64,000 bases of DNA from Propionibacteriaceae bacterium (GTDB lineage: Bacteria; Actinomycetota; Actinomycetes; Propionibacteriales; Propionibacteriaceae): positions 1 to 64,000 of the forward strand of contig JAISAO010000013.1 of assembly GCA_031266665.1 (NCBI GenBank). Reading direction: 5' to 3'. Numbering within the stretch: position 1 is the first letter of the stretch; each line of letters starts with the position of its first letter. This document shows positions 1-64,000 of this stretch, in pieces. The position numbers were made by a program, and so were the translations under genes. A model generated the notes under the pieces. The model worked only from the letters and a program-made list of their open reading frames with translations, had not been told where the DNA came from and made no database searches.

Positions 1-38
1 GGCCCGGGCCAAACGCCAATGATCGTTTATCATTGGCC

Positions 39-1184
39 CTATCGCCGGGCCGTCGCCAGACGCCAACTACACCCTGGATTCTGAAGAGCCGCCAAGGCTC
101 CGGCGACGGCCCCGGCGGCGCCGGACCAGACGATGGCGGCCAGGGCGCGGGCGACGGCCGGGCGGTCGGCCGGGTCCAGCCCGGCGCTGACCCAGGCGAC
201 GGCCCCGGCGCCGACGGCGGCGGCCGTAAGGGCCCAGGCCGCCGTCTCCAGGCCGATCTGGGCCAACCGGTCTGGTCGGCTTTGGCCGGCGTGGGCGTTC
301 GAGGCCAGTTCCAGGCGGCGGGCCACGATGGACACGGCGCCGATGACCGCGCCGGCCAGGCCGGCCGCCCACCAGGCGGCGGCCGTCGGGCGGCGGCGCC
401 AGGCGGCGGCCGGGTCCTGAGGCGCCCCCAAAGAGCCGTTGTGCTGTTGCACCTGGGGCGGGTTGGTCTGGGTGTCGGCGTCGGGCAGGATGACGCTGTA
501 GAGCAGGTCGGAGGTGGCCGGCACGACCGGGTACTGGTCGAGCCAGCATTGGTCGAAGGGCTCGGCGGCCGGCGCCAGGGCCAGAACGGCGTAGCCGAAG
601 CCGGGCGAGCGGCCGTCCTGGGGATAGTCGTAGAGGCCGGCCAGCCGGGTCGCCCCGGCCGCCGCCCCGCCCGGGACGGAGCCAGACGCGGCCGGCTGGA
701 CGAAGTCGAGCCGCCGGCCGACCGTCAGCCCGAAGCGCTGGGCGACCTCGCGCGAGACCAGCAGGCCGGCCTGGTCGAAGCCGGTCGACCCGGGCAGCAG
801 CCAGGCGAAGCCGGGACTGACCGAATACCAGGTCAGAGGGCTGTCCGGCAATGGGGCCAGCATCAGGGGGTCGGCCTCGACCCGGACCGCGCCGGCCGCC
901 CGGACGCCGGGCTGCCGGGCCAGGGCGTCGCACAGCCGGCCGTCGATCCCGCCGGGGAGACTGAGCACCAAGGTGGCCGCGCCCCGGGCCTGGAAGTCGT
1001 GGGCCTGGTCGATCACCCGGCGGGCGGCCGAGCCGTCGACCACCACCAGGGCGACCAGGACCAGCCCCAGGGCCAAGGCGCACCAGACGGCGCGGGCCAC
1101 CCCCCGCGCCAGGTCGAGGCCGGCCTCGGAAACGAGGGCGGACAGACGCATGGCGGTCCGGCCCGACCGCTCCGGGAGCGCCAT
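39..1184 (-). CDS. FtsX/MacB-like ABC transporter permease
   Basis: Predicted inner-membrane permease of an ABC system of the FtsX/MacB type. The 381-residue protein has one transmembrane helix near residues 30-50, then a large extracytoplasmic region of about 210 residues. Three more hydrophobic helices follow near 268-290, 314-334 and 345-367, which is the FtsX layout. It starts with ATG directly after the stop of the ATPase gene, so the two are probably translated together. It is last in a four-gene operon with an ATPase, a PG-binding membrane protein and a lipoprotein. Such machines usually perform mechanotransmission or export rather than import. The substrate cannot be read from the sequence. 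Family assignment is by topology and neighbours, not by a diagnostic motif. Confidence 0.7.
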   Translation of the reverse strand: MALPERSGRTAMRLSALVSEAGLDLARGVARAVWCALALGLVLVALVVVDGSAARRVIDQAHDFQARGAATLVLSLPGGIDGRLCDALARQPGVRAAGAVRVEADPLMLAPLPDSPLTWYSVSPGFAWLLPGSTGFDQAGLLVSREVAQRFGLTVGRRLDFVQPAASGSVPGGAAAGATRLAGLYDYPQDGRSPGFGYAVLALAPAAEPFDQCWLDQYPVVPATSDLLYSVILPDADTQTNPPQVQQHNGSLGAPQDPAAAWRRRPTAAAWWAAGLAGAVIGAVSIVARRLELASNAHAGQSRPDRLAQIGLETAAWALTAAAVGAGAVAWVSAGLDPADRPAVARALAAIVWSGAAGAVAGALAALQNPGCSWRLATARR

Positions 1185-1999
1185 CAGTCCGCCTCCGGGA
1201 CGGGACGGCTGGCCGAGACGACCGCCGAGACCATCCAGGCCGGGGCCGCCAGCAGTCCGGCTCCGGGACGGAACGACTGGCCGAGACGACCGCCGAGACC
1301 ATCCAGGCCGGGTCCGGGGCCGCCGTCACCGTCCGGCTCCGGGGCGGGCGGCCGCAGGGCGATGACCTGATGGCAGGCGGCGCTCGTCTTGGGGTCGTGC
1401 GTCGCCACCAGCGTGATGATCCCGGCGCCGGCCATCTGGGCGATGGCCCGGTTGACGGTGGCGGCGGCCGAAGCGTCGAGTTGGGCGGTCGGCTCGTCCA
1501 CCAGCAGCAGGCCGGGGCGGCTGGCGACGGCCCGGGCCAACATCAGGCGGAGGCGCTCGCCCCCGGACAGGTCGCCGTAGGAGCGGTCGGCCGTCGCCGC
1601 CAGGCCGAACTGCCGCAGCAGGGCCAGGGCCGGCGGGACCGCCTCCGCCCGCCGCCGGCCGGCGGCCAGGAAGGGGAAGACGACGTGGTCCAAGGCGCTG
1701 CGCCGGGCCACCCCGTGCGGGTTCTGGAAGACCCAGGCCACCCTCAGCCCGGCCGGGCGCCACACCGTGCCACGCTCCGGCGCGATCCAGCCGGCCACGA
1801 TCCCCAACAAAGTTGATTTGCCCGAGCCGCTGGGCCCGACGACGGCGTGGACCAGGCCGGGGGCGAAGACGGCGCTGATCGGCTGGAACAACTGGTCGCC
1901 GCCGGGGAAGCGATGCGACACCGCCTCCAGCCTCAGGGCCTCCCCGGCCGCGCCCGGCCCGCCCGACGGCGCCGGCAGGATGCCCCAGCCGGGTCTCAC
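1184..1999 (-). CDS. ABC transporter ATP-binding protein (MacB/LolD class)
   Basis: Cytoplasmic ATPase that should power the adjacent FtsX-like permease. The 271-residue frame has Walker A (GPSGSGKST, about residue 55), Q-loop (VFQNPHG), signature motif (LSGGERLRL), Walker B (LLLVDEPTA) with the catalytic Glu, and the switch His (VATHD). The chosen start is a GTG overlapping the TGA of the upstream gene (GTGA at 1996-1999). The frame stays open much further upstream, but only because of the high GC content. The last 45 or so residues are abnormal: a 68-base imperfect duplication (1193-1328) re-reads the same DNA in another frame, giving a tail ending in ASRPVPEAD. The core ATPase domain is intact. 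Confidence 0.88.
   Translation of the reverse strand: MRPGWGILPAPSGGPGAAGEALRLEAVSHRFPGGDQLFQPISAVFAPGLVHAVVGPSGSGKSTLLGIVAGWIAPERGTVWRPAGLRVAWVFQNPHGVARRSALDHVVFPFLAAGRRRAEAVPPALALLRQFGLAATADRSYGDLSGGERLRLMLARAVASRPGLLLVDEPTAQLDASAAATVNRAIAQMAGAGIITLVATHDPKTSAACHQVIALRPPAPEPDGDGGPGPGLDGLGGRLGQSFRPGAGLLAAPAWMVSAVVSASRPVPEAD
1193..1328. repeat. 68-bp imperfect tandem duplication in ABC ATPase 3' end
   Basis: Two head-to-tail copies begin at 1193 and 1261. Both carry CTCCGGGACGG, then GGCCGAGACGACCGCCGAG and CCATCCAGGCCGGG. The period is 68 bases, not a multiple of three, so the second copy is translated in a different frame and extends the protein tail. The copies differ at a few positions, so the event is not brand new. 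Confidence 0.85.
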
Positions 2000-3066
2000 C
2001 GGCACTCCAGGTCCGTCGCCGGGCTCAGCGCCACCTGGGCCGGCGGGTCGCCGTCGTCGAAGACGACGAAGGTCCGCCCCAGCTTCGACCCGACGATGGT
2101 GACACGGTGGACCCGCCCGGTCTCGTCCGCCACGCAACCTGTGGTCGGCCCGGTCGTGGTCAGGGCCGACGGCGGCAGGCTGTGGACCAAGCGGGGCTCG
2201 ACCAGGCGCAGACTGGCCGGGGCCGGACCGCCCTCCTCTTGGCCGGCCAGGCGGCGTTGGACCGTCTCGGCCTCGGCCAAGCCGGCCAGCTCGGCCGCCG
2301 CCACCACGCCGTCGCCGTCCACCGGGGCCGTGACGCCGTCGAGCACCAGCTCCCGCTGGCCGGGGCCGAGATCGTCCGGCAGTGTCTGGACGCGGGCGGC
2401 CACCAGGCCGCCGTCCGCCACCGCCAAGGTCGCGCCGGGCTGCACCCAGTCGCCCAGCCGGGCCTGGCACTGACTGACCGTGGCCGAGGCCGACGGCAGC
2501 CACAGGACCTGGCCGGCGACGAAGCGGCCGGCCGTCGTCGGACCGCCGCCGGCGGCCAGCAGGGCCTGCCAGGCCGCGTCGGTCGCCCCGTCGTACCAGC
2601 CGGAGGCCTCCACCGGCTGGCCCAGTCCGGCCAGCCCCTCTTGCAGCGAGCGAACATCGTCGCCGCTGTCGCCGAAGGCCAGGTCGCGCCAGGGCGGCGT
2701 CCGCAGGGCCAGCGCCACAACCGGCGCCCCGTCCAGGGCGAAGGGGGCGGAGCCGGCGGCGATCATCTGCCCGGACTGGCAAGACGAGGCGGTCACCCGG
2801 CCCGTCCCCGCCGTCGTCAAGGGCGTCCCCGGCGAGGTTTCCAAAAGGACCGTGACCGAGCGCGCGTCATCGGTCTCGGTCGCTTCCACCGGGGCCAGGC
2901 TCGGCTCGGCCGCCGCCTGCAACGAGGGCGGCGGATCAGTCGTGCCGGGGCGCAGCCAGAAACCGACCGCCGCCAGGCCGCCCAACAACAACACCAGCAA
3001 ACCGACGGCCCCCCAGGGCGGTCGCCGCCGGGAGCCGCCCGGCGGCGCCGTCGCCGGGTCGGTCAA
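1996..3066 (-). CDS. Peptidoglycan-binding-domain membrane protein (adaptor of ABC system)
   Basis: Probable membrane-anchored extracellular adaptor for the adjacent ABC machine. The 356-residue protein has a Pro/Arg-rich cytoplasmic N-terminus and a single helix near residues 18-38 (GAVGLLVLLLGGLAAVGFWL). A PG_binding_1 motif follows near residues 130-150 (FGDSGDDVRSLQEGLAGLG), then a beta-rich C-terminal half resembling HlyD-type periplasmic adaptors. The start is TTG at 3066, chosen because GGAGAG lies 6 bases upstream and because it overlaps the lipoprotein stop (TTGA). The ATPase gene overlaps its own stop. In actinobacteria, similar PG-binding proteins are often encoded beside MacB-like ATPase/permease pairs. 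The exact substrate is unknown. Confidence 0.75.
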   Translation of the reverse strand: MTDPATAPPGGSRRRPPWGAVGLLVLLLGGLAAVGFWLRPGTTDPPPSLQAAAEPSLAPVEATETDDARSVTVLLETSPGTPLTTAGTGRVTASSCQSGQMIAAGSAPFALDGAPVVALALRTPPWRDLAFGDSGDDVRSLQEGLAGLGQPVEASGWYDGATDAAWQALLAAGGGPTTAGRFVAGQVLWLPSASATVSQCQARLGDWVQPGATLAVADGGLVAARVQTLPDDLGPGQRELVLDGVTAPVDGDGVVAAAELAGLAEAETVQRRLAGQEEGGPAPASLRLVEPRLVHSLPPSALTTTGPTTGCVADETGRVHRVTIVGSKLGRTFVVFDDGDPPAQVALSPATDLECR

Positions 3067-3758
3067 GAGCTCTCCAGCCAGCAGGTCGTCGCGGCCTCGG
3101 ACGAGCCGGGAGCATAGCGGCTGGCCTCACCGGCGGCCAAGTCGGCCTCAAGCTCCTCGTAGGTCAACGACTCCGGGGCCGCCCCGGTCCGCTGCAGACA
3201 GGCGATGACTCGTTCGTCAACCTGCCGCGGATCGCTTCTCCAAGACTCTCGGTAGATCATGTCGTAGACAACGTCGACGTAGTCCTTGATGGGCAAGTCG
3301 CAAGTCTGATGGATGGCTTCCCGGGCCTCGGCTGTGCTGTCCTTGTCCAGACCAACACTTTTGGATAAGGCAACCGTGTAGATAACCACAGTTCCCTCGT
3401 AGCTGACGCTGGCGTCCGATCCGAGGCCACGGACACAGGCGATCCAATTAGTGTTGACCTGCTTCCAGTCGGCTTCGCTGATCTGGCCCGTCTCCAGAGC
3501 CTGGCGCAGGACCTGAGCGCTGAAATCATCAAGGTTGGTGGCCAAACCCTCAGAAATTGTCTCAACGACCGCACTGTCAAGAGAAGGCCCCGAGGGGTCA
3601 CCCTCTGAAGTGCCCAGACCACCCGAGCAACTGGTCAAGAGAAAGCCCAGCCAAAGCACCCCAGAAGCAGCCACCGCCCTAATCACACAAAGCCGCATAC
3701 TCATTAGTCGCGCGAGCCGGACTGGAAAAAGCCTTGCGGCCCGCTCAACCTTTCCCAT
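3063..3758 (-). CDS. Putative lipoprotein, first gene of export operon
   Basis: Secreted lipoprotein of unknown function. With the ATG at 3758 it has 231 residues. An N-terminal hydrophobic segment ends in the lipobox LLTSC, giving a lipidated Cys at about residue 44. A later in-frame ATG at 3704 would give a more usual signal length but has no ribosome-binding site, whereas AAAGGTGGGG precedes 3758. The mature part is acidic and carries a few Cys residues (WIACVRGLG, TCDLPIKDY, IACLQRTG, TTCWLESS) that could form disulfides. Its stop overlaps the start of the PG-binding gene, so it probably belongs to the same operon. GC content is lower than in the downstream genes. No family recognised. 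Confidence 0.65.
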   Translation of the reverse strand: MGKVERAARLFPVRLARLMSMRLCVIRAVAASGVLWLGFLLTSCSGGLGTSEGDPSGPSLDSAVVETISEGLATNLDDFSAQVLRQALETGQISEADWKQVNTNWIACVRGLGSDASVSYEGTVVIYTVALSKSVGLDKDSTAEAREAIHQTCDLPIKDYVDVVYDMIYRESWRSDPRQVDERVIACLQRTGAAPESLTYEELEADLAAGEASRYAPGSSEAATTCWLESS

Positions 3759-4146
3759 GGCAACCCCACCTTTCAGCTTTGAAATCAACTTTGAAAACCA
3801 GTGGCTTCGCCAATAACTTGATGGGGCTATTATCCCGTTGTACTCCAACGACATATCGAGCCAAGCCACTGATCGTTATCAAACCGTGACTCTTTGCCCC
3901 CTCATCTCCCCCTGTTCCTGGCCCCGGGCCGGGGACACGGGGCCGGGAACAGGGAGGGGTCCGGTTGAAATCACCGCCTCCCTGACGGCAGTCGGCGACT
4001 GGCGCTTCCGCCACCGCGACAGCGGCTAGCCGGAGGCCCCAAACGACCGACGGCGCGCTGCACCGCTCCCCCGAGCGGCCAGCGCGCGGTTCGCGTCGCG
4101 AGAGTAAAATCGTCTGAAGATACAGTAAGGCGTAAGGAGACCGACG
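3759..4146. other. Intergenic region with strong inverted repeat
   Basis: This divergent region lies between the lipoprotein operon (minus) and the VbhA-like gene (plus) and has no credible gene. It is more AT-rich than its surroundings near 3780-3900, as expected for promoters. At 3910-3954 there is a large hairpin: CCCTGTTCCTGGCCCCG pairs with CGGGGCCGGGAACAGGG (one mismatch, 11-base loop). Candidate -10 elements for the plus-strand gene are TAAAAT at 4105-4110 and TACAGT at 4121-4126. Confidence 0.6.
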
Positions 4147-4341
4147 GTGAGCGCTGATGTCAAACCTGAGGCCGGGCGGGAACAACGCCAGCGCCGCCTG
4201 GACGAGGCGTTCCACTCCGGCGAGTTGGAGGGCGCGGTAATCAGCGACGAGCTGCGCGCCGACGGCGCCCGCTATGTGGCTGGCCTGATCGACCCGAAGG
4301 AGATGCTGGCCCGCGCCAAGGCCCGTTATGGAATCTCCTGA
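4147..4341 (+). CDS. VbhA-like antitoxin domain protein
   Basis: Small 64-residue protein resembling the antitoxin half of Fic-type toxin systems (VbhA family). The evidence is the helical motif RRLDEAFHSGELEG followed by ARYVAGLIDPKEMLARA. SGELEG fits the Fic inhibitory signature (S/T)xxxE(G/N), whose Glu blocks the ATP site of Fic AMP-transferases. The GTG start has a near-ideal AAGGAG site 7 bases upstream. An overlapping reading frame starting at 4328 begins MESPEFIDP, which resembles the start of Fic partner proteins. It degenerates into non-Fic sequence after nine residues, so the toxin seems lost. The family call rests on motif recognition, so it is moderate. Confidence 0.6.
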   Translation: MSADVKPEAGREQRQRRLDEAFHSGELEGAVISDELRADGARYVAGLIDPKEMLARAKARYGIS

Positions 4342-4412
4342 GTTCATCGACCCATCGCGAGGGCGGACTGGACGTCCGTTGAGCGTCGGCGCCGCCGTCA
4401 GCGCGCCCGGAT
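4328..4412 (+). pseudogene. Possible 5' stub of a fic toxin gene
   Basis: ATG at 4328 overlaps the antitoxin end and encodes MESPEFIDP, a typical opening of Fic proteins that partner VbhA-like antitoxins. The continuation (SRGRTGRPLSVG) is unlike any Fic core, and no HPFxxGNGR motif follows before the LacI gene. It is best read as a remnant whose body was deleted. It is short, so chance cannot be excluded. Confidence 0.35.
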
Positions 4413-4453
4413 GGGGTCACTCGGTAGTCGAGAATCGGTGGATCAGGGCTCAG
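4413..4453. repeat. Dispersed 3'-end repeat, copy 1
   Basis: On the minus strand this reads CTGAGCCCTGATCCACCG followed by ATTCTCGACTACCGAG and TGACCCC. The TGA in its first bases is the stop codon of the LacI-family gene (4450-4452). Related copies lie at 23739-23780, 27891-27951 and 39071-39130. Confidence 0.75.
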
Positions 4454-5631
4454 ACCCCCGGCGGGGGCGCGGTCGACTGGCGCACCACCAGCCGGGTGGC
4501 CAACTCCAGTTTGGGCTGGGGCGGCGGCGTGCCCCGGTAGGCCAGGGCCAACAGGATGCGGGTGGCCTGGCGGGCCATCTCCTCGATCGGCTGGTGCACC
4601 GTGGTCAGCTTGGGCGTCACCCAGCCGCACAGCGGCACATCGTCGAAGCCGACCACGGACAGGTCCTGCGGGATGCGCAGGCCCAACTCGGCCGCCGCCT
4701 GGTAGACGCCCGAGGCCTGGAGATCGGAGCCGGCGAAGACGGCGGTCGGGCGGGGCTCCAGCCGGAGCAGTTCTAGGGCGCCTTTATAACCGCCGGAGGA
4801 CAGGAAGTCGCCGGGGCGGACCAGGGCGTCGTCCGGCACCACCGCCGCCCGCCCCAGGGCCGCCCGGTAGCCGTCCAGCCGCTCCTGGGAGCAGCGCATG
4901 TCGGCCTCGCCGGTGATGATGCCGATGCGACGGTGGCCCAGTTGGAGCAGGTGCTCGGTGGCGGCCAGGCCGCCGGCGAAGTTGGCCGCCCCGATCACCG
5001 GCACACTCTGGGGGCCGGCCCCGATGGGGTCCAGCAGGACGTAGGGGATGCGCAGCTTGGCCAGTTCGCCGTCCACCCCCTGGCTGAGCCGGGAGACCAC
5101 CAGGATGAGGCCGTCCGAGTGGCGCCGGGCCAGCATGGCCAGCCATTGCCGGTTGCCCAGCAGTTGGCCGTGGGTGGCCGTCACCACGATGCCGGCCCCC
5201 AGCCGGGCCGCCTCCTCCTCGGCCCCGGTCAGGATTTGATTCGACCATTGGGTGTCGATCCCCCGCACCACCACGTCGATCAGCCGGGCCGGGGAGCGGG
5301 CGACGGCCCCGCGGCGGCGGTAGCCCCGCTCGTCCAGCAGGCGGCTGATCTGTGCCCGCCGGTCGTCGGAGATGCCGGGGCGGCCGTTCAAGACCTTGGA
5401 GACGGTGGCCACGGTGGTGCCGGCGGCCGCCGCGATGTCGGCCAGGGAGACGGCCCGGCCCGGCTTCCCGCCCGTCGGCCCGGCGACCGGCTCGTCGGGC
5501 TTCTCGCCCGTCGGCCCGGCGATCGGCTCGTCGGGCTTCCCGCCCGTCGGCCCGGCGGCCACCTCGCCAGTCGGCCCGGCGGCCGGTCGGTCGGTCGGAT
5601 CAGCGGTCGGATCAGCGGTCAGTCGGCTCAT
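4450..5631 (-). CDS. LacI-family transcriptional regulator
   Basis: DNA-binding repressor/activator expected to control the adjacent xylo-oligosaccharide operon. A LacI helix-turn-helix (VSLADIAAAAGTTVATVSKV, then LNGRPGIS) is followed by a periplasmic-binding-protein-like sensor domain ending in the classic VVGFDDVPLCGWVTPKLTTV segment. Unusually, the helix-turn-helix is preceded by about 55-60 residues of low-complexity sequence with repeats of AGPTGGKPDEP, encoded by 36-base tandem units. The ATG at 5631 gives 393 residues. A GTG at 5655 would add eight, and neither has an ideally spaced Shine-Dalgarno site. It is transcribed divergently from the ABC binding-protein gene. Confidence 0.9.
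   Translation of the reverse strand: MSRLTADPTADPTDRPAAGPTGEVAAGPTGGKPDEPIAGPTGEKPDEPVAGPTGGKPGRAVSLADIAAAAGTTVATVSKVLNGRPGISDDRRAQISRLLDERGYRRRGAVARSPARLIDVVVRGIDTQWSNQILTGAEEEAARLGAGIVVTATHGQLLGNRQWLAMLARRHSDGLILVVSRLSQGVDGELAKLRIPYVLLDPIGAGPQSVPVIGAANFAGGLAATEHLLQLGHRRIGIITGEADMRCSQERLDGYRAALGRAAVVPDDALVRPGDFLSSGGYKGALELLRLEPRPTAVFAGSDLQASGVYQAAAELGLRIPQDLSVVGFDDVPLCGWVTPKLTTVHQPIEEMARQATRILLALAYRGTPPPQPKLELATRLVVRQSTAPPPGV
5464..5600. repeat. 36-bp tandem repeats in LacI N-terminus
   Basis: Units of 36 bases begin at 5464 and 5500, with a diverging third at 5536. Each contains CGCCCGTCGGCCCGGCG and GGCTCGTCGGG. They encode 12-residue steps AGPTG(G/E)KPDEP(V/I). The period is a multiple of three, so copy number can vary without breaking the gene. 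Confidence 0.85.
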
Positions 5632-5659
5632 GCTCCCCAGTGCAGCCGAAACCACCCCC

Positions 5660-5808
5660 TTTTGTCACGTAATTTTCGCGAATCGTTATCAGTCCTACAC
5701 CAAAGCTCCTGTCCAGAAGGGCTGACAGCCACGCCTGGCCGTGGCACGATAAGGGCAGGTTGGGTTGAGACACCACCCACGAAAGTTTCGCATCAAGGAG
5801 GACGCGCC
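5660..5808. promoter_or_regulatory. Divergent regulatory region with candidate LacI operators
   Basis: This region between the LacI gene and the ABC operon is AT-richer near 5660-5690. It holds the palindrome TTCGCGAA at 5675-5682 and a second one, CGAAAGTTTCG, at 5780-5790 just before the ribosome-binding site. Both have the symmetric, CG-centred look of LacI-family operators. A hairpin GCCACG-CGTGGC lies at about 5729-5746. AAGGAGG at 5795-5801 is the ribosome-binding site of the binding-protein gene. Operator function is inference. Confidence 0.5.
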
Positions 5809-7122
5809 ATGGAACGCCCGCAGCATCGATTCAAGAAAATTGCCATTGGTTTGGCCGCCTTCGGGCTGGCGGCCGGCCTGACCGCCTGCGGCGACTCGTC
5901 GGCACCCGCCGGCGACGACACCACGGCCGGCGGCGACGCCACCCAGACCCTGATCTGGTGGCACAACATGAACGCCGACCCCGGCCTGGCCTACTGGAAG
6001 ACCGTGGTGGCCGACTACGAGGCCGACCATCCCGGGCTCAAGATCGACATGCAGGTCTACCAGAACGAGGATCTGCGGACCAAGATCCGCACCGCCCTGC
6101 AGTCCGACAGCCCGCCCGACCTGTTCCAGCAGTGGGGCGGCGGCGAGCTGATCGACCAGGTCCAGGCCGGCTACGTCATGGACCTGTCCGACCAGGTGGC
6201 CGACGAGATCGCCGTCATCGGCGAGGGCAACGTGGTCGGCTGGCAGGTCGACGGCCAGACCTACGGCCTGCCCTTCACCCTCGGCATCGAGGGCATCTGG
6301 TACAACAAGGACATGTTTGAGGCCGCCGGCATCACCAGCGTCCCCAAGACCTTGGACGACCTGAGCGCGGCGGTCGAGAAGCTGCGGGCGGCCGGGCTGC
6401 AGCCGATCGCGGTCGGCGGCCAGGACGGCTGGCCGGCGGCCCACTGGTACTTCAACTTCGCCCTGCGCGAGTGCTCCCAGGCCACGCTGGTGGCCGACGC
6501 CACCGACAAGGCCTTCACCGATCCCTGTTGGCAGAAGGCGGCCCAGGACTTGGCCGACTTCGCCGCCACCGACCCCTTCAACGACGGCTGGGTGACGACC
6601 CAGGCCCAGGTCGGGGCCGGCTCCTCGGCCGGCATGTTGGCCAACGGCCAGGCCGCCATGGAGCTGATGGGCATCTGGGAGTCCGGCGTGGTCGGCTCTT
6701 TGACGCCCGACCAGAAGGTGCCGGAGTTCTTGGGCTGGTTCCCCTTCCCGTCGGTGCCCGGCGGCGGCGGCGACCAGAAAGCGGCCATGGCCGGCGGCGA
6801 CGGCTTCTCCTGCCACAAGGACGCCCCGGCCTCCTGCGTCGAATTCATCAAGTACATCCTGTCCGACAAGGTGCAAGCCGGTTACGCCGCCACCGGTTCG
6901 GTGCCGGCCAACCCCAACGCCAACTCCAGCCTGACCGAGCCCATCCTGCAGGACGTCACCGCCCAGGCCAAGGATGTCTCCTACACCCAGCTGTGGCTGG
7001 ACACGGTCTACGGGGCCAACGTCGGCGAGGCCATCAACAACAACGTGGTGGCGTTGTTGCAGGGCCAGTACCAGCCGGCCGAATTCGTCCAGGCCGTCCA
7101 AGAGGCCGCCGCCAAGAGCTGA
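5809..7122 (+). CDS. Sugar ABC transporter substrate-binding lipoprotein (family 1)
   Basis: Extracellular solute-binding lipoprotein for carbohydrate uptake. It has 437 residues from the ATG at 5809, which has AAGGAGG 7 bases upstream. A type II signal peptide ends in the lipobox GLTAC (Cys27). The mature protein begins after a Gly/Asp/Thr linker with TLIWWHNMNADPGLAYWK, and has typical family 1 elements such as YGLPFTLGIEGIWYNKDMF and a C-terminal segment with QAGYAATGSVPANP. Two permease genes follow, and the glycosidase and xylose genes after them make xylo-oligosaccharides the likely ligand. No ATPase gene is present, so a shared MsmK/MsiK-type ATPase encoded elsewhere is expected. Confidence 0.93.
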   Translation: MERPQHRFKKIAIGLAAFGLAAGLTACGDSSAPAGDDTTAGGDATQTLIWWHNMNADPGLAYWKTVVADYEADHPGLKIDMQVYQNEDLRTKIRTALQSDSPPDLFQQWGGGELIDQVQAGYVMDLSDQVADEIAVIGEGNVVGWQVDGQTYGLPFTLGIEGIWYNKDMFEAAGITSVPKTLDDLSAAVEKLRAAGLQPIAVGGQDGWPAAHWYFNFALRECSQATLVADATDKAFTDPCWQKAAQDLADFAATDPFNDGWVTTQAQVGAGSSAGMLANGQAAMELMGIWESGVVGSLTPDQKVPEFLGWFPFPSVPGGGGDQKAAMAGGDGFSCHKDAPASCVEFIKYILSDKVQAGYAATGSVPANPNANSSLTEPILQDVTAQAKDVSYTQLWLDTVYGANVGEAINNNVVALLQGQYQPAEFVQAVQEAAAKS

Positions 7123-7157
7123 GCGGCCAAGTCCCGAGTCCCGGAAGGATCGTCCCG

Positions 7158-8159
7158 ATGTCAACTCCCGCCCCGGCCGCCCTGTCAGCGGCGGCCGGGG
7201 CCGGGGGGGCGGGGTCTCGGCCCGTCCCCGCCCGGCCCGCCAAGTCCAAGCGCTCCGGCCGGGGCCGCACCCGGGCGGAGATCGCCATATTGCTGGGCCC
7301 GGCCCTGATCGTCTTCGTCGGCTTCGTCATGGCGCCGATGGCCGTGGCCGCCTACAGCGGTTTCTACAGCTGGAACGGCTACGGACCGCTGACCAACTAC
7401 GTCGGCTTTGACAACTATAAAGAAGTCTTAAGCGACCCGAAATTCTTCACCGCCCTCAAAAACAACCTCTTCATCTTGGTGATGTCGTTGGTCTTGCAGG
7501 GTCCGCTGGCCATCGTGATCGCTTTGTTGCTGAACCGGAAGATGCGCGGCCGCTCCACCCTGCGGGTCTTGTTGTTCGTGCCCTATGTCATCTCCGAGGC
7601 CATCGTCGGCGTTGGCTGGCGCTTGATCCTGGGCACCGGCAAAGAGGGAGGCGCCCTCAACGCCCTGTTGCGGGCCGTCGGCCTGGACGGCTTGCAACAT
7701 TACTGGTTGAACAAGGGCACGGCCGTGTGGGTCTTGTTGTTGATCTGCACCTGGAAATACCTCGGCTACGCCATCATCTTGTTCCTGGCCGGCATGCAGG
7801 GCATCCCGGAGGAGCTGAGCGAGGCCGCCCAGGTCGACGGGGCCTCCTTCTGGCGCGTCCAATGGCATATCACCTTGCCCCTGCTGGGGCCGACGCTGCG
7901 CATCTGGGCCTTCTTGTCCATCATCGGATCTCTGCAATTGTTCGACCTGGTCTACGTCGTCTGGGGCAAAGCCGCCCCCTCCGTCGACGTCTCGACCATG
8001 GCCAGCTACATGGTCTTGAACGGCCGCAACACCTTGCGCTACGGCTTCGGCAACGCCGCCGCCGTGGTCATGTTCTTGGTCTCGCTGGTCATCGCTTTGG
8101 CCTATCAACGTTTCGTCTTGCGCCGCGACACCGAGGGCGCGACCACCGATGGGAACTGA
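7158..8159 (+). CDS. Sugar ABC transporter permease (MsmF/MalF type)
   Basis: Integral membrane subunit of the carbohydrate importer. The 333-residue product has an Ala/Pro/Arg-rich cytoplasmic head and then six predicted transmembrane helices. The EAA loop is present (EELSEAAQVDGASFWRVQ, then WHITLPLLGP), which contacts the ATPase. The start is ATG at 7158, preceded by GGAAGGAT. The reading frame is open far upstream inside the binding-protein gene, but that part is a shadow. It ends eleven bases after an in-frame ATG of the next gene, so translation of the two permeases is tightly linked. Confidence 0.92.
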   Translation: MSTPAPAALSAAAGAGGAGSRPVPARPAKSKRSGRGRTRAEIAILLGPALIVFVGFVMAPMAVAAYSGFYSWNGYGPLTNYVGFDNYKEVLSDPKFFTALKNNLFILVMSLVLQGPLAIVIALLLNRKMRGRSTLRVLLFVPYVISEAIVGVGWRLILGTGKEGGALNALLRAVGLDGLQHYWLNKGTAVWVLLLICTWKYLGYAIILFLAGMQGIPEELSEAAQVDGASFWRVQWHITLPLLGPTLRIWAFLSIIGSLQLFDLVYVVWGKAAPSVDVSTMASYMVLNGRNTLRYGFGNAAAVVMFLVSLVIALAYQRFVLRRDTEGATTDGN

Positions 8160-8160
8160 C

Positions 8161-9051
8161 ATGTCCCAAGTCACAACCGCCGCCCGGCCGGCCGCCAAAG
8201 CCAAAGCCGCGTCCAAGGGCTCCCAGTCCAACCAGTCCCTCAGCTGGGGCTCCCCGGTGGTCTATTTCGTCGGCCTGCTGCTGGTGGCCTTGAGCATGGG
8301 GCCGGTGCTGTATATCGTCATGGGCGGTTTTCGCACCAACTCCCAGATCACGACCGACCCGGCCGGCCTGCCCGACCCCTTCGTCACCCAGTCCTACGCC
8401 ACCGTGTCGACCTCAGCCGACTTCTGGAAACCGGCCCTCACCTCGGTGGAGGCGGCCGTCCTGACCACGCTGGGCGTGGTCCTGCTGGGGGTGATGGCGG
8501 CCTTCGTGCTGGCGCGCTACCAGTTCAAGGGCCGGGGCTTCTTCTACAGCCTGTTCGCCGCCGGCCTGATGTTCCCGCTGTCGGTCGCCATCACGCCGCT
8601 GTACACCGTCATCTCGAAACTGGGCTTGCTGGACAAGCTGGCCGGCGTGGTCCTGCCCGGGATCGCCTTCGCCCTGCCCACCACCATCATCATCTTGGTG
8701 CCCTTCCTGCGGGCCATCCCCAAGGAGTTGGAGGAGGCCAGCGCCTTGGACGGGTTGACCCGGCTGGGGTTTTTCTGGCGCATCGTTTTGCCTCTGTCCG
8801 GCCCCGGGCTGATCACGGTCGGCGTCTTGGCCTTCGTGGCCAGTTGGAACGGCTACATGCTGCCTCTGTTCGTCTTCAACACCCACACCCCCACCCTGCC
8901 CCTGGGGGTGGCCCAGTTCTCGACCCAGCACTCGACCGACACGGCCGCCGTGCTGGCCTACACCTCGCTGTCGATGATCCCGGCGCTGCTGTTCTTCTCC
9001 ATCTTCGAGCGGCGCATCGTCGGCGGCCTGACCGGCGCCGTCAAGGGGTAA
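8161..9051 (+). CDS. Sugar ABC transporter permease (MsmG/MalG type)
   Basis: Second permease of the importer, 296 residues from the ATG at 8161. An alternative ATG at 8149 overlaps the previous gene. It shows the six-helix MalG pattern, the EAA loop KELEEASALDGLTRLGFF with WRIVLPLSGP, and the usual C-terminal run through SWNGYMLPLFV to the terminal segment ERRIVGGLTGAVKG. It sits directly between the MalF-type permease and the GH3 glycosidase, in one apparent operon. No ATP-binding subunit is encoded nearby. Confidence 0.92.
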   Translation: MSQVTTAARPAAKAKAASKGSQSNQSLSWGSPVVYFVGLLLVALSMGPVLYIVMGGFRTNSQITTDPAGLPDPFVTQSYATVSTSADFWKPALTSVEAAVLTTLGVVLLGVMAAFVLARYQFKGRGFFYSLFAAGLMFPLSVAITPLYTVISKLGLLDKLAGVVLPGIAFALPTTIIILVPFLRAIPKELEEASALDGLTRLGFFWRIVLPLSGPGLITVGVLAFVASWNGYMLPLFVFNTHTPTLPLGVAQFSTQHSTDTAAVLAYTSLSMIPALLFFSIFERRIVGGLTGAVKG

Positions 9052-9060
9052 GGGAAAGCC

Positions 9061-11865
9061 ATGCCAGAACCACTCCCCGGCCGGGATGGCCGAGCGGACG
9101 CCGGTCGGCCGTCGGCCACCGGTCCGGCGGCCGACCCGACGCCGCGACCCGACCGCCGGGGGAGCCCGACCGCCACCACGGGCCGCCGTGCCCTCCCGGA
9201 CCCTCCAGACGACCCGGACACGGGCCTGAGGGCGGACCCGGCTTTCCAGCCCTCCCGCCCCCAGGACTGGCCGCCGGCCGCCGGCCAGTCCCAGACCAGC
9301 CCCAAGGTGGCCGCCCTGCTGCGGGAGCTGACTTGGCCGGAGAAGCTGGCCCAGCTGCAGGGCCTGTGGCTGGGGGCCGACGACGGCGGCCAGGTGGCGC
9401 CGGAGATGGACTCGGCCGCCCCGGCCGGCGATTTCCCCGATTTCGCCCGCCACGGCCTGGGCCACCTGACCCGGCTGTACGGCACCAAGCCGATCCCGCC
9501 GGCCGAGGGCCTGGCCCGCCTGATCGGATATCAGCGTTGGCTGCTGGAGCACACCCGGACGCCCATCGGGGCCTTGGCGCACGAGGAGTGCCTGACCGGC
9601 CTGGCCGCCTGGGGGGCCACCACCTATCCCACGCCGCTGGCCTGGGCGGCGACCTTCGACCCCCAGTTGGTCGAGACGATGGCGGCCCAGATCGGCGCCA
9701 CCATGGCCGCCCTGGGGGTGCGCCAGGGGCTGGCCCCGGTGTTGGACGTGGTGGTGGACGCCCGCTGGGGGCGGGTCGAGGAGACCATGGGCGAGGACCC
9801 CTACCTGGTGGGCACCTTGGGGGCGGCCTACGTCAGAGGCCTGCAGTCGGCCGGCGTGGCCGCCACCCTAAAACATTTCTTGTCTTATTCGGCCTCCCAG
9901 GCGGGCCGCAACCTGGCCCCGGTCCACGCCGGCCCCCGGGAGGCCCTGGAGGTCTTCGCGCCGGCCTTCGAGCCGGCCCTGCGCCTAGCCGGCGCCCAGT
10001 CGGTCATGCCGGCCTACGTCGATTTGGACGGGCTGCCGCTGCACGCCGACGGCGCCTACCTGACCGACCTGCTGCGCCAACAATGGGGCTTCACCGGTGT
10101 GGTGGTGTCGGACTATTTCGGAGTCGAGTTCCTAGAGCGCCAACACCACCTGGCGGCCGACCTGGCCGGCGCCGCCCGGACCGCCCTGGCGGCCGGCGTG
10201 GACGTCGAGCTGCCCACCGGGGTGGCCTACCAGGCCTTGGCCGACGTCGATCCCGACCCGGCGCTGGCGGCGGCCGTGGACCGGGCGCTGACCCGGGTGC
10301 TGAGCCAGAAGGAGGCCCTGGGCCTGCTCGACTTGGAGGCCGAGATCGCCCGTCTGGAGGCCTTGGCCGCCCGGGCCCCGGACAGCCTGGACCCGCCGGC
10401 CCACCGGGCGCAGGCGGCCCGGATGGCCGAGGCCGCCATCGTCCTACTGGCCAACCCGACCAGGCCCGCCGCCGGCCGCGCCCCGTCCGACCGCCCCAGG
10501 CCTGACGACGAGGCCGCCGCCCACGCCCGCCCCGACGCCGCCCAGACCACCACCCAGGACAACCCCGATGGGGTGGGGGCCGGCGATCACGCCGCTCCCG
10601 CCCACCTCGACGCCACCTCGGCCGATACTGCCGGGGACGACCATCGGGGTGGGTCCAACGACACCAGCCAGTACAACTTTAATTGGGTGGGGGCCGGCGA
10701 TCACGGAGCCCCCGCCACCGCTCCCGACCCCGCCGCCACCGCCCAACCGCTGTTGCCCCTGTTCCCCCGCCCCGGCCTGCGCCTGGCCGTGGTCGGGCCC
10801 AACGCCGACCGTTCGGCCGCCCTATTCGGCTGCTACAGCTTCGTCAACCACGTCTTGGCCCACCATCTAGACGTCCCCTCCCTGCTGGATTCCCCGACCG
10901 TCTTACAGGCCTTGCGCCAGGAGTATGAGCCGGCCGGGGCCAGTCTCGGCTTCGCCCCCGGTTGCACGGTGCGGGGCCAGGACCGCTCCGGCCTGGCCGC
11001 CGCCGTCGCTTTAGCCCAAGACAGCGACGTGGTGGTGGCCGTGGTCGGGGACCAGTCCGGGTTGTTCGGCCAGGGCACCTCGGGCGAGGGCTGCGACGCC
11101 GCCTCCCTGGAGCTGCCCGGCCTCCAAGCCGAGTTGCTCGAGGCCTTGGTGGCCGTCGGCCGGCCGCTGGTGGTGGTGGCCTTGGCCGGGCGGCCCTACA
11201 ACCTGCCGGCGGCCGTCTTGGAGTCGGCCGCCCTGGTCTGGGCCTTCTTCCCGGGCGAGGCCGGCGCCCGGGCCGTGGCCGGCGTCCTGTCCGGCAGGGT
11301 CAACCCCGGCGGCCACCTGCCGGTCTGTTTCCCCGCCTCGGTGGCCGCGCTGCCCTATAACTACCGCCACTCCCAGATGGTGGCGGCCAACGGCGTCTCG
11401 GCCATCGACCCCACGCCCCGCTTCAGCTTCGGCCACGGGCTCGGCTACACCAGTTTCGAGTTCCACGACTTCGCCCCGGAGCAAGACGAGGTCGCCAGCG
11501 ACGGCTGGATCGCCCTGCGGGCGACGGTCGTCAACCGCGGGGGGCGGGCGGGCGACTGCCTGCTCCAGCTCTACGGGGCCGACCCGGTGGCCTCGGTGGT
11601 CCGCCCGACCCGTTTCCTGGCCGGCTACCACAAGCTGGCCCTGGCCCCCGGGGAGTCCCGGACGGTCCGCCTGCTGGCGCCGACCGACCGTTTCGCCCTG
11701 GTCGACCGGCGCTTGGAGCGGGTGGTCGAGCCGGGTCTGGTCCAGCTCTGGCTGGGCTGGGACGCCGACCACCTGGCCACCGAGGCGGTCTCGGTGCGGC
11801 TGACCGGCCCGACCCACCGTCTGGGGGCCGAGGCCCCCAGACTGACCCGGGTGGAGGCGCTGTGA
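9061..11865 (+). CDS. GH3-family beta-glycosidase (beta-xylosidase/glucosidase)
   Basis: Large intracellular-type glycoside hydrolase (934 residues, no signal peptide), expected to release monosaccharides from imported oligomers. The GH3 N-domain is marked by GRVEETMGEDPYLVG, KHFLSYS and the nucleophile region GVVVSDYFGVEF. The C-domain follows (LAVVGPNADRSAALFGCY to GHLPVCFP), then an FnIII-like C-terminal domain. Between the two catalytic domains, at about residues 465-560, is an extra 95-residue linker rich in Ala, Asp, Pro and Thr, with a repeated VGAGDH(A/G)APA. The first 70 residues are also low complexity. ATG at 9061 is preceded by AGGGAAAG. Substrate choice (xylosides) comes from the neighbours xylA, xylB and the esterase. 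Confidence 0.92.
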   Translation: MPEPLPGRDGRADAGRPSATGPAADPTPRPDRRGSPTATTGRRALPDPPDDPDTGLRADPAFQPSRPQDWPPAAGQSQTSPKVAALLRELTWPEKLAQLQGLWLGADDGGQVAPEMDSAAPAGDFPDFARHGLGHLTRLYGTKPIPPAEGLARLIGYQRWLLEHTRTPIGALAHEECLTGLAAWGATTYPTPLAWAATFDPQLVETMAAQIGATMAALGVRQGLAPVLDVVVDARWGRVEETMGEDPYLVGTLGAAYVRGLQSAGVAATLKHFLSYSASQAGRNLAPVHAGPREALEVFAPAFEPALRLAGAQSVMPAYVDLDGLPLHADGAYLTDLLRQQWGFTGVVVSDYFGVEFLERQHHLAADLAGAARTALAAGVDVELPTGVAYQALADVDPDPALAAAVDRALTRVLSQKEALGLLDLEAEIARLEALAARAPDSLDPPAHRAQAARMAEAAIVLLANPTRPAAGRAPSDRPRPDDEAAAHARPDAAQTTTQDNPDGVGAGDHAAPAHLDATSADTAGDDHRGGSNDTSQYNFNWVGAGDHGAPATAPDPAATAQPLLPLFPRPGLRLAVVGPNADRSAALFGCYSFVNHVLAHHLDVPSLLDSPTVLQALRQEYEPAGASLGFAPGCTVRGQDRSGLAAAVALAQDSDVVVAVVGDQSGLFGQGTSGEGCDAASLELPGLQAELLEALVAVGRPLVVVALAGRPYNLPAAVLESAALVWAFFPGEAGARAVAGVLSGRVNPGGHLPVCFPASVAALPYNYRHSQMVAANGVSAIDPTPRFSFGHGLGYTSFEFHDFAPEQDEVASDGWIALRATVVNRGGRAGDCLLQLYGADPVASVVRPTRFLAGYHKLALAPGESRTVRLLAPTDRFALVDRRLERVVEPGLVQLWLGWDADHLATEAVSVRLTGPTHRLGAEAPRLTRVEAL
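10571..10705. repeat. 21-bp direct repeats in GH3 linker
   Basis: Two copies of a 21-base block (GGGTGGGGGCCGGCG then ATCACG) lie at 10571-10591 and 10685-10705. They are 114 bases apart, which is 38 codons, so both are read in the same frame and encode VGAGDH. A partial copy (ATCGGGGTGGG) lies between them. Confidence 0.8.
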
Positions 11866-12118
11866 CCCGGCGGCCACCCTGGCGGACCGATCAGGCGGCC
11901 ACACCACCGCCAAACGCCCGGCGGATGCCACCCCGCCCGCTCCGGGCGACGGCGCCGCGCGGCCTGACGCTCCCGGGACCCGAACCCGGGGCCGCCGCCG
12001 ATTCCGATTCCCACTACCCGGCCCCACGGCGGGCGCCCCACGGCCACACCAACCCCGATTCCCACGGCCCGGCCCCACGGCGGCCACACCGTCAGCCCGC
12101 GATATTTAGGAGAAACCC
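11866..12118. other. Intergenic spacer with GC-rich degenerate repeats
   Basis: No credible gene. It contains two related blocks of the form CCCGATTCCCAC followed by CCGGCCCCACGGCGG, near 11998 and 12056. It ends in the ribosome-binding site AGGAGA (12108-12113) of the xylose isomerase gene. The spacer separates the GH3 gene from xylA, and I see no clear terminator or promoter. Confidence 0.5.
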
Positions 12119-13309
12119 ATGACCATTCCCACCCCGACCCCGGCCGACAAATTCTCGTTCGGCCTGTGGACCATCAACTGGACCGGCCAGGACCAGTTCG
12201 GCGCCGCCACCCGCCGGCCCTTCGACCCGGTGGCGGTGTTGGAGGAGCTGGCCCGGCTGGGCGCCTGGGGCATCACCTTCCACGACGACGACCTGATCCC
12301 CTTCGGCACGCCGGCGGCCGAGCGGGAGGACATCATCGCCCGTTTCGAGGCCGGCCTGGCCCGCACCGGCATCGTCTGCGAGATGGTCACCACCAACACC
12401 TTCAGCCATCCCCTGTTCAAGGACGGGGCCTTCACCGCCAACGACCGGGCGGCCCGCCGCTACGGCCTGCGCAAGGTCTTGCGCAACGTCGATTTGGCCG
12501 CCCGGCTGGGGGCCGCCACCTTCGTCATGTGGGGCGGGCGCGAGGGGGCCGAGTACGACTGGAGCAAGGACTACAAGGCCGCCCTGGACCGCTACCGCGA
12601 GGGCATCGACACCGTGGCCGCCTACATCAAACAACAGGGCTACAGCCTGCGCATCGCCTTGGAGCCGAAGCCGAACGAGCCCAGGGGCGACATCTTGTTG
12701 CCCACCGTGGGCCACGCCCTGGCCTTCATCGCGACCCTCGACCACGCCGATATCGTCGGCCTCAACCCGGAGGTCGGCCACGAGCAGATGGCCTGCCTCA
12801 ACTACACCGCCGGCATCGCCCAGGCTCTGTGGCAGGGCAAGTTGTTCCACATCGACTTGAACGGCCAGAAGTCGATCAAGTACGACCAGGACCTGGTCTT
12901 CGGCCACGGCGACCTGTTGAGCGCCTTCGGCACGGTCGACCTGTTGGAGAACGGCTTCCCCGGCGGCGGGCCGCGCTACGACGGGCCGCGCCACTTCGAC
13001 TACAAGCCCTCCCGGACCGAGTCCGAGGCCGAGGTCTGGGACACCGTGCAGGCCAATATGACGACCTATCTGTTGTTGAAGGAGCGGGCCTTGGCCTTCC
13101 GGGGCGACCCCGAGGTGCAAGAAGCCTTGCGGGTCTCCCAGGTGGACCAGTTGGCCCGGCCGACCCTGGACGCCGGCGAGACCCTGGACAGTTTCCTGGG
13201 CGACCCGGCCAACTTCGAGCAGGTCGACGTCGACGCCCTGGGGGCGCGCTCGGCCGGTTTCGTCCGCCTCAACCAACTGGCCCTGGAGCATCTGCTCGGG
13301 GCGCGCTGA
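12119..13309 (+). CDS. xylA: Xylose isomerase
   Basis: Converts D-xylose to D-xylulose in the cytoplasm. The 396-residue length suits the short (class I, actinobacterial) form. Active-site elements are visible: [13 protein letters not shown] (catalytic His and Asp), the Trp in [20 protein letters not shown] (metal-binding Glu and Lys), [12 protein letters not shown] (Glu and His) and FHIDLNGQ (metal-binding Asp residues). ATG at 12119 follows AGGAGA. It is followed 11 bases later by xylulokinase, so both belong to the same operon and process xylose released by the GH3 enzyme. Confidence 0.97.
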
Positions 13310-13320
13310 GCGGGGCGGCC

Positions 13321-14769
13321 ATGACCCTGGTGGCGGGGGTGGACAGCTCCACCCAGTCCTGCAAGGTGGTGGTCAAGGACGCCGCCACCGGCTCCCTGGT
13401 CCGCTCCGGGCGGGCGCCGCACCCGGACGGCTCCGCCGTCCACCCGGACCGTTGGTGGCAGGCCCTGGCCGAGGCGGCGGCGGCCGCCGGCGGTCTGGAC
13501 GACTGCGCCGCCATCGCCGTGGCCGGCCAGCAACACGGCCTGGTCTGCCTGGACACCGACGGCGAGGTGGTGCGCGAAGCCCTGTTGTGGAACGACAACC
13601 GCTCCGCCGCCGCCGCCGAGGACCTGATCGCGGAGTTGGGCTCGGGCGACCGGGCGACCGGAGCGGCCAGTTGGGCCGAGCGCTGCGGCTCGGTGCCGGT
13701 GGCCTCGCTGACCGTCGCCAAGCTGCGTTGGCTGGCCCAGCACGAGCCGGCCAACGCCGCCAAGACGGTGGCCTGTTGCCTGCCGCACGATTGGCTGAGC
13801 TGGCGGCTGGCCGGCCACGGCCCCCGCTCCCAGGGCGGCGACGGGGCGGTCGAGGCCCTGTTCAGCGACCGCTCGGACGCCTCCGGCACGGGCTATTACA
13901 ACCCGTCGACCGACCAGTACGACCGTCAATTGTTGAAACTGGCCTCAGGCCGTGACGATCTGTTGTTACCGGCCGTCCTGGGGCCGGCCCAAGCGGGCGG
14001 CCGGACTAGGGCGGGGGCCCTGATCGGCCCCGGCGCGGGCGACAACGCCGCCGCCGCCCTGGGCCTGGGGCTGACCCCGGGCGAGGTCTCGGTCTCGCTC
14101 GGCACCTCCGGGGTGGCGGCGGCGGTCAGCGCCCGGCCGGTGACAGACCCCAGCGGCGCGGTCAACGGTTTCGCCGACGCCGCCGGCGGCTATCTGCCCT
14201 TGGGCTGCACCCTCAACGCCGCCCGTGTCCTAGACGTCGCCGCCGCCCTGCTGGAGGTCGACCACGCCGGTTTGGACCAGTTGGCCCTGGCGGCGGAGCC
14301 GGGGGCCGGCGGGCTGGTCCTGGTGCCCTATTTCGAGGGCGAGCGCACCCCCAACAAACCCTTCGCCACGGCCGCCCTGCACGGCCTCACTCTGGCCAAT
14401 CTGACCCGGGCCAACCTGGCGCGGGCCCACGTCGAGGCCCTGCTCTGCGCCCAGGCCGACGGCCTCGACGCCCTACGGCGGGTAGGGGTGGTGATCAAGC
14501 GCGTCCACCTGATCGGCGGCGGCGCCCGTTCCCAGGCCGTCCGCCGCCTGGCGGCCGGCGTCCTCGGCCTGCCGGTGGTGGCGCCCGGGGCCGGCGAGCA
14601 CGTCGCCGACGGGGCCGCCCGCCAGGCCGCCTGGGTGTTGGCCGGCTCGGCGGCGCCGCCGGATTGGCCCATCCCCGGCCAGACCCTGCTGATCGGGGCG
14701 AGTGACCCGGCTCTGCGCCGCCATTACGCCGCCGTCCGCGACCTGGTGTGGGAACGGACTAACGATTAG
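13321..14769 (+). CDS. xylB: Xylulokinase
   Basis: FGGY-family kinase that phosphorylates D-xylulose to xylulose 5-phosphate for the pentose phosphate pathway. The 482-residue protein starts with ATG at 13321 and [18 protein letters not shown] (phosphate-binding loop). It contains [18 protein letters not shown], the catalytic-base segment [20 protein letters not shown], and the C-terminal nucleotide-binding [18 protein letters not shown]. It lies immediately after xylA. The long open frame upstream of 13321 is an out-of-frame shadow of xylA. Confidence 0.96.
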
Positions 14770-14858
14770 AACGACCCGACCTGGACCGGCCTGGCCCGGT
14801 CGGGACCCCGGGAGATACGGGCCGCCAACAACTGTTGGTGTCATTGAGAGGATCGAAG

Positions 14859-15827
14859 ATGTATCACGACTGGCCGCTGGACGAGTTGCGGGCTTATCGC
14901 GGCCAGGTGGCCCGGCCGGACGACTTCGCGGCCTTCTGGCAAGACACCTTGGCCTGGTCTAGGTCCTTGGCCCAGCCGGTCGAGCGCGCCCGGCTGCGCA
15001 CTCCGCTGCGCTCGGCGGCGGTCCACGACCTGACCTTCTCCGGTTTCGGCGGCGATCCGGTCAAGGCCTGGCTGATCACCCCGGCGGCCGGCGGGCCGTG
15101 GCCGGCGGTGGTGGAGTTCGTCGGCTACGGCGGCGGCCGGGGCCACTGGCTGGACCACCTCGGCCTGGCGTCGGCCGGACTGGCCCATCTGGTGATGGAC
15201 AGCCGGGGCCAGGGCGCGAGCTGGTCTTTCGGCCAGACGGCCGACCCCCACGGCTCGGGGCCGGCCGTCCCCGGGGTCATGACCCGGGGGGTGACCAGCC
15301 GCGAGACCTATTACTACCGCCGCTTGATGACCGATGCCGTGCTGGCCACGGAGACGGTTTGTCGCCTGCCCGAGATCGACCCGGAGCGGGTGATCGTGAC
15401 CGGGGCCAGCCAGGGCGGCGGCCTGGCCCTGGCGGCCGCCGCCTGGGCCGACCAGGTGGCGGGCGGCTTCTACCGAGTGCCCTTCCTGTGCGACATCCCT
15501 CGCGCCCTGACCGTGACCGACGACTACCCCTTCCACGAATTAGTCGACTATCTACACATCCACCGCGACCGGGCCGACCAGGTGATGTCCGTCCTGGCCT
15601 ATTTCGACGCCGTCAACCTGGCCCGCCAGGTCACCGTCCCCGGCGTTTTCACGGTCGGTCTGATGGACACCACCGTGCCACCCTCCGGCGTCTTCGCCGC
15701 CTATAACCAATACTCCGGCCCCAAGCGCCTCCAGGAGTGGCCCTTCAACGGCCACGAGGGCGGCGGCCCGCTGGACGACGTCGCCCTACTGGATTTCTGC
15801 GCCGCCCAATTGGGCCTCTCCGCTTAG
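14859..15827 (+). CDS. Acetyl-xylan esterase / cephalosporin-C deacetylase family
   Basis: AXE1-family alpha/beta hydrolase, predicted to remove acetyl groups from imported xylo-oligosaccharides (no signal peptide, so cytoplasmic). The 322 residues match the family length. The nucleophile Ser sits in GASQGGGLAL, the acid in GLMDTTVPPSG and the catalytic His in NGHEGGG. The family hallmark MDSRGQG is also present. The ATG at 14859 (MYHDWPLDELRAY) was preferred over 14835 because GAGAGG lies 8 bases upstream. It comes 90 bases after xylB and probably ends the xylan operon. It contains a TTA codon near 15541, rare in this genome. Confidence 0.93.
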   Translation: MYHDWPLDELRAYRGQVARPDDFAAFWQDTLAWSRSLAQPVERARLRTPLRSAAVHDLTFSGFGGDPVKAWLITPAAGGPWPAVVEFVGYGGGRGHWLDHLGLASAGLAHLVMDSRGQGASWSFGQTADPHGSGPAVPGVMTRGVTSRETYYYRRLMTDAVLATETVCRLPEIDPERVIVTGASQGGGLALAAAAWADQVAGGFYRVPFLCDIPRALTVTDDYPFHELVDYLHIHRDRADQVMSVLAYFDAVNLARQVTVPGVFTVGLMDTTVPPSGVFAAYNQYSGPKRLQEWPFNGHEGGGPLDDVALLDFCAAQLGLSA

Positions 15828-15852
15828 AGCGCCAATTCACGAACTGGGCGAG

Positions 15853-15960
15853 ATCCCGGATCAAGTCCGGGATGAAGTGGGCCAGTCCGAGACGACACGC
15901 TGAGCGTCATCCCGGATCAAGTCCGGGGGGACGTGGATCAGGTCTGGGATGACGTGAGCC
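15853..15960. repeat. Cluster of REP-like palindromic repeats
   Basis: Core palindrome CCCGGATCAAGTCCGGG occurs twice here, plus one variant (GATCAGGTCTGGGATGACG). It belongs to a family also seen at 30322, 34351, 41429, 53126 and 61701. All copies are intergenic. Confidence 0.8.
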
Positions 15961-16009
15961 AGCCCGACGGGTGAAAGCTCGGAGCACAGGTTTGACTGGA
16001 CGGGCGAAA

Positions 16010-16046
16010 GCCCAGGACGCGGGGTTGTGCTCCCCGCGCCCTGGGC
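16010..16046 (-). terminator. Strong hairpin, likely terminator of the surface-protein gene
   Basis: GCCCAGGACGCGGGG and CCCCGCGCCCTGGGC form a 15-base stem with one mismatch around the 7-base loop TTGTGCT, 16 bases beyond the surface-protein stop. On the minus strand it is followed by CTTTCGCCCG, a short pyrimidine-rich stretch rather than a long T tract. Confidence 0.6.
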
Positions 16047-16061
16047 TGATTCGGGCGGTTG

Positions 16062-19000
16062 TTACCGGCTCCGCGACCGAGAGCGTCCGACCAGACCGAC
16101 GCCGGAGACGATCAGACCGATCACCAGTACACCCATGGCACCGGCCAACAGGCCGGCCGAGCTGCGCGCCCCGGTACCCGCCAGGGCGGTGGCGCTGGGC
16201 GTCGGGACGGGCGATCCGTCCTGAGTAGGCGTGGGCGTGACATCGTGCGGCGTGGGCGTGGTGTCCGGCGGCGTCGGCTCGTCAGTCGGGGCCGGCGTCG
16301 TCGGCTCCTCCGTCGGGGTCGGCTCGTCACTCGGCTCCGGCGTCGTCGGCTCATCGCTCGGCTCCGGCGTGGGAGTCGGCGTCGGCTCCGGCGTCACATT
16401 AGATGTCGGCTCATCGCTCGGCTCGACCGTCGGCTCGTCCGGCGGCTCATCGGTGTTGACCTGGGCCGAGTCTTCGCCCGAGGGCACCGTCCCCGGACCG
16501 TCGCCGCCAGGCAGCAACGGCTGGTCGTCCTCGTCCACCGGCACGGCCTCAGCCTGGGCGATGTTGGTGACCGCCCCGGCGTCGAAGGCCGCAGTGTTGG
16601 TGATGTCGGCCGTCTGGCACTGGATGGTCTTGATCTGACCGGGGGTCAGGCGGGCGATGGAGAAGCCTGCGATGCAGCTCCCCGATGTGTCCCCGAAACC
16701 TCCGCCGGTCAAGTCCTCCTTGGTCAAAGTGACATCGGTCAAGGTGACGTCGCCGCTGTTGGCCAAGACGATCAGCCACTGGGCCGAGCCTTGATACTCC
16801 ACCGTGGTGGTTTTGACCCAGCCGCCGGCCGGCCGACCCTCGGCCAGAGCGGCCAGATCGGCTTGGTCGGGCGTGGCGCAGCCGACGCCGGTCCGGCAGA
16901 CCCACTTGTGCAGTGTCAACTCGGGGTGGAACACCTGACCGTTCCAGGAGTCGTCGTCGCCCACAGGCTGGCCGGTGCCTTGGCCGTCGGCGCTGACACT
17001 GGCGGTGTCGGCCAGGACCGAGCCCGTCGGCGGGGCCTTGATGACGCCGGCGCACTGGAAGACCGCCCCCGGGGCCATCGGCCCGCTCCAAGCTAGGCCT
17101 GTGGCCGGGCCGCCCGCGGTGGAGAAGTCACAACTCAAATTGCTGATAGGCTCCCCGGCCGTGGTCTGGTCGCTGACCCGCAAGTTGACCAGCGGCTCGT
17201 CGCCGCTATTGGTGACGGTGAAGCCGATGGGTATGTCCTCCCCGGCCGGCACCAAGTGGCCCGGCGCCTGGTCGTAGTGGCCGACCACCCCGTCCACCAA
17301 GTCGTACTTGGCGATGTTGACGTCCGGGGTCGGGGGCTCGGCCCGGACTTCGGCCGAGCTGTCGTCGCTGGTCACCGTCCCCGGGCCGTCGCCGCTATCG
17401 GGCAGCAGGGGCCGGCCGTCGTCGTCCACCGGCACTGCGGCGGCCTGGGCCGTGTTGACCACGTCCTGGGAGCTGCCGAAGGCCTGGCTGTTGGTGATCT
17501 CCCGGGTCGAGCAGGTCACGGTCAGGCGTTCGCCCGGCAACAGGGTCAGCGTCGGCTCGACCGCGCAGTCACCGCTGTCGCCGTGGCCCTCGCCGGTCAC
17601 CGACTCCTTCACCAACGCCACCCCGGTCAAAGGCGTGTTGCCGGTGTTGGTGATCACCAGCAGCCAGCGGGCGTCGGTCTGCCAAGCCACCTGGGCGGCC
17701 TTGACCCAGCCGTCGGCCGGCTGGCCGGCGGCCAACTGCTCCAAGACGGGCGCCGGCTCGTCGGCCGAGCAAGCGGCGGCTCCGCAGACCCACTTCTCCA
17801 GGCTCAGCCCGGGGGCGGCAACGAGGCCGTTCCAGGGGTCGTCGTCGGACACGAACTGCCCATTCTTGAGCGAGATGGCGGTCACCTGGGCGACGTCGGA
17901 GTGGCTTTGGCCGGCCTCCAGGGCGGGCACCGTGCCGGAGCACTCGAAGCCGTCGCCCGGCTGCAGCGGCCCGTACCAGCTCAGGCCGGTCTTGGGCCCG
18001 GCCTGGCCGCTGGCGTCCGTCAGGGCGGAGAAGTCGCAACTCAGGCCGGCGATGGGGCCGGCGCCGGCGGTCAGGCTGTCGGTCACCTGGACGCCCAGCA
18101 GGGGCTCGGAGCCGTCGTTGCTGATGGTCAAAGTGATGGGCGTGGCCGTCCCTGGCGCCAGCGGCTTGGCCGCGTCGTCAAAGTCGCCGACGACCGGATC
18201 GTCATCGCTGTACTTCTCGATGTCGATCGAAGCCGGCGGCTTGACCGTGTTGACGGCGGCGGCGCTGGTCTGGCTGTCGATGGCCGGCCAGAGATCGCCG
18301 TTCAGGTCGGTCAGCCGGGCCCCGTCCGCCCCCACCGGCAGACCTTGGGCCGCAGCGGTGTTGACAACCGGCTTTTGAGTGGCCGGCGTGTCGGCGTCGT
18401 CCCACAGGGCCAAGGCGGCGGTGTTACGGATGTTGTCCGTCTGGCAGCTCAAGACCTTGGCCTCGCCCGGCGCCAGCGAGCCCAGGTTGTGGCCCGGGAC
18501 GCAGAAGCCGCTGTTGGGGCCGTGGTCGGGGCCGCCCTCGGCCATGGTCTCCGTGGTCAGAGAGACATCGGCCAGTCGGACGTCGCCCTGGTTGACAACC
18601 AGCAACATCCATTGGGCGGGGCTGCCGTAGGCCACCTCTGTGGTCTTGACCCAGCCGCCGGCCGGAAGGCCATTGGTCAAATCCTCCAGATCCGCCCCGG
18701 TCGGCTCGAGGCAGCCGGTGCCCTGCTGGCAGACCCACTTGCCCAAGGCCAGGGCCGGAGCGCCGACGGCGTTGACAGCCGCCCAGTCATCAGCCTCCAG
18801 CGGGGGCAACGGCTGACCGTCAGGGTCGGTCAGCGGCTGGCCGTCCGGCCCCAGCGGTGTGGCCTGAGCCTGGGCCCAGTTGACCACCACGTCCTCGTCG
18901 GCGGCCAGTCGGTCCGGGTCGGGGCCGTGCGCGGCCTGGTTGGTGATATTGGTCGTCCAGCAGCGCCAGGCCACGGCCTGGCCGGCACCAAGGCCGAAGG

Positions 19001-22000
19001 GCGGCACGTTGTCGCAATGGGTGTCGCCGTGGCCCCACCAGCTGTCCTCGGCCAAAGCGTCGGACACGGTCACCTGGGACAGCGGCACGTTGCCGGTGTT
19101 GGAGACCACTATCACCCATTCGGCCGTCTGGCCCAAGGCGATAGTGGCCCGGTTGACCCAGCCGCCGGTCGGCGTGCCCTGGGCCAGGGCCGTCAGGGTC
19201 GCCCCCGTTGGCAGGGCGCAGCCGTCGGCCTTGTCGCAAACCCACTTGTCGAGAGCCAGGCCGGGGTCAGGGACGTAGGCGTTCCAGGGGTCTGTCACCT
19301 GGTGGTATTGGCCGTCGTAGCTGAAGCTGACGGTGGCGTTGTCCTGGTGGGACTGGCCGGCCTCCAGGGCCGGCAGTTGGCCGGAGCAGGTGAAGGAGCC
19401 ACCCGGCTCCAGGGGGCCGTCCCAGGCGGTGCCCACAGCCGGGCCGCCCACCACGGAAAAGTCGCAGCTCAAGCCCACTAGGGCCTGGGAGCCGTCGGCC
19501 GGCCGGTCTGTCACCAAAATGTCGCTCAGGGGGGCGTTGCCGGTGTTGGCGAAGGTCAGATAGACCACCGGCGACTGGCCGGCGGCCAGCACCCGTCCCG
19601 GCGCCTGGTCGAAGTCGCCGCTGGCGGCATCGCCGCTCAGCAGGTCGTATTTCTGAACCTCACCCTGGGGCGTGTAGACGACGGTCTGGACGCGGGCCTC
19701 GTCCTCGTTTGACTGCACCACGACCTTGTCGCCCTGGCCGTCCGTCAAGGGCACCAGGGGCTTCGTCGGGTCAGGGTCCGCCGCCACCATGGGTACGGCG
19801 CTGACCCGGGCCTGGTTGACCACCCAGTCGTCGCCGTGGGCGGTGATGCTGTTAGTGGTGCAGCCGACGGTCAGGAACTCTCCCGGCAGCAGGTCCGTCA
19901 GACCGGCGTCGCTGCGGCCCTCGCGGCAGCCGTCCGACAGGTTGTAGCCGGCGGTGATCTGCTCCTTGGCCAGGGTCAGGCCGCTCAAGGCGGTGTTGCC
20001 GGTGTTCTTGATCACCAGCAGCCAGTTGGCGTCCTGGCCGTAGGGGGCGACCGTCTGGTCGGTCCAGCCCTCGGCCGCGAACAGGGCCGGCAGGTCCGCC
20101 AAGGTGGCGCCCTGCAGGGCCGCCGGGCTGGGCAGGGCGCAGATCTGACCCTCGAACTTGGAGCAAACGTACTTGTCCAGGGCCAGGCTCGGGTCGGGCA
20201 CATAGCCGTGCCACTGGTCGCTGTCGGAGACCACGCCGCCGTCGATCGGGTCGACCGCGGTGACGGTGACCTGGTCGCTATGGTTCTGGCCGGCCGGCAA
20301 CCCTGCCAGGGCGCCGGTGCAGTAGAACGAGTCGCCCGGCTCGAACGGCTGGTTGAGGGTCAAACCGGGATTGGCCCCCCATTGGCTGAAGTCGCAGCTC
20401 AGCTGGGTGACAGGCGTCCCCTCCAAGGTGGCGTCGGACACCACCACCGGCTGCAGGGCGACTTCGCCGTCATTGGTCACCTTGAAGCGGATGCGGGTGG
20501 CCTGGTCCGCGGTTAAGACCTTGTAGGCCTCGTCGTAGTCACCCGCCTGCCAGCCTTGGCCGTCCTCGCCGCAGCCGGTGGCGGCGCAGTCGTATTTCTC
20601 GACCGTGATCGAGGCCGGCGGCACCACGTCGGCCCGGACGGCGGCGTCGCTGGGGACGCTCGAGACCGGCGGGATATTACCCGCGCCCTTGGGGTCGGGC
20701 AGGCCGACGCCGGCCGATGTGACCGGCGTGCCCTGGGCCTGGGCGGTGTTGATGACCGGCTTGTCCTGGGCCGCCAGGCCAGCGCCTTGCCAATAGCCGT
20801 CCAAGGCGTTGGTGGAGCGGATGTCATTGGTCGAGCAGATGCTGTAGGCGATCCCCTGCGGCGGCAGGATGACGCCGCTCAGGGTCAGGCCGTTCTGGCA
20901 GGTGTTGACTCCATGGTCCGGGCTGCCGGCGGCCAAGTCTTCCCGGGTCAAGGTGATGTTAGCCAAAGAGGTATTGCCGGTGTTGACGTAGACCAACAGC
21001 CAGGTGACGCTGTCGTTGTAGTCCACCGTGGTGGCCTTGGTCCAGCCGCCGATGGTCTGGCCCTGGCCCAGCCCGCTCTGCAAGGCTTGAAGGGTGGCGG
21101 TGGTCGGCGCGGCGCAGTCCGAGCCGGTGGCGCAGACGTATTTCTGCAGGGTCAGCCCGGGGGCGGGCGGGGCGGTCGAGACCTCGGCCGCTGACTCATC
21201 GCTTTCGACCACCGTGTAGACGCCGCCGTCGGCCCCGGGCAGGGGCTGGCCGTTGTTGTCGGTCGCCCGGCCCTGGGCCTGGGCGGTGTTGACGACGGCA
21301 TCTGCGGCGTCGGCGGTGACGGCCTCGGTCTGGCAGGTCAGGGTCTTGGACTGGCCCGGGCTGAGACTGCCGAGGTCGGCCTCCTGCGCCAGCGCCAGAC
21401 AGTCGGTCGCGCCATACCCCTGGCCGCCGGCCGTCAAGTCCTCCCGCGACAATTGAATCTGGTCCAAGCGGGTGTTGCCCTGATTGGTGACGACCAACAG
21501 CCAGGTGGCGGTGGCGTCATAGGGTAGCGAAGCCGCCTTGACCCAGCCATTGGCGACGATGGCGTCAAGGGTCGGCGCGGCGCCGGCGGGGACGGCGCAA
21601 ACTTTGTCGCTGGTGGCGCAGACGTATTTGTCCAGCGAGATGGCCGGGGCGGGCTCTTCGACGGCCGCCTGGGCCTGGTTCGACGGCACCGTGTGGGCCT
21701 CGCCGGCCGGGGACAAGGCGGTCGGGTTGCCGGTGAAGCGGTTGAGCAGGGGAGCGCCGTCGGGGCCGAGGATGGTGTCGTCGAATCGGGCGTTGAGAGT
21801 GGCGGTGTTGACCAGTGTGCCCTGGATGGCGTCGTCCAACTCGGTGGTGCAGGCGATGCTGGCCGAGGCGCCGGGGGCCAGGTCGGGGAAGAGGCCGGCG
21901 GCGCAATCGGTGGTGAAGGCGCCGTCGGCGGCCTCGGTCGACTGCGTCACGTCTTGGGCCACGTGGACATTGGTCAGAGCGATGTTGCCGGTGTTCTGAG

Positions 22001-22997
22001 CGGTCAGCCGCCACTGGACCGTGCCCTGCTGGTAGGCGATCTGGTGGGGCTCGGCCTGTGTGCTATCGACCCAGCCCTCTTCCGTCTCCGGATCGCAGCT
22101 TCCGTCAGTCTTGGCGCAGACTTGTTTCGTCAGCCCCAGGCCGGGATCAAGGACGCTGACAAGTTGCCAGATGGAGCCGTCGGAGACGCCCACAGTCGTT
22201 CCGCTGCCGGGGGTCGGCCAGGTGGTCGACCCGGGTCCCGCCAGCTGCACGGCGGACGGATCCCAGCCAGTGGGCATAGGCACGGGCGAGTTCTTCCACC
22301 ACGACGTTCCGAAACCATAATTATTAGTGACCAGATAGTTGCTGGCATCGACGACGTTCACCTTGGTGATCGTCAGTTGGAAAACGCCGGGGTCATGGCA
22401 CCAGGCGTTCAGGACGACTTCTTTTCCTTGAGGGTTTTTCTCGGCGATGACATCTAGGCCATACTGGCTGGCACAGTCATCGTGGCCGGACAACCAGCCC
22501 ACCGTGATCTCCTCCGCCCCGCTGGTGTCGTCGGCGCCCGCGCCGATAAAACTTTCCACCCAGTCCGGGTCGGGGCTGTACATAAAACCATTGGCTATTT
22601 GCACCATAGCCCCCAAAGCCGCTAACGAGTCGCCTTTCAGGAGGAATGTTTGCGTGGGAGGAGTGTAAGTTATAGTGTAGGGGCGCGAAAGATCTGTTAT
22701 ACCAGCTGTCAACCCCAAGATGTCTGCCTCCGTGAACGCCTGGTCCATGGGGTTAGCGCTATTGATGATGGGACCGACATTGTAGCGCCACGCCCCCTCA
22801 GTGCCGTCCACGAACACACCGGCGCCCTCCTCGCCCTGGGGGATCAGGGAACCGGTCGGCTGGGCGGCCTGGGCGATCGGTGCCATCACAAAGGTCAGGC
22901 CGACGACAGTCAGGGCGAAGGCCGACAGCAGCGCCCACAAGCGCCGCCAAGGTGAGCGGGCGGGACGGGGTTGAGTGGAGGACGGGCGGTGCTTCAT
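16062..22997 (-). CDS. Giant LPXTG-like cell-wall-anchored repeat protein
   Basis: Secreted surface protein of 2311 residues, predicted to be sortase-anchored. A signal peptide ends near residue 44 (APIAQA). The body has about twelve modules of DUF11/DUF7507-like type. Each opens with a strand such as LALDKYVC or LTLHKWVC and contains NTGN and (V/I)VNTAQA motifs. Module starts are near residues 290, 454, 614, 800, 940, 1112, 1252, 1420, 1592, 1734, 1894 and 2025. A second module type (EKYD or QKYD, without the KWVC Cys) sits at about 800, 1112, 1592 and 1894. A Pro/Thr/Glu/Asp-rich wall-spanning tract (about 2170-2255) leads to LAGTG, a hydrophobic helix and RSRSRSR. ATG at 22997 has AGGAGA upstream. 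Role: adhesion or surface stalk, inferred. Confidence 0.88.
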   Translation of the reverse strand: MKHRPSSTQPRPARSPWRRLWALLSAFALTVVGLTFVMAPIAQAAQPTGSLIPQGEEGAGVFVDGTEGAWRYNVGPIINSANPMDQAFTEADILGLTAGITDLSRPYTITYTPPTQTFLLKGDSLAALGAMVQIANGFMYSPDPDWVESFIGAGADDTSGAEEITVGWLSGHDDCASQYGLDVIAEKNPQGKEVVLNAWCHDPGVFQLTITKVNVVDASNYLVTNNYGFGTSWWKNSPVPMPTGWDPSAVQLAGPGSTTWPTPGSGTTVGVSDGSIWQLVSVLDPGLGLTKQVCAKTDGSCDPETEEGWVDSTQAEPHQIAYQQGTVQWRLTAQNTGNIALTNVHVAQDVTQSTEAADGAFTTDCAAGLFPDLAPGASASIACTTELDDAIQGTLVNTATLNARFDDTILGPDGAPLLNRFTGNPTALSPAGEAHTVPSNQAQAAVEEPAPAISLDKYVCATSDKVCAVPAGAAPTLDAIVANGWVKAASLPYDATATWLLVVTNQGNTRLDQIQLSREDLTAGGQGYGATDCLALAQEADLGSLSPGQSKTLTCQTEAVTADAADAVVNTAQAQGRATDNNGQPLPGADGGVYTVVESDESAAEVSTAPPAPGLTLQKYVCATGSDCAAPTTATLQALQSGLGQGQTIGGWTKATTVDYNDSVTWLLVYVNTGNTSLANITLTREDLAAGSPDHGVNTCQNGLTLSGVILPPQGIAYSICSTNDIRSTNALDGYWQGAGLAAQDKPVINTAQAQGTPVTSAGVGLPDPKGAGNIPPVSSVPSDAAVRADVVPPASITVEKYDCAATGCGEDGQGWQAGDYDEAYKVLTADQATRIRFKVTNDGEVALQPVVVSDATLEGTPVTQLSCDFSQWGANPGLTLNQPFEPGDSFYCTGALAGLPAGQNHSDQVTVTAVDPIDGGVVSDSDQWHGYVPDPSLALDKYVCSKFEGQICALPSPAALQGATLADLPALFAAEGWTDQTVAPYGQDANWLLVIKNTGNTALSGLTLAKEQITAGYNLSDGCREGRSDAGLTDLLPGEFLTVGCTTNSITAHGDDWVVNQARVSAVPMVAADPDPTKPLVPLTDGQGDKVVVQSNEDEARVQTVVYTPQGEVQKYDLLSGDAASGDFDQAPGRVLAAGQSPVVYLTFANTGNAPLSDILVTDRPADGSQALVGLSCDFSVVGGPAVGTAWDGPLEPGGSFTCSGQLPALEAGQSHQDNATVSFSYDGQYHQVTDPWNAYVPDPGLALDKWVCDKADGCALPTGATLTALAQGTPTGGWVNRATIALGQTAEWVIVVSNTGNVPLSQVTVSDALAEDSWWGHGDTHCDNVPPFGLGAGQAVAWRCWTTNITNQAAHGPDPDRLAADEDVVVNWAQAQATPLGPDGQPLTDPDGQPLPPLEADDWAAVNAVGAPALALGKWVCQQGTGCLEPTGADLEDLTNGLPAGGWVKTTEVAYGSPAQWMLLVVNQGDVRLADVSLTTETMAEGGPDHGPNSGFCVPGHNLGSLAPGEAKVLSCQTDNIRNTAALALWDDADTPATQKPVVNTAAAQGLPVGADGARLTDLNGDLWPAIDSQTSAAAVNTVKPPASIDIEKYSDDDPVVGDFDDAAKPLAPGTATPITLTISNDGSEPLLGVQVTDSLTAGAGPIAGLSCDFSALTDASGQAGPKTGLSWYGPLQPGDGFECSGTVPALEAGQSHSDVAQVTAISLKNGQFVSDDDPWNGLVAAPGLSLEKWVCGAAACSADEPAPVLEQLAAGQPADGWVKAAQVAWQTDARWLLVITNTGNTPLTGVALVKESVTGEGHGDSGDCAVEPTLTLLPGERLTVTCSTREITNSQAFGSSQDVVNTAQAAAVPVDDDGRPLLPDSGDGPGTVTSDDSSAEVRAEPPTPDVNIAKYDLVDGVVGHYDQAPGHLVPAGEDIPIGFTVTNSGDEPLVNLRVSDQTTAGEPISNLSCDFSTAGGPATGLAWSGPMAPGAVFQCAGVIKAPPTGSVLADTASVSADGQGTGQPVGDDDSWNGQVFHPELTLHKWVCRTGVGCATPDQADLAALAEGRPAGGWVKTTTVEYQGSAQWLIVLANSGDVTLTDVTLTKEDLTGGGFGDTSGSCIAGFSIARLTPGQIKTIQCQTADITNTAAFDAGAVTNIAQAEAVPVDEDDQPLLPGGDGPGTVPSGEDSAQVNTDEPPDEPTVEPSDEPTSNVTPEPTPTPTPEPSDEPTTPEPSDEPTPTEEPTTPAPTDEPTPPDTTPTPHDVTPTPTQDGSPVPTPSATALAGTGARSSAGLLAGAMGVLVIGLIVSGVGLVGRSRSRSR
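16230..16480. repeat. Pro/Thr/Glu/Asp-coding low-complexity repeats
   Basis: This tract encodes SDEPT, TPEPS and TPTPTPE-type repeats between the last folded module and the LAGTG anchor. It is typical of wall-spanning regions. DNA units such as GGCTCGTCACTCGGCTCCGG recur with variation. Confidence 0.8.
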
Positions 22998-23776
22998 GGT
23001 GCTCTCCTAAGTTCGGCCCGGGTGGGTGATCGGCTGGCGGCTGGTGTCTGCTGCGCCGGAGTTCAAACGTGCGGTTCGGTTGTTCAGTTGGCCTGAGCCT
23101 GCCAGCCCAGGTGGGCTGGCCGAACAGGCCTGGCAGCGGTTCTGGACCGTCCCCCCGGGACTGACATCCCCGGGGGCGGCTAGGGGGCCGCTACCGGTGG
23201 CCGGTCAGGGATGGAGGCACCCGAGCCGGACCTTATATTCTTCTGTCAGGCCGCCGCGCCCCGAAGGAGTCGCGGTTCGGCGGTCTCAGCACCGACTCGT
23301 CCGCCGCCGGCTCCCTAACTTGCACGGACCGACACCGTCGGACGAACCGACTGGCTGTGAGACGAAACCTCCACGAAGGTAATTCCGCCACAACTTAAGC
23401 AAAATGCTAGTGCCCCCTTCGAGAGGTGTCAACGGGGGGTCGAGTTGAGCGCCCAAGCGGGCTCGGCCACGCTCACGACCGGGCTCGGACACGCTCCTGG
23501 GCGGGCGTGAGCTGATCGAGCGCGCGCCGCCAGCCCGCCCGGTTGAGGTCATTCGGTGGTTGAGACTCGTCGCCTCGTGACCCGGCCCAGCTCCGCCGTC
23601 ATCGGCTGGTCGAGCGTCCCTAAGCCGCTCGGCCGTCGAGGATTAACTATCGTGGGATCAAAGCCGATTCCATCGCTCTCGACCGCCGACCCCATCCGGG
23701 CGCACTGGAGGCGGATGCGAACTAGGCTCAGATTCAACGCTTCTCGACCACCGAGCGACCATCGGTTGATCTGGGC
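22998..23776. other. Long intergenic region upstream of the surface-protein gene
   Basis: 779 bases without a convincing gene. The part at 23095-23210 is a run of consecutive inverted repeats, described separately. The part from 23370 to 23420 is AT-richer. A TATAAG on the minus strand (plus-strand CTTATA at 23232-23237) is a possible -10, which would place the hairpins in a 5' leader of roughly 220 bases. Short open frames here have no ribosome-binding site and no recognisable protein. Confidence 0.5.
23099..23205 (-). promoter_or_regulatory. Four consecutive hairpins in putative 5' leader
   Basis: Hairpin 1, 23099-23136, pairs CTGCCAG with CTGGCAG and has an inner CCAGCCCA/TGGGCTGG alternative. 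Hairpin 2, 23152-23176, pairs CCCCCGGGA with TCCCCGGGGG. Hairpin 3, 23176-23191, pairs GCGGC with GCCGC. Hairpin 4, 23193-23205, pairs ACCGG with CCGGT. Together they look like a structured RNA, although no known riboswitch consensus was recognised. Confidence 0.4.
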
Positions 23777-23780
23777 TCAG
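23739..23780. repeat. Dispersed 3'-end repeat, copy 2
   Basis: On the minus strand it reads CTGAGCCCAGATCAACCG, then ATGGTCGCTCGGTGGTCGAG. The TGA near its start is the stop codon of the holin-like gene (23777-23779). The arms CAGATCAACCG and CGTTGAATCTG can pair imperfectly, so it may act as a terminator. Confidence 0.7.
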
Positions 23781-24244
23781 TCGTGGTCCCGGCCGGCCAC
23801 CCGATCTTGGCCTTGGACGATGCCGGAGTGGAGGGCGGCCAGAGCCTGGCCGGTGTCGTCGCCGACCCGCCCCAGGACCGCGCGCCCCCGGCGGCCGGCG
23901 GCCTTCAGGCCCCGCCAGCCCCGAAGGGCCAACCAGCCGCCGGGCAGGCCGAAGATCAGGGCGGCCAGGCTGAAACCGGCCAGCCGGCTGGCGTCGGGAG
24001 ACCAGCCGGCCCCGGCCTGGAAGGCCCAGGTCAGGCCGAAGCCGCAGGCCAGCATCAAGGCGATGGCGGCCATCAAGGCCAGCCCGGCGCCGAGGCCGAG
24101 GAACTTGGCCTCAGTCTTGGCCTGACGCCCGATTGGCCGCAGTTGCTCCCCGGCCAGGGCGGCCTCGTCGCTGGCCAGGCGTTTGACGTCGTGGATGATC
24201 AAGTCGATCAACTGGGCGGCGCCGGACTTCTCGTTCTCGGGCAC
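23777..24244 (-). CDS. Phage-holin-family (DUF1469-like) membrane protein
   Basis: Small integral membrane protein of 155 residues resembling the actinobacterial putative holin-superfamily/DUF1469 proteins, which in chromosomes are usually not phage genes. The N-terminal amphipathic segment (AAQLIDLIIHDVKRLASDEA) is typical. Two hydrophobic helices follow near residues 49-75 and 85-108, then a basic C-terminal tail. The next gene upstream on this strand is a methyltransferase, with a 44-base gap. Function is unknown; the assignment is from the N-terminal pattern plus the two-helix topology. Confidence 0.75.
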   Translation of the reverse strand: MPENEKSGAAQLIDLIIHDVKRLASDEAALAGEQLRPIGRQAKTEAKFLGLGAGLALMAAIALMLACGFGLTWAFQAGAGWSPDASRLAGFSLAALIFGLPGGWLALRGWRGLKAAGRRGRAVLGRVGDDTGQALAALHSGIVQGQDRVAGRDHD

Positions 24245-24288
24245 AACAACCTCCTGAGCTTGGGCTGGGTCCAGTTTAGGACCGAATA

Positions 24289-25035
24289 TCAGAGCAGACG
24301 CAGGCCGAACTGGTCCGGGGCCAGGGCGGCGGTCAGCTCGCTGTGATCGACCAGGCCGCGGCGTCCGATCAGGGAATAGGGCAGTTGCAGCGGGTCGGGA
24401 ACGCGGGCGTAGGTGTCGTAAAGCCGACCGATCTCGTCCATCAACTGGTCTAATTCGGCCGCCTTCAGCCGGTCGGCCCCCCGGGCGGAGCGGGCCTGGG
24501 CCTGGAGGTCGGCCCGCGAGCAGGGAGCCCAGAGTCGGAAGCTGGCCGGCTCGGTGGCGGGGAAATAGGGCGAGTCCGACAACTCGGCCAAGGCGGCGTC
24601 GGCCTGGTCGGCCGTCATCGCCTGGGGCAACCGGGCCTGGATGACGGTGATCAAGCGCTTGACCCAGGGGATGGTGTCATCGCGTTTGAGATAGGCCAGC
24701 GTCACCCAGCCGCCGGGTTTGAGCACCCGGGCCCATTCCGTCAGGGCCAGGCCGGGGGCGAAGGTGTGGAAGTTCTGGATCGCCACCACGATGTCGAAGG
24801 ATCCCGGGTCGAAGGGCAGTGCCTCGCCCCGGGCGGCCACCAAGTGGAGGTCGGGCCAGTGGTTGGTCAGGGCGGCCAGTCGGGCCGGGTCGCGGTCGAT
24901 GACGGCGACGTCGTGGCCGGCGTTGCGGAACAACCCGGGATAGCCGCCAGCGGCGCCGACGACCAGCACGCTGGCCGGCCGGTCGCCCAGCAGCCAGGCC
25001 ATGGCGGCGGGCGGTATGACCAAGAGCTGTGCCAT
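24289..25035 (-). CDS. Class I SAM-dependent methyltransferase
   Basis: Cytoplasmic methyltransferase of 248 residues with a Rossmann-like fold. Motif I is present as VLVVGAAGGYPGLFR, motif II as DVAVIDRDP, motif IV as FDIVVAIQNFHTF, and post-IV as WARVLKPGGWVTLAYLKR. The substrate is unknown. The start is ATG at 25035. It has no ribosome-binding site but is preceded by TAGAGT and six bases (CGGGCC), the same arrangement as the divergent gpmA gene, which suggests a leaderless mRNA. Confidence 0.87.
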   Translation of the reverse strand: MAQLLVIPPAAMAWLLGDRPASVLVVGAAGGYPGLFRNAGHDVAVIDRDPARLAALTNHWPDLHLVAARGEALPFDPGSFDIVVAIQNFHTFAPGLALTEWARVLKPGGWVTLAYLKRDDTIPWVKRLITVIQARLPQAMTADQADAALAELSDSPYFPATEPASFRLWAPCSRADLQAQARSARGADRLKAAELDQLMDEIGRLYDTYARVPDPLQLPYSLIGRRGLVDHSELTAALAPDQFGLRLL

Positions 25036-25139
25036 GGCCCGACTCTACTGAATAACCGCGCCGTCCCACCGCCCGGTGTGGCCTAACCGCTCGCCCGACC
25101 CAGGGTCGCCGCCCTCAAGGCCGGGATTAGACTCGGGCC
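25036..25139. promoter_or_regulatory. Divergent leaderless-type promoters (methyltransferase / gpmA)
   Basis: Minus strand: TAGAGT (25042-25047) is 6 bases from the methyltransferase ATG. Plus strand: TAGACT (25128-25133) is 6 bases from the gpmA ATG. Both have the identical spacer CGGGCC and neither has a ribosome-binding site. Confidence 0.6.
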
Positions 25140-25889
25140 ATGACTGCGACGCTGATCTTGCTCCGCCACGGCGAGAGCCAATGGAACGCCACCAATCAGT
25201 TCACCGGCTGGGTGGACGTCGACCTCAACGCCAAGGGCGAGGCCGAGGCCGGGCGCGGGGCCGAGTTGTTGGCCAAGGAAAACTTGTTGCCCGACGTGGT
25301 CCACACCTCCGTGCTGCGCCGTGCCATCCACACCGCCCAACTGGCCCTGGACGGCTGCGACCGGCATTGGATCCCGGTGCGCCGCTCCTGGCGGCTGAAC
25401 GAGCGCCACTACGGGGCTCTGCAGGGCAAGAACAAGGCCCAGACCCTGGAACAATTCGGCCAAGACCAGTTCATGTTGTGGCGGCGCAGTTACGACGTGC
25501 CGCCGCCGCCGCTGGACCGCGACGACCCCAACTCCCAGTTCCACGACCCCCGCTACGCCGGGCTGCCGCCCGAGGCCCGGCCTCAGACGGAGTGCCTGAA
25601 GGATGTCGTGGTCCGCCTGCTGCCCTATTGGTACGACTCCATCGTGGCCGACCTGTGGACCGGGCGGACGGTCCTGGTGGCGGCCCACGGCAACTCGCTG
25701 CGGGCGCTGGTCAAGCACCTGGACCACATCTCCGACGCCGACATCGCCGGGCTCAACATCCCCACCGGCATCCCGCTGCTGTACCAGTTGGACGACGACT
25801 TGGCCCCGATCACGCCCGGTGGCCGCTACCTCGACCCCGAGGCCGCCCAGGCCTCGATCGAGGCCGTCAAACGGCAGGGCCAGAAGTAG
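25140..25889 (+). CDS. gpmA: 2,3-bisphosphoglycerate-dependent phosphoglycerate mutase
   Basis: Glycolytic enzyme interconverting 3- and 2-phosphoglycerate. 249 residues, the normal length. It shows the phosphohistidine motif [12 protein letters not shown] at the N-terminus, [17 protein letters not shown], the catalytic [16 protein letters not shown], and the second His in [19 protein letters not shown] at 25140 lacks a ribosome-binding site; TAGACT six bases before it suggests leaderless translation. It is near carD and ispDF, as in many actinobacteria. Confidence 0.97.
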
Positions 25890-25907
25890 GGGGACGGTCG
25901 CCCGAGG

Positions 25908-25955
25908 GGGGTTTCCGGCCGGCTCCGGCGGTCGCCGTGGAGCTTTGGAAACCCC
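25908..25955 (+). terminator. Hairpin downstream of gpmA
   Basis: Perfect 9-base arms GGGGTTTCC and GGAAACCCC enclose a 30-base GC-rich loop that can fold further, 19 bases after the gpmA stop. There is no T tract. A second short inverted repeat, AGTTGA/TCAACT, lies at 25967-25989. Confidence 0.5.
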
Positions 25956-26089
25956 GCTCCGAGTAAAGTTGATAGTCCTTCTGTCAACTCTTCTCGCGCC
26001 CCTCAAACCGGCTCTGACAAGGCCTTTCAGCGATCCCCGGGGCGGGGCGGTGGGTCTGTCCGAGCGCTGGAGGGATGGCGGCGACCTGG

Positions 26090-26117
26090 TAGAATGAGGG
26101 GCTGGAAAGGGGCTGGC
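26090..26117 (+). promoter_or_regulatory. Promoter -10 and ribosome-binding site of carD
   Basis: TAGAAT at 26090-26095 is a good -10 hexamer. GGAAAGGGG at 26104-26112 is a strong Shine-Dalgarno site 5 bases before the carD ATG. Confidence 0.55.
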
Positions 26118-26624
26118 ATGTCATTTACCATTGGAGAAACCGTCGTTTACCCTAATCACGGGGCCGCCGTCATCGAGAATATCGAGACCCGGAATATCAA
26201 GGGTGAGGACAAGCTCTACCTGGTGTTGCGCATCGTCGGCCAGAGCGATCTGGTGGTCCGCGTCCCGGCTTGCAACCTTGATTTGGTGGGGGTGCGCGAC
26301 GTGGTCGACGCCGCCGGCTTGGAGCGGGTCTTCGCCGTCCTGCGCGTGACCTGCGCCGAGGAGCCGACCAACTGGTCGCGCCGCTTCAAGGCCAACCTGG
26401 AGAAGCTGCACTCGGGCAACGTGCTGAAGGTGGCCGAGGTGGTGCGCGACCTGTGGCGGCGCGAGCGCGACCGGGGGCTGTCGGCCGGCGAGAAGCGGAT
26501 GTTGGCCAAGGCGCGTCAGAACCTGATCGCCGAGCTGGCCCTGGCCGAGCGGGTGGACGAGGTCAAGGCCGAGGAGCTGCTGGACGGGGTGCTGGCCGAG
26601 TACACGGGGCTGGCCGCCGCCTGA
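26118..26624 (+). CDS. carD: CarD-family RNA polymerase-binding transcription factor
   Basis: Global regulator that binds the RNA polymerase beta subunit and stabilises the open promoter complex. 168 residues from ATG 26118, chosen for its ribosome-binding site; an ATG 24 bases upstream has none. The RID domain is [20 protein letters not shown] and the following strands through [11 protein letters not shown]. The C-terminal helical DNA-binding domain runs from [20 protein letters not shown] to [14 protein letters not shown]. It lies directly before ispDF, the conserved actinobacterial order. Confidence 0.96.
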
Positions 26625-26652
26625 GACCCGATCACGCCCGCGCCTGATCGAG

Positions 26653-27891
26653 ATGCCTGATCGACCGGTCGTCGCCATTGTGGTGGCGGCCGGCTCTGGT
26701 TTGCGCCTGGGGGCCGACCGGCCCAAGGCGGCGGTCGAGCTGGCCGGCCGGCCGCTGGTGGCCTGGTCGGTGGCGGCGGCCCTGGCGGGTGGAGTCGACC
26801 AGGTGGTAGTGGTGGCCCCGTCCGAGTCGGTGGCCCAATTCCGCGCCCACCTCCACTTAGACGACCACCTCCACTTAGACCAGACCGACTCCGACTCCCC
26901 AAAGCCTGCTCCGGGGGCGGTCGTGGTGGTGGCCGGGGGGCGGCGGCGACAGGACTCGGTGCGCGCCGGGTTGGCGGCGGCCGACCCCGGGGCCGAGATC
27001 ATCTTGGTGCATGACGCCGCCCGGCCGTTGGCCCCGGCCCAGTTGTTCCGACGGGTGATCGAGGCCGTGGCCTCGGGCGCGGTGGCGGTGGTGCCTGGGC
27101 TGGAGGTGGTGGACTCGTTGCGGCGGGTGGACGGCCGACAGACGACGGCGGTGGAGCGGTCCGGACTGTGGCGGGCGCAAACCCCCCAGGGCTTCGCCGG
27201 CCGGCTCTTCCGTCAGGCCCACCACGACGCCGCCGGCCTGGACCTGAGCGACGACGCCGCCGTCATGGAGCGGGCCGGCCACGCCGTCACCGTGGTGGCG
27301 GGCGAAGCGGCGGCGCTCAAGGTGACCGTGCCGGCCGACCTGGCGCTGGCGGAAGCCTTATTGTCAACGGTGGAGGCCGGGACGGCCGGCGGGGTGCGGA
27401 CCGGGATCGGCTATGACGCTCATCGGCTGGTGGCTGGGCGACCGATGTGGCTGGCCGGGCTGCTCTTCCCGGACGAGACGGCGGGGCCGCAGGGGCATTC
27501 CGACGGCGATGTGGCCGCTCACGCCGGGGTCGACGCCCTCCTGTCGGCCGCCGGGCTGGGCGACCTGGGAGCGGTCTTCGGCACCACCGAGCCGCGCTGG
27601 GCCGGGGCGGCCGGCATCGCCCTGCTGGCCCGGGCGGCCCAACTGGTCCGCCAAGCCGGGTTTCAGATCGACTATCTTGCGATCCAGGTGGTGGGGGCCA
27701 GGCCCCGACTGGGCACCCGCCGTCTAGAGGCCCAGGCGGCGCTGGCGGCGGCGATCGGGGCGCCGGTGGCGGTCAGCGCCAGCAGCGGCGACGGCCTAGG
27801 CTTCAGCGGCCGGGGCGAGGGTGTCGCCGCCCTGGCCACAGCCACTCTGCGGGCCGCGCGCCCCGGCCCGTCGGTCGTGACCCAGCTCTGA
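26653..27891 (+). CDS. ispDF: Fused IspD-IspF (MEP isoprenoid pathway)
   Basis: Bifunctional enzyme of the non-mevalonate pathway: 2-C-methyl-D-erythritol 4-phosphate cytidylyltransferase joined to 2-C-methyl-D-erythritol 2,4-cyclodiphosphate synthase. The IspD half (residues 1 to about 240) shows VVAAGSGLRLGADRPKA and ILVHDAARPL. The IspF half (about 250-412) shows GIGYDAHRLV (metal-binding Asp/His), HSDGDVAAHAGVDALLSAAG and ASSGDGLGFSGRGEG. An 18-base tandem duplication adds HLHLDDHLHLDQ to a loop of the IspD domain. ATG at 26653 follows carD by 28 bases without an obvious ribosome-binding site. Confidence 0.95.
   Translation: MPDRPVVAIVVAAGSGLRLGADRPKAAVELAGRPLVAWSVAAALAGGVDQVVVVAPSESVAQFRAHLHLDDHLHLDQTDSDSPKPAPGAVVVVAGGRRRQDSVRAGLAAADPGAEIILVHDAARPLAPAQLFRRVIEAVASGAVAVVPGLEVVDSLRRVDGRQTTAVERSGLWRAQTPQGFAGRLFRQAHHDAAGLDLSDDAAVMERAGHAVTVVAGEAAALKVTVPADLALAEALLSTVEAGTAGGVRTGIGYDAHRLVAGRPMWLAGLLFPDETAGPQGHSDGDVAAHAGVDALLSAAGLGDLGAVFGTTEPRWAGAAGIALLARAAQLVRQAGFQIDYLAIQVVGARPRLGTRRLEAQAALAAAIGAPVAVSASSGDGLGFSGRGEGVAALATATLRAARPGPSVVTQL
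26847..26880. repeat. 18-bp tandem repeat inside ispDF
   Basis: CCACCTCCACTTAGAC occurs at 26847 and again at 26865 with a period of exactly 18 bases. It keeps the frame and encodes a repeated HLHLD in a surface loop of the IspD domain. Confidence 0.9.
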
Positions 27892-27951
27892 TCAGCCCTG
27901 ATCCACCGATCTCGACTAACGAGCGACCAGCGGTGGATCAAGGCTCAGGGG
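27891..27951. repeat. Dispersed 3'-end repeat, copy 3; bidirectional terminator
   Basis: It lies between the convergent ispDF and zinc-peptidase stops. CCTGATCCACCG and CGGTGGATCAAGG form a stem around the loop ATCTCGACTAACGAGCGACC. The minus-strand stop TGA of the zinc peptidase (27945-27947) is inside the element, and the ispDF stop abuts the other end. It is well placed to terminate both transcripts. Confidence 0.7.
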
Positions 27952-30203
27952 ACCTCGCTGGCCGGGACGCTGAAGGTGTCGCAGGTCGCCACGGAGGTCG
28001 AGCCCAGGCCCCGGGCGATCCAGCCGGCACGGCTCTCCGGCAGGCCGTGATCACCGCCGGGCGGGTCGCCCAGGTAGTAGAACAGTTCTTCGACGTTGTA
28101 ACTGTCCTGCTCAGTCATGCCGCTGGACTGACTGATGGAGTTGAGGAAGAGGCCGGCGAAACAATCGGCTTGTTGTTCTTCGCGCCGGCTCCACAAGGCT
28201 TCTTCCGCCTCGTCGGCGGCCTCGCCCCAATACCAGTCCGCCGCCGCCATGATGCCGGTCCGGCCTTGGATGGTGTGGCCGAACTCGTGGGCCAAAACGG
28301 CGTCGACCAGGAAACGGGTCTGGGCGGAGTCGACGAAAGACTCGATCAGGTCTCTGGAGTAGTACAGCTGTTGGTCGGCGGAGCAGTAGAAGGCGTTCTC
28401 CTCCGGGGCCTTGCCACAACGGGTGGTGAACTCGGGATCGTCGTAGACCGTCACACTGGGCCGGGGCAACTCGAAACCGGCCTGGTAAACGGCGTTGTCC
28501 CAGGCGTCCATCAGGCAGGCCACGATCCCCGTCAGATAGTCCTCGATCTGGTCGGTCGGGGCCGACGGGTCGATGCCGCTGACCGTGCAGCTGACCGGTT
28601 CGATGGTCTGGTCGTAGATCGAGTTGGCCGTCAGATAGCTGTCCAGTTGGTCATAGGTGGCGGGGTAGGGCACGGGGTCCGGGTCCAAGTCGATCGGCCA
28701 CTGGTCCAGGCGCGCCCCCTCGCCGCCGCCGGCCGGCGGGCTGTAGGTCGAGGTCGGGCCGGCCACGGTCGGCGCCGTGGTGGGGTCGCGCTGGTACGGC
28801 GCCGTCGTGGGCACGGTCGGGGAGGTGGGCTGCAGCAGGTTCGATATCGAACTGGCCACGGTCGGGGCGATGATCAACAAGACGCCCAAACAGATGATGA
28901 GGGCGTTGCGGCCGGTCTTTCGTCTGGGCTTGGGCGGCGGCCACTGCCCCGGGTAGGGGTACTGCTGGGGGTAGGGGTACTGCTGGGGATAGGGGTGGGG
29001 CTGGAGGTAGGCGCTCGTCCCCGTCCCGGGGGCCTGGGGCCTCAGCCAGGGGTTGGACGCTGTCGTCGCCCAGGGGTTGCCGGCCGGACGACCGGTGGGG
29101 GCGGGCCAACGCTGGGCGCCGAACCCGGCCGGCGAACCGGTGGGGGTGGGCCAGCGCCCGGCGGGAACGACGCCGCCCCTCCCAACAACGGACTGTCCGG
29201 TCGGAACGCCCGACCGGCCGGCGGTGGACCAGTTTGAGCCAGTCGCTGGTCCGGCAGTCGGATATTGCGATTGCCCAACTTGACCTTGCGGCTGACCGGT
29301 GGGAGCGGGCCAACCCTGCCTCGTTGTTTGGCTGGAGACCGGATACTGCGCTGGCCCAACCTGGCCCTGCGACTGACCGACGGACGCCGACTGACCAGTG
29401 GGCGTGGACCAACCCTGACCAGTTGCTTGACCAGCGGACGGATACTGCGACTGCCCAACTTGACTTTGCGGCTGACCGGTGGGGGCAGGCCACCCTTGAC
29501 CAGCTGTTTGACCAGAGACCGGATACTGCGCTTGCCCAGTCTGGCCCTGAGGCCGGACGCCGGACGCCGCACCACCACTAGAAGACGGCCAACCAGCCGC
29601 CTGAGCGCCGGACGGATACTGCGACTGCCCAACCGGATACTGCGCTTGGCCAACCGAACTCTGCGCTGGCCCAACCGGGCGCTGCGGCTGACCAGTGGAA
29701 GCAGGCCAATTCTGACCAGTTGTTTGACCAGCGGCCGGATACTGCGCTTGCCCAAGTTGACTTTGCAGCGGGGCGGCGGGGGCTGGCCAACCCTGACCGG
29801 CCGACGGGGCGGCGGCCGGAGGGATCGGCGGGGCGGCGGGAGCTTGGTCGGCCGACGCCGGCCAAGCCCGCCGGGGCGGCTGAGTCGAAGCCTGGTCGGC
29901 CGGAGCGGCCGGCGCCTGAGCTGAGGCCGAGACCTGAGCTGAGGCTTGGAAGGGCCGCACCGTCGGGGCCGAGGATCCGAAGGGCCGCACCGTCGTTGGA
30001 GGCGAGACTTGGAAAGGCCGCACCGTGATCGGAGGCGAGACCTGGAAAGGCTGCACCGTCAGTGCCGACGATGGTTGGGCCGGTGACGCCGCGGGCGTGT
30101 CCGCGGCGGGTCGGTCCGGTGACGCCGCCGGCGGCAGCGGCGGCCCGGAACTCGGACCCGCTGGGGGTGGCTGTCCCCCCGGCTGTTCTTCGGCTGACGT
30201 CAT
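27945..30203 (-). CDS. Neutral zinc metallopeptidase (YpfJ/PF04228 type) with Q/P-rich head
   Basis: Membrane-anchored putative metalloprotease of 752 residues. The N-terminal 430 residues are cytoplasmic low-complexity sequence rich in Gln, Pro, Gly and Ser, with repeats of the form QYPxxGQxxGQGWPxPTGQP. A run of YPQQYPYPQQYPYPGQW then leads to one transmembrane helix near residue 440 (NALIICLGVLLIIAPTVAS). The extracellular domain carries the zinc motif LAHEFGHTIQGRTG (HExxH-like) and the later QQADCFAGLFLNS. ATG at 30203 has no ribosome-binding site; TATCCT lies 7 bases before it, so it is probably leaderless. Substrates unknown. Confidence 0.88.
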   Translation of the reverse strand: MTSAEEQPGGQPPPAGPSSGPPLPPAASPDRPAADTPAASPAQPSSALTVQPFQVSPPITVRPFQVSPPTTVRPFGSSAPTVRPFQASAQVSASAQAPAAPADQASTQPPRRAWPASADQAPAAPPIPPAAAPSAGQGWPAPAAPLQSQLGQAQYPAAGQTTGQNWPASTGQPQRPVGPAQSSVGQAQYPVGQSQYPSGAQAAGWPSSSGGAASGVRPQGQTGQAQYPVSGQTAGQGWPAPTGQPQSQVGQSQYPSAGQATGQGWSTPTGQSASVGQSQGQVGPAQYPVSSQTTRQGWPAPTGQPQGQVGQSQYPTAGPATGSNWSTAGRSGVPTGQSVVGRGGVVPAGRWPTPTGSPAGFGAQRWPAPTGRPAGNPWATTASNPWLRPQAPGTGTSAYLQPHPYPQQYPYPQQYPYPGQWPPPKPRRKTGRNALIICLGVLLIIAPTVASSISNLLQPTSPTVPTTAPYQRDPTTAPTVAGPTSTYSPPAGGGEGARLDQWPIDLDPDPVPYPATYDQLDSYLTANSIYDQTIEPVSCTVSGIDPSAPTDQIEDYLTGIVACLMDAWDNAVYQAGFELPRPSVTVYDDPEFTTRCGKAPEENAFYCSADQQLYYSRDLIESFVDSAQTRFLVDAVLAHEFGHTIQGRTGIMAAADWYWGEAADEAEEALWSRREEQQADCFAGLFLNSISQSSGMTEQDSYNVEELFYYLGDPPGGDHGLPESRAGWIARGLGSTSVATCDTFSVPASEVP
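29215..29800. repeat. Degenerate repeats coding the Q/P/G-rich domain
   Basis: About five to six imperfect units of roughly 27 codons recur. Typical blocks are GGATACTGCGCTTGCCCA and TTGACCAGC on the plus strand, encoding WASGQAQYP-like and QTTGQ-like peptides. Units are in frame, so they can expand or contract. Confidence 0.75.
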
Positions 30204-30321
30204 GGGCCTAAGGATAAGCGTCCGGGCCAGTCCGGTGGTGCAGGTCGCTTCGCTTACAGCTGGCCTCGGGCCTAACCGGCCGGTGAGCTGAGCGGTGACG
30301 GCGCTGACACGCGAGACTGAC

Positions 30322-30350
30322 CGTCATCCCGGATCAAGTCCGGGATGACG
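30322..30350. repeat. REP-like palindrome (perfect copy)
   Basis: Twelve-base arms CGTCATCCCGGA and TCCGGGATGACG are perfectly complementary around a 5-base loop, TCAAG. This is the best-preserved member of the family. It lies between the zinc-peptidase start and the dcd stop. Confidence 0.85.
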
Positions 30351-30369
30351 ACTGGTGACGGTGGGGCGG

Positions 30370-30954
30370 CTAGGCCGTGTCCGAGGCCGGCCGGTTGAAG
30401 CTCTGGTGCGAGCGGCTGGGGGTCGGGCCGCGCTGGCCCTGGTAGTGGGAGCCCAGCGCCGGGCTGCCGTAGGGGCGGGCGGCCGGCGAGCTGAGTTTGA
30501 AGAAGCACAGTTGCCCGATCTTCATTCCCGGGTAAAGCAAGATGGGCAAAGTGGCGGTGTTGGACAACTCCAAAGTGACGTGGCCCTGGAAGCCGGGGTC
30601 GATGAAACCGGCGGTGGAATGGGTCAGCAGGCCGAGCCGGCCGAGGGAGGACTTGCCCTCGATCCGGGCGGCCACGTCGTCCGGCAGGGCGACCCGCTCA
30701 TAGGTCGAGCCGAGGGCGAACTCGCCGGGGTGGAGGACGAAGGGGGCGTCGCCCTCCAGGACGACCGGTCGGGTCAGATCGGTCTGGTCGGCCGCCGGGT
30801 CGATCACGGGGTAGCGGTGGTTCTGGAAGATGCGGAACTGGTGGTCCAGGCGGACGTCCAGGCTGGCGGGCTGGAGGGCGGCCGGGTCCCAGGGGTCGAT
30901 GACGACGCGCCCGGCGTCCAGTTGGGCTTGGATGTCACGGTCGGACAAGAGCAT
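30370..30954 (-). CDS. dcd: dCTP deaminase, dUMP-forming
   Basis: Converts dCTP to dUTP, and in the actinobacterial form probably on to dUMP, feeding thymidylate synthesis. 194 residues from ATG 30954 ([15 protein letters not shown]). Family landmarks: [44 protein letters not shown] and the C-terminal [12 protein letters not shown]. The longer open frame upstream (to 31056) is Arg/Pro-rich and not part of the family. The weak ribosome-binding site GGGGGAG lies about 14 bases upstream. Confidence 0.96.
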
Positions 30955-31089
30955 GGCTGGTCGGGGACTCCCCCTCCCCCTTTCCACGGGGCCGTCGGCT
31001 GGCCTGTCGGGCCGTCCGGCCGACGGCTGGACCCGGTCTCCGGGCGCCGCCGACACTGCCAGAACAATACTTCACCCGGTGGCGACCCC

Positions 31090-31175
31090 CACCCGTGTCC
31101 CATCCGACAACGCCGACGCGGCGGCCCCGGATTTGGCGGTCAGCGGCGGCCCTCACCCGTGTCCCATCCGACAAC
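31090..31175. repeat. 22-bp direct repeat pair
   Basis: CACCCGTGTCCCATCCGACA plus AC occurs exactly at 31090-31111 and 31154-31175, 64 bases apart. The intervening sequence is unrelated GC-rich DNA. Confidence 0.85.
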
Positions 31176-31400
31176 AGCCGCCCGTGCCCCTCCCGGCGAC
31201 GCAGCCTGACCACGCCGCGGCCCGACCGGCCTTTCACCAGTGACGCCGCCGGGCCGTGACAACGCCACCACCCTCCCCCCGCCTCACCCCCCATGGCATC
31301 GCCCAGCCGTGACCACGCCGCGGACCTCCGGCGGCGGCGCCTCCCGCCCCCGCCCAGACGACGACGCGCCGTGATGGCACCACCGCCCTCCCCGGCCTTT

Positions 31401-31465
31401 CCTCGGGTCTCCCGGCGGCGGAGAACGGCCGACCCTCGGATCTCCCGGCGGCGGGGAATGGCCGA
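31401..31465. repeat. 33-bp tandem repeat pair
   Basis: Two near-identical copies (31401-31432 and 31434-31465) contain CTCCCGGCGGCGG and GGCCGA and differ at four positions. They sit immediately upstream of the DUF2207 gene promoter. Confidence 0.85.
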
Positions 31466-31485
31466 TCTGGGATTAACATGACGCC

Positions 31486-33159
31486 ATGACGGGACGCGGA
31501 CAACGGGGTGGATGGGGCTGGAGGCTGACGGCCGGGGTGTTGGTCGGGATGATCGCCCTGGGCTGGGGCGCGGCGCCGGCGATGGCGGCCGAGCCGGCCG
31601 AGATCATGGAGGTCAAGGCGGTTCTGGCCGACACCGGCCAACTGACGGTCACCACCACCTGGGTCTTCGCCCAGGCCGCCCCCCAAGAGTTGTCCCAGAG
31701 CTTCGCCCTGGGCCTCGACCAGGGCGACGGCAGCAAGTTGATCCTGACCTTGGACGATATTTCGGCCGACGCCGACGGCCAGCCCCTGGAGGTCTCCAGT
31801 AACAGCGCCGGCGACAACTTGACCATCAGCCTGGAGACGGGCGGCGCCCAACAGGTCAGCCTGACCTACAGCGTCTGGGGCGTCACTCAGGCCGATCTCG
31901 ACGGGTCGATCCGGGTGCGCTGGGACGTTCTCCAAGGGTTGTCGATCGACGTCAGCGAGATCACGGGACAATTAGCCTTGCCGGGAGAGGTGATCGACTA
32001 CTTCTGCGAGTCCGGCCTGCCCCAGGCCACCCGGACCTGCAATCGTTATAGCGGCGGCCTGCACGGCAGCACGGCCCTGACCTTCTCCGACGGGCCTCGG
32101 GCGGCCGGCGAGGTCGTCACCATCGGCGCTTTCCTCAAGCCCGGCGCCGCCCCGGTCACGGCCGTCTTCTCCCAGCCCTGGTCCGTCGGCCGCGCCTTCC
32201 AGCCGGGTTGGGCCCGGGTCGGCGCCGCCGCCGGAATCGCCTTGGCGGGCGGGCTGATCCTGCTGCGGGTCTCCCGCCGCCACGGCGCCCGGGGGTCCGG
32301 GACGGTGGTGGCCGAGTTGACGCCGAACGCCGCCGGCCACACCGTCTTCACCGTCCACCACCATGTCCGCCCCGGCATGATCGGCACCCTGGTCGACCAC
32401 AGCGTGGACCCGGTAGACATCGTGGCCTCCATCCTCGACCTGGCCGCCCGGGGTCATCTCTGGATCACCCAGTTACCCCGCTCGTCGGACCACACTGTGC
32501 CCGACTGGGAGTTGACCCGCCGCCCGTCGGACGACCGGCTGGAGGAATACGAGGTTCAGTTGTTGAACGTCATCGCGCCGACCGACGCCGCCGTCCGAGT
32601 CTCCCAGTTGACCGGCGCCCTGGCCCCGGCCGTGGCCCAGGTCCAAGGCAGTCTTTACAAATGTGTCTTGTCTGCTGGCTGGTTCGCCCGCCTGCCCGGC
32701 GGCCGCAACCGCTGGCCGGCGGTGGCCTGGGCCGGTCTGGCCGTCGCCTTGGCCGTCACCGCCACGCTGGCCGCCTGGACCACCTGGGCCCTGGTCGGCC
32801 TGGGCCTGGTGGCGGTCGCCCTGGTCGGGGTGGCCGTGGCCGGGACGCCCCCGGTGCTAACGGCCCGGGGCGAGTCGGTCCTGGCCGGCCTGGCCGGACT
32901 GGCCGGTCAGTTGCACGCCGCCGAGACCGACTTGGCGCCCGGCCAAGCCGCCGCCGTCCTGCCTTACGCCATCGTCTTGGGCGGCTGGAGCCGCTGGCTG
33001 GACGCCTTGGCGCCGCCCGCCCAACCCGGCGCCGGCCAGGACCAGCCGGCCGCCCTCGACTGGTACCAGGCCCCGCCCGGTTGGCGCCCCCAGGACCTGC
33101 CGCTCAGCCTCGACGCCTTCATCACGGTCTTGACCGGCCGCCTGTTCACCCGCCCCTAG
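31486..33159 (+). CDS. DUF2207-like membrane protein
   Basis: Predicted secreted/membrane protein of 557 residues. A signal peptide ends at about residue 34 (GAAPAMA). An extracellular beta-rich DUF2207 region follows to about residue 240, with FALGLDQGDGSKLIL and SLTYSVWGV. A helix comes near 246-262 (VGAAAGIALAGGLILL), then a cytoplasmic segment with a winged-helix-like stretch. Two adjacent helices lie near 410-455, and a soluble C-terminus ends the protein. The YciQ-like architecture matches DUF2207 proteins of actinobacteria. ATG at 31486 lacks a ribosome-binding site; TAACAT six bases before it suggests a leaderless mRNA. Function unknown. Confidence 0.8.
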   Translation: MTGRGQRGGWGWRLTAGVLVGMIALGWGAAPAMAAEPAEIMEVKAVLADTGQLTVTTTWVFAQAAPQELSQSFALGLDQGDGSKLILTLDDISADADGQPLEVSSNSAGDNLTISLETGGAQQVSLTYSVWGVTQADLDGSIRVRWDVLQGLSIDVSEITGQLALPGEVIDYFCESGLPQATRTCNRYSGGLHGSTALTFSDGPRAAGEVVTIGAFLKPGAAPVTAVFSQPWSVGRAFQPGWARVGAAAGIALAGGLILLRVSRRHGARGSGTVVAELTPNAAGHTVFTVHHHVRPGMIGTLVDHSVDPVDIVASILDLAARGHLWITQLPRSSDHTVPDWELTRRPSDDRLEEYEVQLLNVIAPTDAAVRVSQLTGALAPAVAQVQGSLYKCVLSAGWFARLPGGRNRWPAVAWAGLAVALAVTATLAAWTTWALVGLGLVAVALVGVAVAGTPPVLTARGESVLAGLAGLAGQLHAAETDLAPGQAAAVLPYAIVLGGWSRWLDALAPPAQPGAGQDQPAALDWYQAPPGWRPQDLPLSLDAFITVLTGRLFTRP

Positions 33160-33220
33160 CAGGCCGGGAGGGGCGTGATCGGCCGAGAGCGGCGGCCGGC
33201 CCGGGGTAGGGTGTGGCCTC

Positions 33221-34324
33221 GTGCAAGACATCGGCCGCTCCAAACGGGCGCCACAGGCCTTCTCCCTGGACCACGTCGCCATCGTCCCCTCGCGCCGCAC
33301 CAGGGACAACCAAGATGTCGATTTGAGCTGGCAGATCGACGCCGTTAAATTGGACTTCCCCCTGATCGCGGCCCCGACGGACTCGTCCATGTCGCCGGAC
33401 ACGGCCATCGAGGTGGGGCGCCTGGGCGGGCTGGGCGTGCTCAACCTGGAGGGCCTGTGGACGCGCTACGAGGATCCTTGGCCGATCTTCGAGCAGTTGG
33501 CCCGGATAGCCGACCCGGTGGCGGCCACCCGGCGCCTGCAAGAGGTCTACTCCGAGCCCGTCAAAGCCGAGTTGATCACAGCCCGGCTGGCCCAGCTGCG
33601 GGCCTCGGGGCAGTGGGCGGCGGGGTCGCTCAGCCCCAAGAACGTCCTCCAATTCGGCCATCTGGTGGAGGCGTCGGCGCCGGATTTCTTCGTCGTCCGG
33701 GGCACCCTGGTGTCGGCCGAGCACGTCGCCAGCCAGGGGGCGCCGCTGGACCTGAAACGCTTCATCCGCCAGCTCGACCTGCCGGTGATCGTCGGCGGCT
33801 GCGCCAATTACCACACCGCCCTGCACCTGATGCGGGCCGGGGCGGCCGGCGTCCTGGTCGGCTTCGGCGGCGGGGTGCGCCACGCCACCGCCTCCGTCCT
33901 GGGCATTGAGGTGCCGATGGCCACGGCCCTGGCCGACGCCGCCGAGGCCCGGCGGGACTACCTGGACGAGTCGGGCGGGCGCTACGTCCAGGTGATCGCC
34001 GACGGCTCGATCGGCGGCTCGGGCGACATCGCCAAGGCCCTGGCCTGTGGGGCCGACGCGGTCATGGTGGGGGCGGCTCTGGCCCGGGCCGACGAGGCCC
34101 CCGGCCGGGGCTACCACTGGGGGGCCGAGGCCTGGCACCCGACGCTGACCCGGGGGTGGCGCTCCCAGGTCGACCAGGTGGGCAGCCTGGCCCAGATCCT
34201 GACCGGCCCCAGCTGTCGGGCCGACGGCTCGATGAACCTGGTGGGGGCGCTGCGCCAGACCCTGGCCTCGACCGGCTACACCGACGTCAAAGCCTTCCAA
34301 AGGGCCGAACTAGTTATCTTGTGA
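33221..34324 (+). CDS. guaB3: GuaB3-family IMP dehydrogenase-related protein
   Basis: TIM-barrel protein of the IMPDH/GMP reductase superfamily, actinobacterial GuaB3 group (367 residues). Conserved pieces include PLIAAPTDSSMSPDTAIEVG, VIVGGCANYHTALHLMRAG, VIADGSIGGSGDIAKALACG, ADAVMVGAALARADEAPG and the C-terminal NLVGALRQTLASTGY. The usual IMPDH catalytic-Cys loop is replaced by VGFGGGVRHATASVLGI, as in other GuaB3 proteins, and no CBS domains are present. So it is not the housekeeping IMP dehydrogenase; a GMP-reductase-like role is possible. Its start is GTG at 33221 with TAGGGT 8 bases upstream and no ribosome-binding site. Confidence 0.92.
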   Translation: MQDIGRSKRAPQAFSLDHVAIVPSRRTRDNQDVDLSWQIDAVKLDFPLIAAPTDSSMSPDTAIEVGRLGGLGVLNLEGLWTRYEDPWPIFEQLARIADPVAATRRLQEVYSEPVKAELITARLAQLRASGQWAAGSLSPKNVLQFGHLVEASAPDFFVVRGTLVSAEHVASQGAPLDLKRFIRQLDLPVIVGGCANYHTALHLMRAGAAGVLVGFGGGVRHATASVLGIEVPMATALADAAEARRDYLDESGGRYVQVIADGSIGGSGDIAKALACGADAVMVGAALARADEAPGRGYHWGAEAWHPTLTRGWRSQVDQVGSLAQILTGPSCRADGSMNLVGALRQTLASTGYTDVKAFQRAELVIL

Positions 34325-34350
34325 CGACGGGGTTGTGACGACGGAGCCGG

Positions 34351-34392
34351 TTCGCGGACCGGCCCAGACTCCGGACCGGGTCCGGGATGACG
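34351..34392. repeat. REP-like element with TTCGCGGACCGGCCC flank
   Basis: Contains TTCGCGGACCGGCCC, then ACTCCGGACCGGGTCCGGGA and TGACG. The same flank plus palindrome arrangement occurs at 53126 and, more diverged, at 61701. Confidence 0.75.
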
Positions 34393-34461
34393 TGGGACGG
34401 CTGAGGACCCGGGATAGCGTGGGATTGTCGGCCGGCGGGCGCCCGTGGGGGCGAATCCGGA

Positions 34462-36932
<2,471 letters not shown>

Positions 36933-36935
36933 CCC

Positions 36936-37544
36936 GTGCCGGCCGGACGCCCCCCCTCGGGACCCCCGCCGAAGCCGGGCCGGGCCGCTCACGCCGGTAG
37001 CCCCGGCCGTGAGCGGCGGCGCAGCCCGACATCGGCGGCCGGGGGCGCCCGGCCGGTGGTCAAACCGGCGTCGGCCCCGCCGCCGGCGAAGGGCCGACGG
37101 CGGGGATTGGGGCTGACCCGGGCGTTGACCCTGATAGCCGTGCTGGCGATCTTGTCCCTGTCCTACGCCCGCAGCCTGACGGTCTACCTGTCGCAACAAC
37201 GTGACATCGCGGCCGTCCAGGCCGCCAACGACGCCCGCCGGGCCGAGATCAGCCGACTGGAGGACGAGGCGGCGCGCTGGTCCGACCCGGATTACGTCCG
37301 TGCCCAGGCCCGGGCCCGCCTGGGCTGGGTCTTGCCGGGCGAGATCGGCTACCGCGTCATCACCGCCGACGGGACCATCCTGGGGGTCGAGCCGGTGCCG
37401 TCGGCCCAGACCCAGGCCGAGGCCGGCGGCGCCTGGTACGACCAGTTGTGGTCGTCCATCAAGTCGGCCGACCAGCCCTTCAGCGCCGAGTCCGATCAGG
37501 ACGCCACTGCCCCGTCTCCCGGCGCCGCCGAGACTCCCGGCTGA
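36936..37544 (+). CDS. FtsB/DivIC-type septum formation protein
   Basis: Predicted cell-division protein of the FtsB/DivIC family, 202 residues. It has a basic, Pro/Ala-rich cytoplasmic N-terminus (about 60 residues) and one transmembrane helix (LTLIAVLAILSLSYARSLTV, near 63-82). A short coiled coil follows (RDIAAVQAANDARRAEISRL, then EDEAARW), then the conserved DPDYVRAQARARLGWVLPGE. In the divisome such proteins bridge FtsL and FtsQ outside the membrane. The GTG start lies 3 bases after the eno stop. The DUF501 gene overlaps its stop (TGATG). Confidence 0.92.
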   Translation: MPAGRPPSGPPPKPGRAAHAGSPGRERRRSPTSAAGGARPVVKPASAPPPAKGRRRGLGLTRALTLIAVLAILSLSYARSLTVYLSQQRDIAAVQAANDARRAEISRLEDEAARWSDPDYVRAQARARLGWVLPGEIGYRVITADGTILGVEPVPSAQTQAEAGGAWYDQLWSSIKSADQPFSAESDQDATAPSPGAAETPG

Positions 37545-38182
37545 TGCCGCCGGCCGATTCGACCACGGATTGGGCGGGGGATCCGACCACGGATTGGACG
37601 ATCACTCCGACCGCCGACTCGCCCGCCGCCCCAACCACCGACTCGCCCGCTGCCCCAACCGCCGACTGGACGGCGGCCGACCGGGCCGTGGTCGAGGCCC
37701 AGTTGGGACGGCCGCCCCGGGGGGCGGTGGCGGTCGCCTGGCGCTGTCCTTGCGGCCGGCCGGGGGTGGTGGCGACGGCGCCGCTGCTGGAGGACGGCCG
37801 GCCCTTCCCGACCACTTTCTATCTGACCTGCCCTAGAGCCGTGCGGCTGGTCTCCCAGCTGGAGTCCGAGGGCGCCATGGCCGTCTGGAACGACCGTCTG
37901 ACGGCGGACCCCGACTTGGCCGGCGCCTATCGCCTGGCCCACGCCGACTATCTGGCCCGGCGACAGGCCCTGGCCCGCCGGCTGGGCCAAGACGACCGGC
38001 CGCTGGGCCAGGTCTCGGCCGGCGGGATGCCCGAGCGGGTGAAGTGTCTGCACGCCCTGGCGGGCCACGCCTTGGCGGCCGGCCCGGGGATCAACCCGGT
38101 GGGTGACGCGACCCTGGAGCGACTGGGCCCCTTCTGGCGCGGCCCCTGCCAGCCGCCCGTCCAGGCAGCCGTTTCGGCGTGA
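37544..38182 (+). CDS. DUF501-family protein
   Basis: 212-residue member of DUF501, a conserved actinobacterial family of unknown function normally encoded between ftsB and ppx. Family features: VEAQLGRPPRGAVAVAWRCP, CGRPGVVATAPLLEDGRPFP, TFYLTCPRAVRLVSQLES, HADYLARR, and MPERVKCLHALAGHALAAGP with NPVGD near the end. The Cys/His pattern (WRCPCG, TCPR, KCLH) looks metal-binding, which is inference. The first 40 residues are repeats of TTDW and SPAAPT steps encoded by short in-frame duplications. The usual next gene, ppx, is displaced 6 kb away and inverted. Confidence 0.92.
   Translation: MPPADSTTDWAGDPTTDWTITPTADSPAAPTTDSPAAPTADWTAADRAVVEAQLGRPPRGAVAVAWRCPCGRPGVVATAPLLEDGRPFPTTFYLTCPRAVRLVSQLESEGAMAVWNDRLTADPDLAGAYRLAHADYLARRQALARRLGQDDRPLGQVSAGGMPERVKCLHALAGHALAAGPGINPVGDATLERLGPFWRGPCQPPVQAAVSA
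37558..37675. repeat. In-frame short repeats in DUF501 5' end
   Basis: GACCACGGATTGG occurs twice near 37560-37600, and CCGACTCGCCCGC with GCCCCAACC recurs in the following 60 bases. They encode a repetitive Thr/Asp/Pro/Ala head that the family does not normally have. Confidence 0.65.
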
Positions 38183-38287
38183 CAGCCGCAGCCGACTCAA
38201 ACCTTTACCAGGCTATCGGCCAGAGGGATGGCCAGTCTTAGTAAATTAACTGCGTGAGTATGATGAACTCATACGAAAGGATGGAAT

Positions 38288-38581
38288 ATGACAAGCATCG
38301 TCAGAGATTCGCTGGTCCAGGTGCGCGTTGACCGGGAGACGAAACGGAACGCCGACGCCCTGTTCACCGACCTCGGCCTGGACACGCCGACCGCCATCCG
38401 CGTCTTCCTGCGCCAAGCCATCGAGGGGCGCGGCTTCCCCTTCGAGATTCGCCAACAGCCACGCTACAACCCGACGACCGAGGCGGCCATCGCGGAGGGC
38501 GACGCCATCGCCGAGGGTCGGCTGGAGGCCCCGGCCTACCGCTCGTGGAGCGACTTCGAAGCCTCGCTGAGCGACGATTAG
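38288..38581 (+). CDS. RelB/DinJ-family antitoxin
   Basis: 97-residue antitoxin with the DinJ ribbon-helix-helix N-terminus: VQVRVDRETKRNADALFTDL and GLDTPTAIRVFLRQAIEGRG with FPFEI. The C-terminal part (EGRLEAPAYRSWSDFEASLS) should wrap the toxin. ATG at 38288 has AAAGGATGG upstream. The matching YafQ-like toxin gene is not downstream on the same strand. It lies convergently on the minus strand with only 4 bases between the two stops, which is atypical. Confidence 0.9.
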   Translation: MTSIVRDSLVQVRVDRETKRNADALFTDLGLDTPTAIRVFLRQAIEGRGFPFEIRQQPRYNPTTEAAIAEGDAIAEGRLEAPAYRSWSDFEASLSDD

Positions 38582-38585
38582 GCGC

Positions 38586-38858
38586 TCAGAGGCTGAATAG
38601 GTCGGCGTGTGTGCCGGTGCGGTCGGCTACCAGTTGATCTTCTACCAGGTGGTAGACGAACAACCAATCGGGCGCGATGTGGCATTCACGTTTCCCGATG
38701 TAGGGACCCGACAAGGCGTGATCCTGATATCGCGCGGGCAAGGCCTCTTCCCGAAGCAGTCGGTCGACCACGTCGCCGAGTCGGCTGAGGTCGAGACCGC
38801 GCTTCCGCGCCAGTTTCGAGTCGCGGCGGAACTGGGACGTTGACACGAGTGTGAGCAC
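38586..38858 (-). CDS. YafQ-family mRNA-interferase toxin (convergent to its antitoxin)
   Basis: 90-residue RelE/YafQ-type toxin, predicted to cleave mRNA on the ribosome. Conserved features: TSQFRRDSKLARKRGLDLSR, LGDVVDRLLREEALPARYQD, HALSGPYIGKRECHIAPDWL, FVYHLVEDQLVADRTGTHAD and LFSL. The catalytic-type His and Asp residues are present, so it appears intact. GTG at 38858 is the start used; a GTG nine bases downstream is possible. It lies tail to tail with the DinJ-type antitoxin gene, unlike the usual antitoxin-toxin operon. Confidence 0.88.
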   Translation of the reverse strand: MLTLVSTSQFRRDSKLARKRGLDLSRLGDVVDRLLREEALPARYQDHALSGPYIGKRECHIAPDWLFVYHLVEDQLVADRTGTHADLFSL

Positions 38859-38913
38859 TGGACGGCCTCTCCGGTTGCCTACCAGGCCGAGAGGTGGACA
38901 CTATCAGCCTGGG

Positions 38914-38986
38914 TGTCCCCGATCGGATTCGAACCGACACTGGGGCGGGTTTAAGCCGCCTGCCTCTGCCGTTGGGCTACGGGGAC
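38914..38986 (-). tRNA. tRNA, anticodon UAA (Leu, UUA codon), class I shape
   Basis: 73-base cloverleaf on the minus strand. Acceptor arms GTCCCCG and CGGGGAC with discriminator A, D arm GCCCAACGGCAGAGGC, and anticodon stem GGCGG/CCGCC with loop CTTAAAC giving anticodon UAA. The variable region is short (CCAGT), and the T arm is GTCGG-TTCGAAT-CCGAT. CCA is not encoded. The decoded codon UUA is leucine, yet bacterial tRNA-Leu normally has a long class II variable arm. It lies between the toxin gene and the second sugar ABC transporter. Confidence 0.85.
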
Positions 38987-39070
38987 GGGTTGGACCCAGA
39001 CGCCTGGGCCGCGCCCTTGAGAATATCGGGCGTTGAGCGGACATGACCCCGCCTCGCCGCGTCGGCGGAA

Positions 39071-39130
39071 CTCAGCCCCTGATCCACCGCTTCTCGACTA
39101 CACCGATCCTCGACCACTGAGCGACCGTGG
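39071..39130. repeat. Dispersed 3'-end repeat, copy 4 (degenerate)
   Basis: Plus strand CTCAGCCCCTGATCCACCG is followed by CTTCTCGACTAC, an inserted ACCGATCCTCGACC and ACTGAGCGACCGTGGACG. It is related to the copies at 4413, 23739 and 27891, but no gene stop codon is visible within it. Confidence 0.65.
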
Positions 39131-39186
39131 ACGCCCGCGCCCCTCGTGAAACGCCTTGATCGTGGCTGACGGTGGAGAATGGGCCG

Positions 39187-40107
39187 GTGAGACAGACCAG
39201 GCGAGTCGGCGGGCGGCGGGCGGCGCGGCGGCGGACGGCGTTGGCCTACGGCTTGTTGGCGCCTAGTCTGGTCGGCATCGTGGTCTGCCTGGTGGTGCCG
39301 ATCATCATCGTGGCCTGGCTCAGCTTCCACCGCTGGGACCTGCTCGGCCCGATCAGCTACGTCGGCTGGGACAACTGGTCCCGGCTGCTGAGCGATCCGA
39401 CGCTGGGCAACTCGCTGCTCGTCACCGCCGCCTTCGCCTTGATCGTCATCCCGGTCCAGACCGCCCTGGGGCTGTTGTTGGCCGTGTTGTTGCACCGCGG
39501 TCTGCCGGGCTCCGGGCTGCTGCGGGCGATCTACGTCCTGCCCTGGGTCTGCGCGCCGCTGGCCCTGGGCATCGTCTGGCGTTGGATCCTGGCCCCCACC
39601 TCGGGCGCCCTCAACGCCCTGCTCGGCACCTCCGTGGCTTGGCTGACCGAACCCGCGCTGGCCCTGCCGGCGGTGGCGCTGGTGTCGATCTGGTCCCAGG
39701 TGGGCTACGTCACTTTGTTCTTCCTGGCCGGCTTGGCGGTCATCCCGCCCAGCGTGGTCGAGGCCGCCCGCCTCGACGGGGCCTCCGGGCCACGCCTGTT
39801 ATGGCACATCACCTTGCCCCTGCTGCGTCCGACCCTGTTCTTCGTCTTGCTGACGTCGACCATCACGGCGTTCCAGACCTTCGACACGGTCTACGCCCTG
39901 ACCCAGGGCGGGCCGTCCAGTTTGAAGGACGGGGTGGCGCTGGGCCGCACCGATGTCATCGCCCGGCGGATCTACGCCGACGCCTTCGTCAACTTCGACC
40001 TCGGCCGGGCGGCCACGGCGGCGCTGGTCCTGTTCGCCGTCCTGGTCGTGGTCTCGCTGGCACAGCAACTCTACTTCCGACGTCGGATCACTTATGACCT
40101 CAGCTGA
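39187..40107 (+). CDS. Sugar ABC transporter permease (MalF type), second system
   Basis: Membrane subunit of a second carbohydrate importer, 306 residues. A basic N-terminus (RQTRRVGGRRAARRR) precedes six predicted helices. The EAA loop is PSVVEAARLDGASGPRLL with WHITLPLLRP. The GTG at 39187 is preferred, with GGTGGAG about 9 bases upstream; GTG at 39172 would add five residues. The next permease gene overlaps its 3' end by 14 bases. No ATPase is encoded nearby. It differs clearly from the xylan-operon permease. Confidence 0.9.
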   Translation: MRQTRRVGGRRAARRRTALAYGLLAPSLVGIVVCLVVPIIIVAWLSFHRWDLLGPISYVGWDNWSRLLSDPTLGNSLLVTAAFALIVIPVQTALGLLLAVLLHRGLPGSGLLRAIYVLPWVCAPLALGIVWRWILAPTSGALNALLGTSVAWLTEPALALPAVALVSIWSQVGYVTLFFLAGLAVIPPSVVEAARLDGASGPRLLWHITLPLLRPTLFFVLLTSTITAFQTFDTVYALTQGGPSSLKDGVALGRTDVIARRIYADAFVNFDLGRAATAALVLFAVLVVVSLAQQLYFRRRITYDLS

Positions 40108-41158
40108 ACCCCGGCCCCCGGTAGGCCCACATCATCCGACCCCGCCCTCGGACAGCCCCCCGCCCCCGGTCGATCACCCACGCCCGGCCGCGCCTCGGCT
40201 GACAGACACGCCCCCGCCTTCGGGCGGGACTCAATCCTCGGCCGAGACCCGCCCCGCCGCTTCCCGACCCGGGAGCGCCTCCCGACCACCGCTTGAGCCC
40301 CGACCGTCCGCCCCGCCCCGCCGCCCCCGGCCTCGCCGCTGGGCCTCAGTGGTGGCCACCTACGCCGTGCTGTTGGCCGCCGCCGGAGCGACCCTGGGAC
40401 CGTTGGCCCTCAGTTTTATGACCTCGTTCAAGACGCCGCGCCAGTTCGCCACCCAGTCGGCGCTGACGGCGCCCGACCCCTGGACGGGGGAGAACTACCG
40501 CGCCCTGCTGGGCGGCCAGACGGTCGGCTTCGGCCACGCCCTGCTGGTGACGACCGGCGTCGTCGTGGTCGTCCTGATCGGCCAGTTGACAACCTCGGTG
40601 ATGGCGGCCTTCGCCTTCGCCCGACTCGACTTCCCCGGCCGCGACCTATTGTTCTGGGCCTACGTCGCCACCCTCATGGTCCCGCCGGTGGTGACCGTGG
40701 TGCCTCTGTACCTGATGGTCTCGCAAGTCGGGTTGCGTAACACCTTCTGGGGCCTGGTGCTGCCCTATATCTTCGGCTCGCCCTACGCCATCTTCTTGTT
40801 GCGCCAGTATTTCCGGGGTATCCCGCAAGAATTGGTGGACGCCGCCCGGGTCGACGGGGCGGGGCCGGGGACGGTGCTGCTGCGGATCATCTTGCCGCTG
40901 TCTCGCCCCATCATGGCGACGCTCGGCGTCATCACCGTGGTGACGCACTGGAACAACTTCCTCTGGCCGCTGATCATCACCAACGGGTCTGCCTGGCAAG
41001 TCGTGACCACGGCCACCGCCAACCTGCAGGGCCGCTACAACGGCAACTGGACGCTGGTGATGGCGGCCACCACCTTGGCCATGGCCCCGCTGATGGCCGT
41101 CTTCGTCGTCTTCAACAAACAGATCGTCTCCTCCATCCAGATCACCGGCTTCCGCTGA
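40094..41158 (+). CDS. Sugar ABC transporter permease (MalG type), second system
   Basis: 354 residues. The first 90 or so residues are an unusually long Pro/Ser/Thr/Arg-rich cytoplasmic head (TPPSDSPPPPVDHPRP). The six-helix permease follows, with EAA loop QELVDAARVDGAGPGTVLLR and IILPLSRP, and the C-terminal TTLAMAPLMAVFVVFNKQIV. The ATG at 40094 lies within the previous gene. The matching substrate-binding protein is 387 bases downstream behind its own promoter region, the reverse of the usual order. Confidence 0.9.
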   Translation: MTSAEPRPPVGPHHPTPPSDSPPPPVDHPRPAAPRLTDTPPPSGGTQSSAETRPAASRPGSASRPPLEPRPSAPPRRPRPRRWASVVATYAVLLAAAGATLGPLALSFMTSFKTPRQFATQSALTAPDPWTGENYRALLGGQTVGFGHALLVTTGVVVVVLIGQLTTSVMAAFAFARLDFPGRDLLFWAYVATLMVPPVVTVVPLYLMVSQVGLRNTFWGLVLPYIFGSPYAIFLLRQYFRGIPQELVDAARVDGAGPGTVLLRIILPLSRPIMATLGVITVVTHWNNFLWPLIITNGSAWQVVTTATANLQGRYNGNWTLVMAATTLAMAPLMAVFVVFNKQIVSSIQITGFR

Positions 41159-41194
41159 CCCTAGGCGTGGCTGTGGGCCGCAGCGGTGGGGCGT

Positions 41195-41246
41195 GGAACG
41201 TGGTCCGGGACGTGGGATGGGGAACGTGGTCCAGGGCGTGAGATGG
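41195..41246. repeat. 26-bp tandem duplication
   Basis: GGAACGTGGTCC followed by GGGACGTGGGATGG (41195-41220) is repeated as GGAACGTGGTCC with AGGGCGTGAGATGG (41221-41246). The copies are directly adjacent and differ at three positions. Confidence 0.85.
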
Positions 41247-41305
41247 GTAAACGAGGTATCGTGAAGCGGGGCGCCGCTTTACCCGGCATCATTCGGAGAC
41301 AGATG

Positions 41306-41335
41306 TTGGATACGTGTGTATACAGGTGCTACGCT
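41306..41335 (+). promoter_or_regulatory. Promoter with palindromic operator, second sugar ABC system
   Basis: TTGGAT (41306-41311) and TACGCT (41330-41335) are spaced by 18 bases and fit -35/-10 elements. The palindrome TGTATACA (41317-41324) lies exactly in the spacer, a good place for a repressor. Confidence 0.5.
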
Positions 41336-41428
41336 GATCCCCGGCCCGTGGCCCCGTCTCATCACCGGTTGGCGCCAACCCGACCCGCCGCCGATCAGCG
41401 ACAATGAGTCTTATCCACGGGTGGGCCG

Positions 41429-41456
41429 AGATCTCGGATCGGAGCCGGGATGGCGT
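41429..41456. repeat. REP-like palindrome, diverged copy
   Basis: GAGATCTCGGATCGGAGCCG then GGATGGCG: the palindromic core is still recognisable but several stem positions are changed. Confidence 0.6.
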
Positions 41457-41545
41457 GAAATGGCGTCATCGCGGATTCGACCGGCCATCTGACCGCACAC
41501 CAGCCTCGATGGTCGGACGCCCCGCCCGACCGGAATGGAGTCACC

Positions 41546-42883
41546 ATGTCCCACCGCCCTAATCTCGCTCTGGCCGCACTGGCCGTCGTCGCCGGACTCG
41601 CTCTGACGGGTTGCGGCGGCTCGCCAGCCCCGGCGCCGGACACCTCGGACGCCCCCGTCGAGTTGACCTTCCGCACCTGGGACGAGACCGCCGCGGCGGC
41701 CTATGAGACCTCCTTCGCCGACTTCACCGCCGCCCACCCCGGCATCACGGTCAAGACCGAGGTGGTCGGCTGGTCGGACTATTTCGCCAAGGTCCGCACG
41801 GATGTGGCCGGAAACTCGGCCCCCGACCTGTATTGGCTCAACAATTCCAACCTCCAGGCCTACGCCCAGAGCGGCAAACTGGTCGACATCAGCGCCGCCC
41901 TGGCCGACGCCGTGGCCGGCTGGGACCAGCCCGTGGTCCAACAGTTCACGCTGGACGGCACCCTCTGGGGCGTGCCCCAGACCTCGGACGGCGGCATCGC
42001 CGTCTATTACAACGCCGACCTGCTGGCCGCCGCCGGCCTGACCGAGGCCGACATCGCGGACCTGGCCTGGAGCCCGGACGGCGGCGCCGACTCGCTGTTG
42101 GCGACGGCCCGGAAGCTGACCCTGGACGCCGCCGGCCACAGCGCCGACCAGCCCGACTTCGACCCGGCCACGACGGTCCAATGGGGCTACAACGCCGCCC
42201 AGGACCTCCAGGCCATCTACCTGCCCTTCATCGGCTCCAACGGCGGTGCCTTCCAATCAGGCGACGCCTTCACTCTGACCGACCCCAAGACGGTGGCCGC
42301 CTTCGGCTACATCGTCGACCTGATCAACCAGCAACATGTGGCCCCGTCGGCGGCCGACACCAACGCCAACGGCGACTTCAGCCGCGACCAGTTCCTCCAG
42401 GGCAAGATCGGGCTGTTCCAGTCGGGCCTGTACAACCTGGCCCAGGTGGCCGACAACGCCGATTTTGAATGGGGCGTCGTCGGCCTGCCCCAGGGCCCGG
42501 CCGGGGCGGTCAGCGTCAGCAACGGCATCGCCGTGGTGGGCAACGCCCAGTCGGCCCATCCGGACGAGCTGGCCCAGGTGTTGGCCTGGCTGGGCTCCGA
42601 GGCCGGCAACACCGCCATCGGCGCCAGCGGGGCCAACCTGCCCGCCGTCACCGCCGCCCAACAGACCTACCGCGACTACTGGTCCAACCGCCAGGTCGAT
42701 TTGACGCCTTTCTTCACGGTGCTGGACTCCGGGGTGACCATCCCGGCGCCGACAGGGGCCAAGTTCAACGACGCCTACGCCGCCTACAAGCCGATCCTGG
42801 ACGAGGTCTTCCTGGGCCGCGTGCCGGTGGCCGAGGGCCTGGAGGCCGCCAACACCGCCGCCAACAGCGCCGCCAACGCCTGA
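41546..42883 (+). CDS. Sugar ABC transporter substrate-binding lipoprotein, second system
   Basis: Extracellular solute-binding lipoprotein of 445 residues. Lipobox LALTGC gives a lipidated Cys23, followed by a Pro/Ala/Asp linker. The family 1 fold shows as VELTFRTWDETAAAAYETSF, SAPDLYWLNNSNLQAYAQSG, WGVPQTSDGGIAVYYNADLL and FSRDQFLQGKIGLFQSG. ATG at 41546 has GGAATGGAG upstream. It pairs with the two permeases just upstream. The ligand is unknown. Its own promoter suggests it may be expressed at a higher level than the permeases. Confidence 0.92.
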   Translation: MSHRPNLALAALAVVAGLALTGCGGSPAPAPDTSDAPVELTFRTWDETAAAAYETSFADFTAAHPGITVKTEVVGWSDYFAKVRTDVAGNSAPDLYWLNNSNLQAYAQSGKLVDISAALADAVAGWDQPVVQQFTLDGTLWGVPQTSDGGIAVYYNADLLAAAGLTEADIADLAWSPDGGADSLLATARKLTLDAAGHSADQPDFDPATTVQWGYNAAQDLQAIYLPFIGSNGGAFQSGDAFTLTDPKTVAAFGYIVDLINQQHVAPSAADTNANGDFSRDQFLQGKIGLFQSGLYNLAQVADNADFEWGVVGLPQGPAGAVSVSNGIAVVGNAQSAHPDELAQVLAWLGSEAGNTAIGASGANLPAVTAAQQTYRDYWSNRQVDLTPFFTVLDSGVTIPAPTGAKFNDAYAAYKPILDEVFLGRVPVAEGLEAANTAANSAANA

Positions 42884-42939
42884 ACCCAGATCCGGCGCCT
42901 TTCGAGCGCTGGTGGCGTGGCTATCGGCGTCCCGGCCGG

Positions 42940-43608
42940 TCAGGCGGTCGCTCCCCCGGCGGCGCGGTAGTCACGGGGATCGAGACAGGACAAGAAGTCA
43001 CTCTCGTCCAGGTAGGTACACCAGACAGGTGCCCGACCGTGCGGCGAGAGCCGGCCGCGCCCTGACCAGTTGCAGACCTCGACGATGGGCGGATCATCCA
43101 TGTCGAGGGCCAATTCCAGGGCGGGCGCCAGATCGGTGTCGCGCGAGGCCAGGATGAGAACGTCGGCCGCGCGCAAGATCGCCGCGCGGACGAAGCTCAC
43201 GGCCAGGAGGACATCAATGCCTTTCTCCTGCGCCCTGCCGGCCGGCCAGTCGTGGGGATAGCGCAACGGGCGTCCCCGCACACGCACTCGACGGTCGCGA
43301 GACCACTCGGACGCGCTGGCCTGCCAACGGGCATAGGAACGGGGCTCTCTGGACGAGCCGGGCTGCCCCCGGAAGACCTCCACACTCGTGACCCGCCCAG
43401 GCCGGTGGCACTCGGCCCGGCGGGAGTCGATGACATCAGCGAGCCTCCCCGGGTGCAGCAGGGCGCTCCGCCGGGTCTCCGGCCGCCGGAACTGCCCTTT
43501 TCCGACCAGATAGACGTTCTGATAATCAACGAACAGGGCGACCGAGGGGCTGTTGGAAGACGAGAAAACCCCGCCAGTCCCGGAGGACGGCGGGGAGTAT
43601 GGCGTCAA
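42940..43608 (-). CDS. NYN/PIN-like RNase domain protein
   Basis: Predicted NYN-domain nuclease, about 222 residues. Catalytic-type acidic motifs are VALFVDYQNVYLVGKG at the start of the domain, EKGIDVLLAVSFVRAAIL in the middle, and DVLILASRDTDLAPALELA near the end. The last carries the metal-binding Asp pair typical of NYN/PIN folds. The start is uncertain. No ATG fits well; TTG at 43608 is chosen because GAGGGTGGGG precedes it by 5 bases. A start upstream at 43695 would overlap the divergent promoter. It is transcribed divergently from a Phd-RelE toxin-antitoxin pair. An RNA target is inferred. Confidence 0.75.
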   Translation of the reverse strand: MTPYSPPSSGTGGVFSSSNSPSVALFVDYQNVYLVGKGQFRRPETRRSALLHPGRLADVIDSRRAECHRPGRVTSVEVFRGQPGSSREPRSYARWQASASEWSRDRRVRVRGRPLRYPHDWPAGRAQEKGIDVLLAVSFVRAAILRAADVLILASRDTDLAPALELALDMDDPPIVEVCNWSGRGRLSPHGRAPVWCTYLDESDFLSCLDPRDYRAAGGATA

Positions 43609-43720
43609 TGGTACCCCACCCTCGGAAGATTGGCCGAAATCATGGCCCCACACTATCGAGGGGCTACGACAAAACGACCAGTCCACGCCCGCCAAAATGT
43701 CCTATTTGTACCATTGGGAC
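43609..43720. promoter_or_regulatory. Divergent control region, NYN nuclease / Phd-RelE
   Basis: AT-richer 112-base spacer. The inverted repeat TGTCC...GGACA at 43698-43721 encloses TATTTGTACCATTG just before the antitoxin ATG and is a candidate operator for autoregulation by the Phd-type antitoxin. Confidence 0.45.
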
Positions 43721-43978
43721 ATGAGTACCACACCTCTTGAAGCGGCTCGCCACGCCCGCGACCACTTCTCGGAGATCATCGAACGGGACGAGCCGACCAT
43801 CATCACCCGCCACGGCCGCGCCATCGCCGCCGTCGTCCCGATCAACGACTGGTGGCGCTACCAAGAGTTGGAGGAGAACGAACTCCGCCGTGTCGTGGCC
43901 GAGCGCCGGGCCGAGGCCGACCATCCCGGCTACAGCCTCGAACAGGTGTTGCAGGAGACCCTGGCCCGCGATGAGTAA
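43721..43978 (+). CDS. Phd/YefM-family antitoxin
   Basis: 85-residue antitoxin. The N-terminal Phd fold is visible as PLEAARHARDHFSEIIERDE, PTIITRHGRAIAAVVPINDW with WRYQELEENELRR, and the C-terminal half carries the toxin-neutralising tail. ATG at 43721 sits immediately after a candidate operator. The RelE toxin gene begins 8 bases before its stop, the normal coupled arrangement for such pairs. Confidence 0.92.
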   Translation: MSTTPLEAARHARDHFSEIIERDEPTIITRHGRAIAAVVPINDWWRYQELEENELRRVVAERRAEADHPGYSLEQVLQETLARDE

Positions 43979-44249
43979 GTGGCGCGCTCGGTTCAAACCG
44001 TCGGCCAGGCAAGACCTGCGCGCCCTTCCCCGACACACGGCGCTGCGCCTTCTGAGCCGGCTGACCGACCTGGAGGCCGACCCCTACAGCTTGGGCACGA
44101 CGGAACTGATGGGAGCAGCGGGCTACCGGCGGTTGCGCGGCGGCTCATACCGTGTCGTCTACACCCTCGACCATGGCGAGTTGATCGTCTGGGTGGTCTC
44201 GGTCGGCCACCGTTCCACCACCTACCGCGACCAGACCGAGCGCTATTGA
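43971..44249 (+). CDS. RelE/ParE-family toxin
   Basis: 92-residue toxin, predicted ribosome-dependent mRNA interferase. Motifs: ARFKPSARQDLRALPRHTAL, RLLSRLTDLEADPYSLGT, AAGYRRLRGGSYRVVYTLDH and VVSVGHRSTTYRD. The LRGGSYRVVY strand is the family hallmark, and basic residues needed for RNA cleavage are present. ATG at 43971 overlaps the antitoxin gene. Its 3' end overlaps the convergent ppx gene by 7 bases, so it abuts the core genome directly. Confidence 0.92.
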   Translation: MSKWRARFKPSARQDLRALPRHTALRLLSRLTDLEADPYSLGTTELMGAAGYRRLRGGSYRVVYTLDHGELIVWVVSVGHRSTTYRDQTERY

Positions 44250-45181
44250 AGAGTGTCCAGGGCGGCGCCGTCGAGGATGTCAGTCTCGCGCGCCGTCATC
44301 GGGCGGCCCAGGCGGCGGGCCAACTCGGCGGCGATCAAGACGCCGCCGGCTATGACCTCGGCCCGCAGCGGCGGCAAGATTGGGTACTGGCGGCCGACCT
44401 CGGCCGCCGTCAAGGTGAGCAGGTGGTCGGAAAGGGCGGCGATGGCGGCCGGGGCGACCATGGAATTGTGCACCACCGCGGGGTCGTAGACCGTCAGACC
44501 GGCCGCCAGGGCGGCGATCGAGGTGCTGGTGCCGGCCACCCCGATCCAGGTCACGGGAGCCGCCGTGTCCACCCGCTCCCTAAGGCGGGCCAAAGGGCCG
44601 CCGGGGCGGTCCAAGCAGTTGGCCACCAAGGCCCGGGCGGCCGTGATCTGGGCCGGGGTCGGGGGATCGTCGCTCAGGCAGCGCTCGCGCAGGCGGACCG
44701 AGCCGATGTCCAGCGAGCGGGCGGCCTCGACCCGGCCAAAGTGGTCGCCCAAGACGATCTCGGTCGAGCCACCACCGATGTCGGACACCAGCACCGGCCC
44801 CGGCGCCGTCGGCCCGCCGGCCAGGGCGCCGAGGAAGGACAGGCGGGCCTCCTGCTCCCCCGAGACTATTTCCGGGGCCACCCCCAGGCGCTGGCGCATA
44901 CCGTCCAAGAACTCATCCCGGTTGGCCACGTCGCGCGCCGCCGAGGTGGCCAGACAGCGCGTCCGGTCCACCTCGTGGTCGGCGATCAGGCGGGCGAAGT
45001 CGTCAGCGGCGGCGAAGACCCGGGCCAGAGCCTCCGGGTGGAAACGTCGGTTGGCGTCGACCCCTTGCCCCAGCCGGACGTAGCGCAACTCCCGGACCAG
45101 CGTCACCAGCCCGTCGTCCCCCGGCTCGGCCACCAGCAGACGGATGGTATTGGTGCCGCAATCGACCACGGCGACTGACAT
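44243..45181 (-). CDS. Exopolyphosphatase (Ppx/GppA family)
   Basis: Hydrolyses polyphosphate and/or pppGpp. 312 residues, the short actinobacterial form. Phosphate 1 motif VAVVDCGTNTIRLLVAE, then TSAARDVANRDEFL, VSGEQEARLSF, VSDIGGGSTEIVLG (phosphate 2) and VAGTSTSIAALA. ATG at 45181 has GGGAGGGAG upstream. Its normal place is just after DUF501 in the eno-ftsB-DUF501-ppx order. Here it is 6 kb away, inverted, with toxin-antitoxin, tRNA and transporter genes between. The last 7 bases overlap the RelE gene tail. Confidence 0.95.
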   Translation of the reverse strand: MSVAVVDCGTNTIRLLVAEPGDDGLVTLVRELRYVRLGQGVDANRRFHPEALARVFAAADDFARLIADHEVDRTRCLATSAARDVANRDEFLDGMRQRLGVAPEIVSGEQEARLSFLGALAGGPTAPGPVLVSDIGGGSTEIVLGDHFGRVEAARSLDIGSVRLRERCLSDDPPTPAQITAARALVANCLDRPGGPLARLRERVDTAAPVTWIGVAGTSTSIAALAAGLTVYDPAVVHNSMVAPAAIAALSDHLLTLTAAEVGRQYPILPPLRAEVIAGGVLIAAELARRLGRPMTARETDILDGAALDTLQ

Positions 45182-45576
45182 GCCGCTCCCTCCCGGCGGC
45201 CCGGCCGGCCGCCGCCCCCCATTCTGCGCCATCGGCGGGGGCAAGCCGGCTCACCGGGCGGACACGGCCTCAACCCGATCCACAACCCGCCCGGACTCAT
45301 CGGCTCCCCCTCCGAATTTGGCGGACACGGCCTCAACCCGATCCACAACCCCGCCACCGGCCAGGTGATCGGCCAAGGCATTTGCACGATGCCGCTGGGC
45401 CGGACAGGCCGCACCCGCAAGCCCGGCATGCCAGGGTCTGCCGGCCAAGCCGGCTCGGCCAGGCGGGGACGGCGCTGCCCGCTCAGCCCTGTCCGGTCGG
45501 CTGGGCTCGCTCAGTGAGGCCCAATCGGCCGCGCCGGGGCGAATACATCTCCGCGCGCAACACACCCGAAAAGGCC
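45182..45576. other. Intergenic region with 32-bp direct repeats
   Basis: 395 bases between two minus-strand genes. It carries the direct-repeat pair described at 45256-45351. No gene found; short open frames are Arg/Pro/Ala-rich shadows. No clear terminator for the lipoprotein gene was seen. Confidence 0.5.
45256..45351. repeat. 32-bp direct repeat pair
   Basis: GGCGGACACGGCCTCAACCC then GATCCACAACCC occurs at 45258-45289 and 45320-45351, 62 bases apart. The spacing resembles that of the 31090 pair (64), although the sequence is different. Confidence 0.85.
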
Positions 45577-47376
45577 TCAGGGAGTCGTTTCCGTGATCAG
45601 CGCCGGGTCGAAGGCGGGCTCGAAATCGTCGCCCTCTCGCGGATTGTCAAGATTGTCCCCGAGCGCGGCCACGAACTCACGGGACAGCGGCTCGACAACT
45701 GATTCGCCATCGCCAAAATATTCGACTGTGCCGAGGTAGTTGTAGCCCTTGGTTCCGCACCAAATGCCCCGATTGGCGAATCGCACAGAATACTCCGGCA
45801 GGCCGCGCAGGCCTTCATAATAGTCCGGGAGCCAGAGCGCGACCACGTATTCGCCCGCCGCCATATCCGCTGGCAATGCCACCGAAACGTCGATCCTGCT
45901 CTCACCGCTCAGCCAGGTGCGCGCGTCGATATCCGTCAATTCGACGTCGTAGCGATTGACTCCGTCGTCGAACACCACGAAAACGGGCCGAGCTCTGACG
46001 ATGCCCGCGTATCCGTCATTGAACACGGTCATTTTGAGGCTGAAGGCGTCCCCCCTCTCTGCCGTGGTGGTGAACTCGGCGTGATCGAGCCGGAGCCTGT
46101 AGCCGAGTTTTCGATCAAGACGCCCGTAAGCGCTTTCGGCCGGATCATCGCCGGAGGCGGGCAGCATAGCTTCCCTCCACAGTTCCAGATGCCTGGCCTC
46201 CCAGGAGCGATTGATCGCGGTGAGGTTTCTGGCGGCGGCCTCGCTCAGCGCCAATTGTGCTCCCGCGTCGACCAGCCTCGTGTTCAACGACGGATCGGTC
46301 ATACCCAGGTCGCGGTCGTCTTCGGGATACCATGCCGTCTCTCCATACTGCGGAGAATCGCCTCCGAACGATGTCCCCATCCGAGCCGAGAACGCGGCCA
46401 CGTCTTCGACCGGATCATATTCTTTGTGATCATCCCAATACGGGCGGAATGGATCATCCCAGCCTCCGCCCCGCGTGTGGCTCCTGACATATGACGCGAA
46501 CGAGTCGTCATGCTGCCCCAACCGGTCGAGTTGGACCTGCGTCAGACCTCCAGAGCCTGGCGGCGGATCGTTGGCCAACGCCGCTATCTCCATCAGGTTC
46601 TCGGTGTAGCGAATGAGAACGGGGACGGTGTCGGGGGTGTGTTCCAGCAACTGCTTCACGAGCCGATAGCGTTGCGCGCCCTGCGCTGGAGAGTCTATTG
46701 CTGTGGTGGGCTCGTGGTCCTTGTATTCGGGACGGTCCTCGCGCTCGTGGGACACGCCCGCGACCATGACATGATCGTCGTCGTTGTGCCATTCGCCCCA
46801 GGGTCCGAGTATCCCCGCGCACAGAGCGGCCACGATATCGGCGTTCTCGGTGACGACCTCACCGATTTGCTCGATGTGTCGCAGATAGTTCTCCTCGACC
46901 ACCAGCGGGGTCCAGGCGTCCGAGTACACCATTCGCAAGACGATCTTCATTCCCGCCTCCCGCACCACCCCCAAGGCTCGCGACAATTCGCTCAGCCAGG
47001 ACTGCGGCAATTCACGAGAGTCGATGTATTCATTGAGGTGGACCGGCGCGTCAAGCATTGTGACCCCGTCTCTCCGTAATTCGCGCAGCGCTTCAAGGTA
47101 GCCGCCACCGAAGCGCCACGAGTCGTATTCGGGGTCCGTGAGCCACTCGGCATAATCGTCATCGAAGTCTTGCCCGTGAAGATAGTCCAGTCCGGTGAAG
47201 TTCTCGAAATAGCCCCGCTCAGGGTTGGCGAGCACGCTTGTGAAATCCGGCGTGTAGGCGAATGACTGCGTCCTCGGCGCGTCCGGCCCGGCGCAGGCCA
47301 TCACCGCCCACAACAGCGCGACCGTCGCGAAACCCACAATGCGCCTGCCGCTTCGCTTACGGCGACGCGCTCTCAC
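45577..47376 (-). CDS. DUF4874/DUF4832 lipoprotein, putative carbohydrate-active enzyme
   Basis: Secreted lipoprotein of 599 residues. A basic N-terminus, a hydrophobic segment and the lipobox AVMAC give Cys28. The N-terminal DUF4874 region has VLANPERGYFENFTG, YLEALRELRRDGVTMLDA, KIVLRMVYSDAW and ILGPWGEWHNDDD, a TIM-barrel-like pattern with acidic residues. A C-terminal DUF4832 beta-domain includes KMTVFNDGYAGIVRARPV. These domains are thought to be glycan-related, but no activity is established. GC content and third-position bias are visibly lower than in the neighbours, so recent transfer is likely. GTG at 47376 follows AGGAGA very closely, and a GTG 13 codons in is an alternative. Confidence 0.85.
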   Translation of the reverse strand: MRARRRKRSGRRIVGFATVALLWAVMACAGPDAPRTQSFAYTPDFTSVLANPERGYFENFTGLDYLHGQDFDDDYAEWLTDPEYDSWRFGGGYLEALRELRRDGVTMLDAPVHLNEYIDSRELPQSWLSELSRALGVVREAGMKIVLRMVYSDAWTPLVVEENYLRHIEQIGEVVTENADIVAALCAGILGPWGEWHNDDDHVMVAGVSHEREDRPEYKDHEPTTAIDSPAQGAQRYRLVKQLLEHTPDTVPVLIRYTENLMEIAALANDPPPGSGGLTQVQLDRLGQHDDSFASYVRSHTRGGGWDDPFRPYWDDHKEYDPVEDVAAFSARMGTSFGGDSPQYGETAWYPEDDRDLGMTDPSLNTRLVDAGAQLALSEAAARNLTAINRSWEARHLELWREAMLPASGDDPAESAYGRLDRKLGYRLRLDHAEFTTTAERGDAFSLKMTVFNDGYAGIVRARPVFVVFDDGVNRYDVELTDIDARTWLSGESRIDVSVALPADMAAGEYVVALWLPDYYEGLRGLPEYSVRFANRGIWCGTKGYNYLGTVEYFGDGESVVEPLSREFVAALGDNLDNPREGDDFEPAFDPALITETTP

Positions 47377-47666
47377 TCTCCTGCCCCCTTGCCGCGAAAT
47401 GTGCTCCCCTGGGCCACTCAGGCTTCCCCGGCGAACACGGTTTATCAGAGAGGCGCTATGGAGTCAACCCGGCATTCGGGATCATGTCCTCTCGCATCTC
47501 CCGTGAAACCCATGTGCTCCCAGGTCGCGACATAGGCGAAGCCGACGATCCAGAGCTTGTTCGGGGCCGGCGCGGCGAAGCTTCGCGCCGCGTGGTGGCT
47601 GGACGGGGCGATCTTTCGTCGTCTACGACACAGGTGCGTTTACCAGACTTCGGCTACCATTATTCC

Positions 47667-48035
47667 ATGAACAAGTCAGACTTCAACGCCTTGCTCTCGC
47701 CGATCACCGACCGGCCGGGGTACGCCGAGCACGTCGTCTACGGCTTGAAGCTGAAACAACACCACTGGCCCCGCTGGGCCAAACCCCTCGACGCCATACT
47801 GACCTCAGGGTTGGTGGAGACGGGGTACGAGCTGTACAACCACATCAAGGCCCCAGGCACCTGGTTCCTGGTGGCCGGCCGTTCGAGCGGCGCCATCGTT
47901 CGCGTCCGGCTGGGGCAGCGCCGCCTGGTCGAGACCATCCCCGTGCCCGACTGGAACCCCGACTGGCAAGAAGACTTCCACTCGGTCACCATCGGAGAGC
48001 GCACCTTCACCAAGCTCACCCGCGAACGGCTGTAA
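47667..48035 (+). CDS. Hypothetical protein
   Basis: 122-residue protein starting MNKSDFNALLSPITDRPGYA, with Trp-rich segments (LKLKQHHWPRWAKPL and VPDWNPDWQEDFHSV). I do not recognise the family. It has no signal peptide or membrane helix and is basic, mixed alpha/beta. ATG at 47667 has no ribosome-binding site but TACCAT six bases upstream, the leaderless pattern seen elsewhere here. It lies in the accessory region just before hipBA. A direct-repeat copy at 48100 follows it. Confidence 0.6.
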   Translation: MNKSDFNALLSPITDRPGYAEHVVYGLKLKQHHWPRWAKPLDAILTSGLVETGYELYNHIKAPGTWFLVAGRSSGAIVRVRLGQRRLVETIPVPDWNPDWQEDFHSVTIGERTFTKLTRERL

Positions 48036-48091
48036 CCGCCCGACGGCGGGCGGACCGGGACGCGACCCCGTCGCCCGGGCTCCGGGAAATT

Positions 48092-48147
48092 GAGCGGCGA
48101 CGTGGCCCGGACGACCAGCCGCCGGGACGAGCCGCCCCCACGACTGA
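48092..48147. repeat. Left direct repeat flanking hipBA
   Basis: ACGTGGCCCGGACGACCA at 48100-48117 is identical to 49921-49938. The match continues imperfectly through GACGAGCCGCCCC and CCACGA. Confidence 0.8.
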
Positions 48148-48306
48148 AGCTCGAACCAGTCTTATAGCAACGCGGCGACCGGTCAGTGGTGCCACAGGTC
48201 GTGGGGAGGATGTGCGACCAGCCGTGGAACTGGGCGGCGGCACCGCCGGCGTGGAGCCGCACCCCCGACGACAAGACGCCGGCAAACGGGGGAGACGCTA
48301 GCTCTT

Positions 48307-48340
48307 ATTGATCGAAATATTGATCGTAAACCGCTATAAT
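48307..48340 (+). promoter_or_regulatory. hipBA promoter and operator-like repeats
   Basis: Two ATTGATCG repeats with a 12-base period precede a perfect TATAAT. This AT-rich block contrasts with its surroundings. The repeats are plausible HipB half-sites and would block the -35 region. Confidence 0.55.
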
Positions 48341-48375
48341 GCATCTGAAAACGAGCGCAATGCTGGAGGGGTGAC

Positions 48376-48678
48376 ATGGGATCGCGACCGCCTGGCGACC
48401 GAGTCCAGGCCGCGGCCAAAGACATCGGCCAGCAACTCGCCGTCTGGCGCAAGCTGCTGGGCCTGACCGCGGCCCAGGTGGCGGACCGGGCCGGCGTCGC
48501 CCGGGGGACGCTGGGACGGCTGGAGCGCGGCGACCTGGGCGTGGGCCTCGGGGCGGTGCTGTCCGTGGCCGGCGGGCTGGGACTGCTGGAGGCCATCGTC
48601 AACGCCACCGACCCCTATGAGACCGACCTGGGCCGCGCCCGCGCCGATCAAGCGCTGCCGCGGCGGGTGCGCCGATGA
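48376..48678 (+). CDS. HipB-like Xre-family antitoxin
   Basis: 100-residue DNA-binding protein with a helix-turn-helix: GQQLAVWRKLLGLTAAQVAD, RAGVARGTLGRLERGD and LGVGLGAVLSVAGGLGLLEA. It should neutralise and repress the HipA-like kinase encoded next. ATG at 48376 has GGAGGGG upstream. The stop overlaps the hipA start (ATGA). A basic tail (LPRRVRR) ends the protein. Confidence 0.9.
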   Translation: MGSRPPGDRVQAAAKDIGQQLAVWRKLLGLTAAQVADRAGVARGTLGRLERGDLGVGLGAVLSVAGGLGLLEAIVNATDPYETDLGRARADQALPRRVRR

Positions 48679-49907
48679 CCCGCGTCCTGGTCCACGTCTG
48701 GCTGGACGGCCGCGACGTCAAGGCGGCCAACCTCTACACCGCTTTCCGTCGCGGACGTCTGACTAGCGTCTTCGGCTACGAGCCGGACTACCTGGCGGGC
48801 GCGGGCGCCTACGCCTTAGACCCGTCTCTGCCGCTCACTCCCGGCAGTTGGCCGTCGCCGGGGACGCTGCCGCGCGCGCTCCTCGACGCCGCCCCCGACC
48901 GTTGGGGGCGGGGGCTGATCGCCAAGCGGGAGGCGGCGGCGGCCCGCGAGGCGGGACGAGCGCCCCGGACGCTCGACGACTCGGACTTCCTGCTGGGCGC
49001 CGCCGACGCCACCCGGCAGGGCGCGCTCCGCTTCGCGCTGACCCCCGGCGGGGCCTTCCAGCACCCGGAGCCCCAGGTGCCGAGGCTGGTCGAGCTTCCC
49101 GGCCTGCTCCGGGCCGCCGACCTGGCGGCGCGGGACGGCGCGGAGTCCGAGGCCGCCGCCAAGGCGCTGCTCGGCGCCGGGACCGGGTCGCTGGGCGGCG
49201 CTCGCCCCAAAGCCGCCGTCCGCGACGGCTCGCGACTGCTCATCGCCAAGTTCCCGCACGCGGCGGACCACTGGGACGTCATGGCCTGGGAGGTGGTGGC
49301 GCTGGACCTGGCCCGGAGCGCGGGTATCGCCACGCCCGACACCCGACTGGTTGACGTGGGCGGCGCGTCGGTCCTCCTGTCGACTCGGTTCGACCGTCTG
49401 GGAGCGGCGCGTCTCGGGTACATCAGCGCCCTGACGGTCGCGGCGGCGGACGACGCCGCCCAGACCGACTATCTGCGCCTGGCCCAGGCGCTGGCGACGG
49501 TCAGCGCCGAACCGTCGCGGGACCTGGCGGACTTGTGGCGGCGGATCGCGCTCTCGGTCGCGCTCCACAACACCGACGACCACCTGCGGAACATGGGTTT
49601 GCTCCACGTCCGGGGCGGCTGGCGGCTGGCGCCGGCCTTCGACCTCAACCCCGACCCGGCTGGGGGCACGGCCCGGGCGACGCCGCTCGGCGGCGCCGCG
49701 ACCACGGCCGACACGGCTGCGGCCCTGGTGGAGCACGCCGGGGAGTTCGGGCTCTCAGCCGGGGAGGCCCGCCGCCAGACGGCCCAGGTGGCGACGGCCG
49801 TGGCCGGCTGGGAGCGCGCGGCCACGGCCCGGGGCTTGGACCGGCCGGCCCGAGAACGGTTCCGGCCGGTGTTCGAGGCGGGCGTCGCGGCGCTGAACGG
49901 CGCCTGA
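48675..49907 (+). CDS. HipA-like Ser/Thr kinase toxin
   Basis: 410-residue HipA-family kinase. The N-terminal couple-HipA-like region (HVWLDGRDVKAANLYTAF) leads to SLGGARPKAAV (nucleotide-binding loop) and LLIAKFPH (catalytic-type Lys). The kinase core follows as SVALHNTDDHLRNMGLLHV (catalytic loop with Asp and Asn) and LAPAFDLNPDPAGG (metal-binding Asp). E. coli HipA phosphorylates glutamyl-tRNA synthetase; the target here is unknown. All core residues look intact. The module is bounded by direct repeats, suggesting acquisition or duplication as a unit. Confidence 0.92.
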   Translation: MTRVLVHVWLDGRDVKAANLYTAFRRGRLTSVFGYEPDYLAGAGAYALDPSLPLTPGSWPSPGTLPRALLDAAPDRWGRGLIAKREAAAAREAGRAPRTLDDSDFLLGAADATRQGALRFALTPGGAFQHPEPQVPRLVELPGLLRAADLAARDGAESEAAAKALLGAGTGSLGGARPKAAVRDGSRLLIAKFPHAADHWDVMAWEVVALDLARSAGIATPDTRLVDVGGASVLLSTRFDRLGAARLGYISALTVAAADDAAQTDYLRLAQALATVSAEPSRDLADLWRRIALSVALHNTDDHLRNMGLLHVRGGWRLAPAFDLNPDPAGGTARATPLGGAATTADTAAALVEHAGEFGLSAGEARRQTAQVATAVAGWERAATARGLDRPARERFRPVFEAGVAALNGA

Positions 49908-49975
49908 GCGACGATCGGCAACGTGGCCCGGACGACCAACCGGCGGCCGAGACGCGAGCCGCCCCGCCGCCACGA
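49908..49975. repeat. Right direct repeat flanking hipBA
   Basis: ACGTGGCCCGGACGACCA at 49921-49938 repeats 48100-48117 exactly, followed by related sequence (GCGAGCCGCCCC and CCACGA). It begins directly after the hipA stop codon. Confidence 0.8.
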
Positions 49976-50076
49976 GGCCACTTGACGTGCCCGGGAGACA
50001 AGCGCCCGCCGCTCCCCGGCCAGGGCGGGAACGGTCGCGCCGACCCGGCGGGGATGCCGGGCGCTAACCTGGGGCT

Positions 50077-51306
50077 GTGAGCGACCAGGACACCCCCCGC
50101 CCGGACTGGACGCCGCCGCCCGATCCGGCGCCGCCACCCGGACCAGCGGCTGGCCCCGCGCCGACCGACGCCACTCATACGCCCGCCTACCCATTGCCGA
50201 CCACCCCATTGCCGACCACCCGACCACTGCTGAACGACCAGCCGCCAACCGTCCCCTGGTTACCCGCCGACGAGTTGGCCGCCCCCTCGGCGCCCGCCGG
50301 ACCGCCGCCGTTCGCCCCCCCGACACCGACCGCGCCCCCGGCGCTCGCCTACCCATTGCCGACCACCCTGCCGCCGACCGCCTACCTGGCCCCGCACCTT
50401 CCCCCGCCGTCAAGCGACCGGTCACCGGCCGCCCCGACCGCCTACCCGTTGCCGACCGCCCTCCCACCACTGGTCGGCCTGACCCCGACCGCCACCCCGG
50501 CACCCGCCCATCTGGCGCCGCCCGCCGCCCCGGCGCCGACCGCCTACCCGCCGCCCACCTACCCGTTACCGACCACTCCCCCGCCGCCCGTCGGCCTGGC
50601 CCCGGCCGCCCCGCCAGCGCCGGGCGGCCCATTGCCGGCCGCGCCCCCACTGCCCGCCGACCAGCTGCCGACCGCCCCACCAGCCACCGGCCTGGCCCCG
50701 GCCGACCCGCCGCCGGCCGCCGCCCAACTGCCCGTCCCCCCGACGTCCGAGATCGCCACCTTGGAGCCGCTGCCGGTTGTGGCCGTCGACGCCCATCCGG
50801 TCAGTCCGACGACGGGCCAGCCTCGGCGGCCGGTCGTCCTGGGGCTGGCCCAGGTCCTCTTCGGACTCACCATCCTGGGCCTGGCGGTGGCCTACGCCCG
50901 CAGTTGGTGGGACGCCGCCAGCGTCACCCGGCTGCACCAGTCGGCCCGGCTGTTCGCCTGGGTCGAGCCCGACCCGGTGTCGGCCGCCGCCATCGCCTTG
51001 GTCTTGGCCACGGCCCTGGTCGTGGTCTTGTTGGTGGCGGTCTGGGGCGCGGTGGCCCACAACGCCTGGCGGGGGCGGCTGTGGACCCGCTGGGGCGGCC
51101 TGGTCGCCCTGGGGCTGAGCGGGGCGGCCTATCTGATCAACGACTGGGCCGCGCTGGCCCTGATCCCGGCCGGGATCGGCTGCCTGCTGCTGTGGCTGCC
51201 GTCGGTCGCCCGCTTCTGCCGGGCCATGGCCCCGCCGCCGGCCGCGCCCTGGCGCCTTCCGCTGGATCCCCGGCCGGTGCGCTACGGCCCGCAGGCCCTG
51301 CTCTAA
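50077..51306 (+). CDS. Proline-rich membrane protein
   Basis: 409 residues. The first 245 or so are Pro/Ala/Thr low complexity with repeats such as AYPLPTTLPP and PTAYPLPTALPP, without a signal peptide. Three hydrophobic helices follow near residues 255-275, 305-325 and 345-375, ending in a short tail. This is a common but uncharacterised actinobacterial layout. GTG at 50077 has TAACCT six bases upstream and no ribosome-binding site, so the mRNA is probably leaderless. No function assigned. Confidence 0.7.
   Translation: MSDQDTPRPDWTPPPDPAPPPGPAAGPAPTDATHTPAYPLPTTPLPTTRPLLNDQPPTVPWLPADELAAPSAPAGPPPFAPPTPTAPPALAYPLPTTLPPTAYLAPHLPPPSSDRSPAAPTAYPLPTALPPLVGLTPTATPAPAHLAPPAAPAPTAYPPPTYPLPTTPPPPVGLAPAAPPAPGGPLPAAPPLPADQLPTAPPATGLAPADPPPAAAQLPVPPTSEIATLEPLPVVAVDAHPVSPTTGQPRRPVVLGLAQVLFGLTILGLAVAYARSWWDAASVTRLHQSARLFAWVEPDPVSAAAIALVLATALVVVLLVAVWGAVAHNAWRGRLWTRWGGLVALGLSGAAYLINDWAALALIPAGIGCLLLWLPSVARFCRAMAPPPAAPWRLPLDPRPVRYGPQALL
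50170..50700. repeat. Pro/Thr/Ala-coding low-complexity repeats
   Basis: TACCCATTGCCGACCACC, TACCCGTTGCCGACC and similar blocks recur at least six times. They encode (A)YPLPT(T/A) steps in the cytoplasmic head of the Pro-rich membrane protein. Confidence 0.75.
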
Positions 51307-51435
51307 CGGCCGACCCCCGGCGAGACGGGCCGACATGGAACAGCCGCTGACCACGGGTCGGAACCAGTAGTGTGGGCGGCGAGTGACCGCTCATCGTTCT
51401 CGGGCCCGGGCCCGACCGATCGAAAGGACGACGCT

Positions 51436-52941
51436 ATGGCGCGCATCCGTTCCCAGCAATTCCTCGACAAGGTCGTCAGTGCTGACGAGGCCGCCGCCCT
51501 GATCAAGCACGGCGACCGCATCGGCTTCTCCGGATTCACCGGCTCCGGCTACCCCAAGGCCGTCCCCAGCGCTTTGGCCCGCCGGGTGGAACTGGAGCAG
51601 ACCCAGGGTCGGCCCTTCCAGGTCGGCGTCTACACCGGCGCCTCGACCGCCCCCGAGTGCGACGGCGTGCTGGCCGCCGTCGGCGGGATGGGTTTCCGCA
51701 TGCCCTACCAGTCCGACCCCGACACCCGCCAGGCCATCAACGCCGGTGTGACCGGCTACTGCGACATCCACCTGTCGCACTCCGGCCCGCTGGTGCGCCA
51801 GGGCTTCCTCGGCCGGCTGGATTTCGCCCTGGTCGAGGTCACGGCCATCACGGCCGACGGAGAACTGGTCCCGACCACCTCCATCGGCAACAACAATGTC
51901 TGGCTGGACGTGGCCGACCGGGTTATCTTGGAGGTCAACGAGTGGATGTCCGAGGGTCTGGAGGGTATGCACGACGTCTACTACGGCATCGAGTTGCCGC
52001 CCCACAACGTCCCCATCCCGTTGACCCACCCCGGCGGCCGCATCGGCCAAGGCACCTTGCGGGTGGACCCGGACAAGGTGGTGGCGGTGGTGCTGACCAA
52101 TGCCGCCGACCGCAACTCGCCTTTCAAGGAGTTGGACGCCGAGTCCAAGACCATCGCCGGCCACTACGTCGATTTCCTGATGAACGAGGTCAAACAGGGT
52201 CGGTTGCCACAAAGTCTCTTGCCTTTGCAGTCGGGCGTGGGCAATATCGCCAACGCCGTCTTGTCGGGCCTGCTGGACAGCGAGCTAGGCCATCTGACCA
52301 GCTACACCGAGGTCATCCAGGACGGCATGGTCGATCTGATCGACGCCGGCAAGGTCGATGTGGCCTCGGCCACCGCCTTCTCGCTCTCGCCCCAGGTGGC
52401 GCAGCGGCTCAACGCCGAGGCCGAGCGCTACCGCCGACACATCGTGCTGCGCCCCCAGGAGATCTCGAACCACCCCGAGGTCATCCGGCGGCTGGGCGTC
52501 CTGGCCTGCAACGGCATGATCGAGGCCGACATCTACGGCAACATCAACTCGACCCACATCATGGGCTCGCGGATGCAGAACGGCATCGGCGGCTCGGGCG
52601 ACTTCACCCGCAACGCCTACATCTCGGCCTTCGTCTCGCCCTCGACGGCCAAGGGCGGGGCCATCTCCTGCATCGTGCCGATGGTGTCGCACCACGACCA
52701 CACCGAGCACGACGTCATGGTGCTGGTGACCGAGCAGGGCGTGGCCGACTTGCGCGGCCTGCCGCCTCGGCAGCGCGCCCAGGCCGTCATCAAGGTGGCC
52801 CATCCGGACTATCGGCCGCTGCTGCGGGAGTACGTCGAGCGGGCCGCCCAGGAGGCCAACTCGGCCCACACGCCGCACGCCTTGAAGGCCGCCCTGTCCT
52901 GGCACATTCGGATGCTGGAGACCGGCACCATGCTGCCGTGA
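51436..52941 (+). CDS. Succinyl-CoA:acetate CoA-transferase / acetyl-CoA hydrolase family
   Basis: 501-residue class I CoA-transferase of the AarC/Cat1/SCACT group, moving CoA between succinyl-CoA and acetate. Landmarks: RIGFSGFTGSGYPKAVPSAL, YTGASTAPE, TTSIGNNN, the CoA-binding QSGVGNIANAVLSGL, the probable catalytic Glu in LTSYTEVIQDGMVDL, and GSGDFTRNAYISAF. ATG at 51436 has GAAAGGACG upstream. In propionic fermenters this enzyme couples succinate formation to acetate activation. That physiological role is inferred. It lies alone between the Pro-rich membrane protein and the PTS cluster. Confidence 0.93.
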   Translation: MARIRSQQFLDKVVSADEAAALIKHGDRIGFSGFTGSGYPKAVPSALARRVELEQTQGRPFQVGVYTGASTAPECDGVLAAVGGMGFRMPYQSDPDTRQAINAGVTGYCDIHLSHSGPLVRQGFLGRLDFALVEVTAITADGELVPTTSIGNNNVWLDVADRVILEVNEWMSEGLEGMHDVYYGIELPPHNVPIPLTHPGGRIGQGTLRVDPDKVVAVVLTNAADRNSPFKELDAESKTIAGHYVDFLMNEVKQGRLPQSLLPLQSGVGNIANAVLSGLLDSELGHLTSYTEVIQDGMVDLIDAGKVDVASATAFSLSPQVAQRLNAEAERYRRHIVLRPQEISNHPEVIRRLGVLACNGMIEADIYGNINSTHIMGSRMQNGIGGSGDFTRNAYISAFVSPSTAKGGAISCIVPMVSHHDHTEHDVMVLVTEQGVADLRGLPPRQRAQAVIKVAHPDYRPLLREYVERAAQEANSAHTPHALKAALSWHIRMLETGTMLP

Positions 52942-53069
52942 GCTGATAGCGTCGCCCGTCCTGGCCCGCCGGGCCGGGGCGAGCGGCGCCTTTGTCCCCC
53001 GCGCCCGCGTCCCAGCTTTGTCACACCCGGGGCGGGACAGATTTGGGCCTCTCGGCCGCCGCCGAACCC

Positions 53070-53098
53070 TTTACAGCCCCCGGAGCCAAATCTAGTAT
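53070..53098 (+). promoter_or_regulatory. Promoter of the PTS cluster
   Basis: TTTACA (53070-53075) and TAGTAT (53093-53098) are separated by 17 bases, a good sigma70-type match. The leader of about 150 bases would contain a REP-like palindrome and the TTATC-ACCGTC-GATAA inverted repeat (53223-53238), possibly the PRD regulator site. Confidence 0.6.
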
Positions 53099-53125
53099 GG
53101 CCGAACAACCGGACGTTGAGGCTTA

Positions 53126-53170
53126 TTCGCGGACCGGCCCGAATCTCGGATCGAGTCCGAGAGGACGACG
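53126..53170. repeat. REP-like element in PTS leader
   Basis: TTCGCGGACCGGCCC then ATCTCGGATCGAGTCCGAGA and GGACGACG. It matches the arrangement at 34351-34392, with a diverged palindrome. Confidence 0.75.
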
Positions 53171-53256
53171 CGGGCGACGCCATGTCGGGCGGAACCCGTC
53201 GGCCCGCCGCTAATAGGCCTCGTTATCACCGTCGATAAATCATGCGGAGGGCTTTC

Positions 53257-54669
53257 GTGAAAGAAAAAGTGCAAGGTGTGGGGCGTTTCCTCTCGGGCAT
53301 GGTCATGCCCAATATCGGGGCGTTCATCGCTTGGGGTCTGATCACGGCCCTGTTCATCTCCACCGGCTGGATACCGAACGAGCATCTGGCCGCCCTGGTC
53401 GACCCGATGCTGAAATACCTGCTGCCTCTGCTGATCGCCTACACCGGCGGCAAGATGGTCTACGGCACCCGCGGGGCCGTGGTCGGCGGCATCGCCGCCA
53501 TCGGCATCATCATCGGGGCCGACATCCCGATGTTCCTCGGCGCCATGATCGCCGGGCCGCTGGGCGGCGTCGTCATGAAGTACCTGGACAAGCCGCTGCA
53601 GCGCCGCGTCCCGGCCGGCTTCGAGATGTTGTACAACAATTTCTCGGCCGGCATCGTGGGCGGCCTGCTGGCCATCGCCTCCTACCTGGGCATCTCACCC
53701 ACGGTCGAACTCTTGACCAACGGCCTGTCCAACGGCGTCCAATTCCTGGTCAATCATTCGCTCCTGCCCCTGGTCGGCATCGTCGTCGAGCCGGCCAAGG
53801 TGCTATTCCTCAACAACGCCATCAACCACGGCATCTTCACCCCGCTGGGGATCGACCAGGTGGCCCAGACGGGCCAATCGTTGTTCTACATGATCGAATC
53901 GAATCCGGGCCCCGGGGCCGGCCTCCTGCTGGCCTATATGCTCGCCGGCAAGGGCACGGCCAAGTCTTCGGCCCCGGGCGCCCTCATCATCCAATTCTTC
54001 GGCGGCATCCACGAGCTGTATTTCCCCTACGTCTTGATGAATCCGATCCTGCTGATCGCCACCATCGCCGGCAACATGACGAATATCATCGTGCTCCAGA
54101 CCATGCACGGCGGCCTGGTGGGGCCGGCCTCCCCGGGGTCGATCTTCGCCGAGCTGATGATGACGCCGAAGAACGGTTATCTGCCCAATATCTTGGCCAT
54201 CGTCTTGTCCTTGGCTGTGACCTTCGTCCTATCGGTCGTGCTGCTGCGGATATTCGGCCGCGACGACGCCTCGCTGGAGGACAGCCAGGCCAAGGTGGCC
54301 TCCCTCAAGGCCGAGTCCAAGGGCCAGGCCGAGTCCGCCCCGGCCCCGGCGGCGGCCGCTCTCAAAATCGCCTCGGTCCGCCACATCGTCTTCGCCTGCG
54401 ACGCCGGCATGGGCTCGTCGGCCATGGGGGCCACAACCTTGCGCAAGAAGTTCCAGCAGGCCGGTCTGACCGATTTGGAGATCAGCCACGCCCCGGTCAG
54501 CGAGATTCCGCCTCAGGCCCAGATCATCGTCACCCACGAGGAATTGCGGGAGCGGGCCAAGACGGCCGCGCCCCAGGCCCGGGTGGTGACGATCAAGAAC
54601 TTCTTAGGCGCCCCCGAGTACGACTCCCTGGTGGCCGAGTTCGTGGCCTCCCGGACGCCGGCCGCCTAG
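53257..54669 (+). CDS. PTS mannitol-type transporter subunit IIBC
   Basis: Membrane sugar transporter of the mannitol/fructitol PTS family, 470 residues with EIIC then EIIB and no EIIA. The EIIC helices begin GRFLSGMVMPNIGAFIAWGL and carry the substrate-site motif GGIHELYFPYVLMNP. The EIIB domain near residue 385 has the phosphocysteine motif IVFACDAGMGSSAMGA. GTG at 53257 is the better start, with CGGAGGG 5 bases upstream; the ATG at 53242 overlaps that site. The separate EIIA is encoded at 57122. The true substrate may be L-sorbose or another ketose/hexitol, given the SorE-like neighbour. Confidence 0.92.
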   Translation: MKEKVQGVGRFLSGMVMPNIGAFIAWGLITALFISTGWIPNEHLAALVDPMLKYLLPLLIAYTGGKMVYGTRGAVVGGIAAIGIIIGADIPMFLGAMIAGPLGGVVMKYLDKPLQRRVPAGFEMLYNNFSAGIVGGLLAIASYLGISPTVELLTNGLSNGVQFLVNHSLLPLVGIVVEPAKVLFLNNAINHGIFTPLGIDQVAQTGQSLFYMIESNPGPGAGLLLAYMLAGKGTAKSSAPGALIIQFFGGIHELYFPYVLMNPILLIATIAGNMTNIIVLQTMHGGLVGPASPGSIFAELMMTPKNGYLPNILAIVLSLAVTFVLSVVLLRIFGRDDASLEDSQAKVASLKAESKGQAESAPAPAAAALKIASVRHIVFACDAGMGSSAMGATTLRKKFQQAGLTDLEISHAPVSEIPPQAQIIVTHEELRERAKTAAPQARVVTIKNFLGAPEYDSLVAEFVASRTPAA

Positions 54670-54714
54670 AGTTTGAGCGTCTGAGCCGCCCAGCCCGTGA
54701 TCGAAGGAGCAGCC

Positions 54715-54972
54715 ATGACCAGTTTCACCTACACCATTCAAGACCCCTACGGCGTCCACGCCCGCCCGGCCGGCCTGTTGGTCAAAGCCCTGCAGGGCTT
54801 CGCCGCCGAGGCCACCATCAGTGTGGGGGAGAAGACCGTCAACGGCAAGAAATTATTCGCCCTGATGGCCCTGGGGATCAAACAGGGGACCGAGATCACG
54901 TTGTCGGCCGACGGCCCGGACGAGGCCGAGGCCGTGGCCGCCGGCCGGGCCGTGCTGGAAGCGAACCTCTGA
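54715..54972 (+). CDS. ptsH: PTS phosphocarrier protein HPr
   Basis: 85-residue phosphocarrier passing phosphate from EI to EIIA. The active His is in DPYGVHARPAGLLVKAL. The position equivalent to the regulatory Ser46 is occupied by Lys (VNGKKLFALMALGIKQG), so HPr-kinase control is unlikely. ATG at 54715 is preceded by AAGGAG. It is located between EIIBC and the PRD regulator, and the EI gene is at the end of the same cluster. Confidence 0.95.
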   Translation: MTSFTYTIQDPYGVHARPAGLLVKALQGFAAEATISVGEKTVNGKKLFALMALGIKQGTEITLSADGPDEAEAVAAGRAVLEANL

Positions 54973-57090
54973 GTGATCTCGCCCCGCCTGGACCACCTGC
55001 TGCGCCTCCTGCTGGCGGCCGACCAGCCGGTGCCGATAGACGACCTGGCCGTCCGGCTGTCGGTCTCCAGTCGGACGGTGGCCCGGGAGTTGGCCAGCGC
55101 CGACCAGGCGCTCAGACCCTGCGGGGTGGCCATCGGCTCCCAGGCCGGGAAGGGGTTGTGCCTGACCGGCCCGCCGGAGCGGATCGAGCGCCTGCGAGCC
55201 GAGTTGTCCCGGGCCCGGGCGGCGCCGTCGAGCCGGTCGGAGCGCCGCTGGCGGCTGGCCCTGGAGGTGTTGACGAACCCCAACCCGCCCAAGCTGGTGG
55301 CCCAGGCCCGCCGCCTCGGGGTCAGCCCGGCCACCATCGGCCTCGACCTCGACGCCATCGCCTTATGGCTGCCCCGCTTCGGCCTGGAGTTGGTTCGCCG
55401 GCCGGGCCAGGCGATCGCCCTGGACGGCCCCGAGAGCGGCCGGCGGTCGGCCCTGGGCGAGATTCTGAGCCAACTCGGCCCCAGCCCGGAGGGCCGCCAG
55501 GTCTGGCCCGAGGCCGCCGTCTGGGAGGGCGTCGACCAGGTCCTGGCCGGCCCCGGGAAAGCTCCCCTGGCCCATCTGACGCCGGAGTCGGCCGCCAGCC
55601 TGCGCCGCTACCTGGCCGTGACCGTGCAACGCCTGCGCCAGGGCCACCGCCTTGAGGCCGTGACCGCCGAGGCCGTGCCGGACGCAGGCACCACGGGCGA
55701 GAGCGCCACGAGCCGCGAGGCCGTGACTGATGAGGACAGCGCGGACGCTAGCGCCACCAACTGGGCGGGGACGGCCGCCCCCGGGCCGGAGCAGCGGCGG
55801 GCGGCCGACACCCTGGCCGAGGCTTTGGCCCAGCGCTTCGGCCTGAACCTCCCGCCGCCCGAGCGCCACCTGCTGGCCCTGCGGCTGACGGCCGCCCGGC
55901 TGGCCCACGGGGTGGCCGGGGACGAGGCGCCGCCGCCGACGGCGGACCCGGCCGACCTCCGGCTGGTCTACCGCCTGATCGAGGCCTTCGACCCCCAGGA
56001 GGCCCGGTTGCTGAAATTGGACGACGACCTGGTCTACGGCCTGGTCGCCCACCTGCGGGCGCTGCGGGTGCGTCTGGCCCACCAGTTCGAGATCGAGGAC
56101 CCGCTATTCGACCAGTTGGCCCGGGACTACCCCGAAGTCTTGGCCCGCAGCCGCCGGGCGCTGGCGGTGCTGCGCCGCGACCACCCCCATATTCCCGAGG
56201 CCGAGGCCAGTTTTCTGGCGGCCCATTTCGGAGCCGCCGGGATGCGCGCCCAGGAGCGGCGGGAGCGGCGGCGCAAACTCCGCCTGGGGGTGCTGTGCGC
56301 CCACGGCATCGGCACCTCCTATCTGCTGATCTCGCAGTTACGGCACCACTTCGCCGACCGGGCGACGGCCGAGCTGTGCCCGGTGGACGGGCCGCCGCCG
56401 TTCGACCGTTTCGACCTCATCGTCACCACCGTGCCGGGCGACGACCCCCGTCTGCTCCAGGTCAGCCCGATCTTGGGGGAGACCGACCGCCGGCTCATCG
56501 CCGCCGCCCTGGACCAGGCCCGGGACCGCCCCGACCGGGCCGCCCCGACCGCCGGCCGCCGCCTGGCCCAGGCCAGCCGGGCGATCCAGCAGCTCAGCGG
56601 CGCCGTGGCCGCCGTTTTGGAAGGCTTCGACGTCGTCCCGGTGGAGGCCGCCATCGGCTTGGACGACCTGTTCAAGACCATCGGCTACCGCTGTGGCCAC
56701 GACGCCGCGTCGGGGGCCCAGATCTACCACGACCTGGCGGCCCGCCAGCGGCTGTCCGACCAGGTCATCCCCGAGTTGGCCATCGCCTTGTTCCACGCCC
56801 GCAGCGCCGGCGTGGCCCAGCCCGGGCTGGTCTTGTTCAACCCCGACGGCGGCCGTTTCCTCGCCCCGGGCCTGGCGGGAGTGCGACAGGCCGTGGTGAT
56901 GCTGGCGCCGATTCAGACCACAGTGGCGGCGCTGGACCTGATGGGGCGGATCAGCGCCTGGCTGGTCGATCAACCGGAGTTTCTGGCCGCCGTCCAGGCC
57001 GGCCGGCGGGAGACCGTCTCGGCCTGGCTGGAACGCCTGGCCGAGGACCAACTGATCGGCCTGACACAAGATTTATTGGACCAAAGCTAA
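54973..57090 (+). CDS. PRD-containing PTS transcriptional regulator (MtlR/BglG type)
   Basis: 705-residue activator whose activity is set by PTS phosphorylation. The N-terminal HTH is LPIDDLAVRLSVSSRT-like (PIDDLAVRLSVSSRTVARE), with a second HTH near residue 115. Two PRD domains follow; PRD2 includes HPHIPEAEASFLAAHFG. An EIIB-like domain has VLCAHGIGTSYLL (phosphorylatable Cys). A C-terminal EIIA-like domain has the active-site-type His in IALFHARSAGV. An Ala/Thr/Glu-rich insertion (about 230-275) is unusual. The GTG start immediately follows the HPr stop. It should control this cluster, perhaps through the site at 53223. Confidence 0.92.
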   Translation: MISPRLDHLLRLLLAADQPVPIDDLAVRLSVSSRTVARELASADQALRPCGVAIGSQAGKGLCLTGPPERIERLRAELSRARAAPSSRSERRWRLALEVLTNPNPPKLVAQARRLGVSPATIGLDLDAIALWLPRFGLELVRRPGQAIALDGPESGRRSALGEILSQLGPSPEGRQVWPEAAVWEGVDQVLAGPGKAPLAHLTPESAASLRRYLAVTVQRLRQGHRLEAVTAEAVPDAGTTGESATSREAVTDEDSADASATNWAGTAAPGPEQRRAADTLAEALAQRFGLNLPPPERHLLALRLTAARLAHGVAGDEAPPPTADPADLRLVYRLIEAFDPQEARLLKLDDDLVYGLVAHLRALRVRLAHQFEIEDPLFDQLARDYPEVLARSRRALAVLRRDHPHIPEAEASFLAAHFGAAGMRAQERRERRRKLRLGVLCAHGIGTSYLLISQLRHHFADRATAELCPVDGPPPFDRFDLIVTTVPGDDPRLLQVSPILGETDRRLIAAALDQARDRPDRAAPTAGRRLAQASRAIQQLSGAVAAVLEGFDVVPVEAAIGLDDLFKTIGYRCGHDAASGAQIYHDLAARQRLSDQVIPELAIALFHARSAGVAQPGLVLFNPDGGRFLAPGLAGVRQAVVMLAPIQTTVAALDLMGRISAWLVDQPEFLAAVQAGRRETVSAWLERLAEDQLIGLTQDLLDQS

Positions 57091-57121
57091 TCCAGCAGAC
57101 CAGGAAGGCAAGTAAGCTACC

Positions 57122-57553
57122 ATGGAAATCCTCTCACTTGACAACATCATCGTCGGTTTGCCGTCGGTCGGCGTGGAGGCGGCCATCCGCCAGGCCGGCC
57201 GCCGCCTGGTTGACGCCGGCTACGCCGATGAGCGCTACATCGAAGGCATGTTGGCTCGCAACCAATCCTTCTCTTGTGCCATCGGCAACCTATTGGCCAT
57301 CCCGCACGGGACCAAGGAGTACGGCGACGCCATCCGCCACACCGGGCTGGTCGTCGCCACCTACCCCGAGGGCTTGGACTGGGACGGCCAGCCGGTCCAA
57401 CTGGTGGTCGGCATCGCCGCCCAGGGCGACGAGCACCTTGAGTTGCTGTCCCAGTTGGTGGAGGCGGCCGAGGACGAGGCCGCCGTGGCCGCCCTGGTGG
57501 CCCGGGGCGACGCCGCCGCCATCCACCGGGCGCTGACCGGGACCGCCCAGTGA
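57122..57553 (+). CDS. PTS mannitol-type EIIA
   Basis: 143-residue cytoplasmic phosphotransfer protein accepting phosphate from HPr at the His in NLLAIPHGTKEYGD and passing it to the EIIB domain of the transporter. Begins MEILSLDNIIVGLPSVGVEA. The ATG at 57122 has AGGAAGG about 15 bases upstream, which is rather distant. Its stop overlaps the GTG of the 1-phosphofructokinase gene. Confidence 0.94.
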   Translation: MEILSLDNIIVGLPSVGVEAAIRQAGRRLVDAGYADERYIEGMLARNQSFSCAIGNLLAIPHGTKEYGDAIRHTGLVVATYPEGLDWDGQPVQLVVGIAAQGDEHLELLSQLVEAAEDEAAVAALVARGDAAAIHRALTGTAQ

Positions 57554-58497
57554 TCGTCACCGTCACCTGCAACCCCGCCCTGGACAAGACCGCCAACATC
57601 GAGCGGCTGTGCCCGGGGGGGCTCAACCGTTTGTCCCAGGTGGTGGCCGACGCCGGCGGCAAGGGTGTCAACGTGGCCAAGCTGATCGCCGCCCTGGGCG
57701 GCCAGGCGGTGGCCACGGGCTTCCTGGGGGGCGGCGTCGGGGTCGAGATCGGCCGCGCCCTGGAGCGGCTGGGCGTGGCGGCCGACTTCGTGCCAGTCGC
57801 CGGGACCACCCGCACCAACCTCAAGCTGGTCGACGCCGACGGCGGCCTGACCGAGCTGAACGAGCCCGGCCCCGACGTCGGCCCGAACGAGTGGGCCGCC
57901 CTGGAGGCCAAGCTGACCGGCTGGGCCAGGCCCGGCAACGTCATCGTCTTGGCCGGCTCCCTGCCCGGCGGGTCGGACTCGGGTACCTACGCCCGGCTGG
58001 TCCGGCTGGCGGCAGCCGGCGGGGCCGAGGTCTACGTCGACGCCGACGGCCAGGCCCTGGCCCAGGCGGTGGCGGCCGGCCCCGACCTGATCAAGCCCAA
58101 TGGCTTCGAGCTGGGCCAACTGGTGGCCGCCCCGGGGAAACTGGGCTTGGCCGAGGTGGCCGTCTGGGCCCGTCGGCTGGTGGCTGGCGGGGTCAAGCGG
58201 GTGGTGGTGTCGCTGGGCGGCGACGGGGCGGTCTTCGTCGACGCCGACCAGGCCTGCCACGCGCCGGCCCTGCCGGTGCCGGTCCGCTCCACCGTCGGGG
58301 CCGGGGACTCCCTGCTGGCCGGCCTGGCCTGGGGGCTGGGCCAGGGCCACGACTTCCGCCAGGCCGCCGCTTGGGGCATGGCCGCCGCCGCCGGGGCCGT
58401 CACCACCGTCGGCACCAAAGCCCCCGACCGGGGGCTGATCGACCGCCTGCTACCCCAAGTTGAAATGCGCGACCTATCCTTGAGACCAGAATCATGA
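57550..58497 (+). CDS. fruK: 1-phosphofructokinase-type PfkB kinase
   Basis: 315-residue PfkB-family sugar-phosphate kinase. MIVTVTCNPALDKTANIERL at the start, the first PfkB signature in DAGGKGVNVAKLIAALGG and the second in STVGAGDSLLAGLAWGLG place it with FruK/LacC-type kinases. It would phosphorylate fructose 1-phosphate, or a related ketose phosphate, to the bisphosphate. The GTG start overlaps the EIIA stop (GTGA). In this cluster it could process a PTS product or the product of the SorE-like reductase. The exact substrate is uncertain. Confidence 0.9.
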   Translation: MIVTVTCNPALDKTANIERLCPGGLNRLSQVVADAGGKGVNVAKLIAALGGQAVATGFLGGGVGVEIGRALERLGVAADFVPVAGTTRTNLKLVDADGGLTELNEPGPDVGPNEWAALEAKLTGWARPGNVIVLAGSLPGGSDSGTYARLVRLAAAGGAEVYVDADGQALAQAVAAGPDLIKPNGFELGQLVAAPGKLGLAEVAVWARRLVAGGVKRVVVSLGGDGAVFVDADQACHAPALPVPVRSTVGAGDSLLAGLAWGLGQGHDFRQAAAWGMAAAAGAVTTVGTKAPDRGLIDRLLPQVEMRDLSLRPES

Positions 58498-58624
58498 GGC
58501 TAATTCACAACTGGGCCACGGGTTCCGCCCGTCCCGCCGTCTTTTCCGGCCGTCCCGGGCGTGGCCCGGGGGCTCGGCCGGACGGTGAATCAGCTCACAC
58601 CCAACCACCACCACGGAGGAACCC

Positions 58625-59887
58625 ATGAAGACCAAAGGCGTTCGCCTGCACGGCGCCGACGACATCCGGCTGGAAGAGTTCGAGTTGCCCGACATCGGCG
58701 ACGACGAGATCCTGGTCAAGGTCGTCAGCGACTCGATCTGCATGTCGACTTGGAAGTTGCTGCGCCAGGGCAAGGCTCACAAGCGTTGTCCCGACGACAT
58801 CGACATCCATCCGGTCATCGTCGGCCACGAGACATCCGGCGACATCGTCCAAGTGGGCCGCGCTTGGCAATCTGAGTTCACTGAGGGCCAGAAGTTTGCC
58901 CTCCAGCCGGCCATCAACTACCAGGGTTCCCTGGCCTCGCCCGGCTACTCCTACCAGTGGTTCGGCGGCTCGGCCCAGTACGGCATCGTGCCGCATGAGG
59001 TGATGGAGCTGGGCTGCCTGCTGCACTACGGCGGCGAGTCGTATTTCGAGGCCTCGCTGGGCGAGCCGCTGAGCTGTATCATCGGCGGCTACCACAGCCT
59101 CTACCACACCAACAAGCAAAATTACGATCACCAGTCCGGTTTCAAACCTGGCGGCAACCTGTTGATCCTGGGCGGGGCCGGGCCGATGGGCCTGGGGGCG
59201 GTCGAGTACCCCTTAGCGGTCGACCCCAAGCCGGGCCGCATCGTCGTCACCGACCTGTCGGACGAGCGCCTGGCCCGAGCTTGTGATCTGATCCCGCCGA
59301 CCGACGCCCAAGCCGTGGGGGTCGAGTTGCACTACGTCAACCCGTCCAGCCAGCCCGACCAGTACGACTATCTGATGGGGCTGACCGACGGCCACGGCTA
59401 CGACGACGTCATGGTCTTCGCCCCGGTGCGGGAGTTGGCCGAGCTGGGCGACAGCCTGTTGGCCTTCGACGGCTGCCTCAACTTCTTCGCCGGCCCATCC
59501 CAGGCCGATTTCCGGGCGGCCATCAACCTTTACAACTGCCATTACAGCTCGACCCACATCATGGGCACCACCGGCGGCAACACCGACGACCTGAAAGAGG
59601 GCTTGGCCCTGGCCCAGGCCGGGGCCATCCGGCCGGCCGTCATGGTGACCCACGTCGGCGGGATCGACGCCATCGTCGACAGCGTCACCCGCCTGCCCCA
59701 GATCCCGGGCGGCAAGAAACTGACCTACCCGCACATCGAGTTGCCGCTGACGGCCATCACCGATTTCGCCCGCCTGGGTCAGACCGATCCCTTGTTCGCC
59801 CAGCTGGCCCAATCGGTCGAGAGCCACCTCGGCTTGTGGAACGCCGAGGCCGAACAAATACTTTTGTCCTCACGCCTGGCCGTCTGA
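58625..59887 (+). CDS. SorE-like L-sorbose 1-phosphate reductase (zinc alcohol dehydrogenase family)
   Basis: 420-residue medium-chain dehydrogenase resembling L-sorbose-1-phosphate reductase. Its N-terminus EEFELPDIGDDEILVKVVSD and SICMSTWKLLRQGKAHKR match the SorE pattern better than ordinary alcohol dehydrogenases. Zinc-site features are DSICMS, HPVIVGHETSGDIV and LGEPLSCIIGG. The Rossmann loop is LLILGGAGPMGLGA. ATG at 58625 has GGAGGA just upstream. Presence in a mannitol-type PTS operon suggests that the incoming ketose phosphate is reduced to a hexitol phosphate, or the reverse. Direction and substrate are inferred. Confidence 0.82.
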   Translation: MKTKGVRLHGADDIRLEEFELPDIGDDEILVKVVSDSICMSTWKLLRQGKAHKRCPDDIDIHPVIVGHETSGDIVQVGRAWQSEFTEGQKFALQPAINYQGSLASPGYSYQWFGGSAQYGIVPHEVMELGCLLHYGGESYFEASLGEPLSCIIGGYHSLYHTNKQNYDHQSGFKPGGNLLILGGAGPMGLGAVEYPLAVDPKPGRIVVTDLSDERLARACDLIPPTDAQAVGVELHYVNPSSQPDQYDYLMGLTDGHGYDDVMVFAPVRELAELGDSLLAFDGCLNFFAGPSQADFRAAINLYNCHYSSTHIMGTTGGNTDDLKEGLALAQAGAIRPAVMVTHVGGIDAIVDSVTRLPQIPGGKKLTYPHIELPLTAITDFARLGQTDPLFAQLAQSVESHLGLWNAEAEQILLSSRLAV

Positions 59888-59979
59888 GCCCGGCCCGGCC
59901 GGACGCCGCCCGATAGGCGGCGGCCCGGCCGCCCACCACCGCCCGGCGGCGTTCGGGCGCCGTTCGAGAGGAGACCGCA

Positions 59980-61608
59980 ATGGAACAATTAACCGGCAAA
60001 GGGGTCTGCGGGGGTGTCCGTCTGGGCCCGATCTACTACCTCGAGCGCCGTCCCTTGGGGGCCAGCCGCCGCCGGGTGGACGATGTGCCGGGCGAGCTGG
60101 CCCGTTTCCAGCGCGCCCAGGCCGAGGCCGTGGCCCAGTTGGGCCACCTGCACCAAGAGGCCCTGGCCAAGGTGGGGGAGGCCGGGGCGGCCTTGTTCGA
60201 GGTCCACCAGATGATGGTCGAGGACCTCGACTACAGCGAGGCCGTCCGGGGGGTGATCGAGACCCAGGAGGCCAACGCCGAATACGCCGTCACGGCCACG
60301 GGCAAGAACTTCGCCCAACTATTCGCCCAGATGGACGACCCCTATATGAACGCCCGCTCGGCCGACGTGCTCGACGTCTCGGCCCGGCTGGTGTCGATCC
60401 TGACCGGCCAGCCGCTGGGCGGCATCGACTCGGAGGTGCCGGTCATCTTGGCGACGGACGACCTGACGCCCTCGGAGACCGTCCAGTTGGACGAGTCCAA
60501 GATCCTGGCCTTCGTCACGGCCGGCGGCTCGACCAACTCACACACCGCCATCTTGGCCCGCAGCCTGGGCATCCCGGCCCTGGTCCAGGTGGGCGAGCGG
60601 CTGACCCACCAGTGGCACGGCCGCCGGGCGGCGGTCGACGGCCAGGCCGGCCGACTCTACATCGAGCCGGACGAGGCCACGCTGACCGAGTTGGAGGCCA
60701 AGGCCGAGGCCGCCCGCCGCCACCAGGCCTTGCTGCAAGAGCTCAAGGGCCTGCCCTCGCGCAGCTTGGACGGGCGCGAGGTCGAATTGTTCGCCAATGT
60801 CAACGGGCTGGGCGACCTGGCCCTGGCCCTGACCAACGACGCCGCCGGCATCGGCTTGTTCCGGACCGAGTTCGTCTTCCTGGAGGCCGACGACTACCCC
60901 GACGAAGGGGCCCAATTCCGCATTTACAAGCAGGTCGCCCAAACCATGGCCGGCAAGAAAGTCGTCTTCCGCACCATGGACATCGGGGCCGACAAACAAA
61001 TCGACTATTTCGATTTGGCCCACGAGGACAACCCGGCCTTGGGGCTGCGGGGCGCCCGTCTCAGCCTGGACCGTCCCCAGTTGTTGCGCGTCCAGCTGCG
61101 GGCGCTCTACCGGGCCTCCGCCTATGGCGCCATCGCCATCATGTTCCCCATGATCGCCTCGCCCTGGGAGGTCGAGGCGCTGACCGCGGCGGCCCGGGCG
61201 GCGGCCGACGAGTTGACCGCCGAGGGGGTCGACATCGGGACCAAAGTGGAGCTGGGGATCATGATCGAGACCCCGGCCGCCGCCCTGATCGCCGACCAAT
61301 TGGCCCCCCTGGTCGACTTCTTCTCCATCGGCAGCAACGACTTGACCCAATACACCTTGGCCGTGGACCGTCAGAACGACGCCGTCGACCGTTTCTGCGA
61401 CACCCACCACGCCGCCGTCCTCAAGCTGATCGAGCTGGCGGCCCAGGCCGCCCACGCCCACGGTCGCTGGATCGGCATCTGCGGCGAGCTGGGGGCCGAC
61501 CCGGCCCTGACCGAGACCTTCCTCCGGCTGGGCATAGACGAATTGTCCGTCTCCCCGGCCAAGGTGTTGGAGCTGCGCCACCTGATCCGCTCCCTCGACC
61601 TGTCCTGA
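59980..61608 (+). CDS. ptsI: PTS enzyme I (phosphoenolpyruvate-protein phosphotransferase)
   Basis: First enzyme of the PTS, transferring phosphate from PEP to HPr. 542 residues. The active His is in TAGGSTNSHTAILARSLG. The PEP-binding domain shows NDAAGIGLFRTEFVFL, VVFRTMDIGADKQ, and FSIGSNDLTQYTLAVDR, with the catalytic Cys in GICGELGADP. ATG at 59980 is preceded by GAGAGGAG. It ends the PTS cluster, so all energy-coupling proteins are encoded together with the sugar-specific ones. Confidence 0.97.
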   Translation: MEQLTGKGVCGGVRLGPIYYLERRPLGASRRRVDDVPGELARFQRAQAEAVAQLGHLHQEALAKVGEAGAALFEVHQMMVEDLDYSEAVRGVIETQEANAEYAVTATGKNFAQLFAQMDDPYMNARSADVLDVSARLVSILTGQPLGGIDSEVPVILATDDLTPSETVQLDESKILAFVTAGGSTNSHTAILARSLGIPALVQVGERLTHQWHGRRAAVDGQAGRLYIEPDEATLTELEAKAEAARRHQALLQELKGLPSRSLDGREVELFANVNGLGDLALALTNDAAGIGLFRTEFVFLEADDYPDEGAQFRIYKQVAQTMAGKKVVFRTMDIGADKQIDYFDLAHEDNPALGLRGARLSLDRPQLLRVQLRALYRASAYGAIAIMFPMIASPWEVEALTAAARAAADELTAEGVDIGTKVELGIMIETPAAALIADQLAPLVDFFSIGSNDLTQYTLAVDRQNDAVDRFCDTHHAAVLKLIELAAQAAHAHGRWIGICGELGADPALTETFLRLGIDELSVSPAKVLELRHLIRSLDLS

Positions 61609-61700
61609 CCCGGTGGGCGGGCGTCCGTCGGGGAACACCCCGGCGGACGGACTCGCCCCGACCCTGGCCGACGGCCGGTGGACACCGGCCAGGGAGCTGG

Positions 61701-61772
61701 TTCGCGAACCGGTTCGGTTCCTTGGCGGGTCGGTCCAGATCCCGGATCGAGTTCGGGACGACGAGGGGCGGC
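61701..61772. repeat. REP-like element, diverged
   Basis: TTCGCGAACCGG flank, then ATCCCGGATCGAGTTCGGGA and CGACGAGG. It lies in the 178-base convergent spacer between ptsI and the metallophosphoesterase gene and may serve as a transcription stop. Confidence 0.7.
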
Positions 61773-61786
61773 GTGGGGCGGGGCGG

Positions 61787-62692
61787 CTATAGGCCGGCTC
61801 GGGGGACGAGGGTGAGCAGGCTGGCCTCGGGGGGGCAGGCGAAGCGGTAGGGGGCGTAGGGCGAGGTGCCCAGGCCGGCCGAGACGTGGAGGGCGGCCGT
61901 CCGGTCGCCGGTCTCCCACCAGCTCAGGCCCTTGGCCCGGTGGCGGTCGAGGTCGCAGTTGGTGGTCAGGGCACCGTAACCCGGCAGGCAGACCTGGCCG
62001 CCGTGGGTGTGGCCGGCCAGGATCAGGCCGACGCCATCGGCGGTCATGGCGTCGAGCAGCCGGCGGTAGGGCGAATGGGTCAGCCCCAGGGCCAGACTGG
62101 CCGCCGGATCGACCGGGCCGGCCACGGCGGTGTAGTCGTCCCAGCCGATATGGGCGTCGCCGGTCCCTCGGACGTCGACCACTTGACCGGCCACCTCCAT
62201 CGTGAAGTGTTGTTGCTCGACGGAGCGCCAGCCGACGCTGGTCAGCAACTCGCTCAGGGCGGCCGTGGGCAGGGTCGGCTCGACCACCGGACGGTTGTCC
62301 GAGCCCAGGAAATAGCTCCAGGGGAACTTGAAGCGCGCCCGACAGTAGTCGTTGGAGCCGAAGACGAACAGGCCGGGGCGGTCGAACAGCGGCTCCAGGG
62401 CGCGGGCCAGGCAGGGTATGGCCTCGGCCTCGGCCAGATTGTCGCCGGTCGTCACCACCAGGTCCGGACGCAGGTCGCCCAGCCGCCGCAACCACTCCAC
62501 CAGGCGGGCGTCCTGGCGGGTCAGATGGAGGTCGCTCAGGTGCAGCAGACGCCAAGCTCGCTGGCGCGGGGCCAATAGCGGCACGGTTACCTGGCGCAGC
62601 CGGTAGGCCCGCCGCTCCACCAACCCGCCGTAACCGACGGCGGCCAGACCGGCCAGACCCAGCTTCAGGGCCAGACGGCGGACTTCGGACAT
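61787..62692 (-). CDS. Metallophosphoesterase, membrane-anchored
   Basis: 301-residue calcineurin-like phosphoesterase. An N-terminal hydrophobic segment (LALKLGLAGLAAVGYGGLV) anchors it. Metal-site motifs are LLHLSDLHLTRQD, DLVVTTGDNLAE, VFGSNDY, LTHSPY and GLILAGHTHGGQVCLP. ATG at 62692 is used, with AAGGGGGA upstream; the longer open frame upstream is Arg-rich shadow. It follows a class A PBP gene, a gene pair common in actinobacteria. Substrate unknown. Confidence 0.93.
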   Translation of the reverse strand: MSEVRRLALKLGLAGLAAVGYGGLVERRAYRLRQVTVPLLAPRQRAWRLLHLSDLHLTRQDARLVEWLRRLGDLRPDLVVTTGDNLAEAEAIPCLARALEPLFDRPGLFVFGSNDYCRARFKFPWSYFLGSDNRPVVEPTLPTAALSELLTSVGWRSVEQQHFTMEVAGQVVDVRGTGDAHIGWDDYTAVAGPVDPAASLALGLTHSPYRRLLDAMTADGVGLILAGHTHGGQVCLPGYGALTTNCDLDRHRAKGLSWWETGDRTAALHVSAGLGTSPYAPYRFACPPEASLLTLVPRAGL

Positions 62693-62886
62693 GGCATCCC
62701 CCTTACGACTTGGCCCCCGCCGACCCCTCCGGCCAGCCCTGCCAGGGGCGCGGCAGCTGACTCTACGCGCTCCCCGGCGCCGCTGACACAGCCCCCGGAC
62801 CAAGGACAACACCGCCCCCTGGCCAAGGCTCAGCCCAACCCCGCCGCTGATCGGCCGGACGAACGGCGGTCTGGCAACGGTCTCTC

Positions 62887-64000
62887 TTAAGGGGGCGAGG
62901 GTGTGGCCGACGGGTCGTCGGCGCCCGGCCGGGGGCCCTTGGAATAGACCATGGTGCACAGGCCGCCCCGGTAGGGCTCACAGTTGGTCGATAGATAGGT
63001 GCCGGCGGGTTTGTCGGAGAAAGTCTCGGACTTGGTGGTCGAGAAACCGGCGTCCTCATAACACTTCTTGACCGCCTCGGCCGTCCCGGAGCAAGTCGGG
63101 GTGGGGATCTGCTTACCCCTCAGGATCTCGGTCGTGGGCGCGGTGAAGGCGGTGGCCGGGAGAGTATCGATGATCGGTGGGACGGCGGCGTTGAAGATGA
63201 CCGGCGGGTCGAGCCAGCTCCAACCATCGAGGGTGCGACCGGAAGGCAGGGTGACGCCACGCATGTCGCCGCCGTGCGCGTCCCAGAAGTCCTTGGCCCT
63301 CGGATCGGGGTCGACGGCCACCATGACCGAGACTGAGATCTCCGGGGTGTAGGTGACCAGCCAGACGTTGTTGTTCTTCTCGGTGGTGCCGGTCTTGGAC
63401 CCCTGGTCACGACTGTCCGGCAAACGAGAGTTCCTCCCCAAACCGTTGGTGGTGACATTCTTCAAGACGGCGTTGAGACCGTCCATCACCTCCGGCCGGA
63501 TGGCGTTCTCGACGCAGTTGTCAACCCCCAGATGGAAATCTTTGATGGTGACGCCGTCACGGTTGTCAATCCGATAGATGACCGACGGCGTGCAGGCCTT
63601 GCCTCGGGCGCCGTAGGTGGCGAAGGCGCCGGCCATCGACAGCGGCGTCACCTCAGCCGTGCCCAAGGTGAAGGAAGGTATGTTGGCGTAGCCTCTGTAG
63701 GAGTCGATGACACCACTTTCGTCGTCGGCCTCAATCTCTTTGGCCTTAGCCCCGTCTTCGTCTCCCGCAGCACGTAACTGTCCGGCCTCGGCCCGCAGCT
63801 GGGCGACCTCGCCCTCCATTTTAGCGACTATAACCGGATCGCCAAGGACGATATCCGAGCCATTGGCCAGTTCTACCCCAGCCGCCTTGGCCATCTTGGC
63901 GGCGGCGCAAGGCCCCACCCGCAAGACTAACTCGGCGAAATAAGTGTTGACTGAGTTGGCGGCCGCCGTGTACATGTTGATATTACCGCCGCCGCCGCTG
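62887..64000 (-). CDS. Class A penicillin-binding protein, C-terminal part (partial)
   Basis: The 3' part of a bifunctional peptidoglycan synthase gene that continues beyond the window end. The visible 370 or so residues are the transpeptidase domain from the SxN motif (AAANSVNTYF) through YANIPSFTLGTAEVTPLSMA, then the KTG motif in SKTGTTEKNNNVWLVTYTPE. A C-terminal PASTA-like domain follows, including EAVKKCYEDAGFSTTKSETF. The catalytic SxxK motif and the glycosyltransferase domain would lie outside the window. An Ala/Glu-rich helical insert near AEAGQLRAAGDEDGAKAKEI is unusual. The protein ends in a short Pro/Ser tail. Confidence 0.93.
   Translation of the reverse strand, partial: SGGGGNINMYTAAANSVNTYFAELVLRVGPCAAAKMAKAAGVELANGSDIVLGDPVIVAKMEGEVAQLRAEAGQLRAAGDEDGAKAKEIEADDESGVIDSYRGYANIPSFTLGTAEVTPLSMAGAFATYGARGKACTPSVIYRIDNRDGVTIKDFHLGVDNCVENAIRPEVMDGLNAVLKNVTTNGLGRNSRLPDSRDQGSKTGTTEKNNNVWLVTYTPEISVSVMVAVDPDPRAKDFWDAHGGDMRGVTLPSGRTLDGWSWLDPPVIFNAAVPPIIDTLPATAFTAPTTEILRGKQIPTPTCSGTAEAVKKCYEDAGFSTTKSETFSDKPAGTYLSTNCEPYRGGLCTMVYSKGPRPGADDPSATPSPP

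What the first reader, a model, noticed from the sequence alone, without database searches (positions are those of the whole stretch)
38288..38858. DinJ-type antitoxin and YafQ-type toxin encoded tail to tail
A complete RelB/DinJ antitoxin (plus strand) is followed after only 4 bases by an intact YafQ-like toxin on the opposite strand. Known pairs of these families are co-directional operons in which the antitoxin precedes the toxin. Here mRNAs would be antisense at their 3' ends, so convergent transcription or dsRNA formation could replace translational coupling. Sequence shows both frames and catalytic-type residues. Altered regulation is inference. It may also be an inversion relic or a mismatched pair.
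Basis: partly seen in the sequence, partly recalled or inferred. Interest (0 to 1): 0.8.

Follow-up and report, generated by a model that had tools for sequence, protein, structure and literature searches.

The report
Tail-to-tail DinJ–YafQ toxin–antitoxin cassette
A bacterial poison gene and its antidote gene, which normally sit one behind the other in a shared operon, are here encoded end to end on opposite strands, and the same reversed pair was found in three related bacteria at unrelated chromosomal sites, so it looks like an inherited, working arrangement rather than a one-off accident.

Summary
A RelB/DinJ antitoxin (38288-38581, +) and a YafQ toxin (38586-38858, -) lie tail to tail, 4 nt apart; the toxin keeps the active-site residues. 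It is not a private inversion relic: the same convergent pair occurs in three other genomes of the family (two genera in all), each at a different site, with 1-6 nt between stop codons. One blastn match (69% over 571 nt) runs through the junction between the window and the other-genus copy; flanks do not match. In a concatenated tree the four pairs are one side of a branch (89/73); single-gene trees leave this open. Of 135 distinct YafQ places, 4 are convergent, 119 have the antitoxin upstream co-directionally, 12 have none recognised. Best reading: a DinJ-YafQ pair flipped once, since inherited and moved as a ~0.6 kb convergent cassette, with protein-level neutralisation and separate transcription. 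That the antitoxin mRNA is also antisense to the toxin is possible but untested; the antisense-controlled RelBE2 of M. tuberculosis ('type IIb') is the nearest precedent found. Ten paper searches turned up no description of a convergent type II pair in what I opened.

The parts
38288..38581 (+). RelB/DinJ-family antitoxin gene, 97 aa
   Evidence: PF04221, TIGR02384 above cut-off; searching 198 family genomes with the L024 antitoxin, the four best matches are the four convergent antitoxins
38586..38858 (-). YafQ-family toxin gene, 90 aa, GTG start
   Evidence: predicted fold pLDDT 95.3, best PDB matches E. coli YafQ (4mmj, 4q2u) and H. pylori toxins such as 4ltt
38582..38585 (.). 4-nt gap between the two stop codons (4, 4, 1 and 6 nt in the four convergent pairs)
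38560..38594 (.). Inverted repeat straddling both stop codons; possible two-way terminator, no T-run
   Evidence: z -2.2 (+ strand) and -2.0 (- strand) for 60 nt; L006 has a hairpin just inside the toxin end (z -0.3 to -2.5 by stretch and strand); L045 and L024 z -0.7 to 1.8, no signal; so not a conserved part
38258..38274 (.). Palindrome GTATGA-N5-TCATAC upstream of the antitoxin, operator candidate
   Evidence: GTAT-N(7-12)-ATAY seen upstream of the antitoxin in 3 of 4 convergent pairs and in 0 of 4 toxin upstream regions; motif picked after looking, no chance estimate made
38277..38281 (+). Antitoxin ribosome-binding site AAGGA, 6 nt before ATG
38867..38873 (-). Toxin ribosome-binding site GGAGAGG, separate from the antitoxin
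   Evidence: sequence; GGAG matched
38912..38986 (-). tRNA-Leu(TAA), 53 nt upstream of the toxin on the same strand; possible source of toxin transcription in this genome only

Best explanation
This is a DinJ-YafQ-type protein toxin-antitoxin pair in a convergent layout that is old and inherited. Shown: both genes are intact and under purifying selection; the tail-to-tail pair is homologous across its junction in two genera; it sits at four unrelated sites. Inferred: it descends and moves as one cassette of about 0.6 kb; one ancestral inversion of the toxin gene next to its antitoxin gave this layout; the antitoxin binds and blocks the toxin as DinJ does YafQ; each gene has its own transcription and translation start, the antitoxin being autorepressed at a palindrome in front of it and the toxin transcribed separately and weakly (in this genome perhaps by read-through from tRNA-Leu). 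The balance of the two proteins would then be set by separate promoters, and by read-through across the short junction, rather than by one operon.
For: Convergent pair in window, L006 (G113, another genus), L010/L045 (G015) and L024 (G001). A blastn match of 69.0% over 571 nt, E 7e-54, runs through the junction between window and L006 and ends near the module edges. Concatenated tree of 36 pairs: the four are one side of a branch, 89/73, in 87% of 200 bootstrap trees; sub-pairs 99/96 and 100/97. Four different sites: DUF501/tRNA-Leu (window), a class-II aldolase gene (L006), a tRNA cluster and a Crp-like regulator (L045), a phosphopantetheinyl transferase and a FabA-like gene (L024). Purifying selection: dN/dS 0.13-0.30 in 8 of 12 comparisons, dS saturated in the other 4. 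Active-site residues invariant in all four toxins. Only one YafQ found in the genome.
Against: Single-gene trees do not recover the four as one group (AU p 0.41 antitoxin, 0.28 toxin: not rejected, not shown), and the toxin's highest identity there is to a co-directional relative (L039, 61%); a first tree on trimmed segments needed 4 (antitoxin) and 3 (toxin) changes of layout. No promoter match on either strand, no operator motif in front of the toxins, and toxin ribosome-binding sites vary (none matched in L045). Toxicity, binding and neutralisation are untested. Sampling is thin: four pairs, all from one family, all in assemblies of 50-390 contigs.
Confidence: 0.72

Rival explanations
1. 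Antisense-coupled hybrid: transcription from the antitoxin promoter runs through the toxin gene, so the antitoxin mRNA both makes the protein antidote and acts as antisense RNA that destroys or blocks toxin mRNA, type I and type II control in one transcript.
For: Only 1-6 nt between the stop codons in all four pairs and no terminator-like site on the + strand of the window region. Precedent: relBE2-asrelE2 of M. tuberculosis, where an antisense RNA covers relE2 and RNase III processes the duplex (PMC9325379, abstract and passages seen).
Against: No RNA data. In the window and L006 a hairpin at or near the junction could end transcription. The two weak terminator-like sites found lie on the - strand inside the antitoxin gene, where they would shorten the toxin transcript (0.5 expected by chance). 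Close packing may simply reflect compact genomes. The antisense RNA over mazEF is reported to stimulate, not inhibit (PMC8749433, abstract).
Confidence: 0.3
2. Inversion relic or decaying pair: the window pair lies at the edge of a local rearrangement and is a broken operon on its way out.
For: In 10 of 15 relatives' loci a tRNA-Leu(TAA) lies downstream of DUF501 on the same strand (no tRNA in the fetched stretch in the other 5), and in L173 ppx lies between them; in the window ppx (44243-45244) and tRNA-Leu both point the other way, so the pair sits at a rearrangement edge.
Against: The other three convergent pairs are at unrelated sites, and L006 matches through the junction; both frames are open and under purifying selection.
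Confidence: 0.1
3. Mismatched neighbours: an orphan antitoxin and an orphan toxin from different systems that merely ended up side by side.
For: The genome holds six other RelB-like loci, four of them above the family cut-off; antitoxin and toxin single-gene trees differ in their nearest rows.
Against: The same two sub-families pair in the same layout four times; combining the genes raises support, as expected for a shared history.
Confidence: 0.07
4. Repeated independent inversions of co-directional pairs in this family, perhaps because the layout is easily reached or favoured.
For: Single-gene trees need 2 changes of layout rather than 1, and 4 and 3 on trimmed segments.
Against: A junction-spanning DNA match between two genera; 1 change in the concatenated tree, 0 of 500 shuffles as low.
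Confidence: 0.12

Closest known systems
DinJ-YafQ (E. coli; also Lactobacillus, Vibrio), type II toxin-antitoxin
   Same: Both protein families, toxin fold and active-site residues, small adjacent genes, palindrome before the antitoxin gene
   Different: The known system is one operon with dinJ upstream of yafQ and a palindrome at its promoter (PMC6529426, passages seen); here the genes converge on opposite strands
M. tuberculosis relBE2-asrelE2 ('type IIb')
   Same: RelBE-family pair with transcription facing the toxin gene from the far side (PMC9325379, abstract and passages seen)
   Different: There relB2-relE2 is a normal bicistron and the antisense RNA is a third, non-coding element; here the facing transcript would be the antitoxin mRNA itself, and no RNA has been measured
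Type I systems with converging transcripts (fst/RNAII, bsrG/SR4)
   Same: Toxin and antidote transcribed towards each other with overlapping 3' ends (PMC3874152, passages seen)
   Different: Their antidote is an RNA, not a protein; the toxins are small peptides (last point recalled)
Excludon / overlapping 3' UTRs of convergent genes
   Same: Convergent genes without a terminator between them make overlapping transcripts (PMC7154746, passages seen)
   Different: A general concept; no convergent type II pair appears in the passages seen
HigBA-type reversed-order type II pairs
   Same: Departure from antitoxin-first order (PMC4963859, passages seen)
   Different: Still co-directional operons with toxin first (co-directional: recalled)

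Membership tests
DinJ-YafQ type II toxin-antitoxin | Toxin of the YafQ family | tested here: met
   PF15738 100.4 bits against cut-off 30; TIGR00053 below its own cut-off, 69.4 against 87.25; fold matches YafQ
DinJ-YafQ type II toxin-antitoxin | Antitoxin of the RelB/DinJ family | tested here: met
   TIGR02384 60.2 bits against 45.65; PF04221 35 against 22.4
DinJ-YafQ type II toxin-antitoxin | Catalytic residues of YafQ | tested here: met
   H47, H60, D64, W65, R80, H84, F88 identical to E. coli YafQ in the alignment and invariant in the four convergent toxins; which of them are catalytic is partly recalled
DinJ-YafQ type II toxin-antitoxin | Co-directional operon, antitoxin first | tested here: not met
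   Opposite strands, tail to tail; filed as a variant, not a typical member
DinJ-YafQ type II toxin-antitoxin | Palindromic operator at the promoter | tested here: inconclusive
   GTATGA-N5-TCATAC at 38258-38274; motif upstream of 3 of 4 antitoxins, 0 of 4 toxins, no chance estimate; no promoter match
DinJ-YafQ type II toxin-antitoxin | Protein antitoxin binds and neutralises the toxin | not testable with these tools
Type IIb (antisense RNA-coupled type II) | Antisense RNA against the toxin mRNA acts with the protein antitoxin | not testable with these tools
   Layout would permit it; no RNA data

The most novel reading that the evidence does not exclude
A lineage of type II toxin-antitoxin cassettes in which convergence is itself the control: the antitoxin mRNA, read through the toxin gene, is at once messenger for the protein antidote and antisense RNA against the toxin, a fused type I/type II system kept through movement between sites.
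Probability: 0.27. Interest if true: 0.8.

Novelty: new variant of a known kind. Interest (0 to 1): 0.56.

Why it matters
Type II systems are described, and commonly searched for (recalled), as co-directional operons, and coupling of antitoxin and toxin expression within one mRNA is held to be central to their control. An inherited convergent pair suggests that the operon is not required, gives a natural test of what the operon contributes, and suggests that surveys which require co-direction miss real systems.

Tried and rejected
A conserved terminator at the junction: hairpins in the window and L006, no signal in L045 and L024; rejected as a shared part. Hidden ribosome-binding site in the toxin leader: fold z-scores of the four toxin leaders from -1.1 to 1.0, no signal; the site was less accessible than the antitoxin's in 3 of 4 pairs and equal in one; inconclusive. 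Sigma-70-type promoter scan of 38150-39180: none on either strand (other promoter types are not covered). Known RNA family: only the tRNA. Operator motif in front of the toxin: 0 of 4. A further convergent member outside the family: the antitoxin alignment gave 18 of 391 genomes at order level, all 18 of one family, and 1 of 394 (the window itself) at class level, both samples drawn from larger groups; YafQ in 396 genomes of the phylum gave 34 with a match, and of its 30 fetched loci none but the window's own is convergent in the census; viral contigs gave no relative of the antitoxin alignment; plasmids gave 14 records under 60% identity, layout not inspected. Plasmid and phage YafQ hits (1027 and 16 records) were not inspected for layout, so convergent pairs there are not excluded. 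An inversion at the antitoxin/toxin junction in the window alone was considered because the region is rearranged, and rejected on the junction-spanning match to L006; no long, closely matching inverted repeat was listed in 37900-46500 (25 longest of 131 shown, the longest 39 nt at 72%). A model of the antitoxin alone was weak (pLDDT 83.5, pTM 0.48) and was not searched.

Full report
OBSERVATION. The window holds a 97-aa RelB/DinJ antitoxin at 38288-38581 (+) and a 90-aa YafQ toxin at 38586-38858 (-), with 4 nt between their stop codons. Both pass the Pfam cut-off and one NCBIfam cut-off each; the narrower NCBIfam model TIGR00053 for YafQ is matched below its cut-off (69.4 against 87.25 bits). 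The toxin aligns with E. coli YafQ 4ml2 over residues 7-88, and H47, H60, D64, W65, R80, H84 and F88 are identical there. Its predicted structure (pLDDT 95.3) is closest to YafQ structures and to H. pylori relatives (query TM-score 0.88-0.96 in ranks 1-9, all with E at or below 1.2e-9).

SURROUNDINGS. The antitoxin follows DUF501 (37544-38182), which follows DivIC; enolase lies before that (name recalled from the sequence). A tRNA-Leu(TAA) lies 53 nt upstream of the toxin on the toxin's strand. Of 19 genomes searched in the genus, 16 hold DUF501, the window's included. Of the 15 other loci, 10 showed a tRNA-Leu(TAA) in the fetched stretch, each downstream of DUF501 on its strand; 5 showed no tRNA. 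In L173, the one read in full, ppx follows DUF501 directly and the tRNA follows ppx. In the window ppx is at 44243-45244 on the minus strand and the tRNA is also reversed. The region has therefore been rearranged and the pair sits at its left edge. This made a local inversion a serious alternative.

THE LAYOUT IS CONSERVED. The toxin was sought in 196 related genomes; 19 had a match, 25 matches in all. Of these 25, 4 have a RelB/DinJ gene tail to tail with the toxin, 17 have it co-directional upstream, and 4 had no antitoxin detected at that step. The distances between stop codons are 4, 4, 1 and 6 nt. The neighbours differ: DUF501 and tRNA-Leu; a class-II fructose-bisphosphate aldolase (the other side of L006 is close to the contig end and was not identified); a tRNA cluster (Val, Val, Cys, Gly) and, about 1.1 kb off, a Crp-like regulator; a phosphopantetheinyl transferase and a FabA-like gene.

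ONE ORIGIN, MOVED AS A UNIT. A single blastn alignment, 69.0% over 571 nt, E 7e-54, joins the window to L006 from 24 nt inside the antitoxin gene, through the junction, to 16 nt beyond the toxin start; nothing more matches in the 150 nt of flank given on each side. L045 and L024 align over the antitoxin to just past the junction (67.8% over 298 nt); the other four comparisons give shorter, broken matches. In a tree of 36 antitoxin+toxin pairs the four convergent pairs are one side of a branch, support 89/73, 87% of 200 bootstrap trees, 0 of 500 label shuffles as low; the inner pairs window+L006 and L010+L024 have 99/96 and 100/97. Against this, the single-gene trees do not unite the four (2 changes each; AU p 0.41 and 0.28, so one group is not rejected but not shown), and a first pair of trees on trimmed segments needed 4 and 3 changes. 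Both genes show purifying selection: dN/dS 0.13-0.30 in 8 of 12 comparisons, the other 4 saturated.

HOW RARE. All 217 records held (window and 216 loci) hold 172 toxin places; taken once per distinct last 180 nt of the toxin frame they are 135: 4 convergent, 119 with a recognised antitoxin upstream on the same strand, 12 without a recognised antitoxin, none divergent and none toxin-first. Of those 12, 8 have a small open frame upstream on the same strand, 3 lie at a contig edge and 1 has neither. Antitoxins were recognised by two profiles that I built from these loci, so a convergent antitoxin of another family would be missed. Plasmid and phage hits are not in this census. The antitoxin profile found matches in 18 of 391 genomes of the order, all in one family, and in 1 of 394 of the class, the window itself.

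PARTNERS ELSEWHERE. One YafQ was found in the genome, and seven RelB-like places, five above the cut-off. Of the six others, none has a YafQ in its locus; one (L036) has a downstream co-directional frame that looks MazF-like by eye (not searched). So no co-directional partner was found for either gene, in a genome that is 94% complete.

HOW IT PROBABLY WORKS. Shown: intact, selected genes in a conserved convergent layout. Inferred from the families (established knowledge of DinJ-YafQ, recalled): the toxin is a ribosome-dependent mRNA-cutting enzyme and the antitoxin wraps and blocks it. Inferred from sequence: separate starts, AAGGA before the antitoxin and GGAGAGG before the toxin; a palindrome GTATGA-N5-TCATAC before the antitoxin, with a similar GTAT-N-ATAY motif in 3 of 4 pairs and in no toxin upstream region (no chance estimate). 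The antitoxin would be autoregulated and the toxin made separately. With so little between the genes and no terminator-like site found on the plus strand, the antitoxin transcript may run into the toxin gene and act as antisense; the window and L006 have a hairpin at or near the junction that could stop it, and two weak terminator-like sites lie on the minus strand inside the antitoxin gene. I could not decide this without RNA data.

WHAT IS KNOWN. DinJ-YafQ is described as an operon with dinJ upstream and a palindrome at the promoter (PMC6529426, passages seen). An antisense RNA to relE2 with RNase III processing is reported for M. tuberculosis RelBE2 and called type IIb (PMC9325379, abstract and passages seen); an antisense RNA that instead stimulates mazEF is reported in PMC8749433 (abstract and outline seen); antisense transcripts over type II loci are noted in Synechocystis (PMC4963859, passages seen). 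Passages of PMC7584586, PMC11980606, PMC5082802, PMC6843646, PMC4243447, PMC8230891, PMC8191103, PMC8630535 and PMC12795458 held nothing on a convergent type II pair. Ten searches of the paper library listed no paper whose title or abstract start describes one; most listed papers were seen only as listings, and the library lacks most subscription papers.

VERDICT. A real, conserved new layout of a known kind of system. It is not a membership claim for the classic operon, since co-direction was tested and not met; the protein families are met. The mechanism beyond protein neutralisation is open.

Noticed in passing
window 43724-43978 and 43971-44249, +: A second, ordinary co-directional toxin-antitoxin pair (Phd/YefM antitoxin, ParE-family toxin, overlapping by 8 nt) in the same rearranged region, tail to tail with ppx.
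   Followed up: partly
window 38182-45244: Local rearrangement relative to 10 genus relatives: tRNA-Leu(TAA) is reversed relative to DUF501, and so is ppx relative to L173; between them lie an ABC-transporter permease gene (PF00528) with its neighbours, an NYN-domain gene and the second toxin-antitoxin pair.
   Followed up: partly
window 42940-43695, -: NYN-domain protein (PIN-like nuclease fold, recalled) next to the second toxin-antitoxin pair.
   Followed up: no
L003, L004, L005: RelB-like genes of the same genome with no toxin recognised by eye among the adjacent frames, possible orphan antitoxins (not searched against family libraries).
   Followed up: no
L015: A co-directional antitoxin whose N-terminal half closely resembles the convergent antitoxins but whose C-terminal part differs, a possible swap of the toxin-binding part (by eye).
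   Followed up: no
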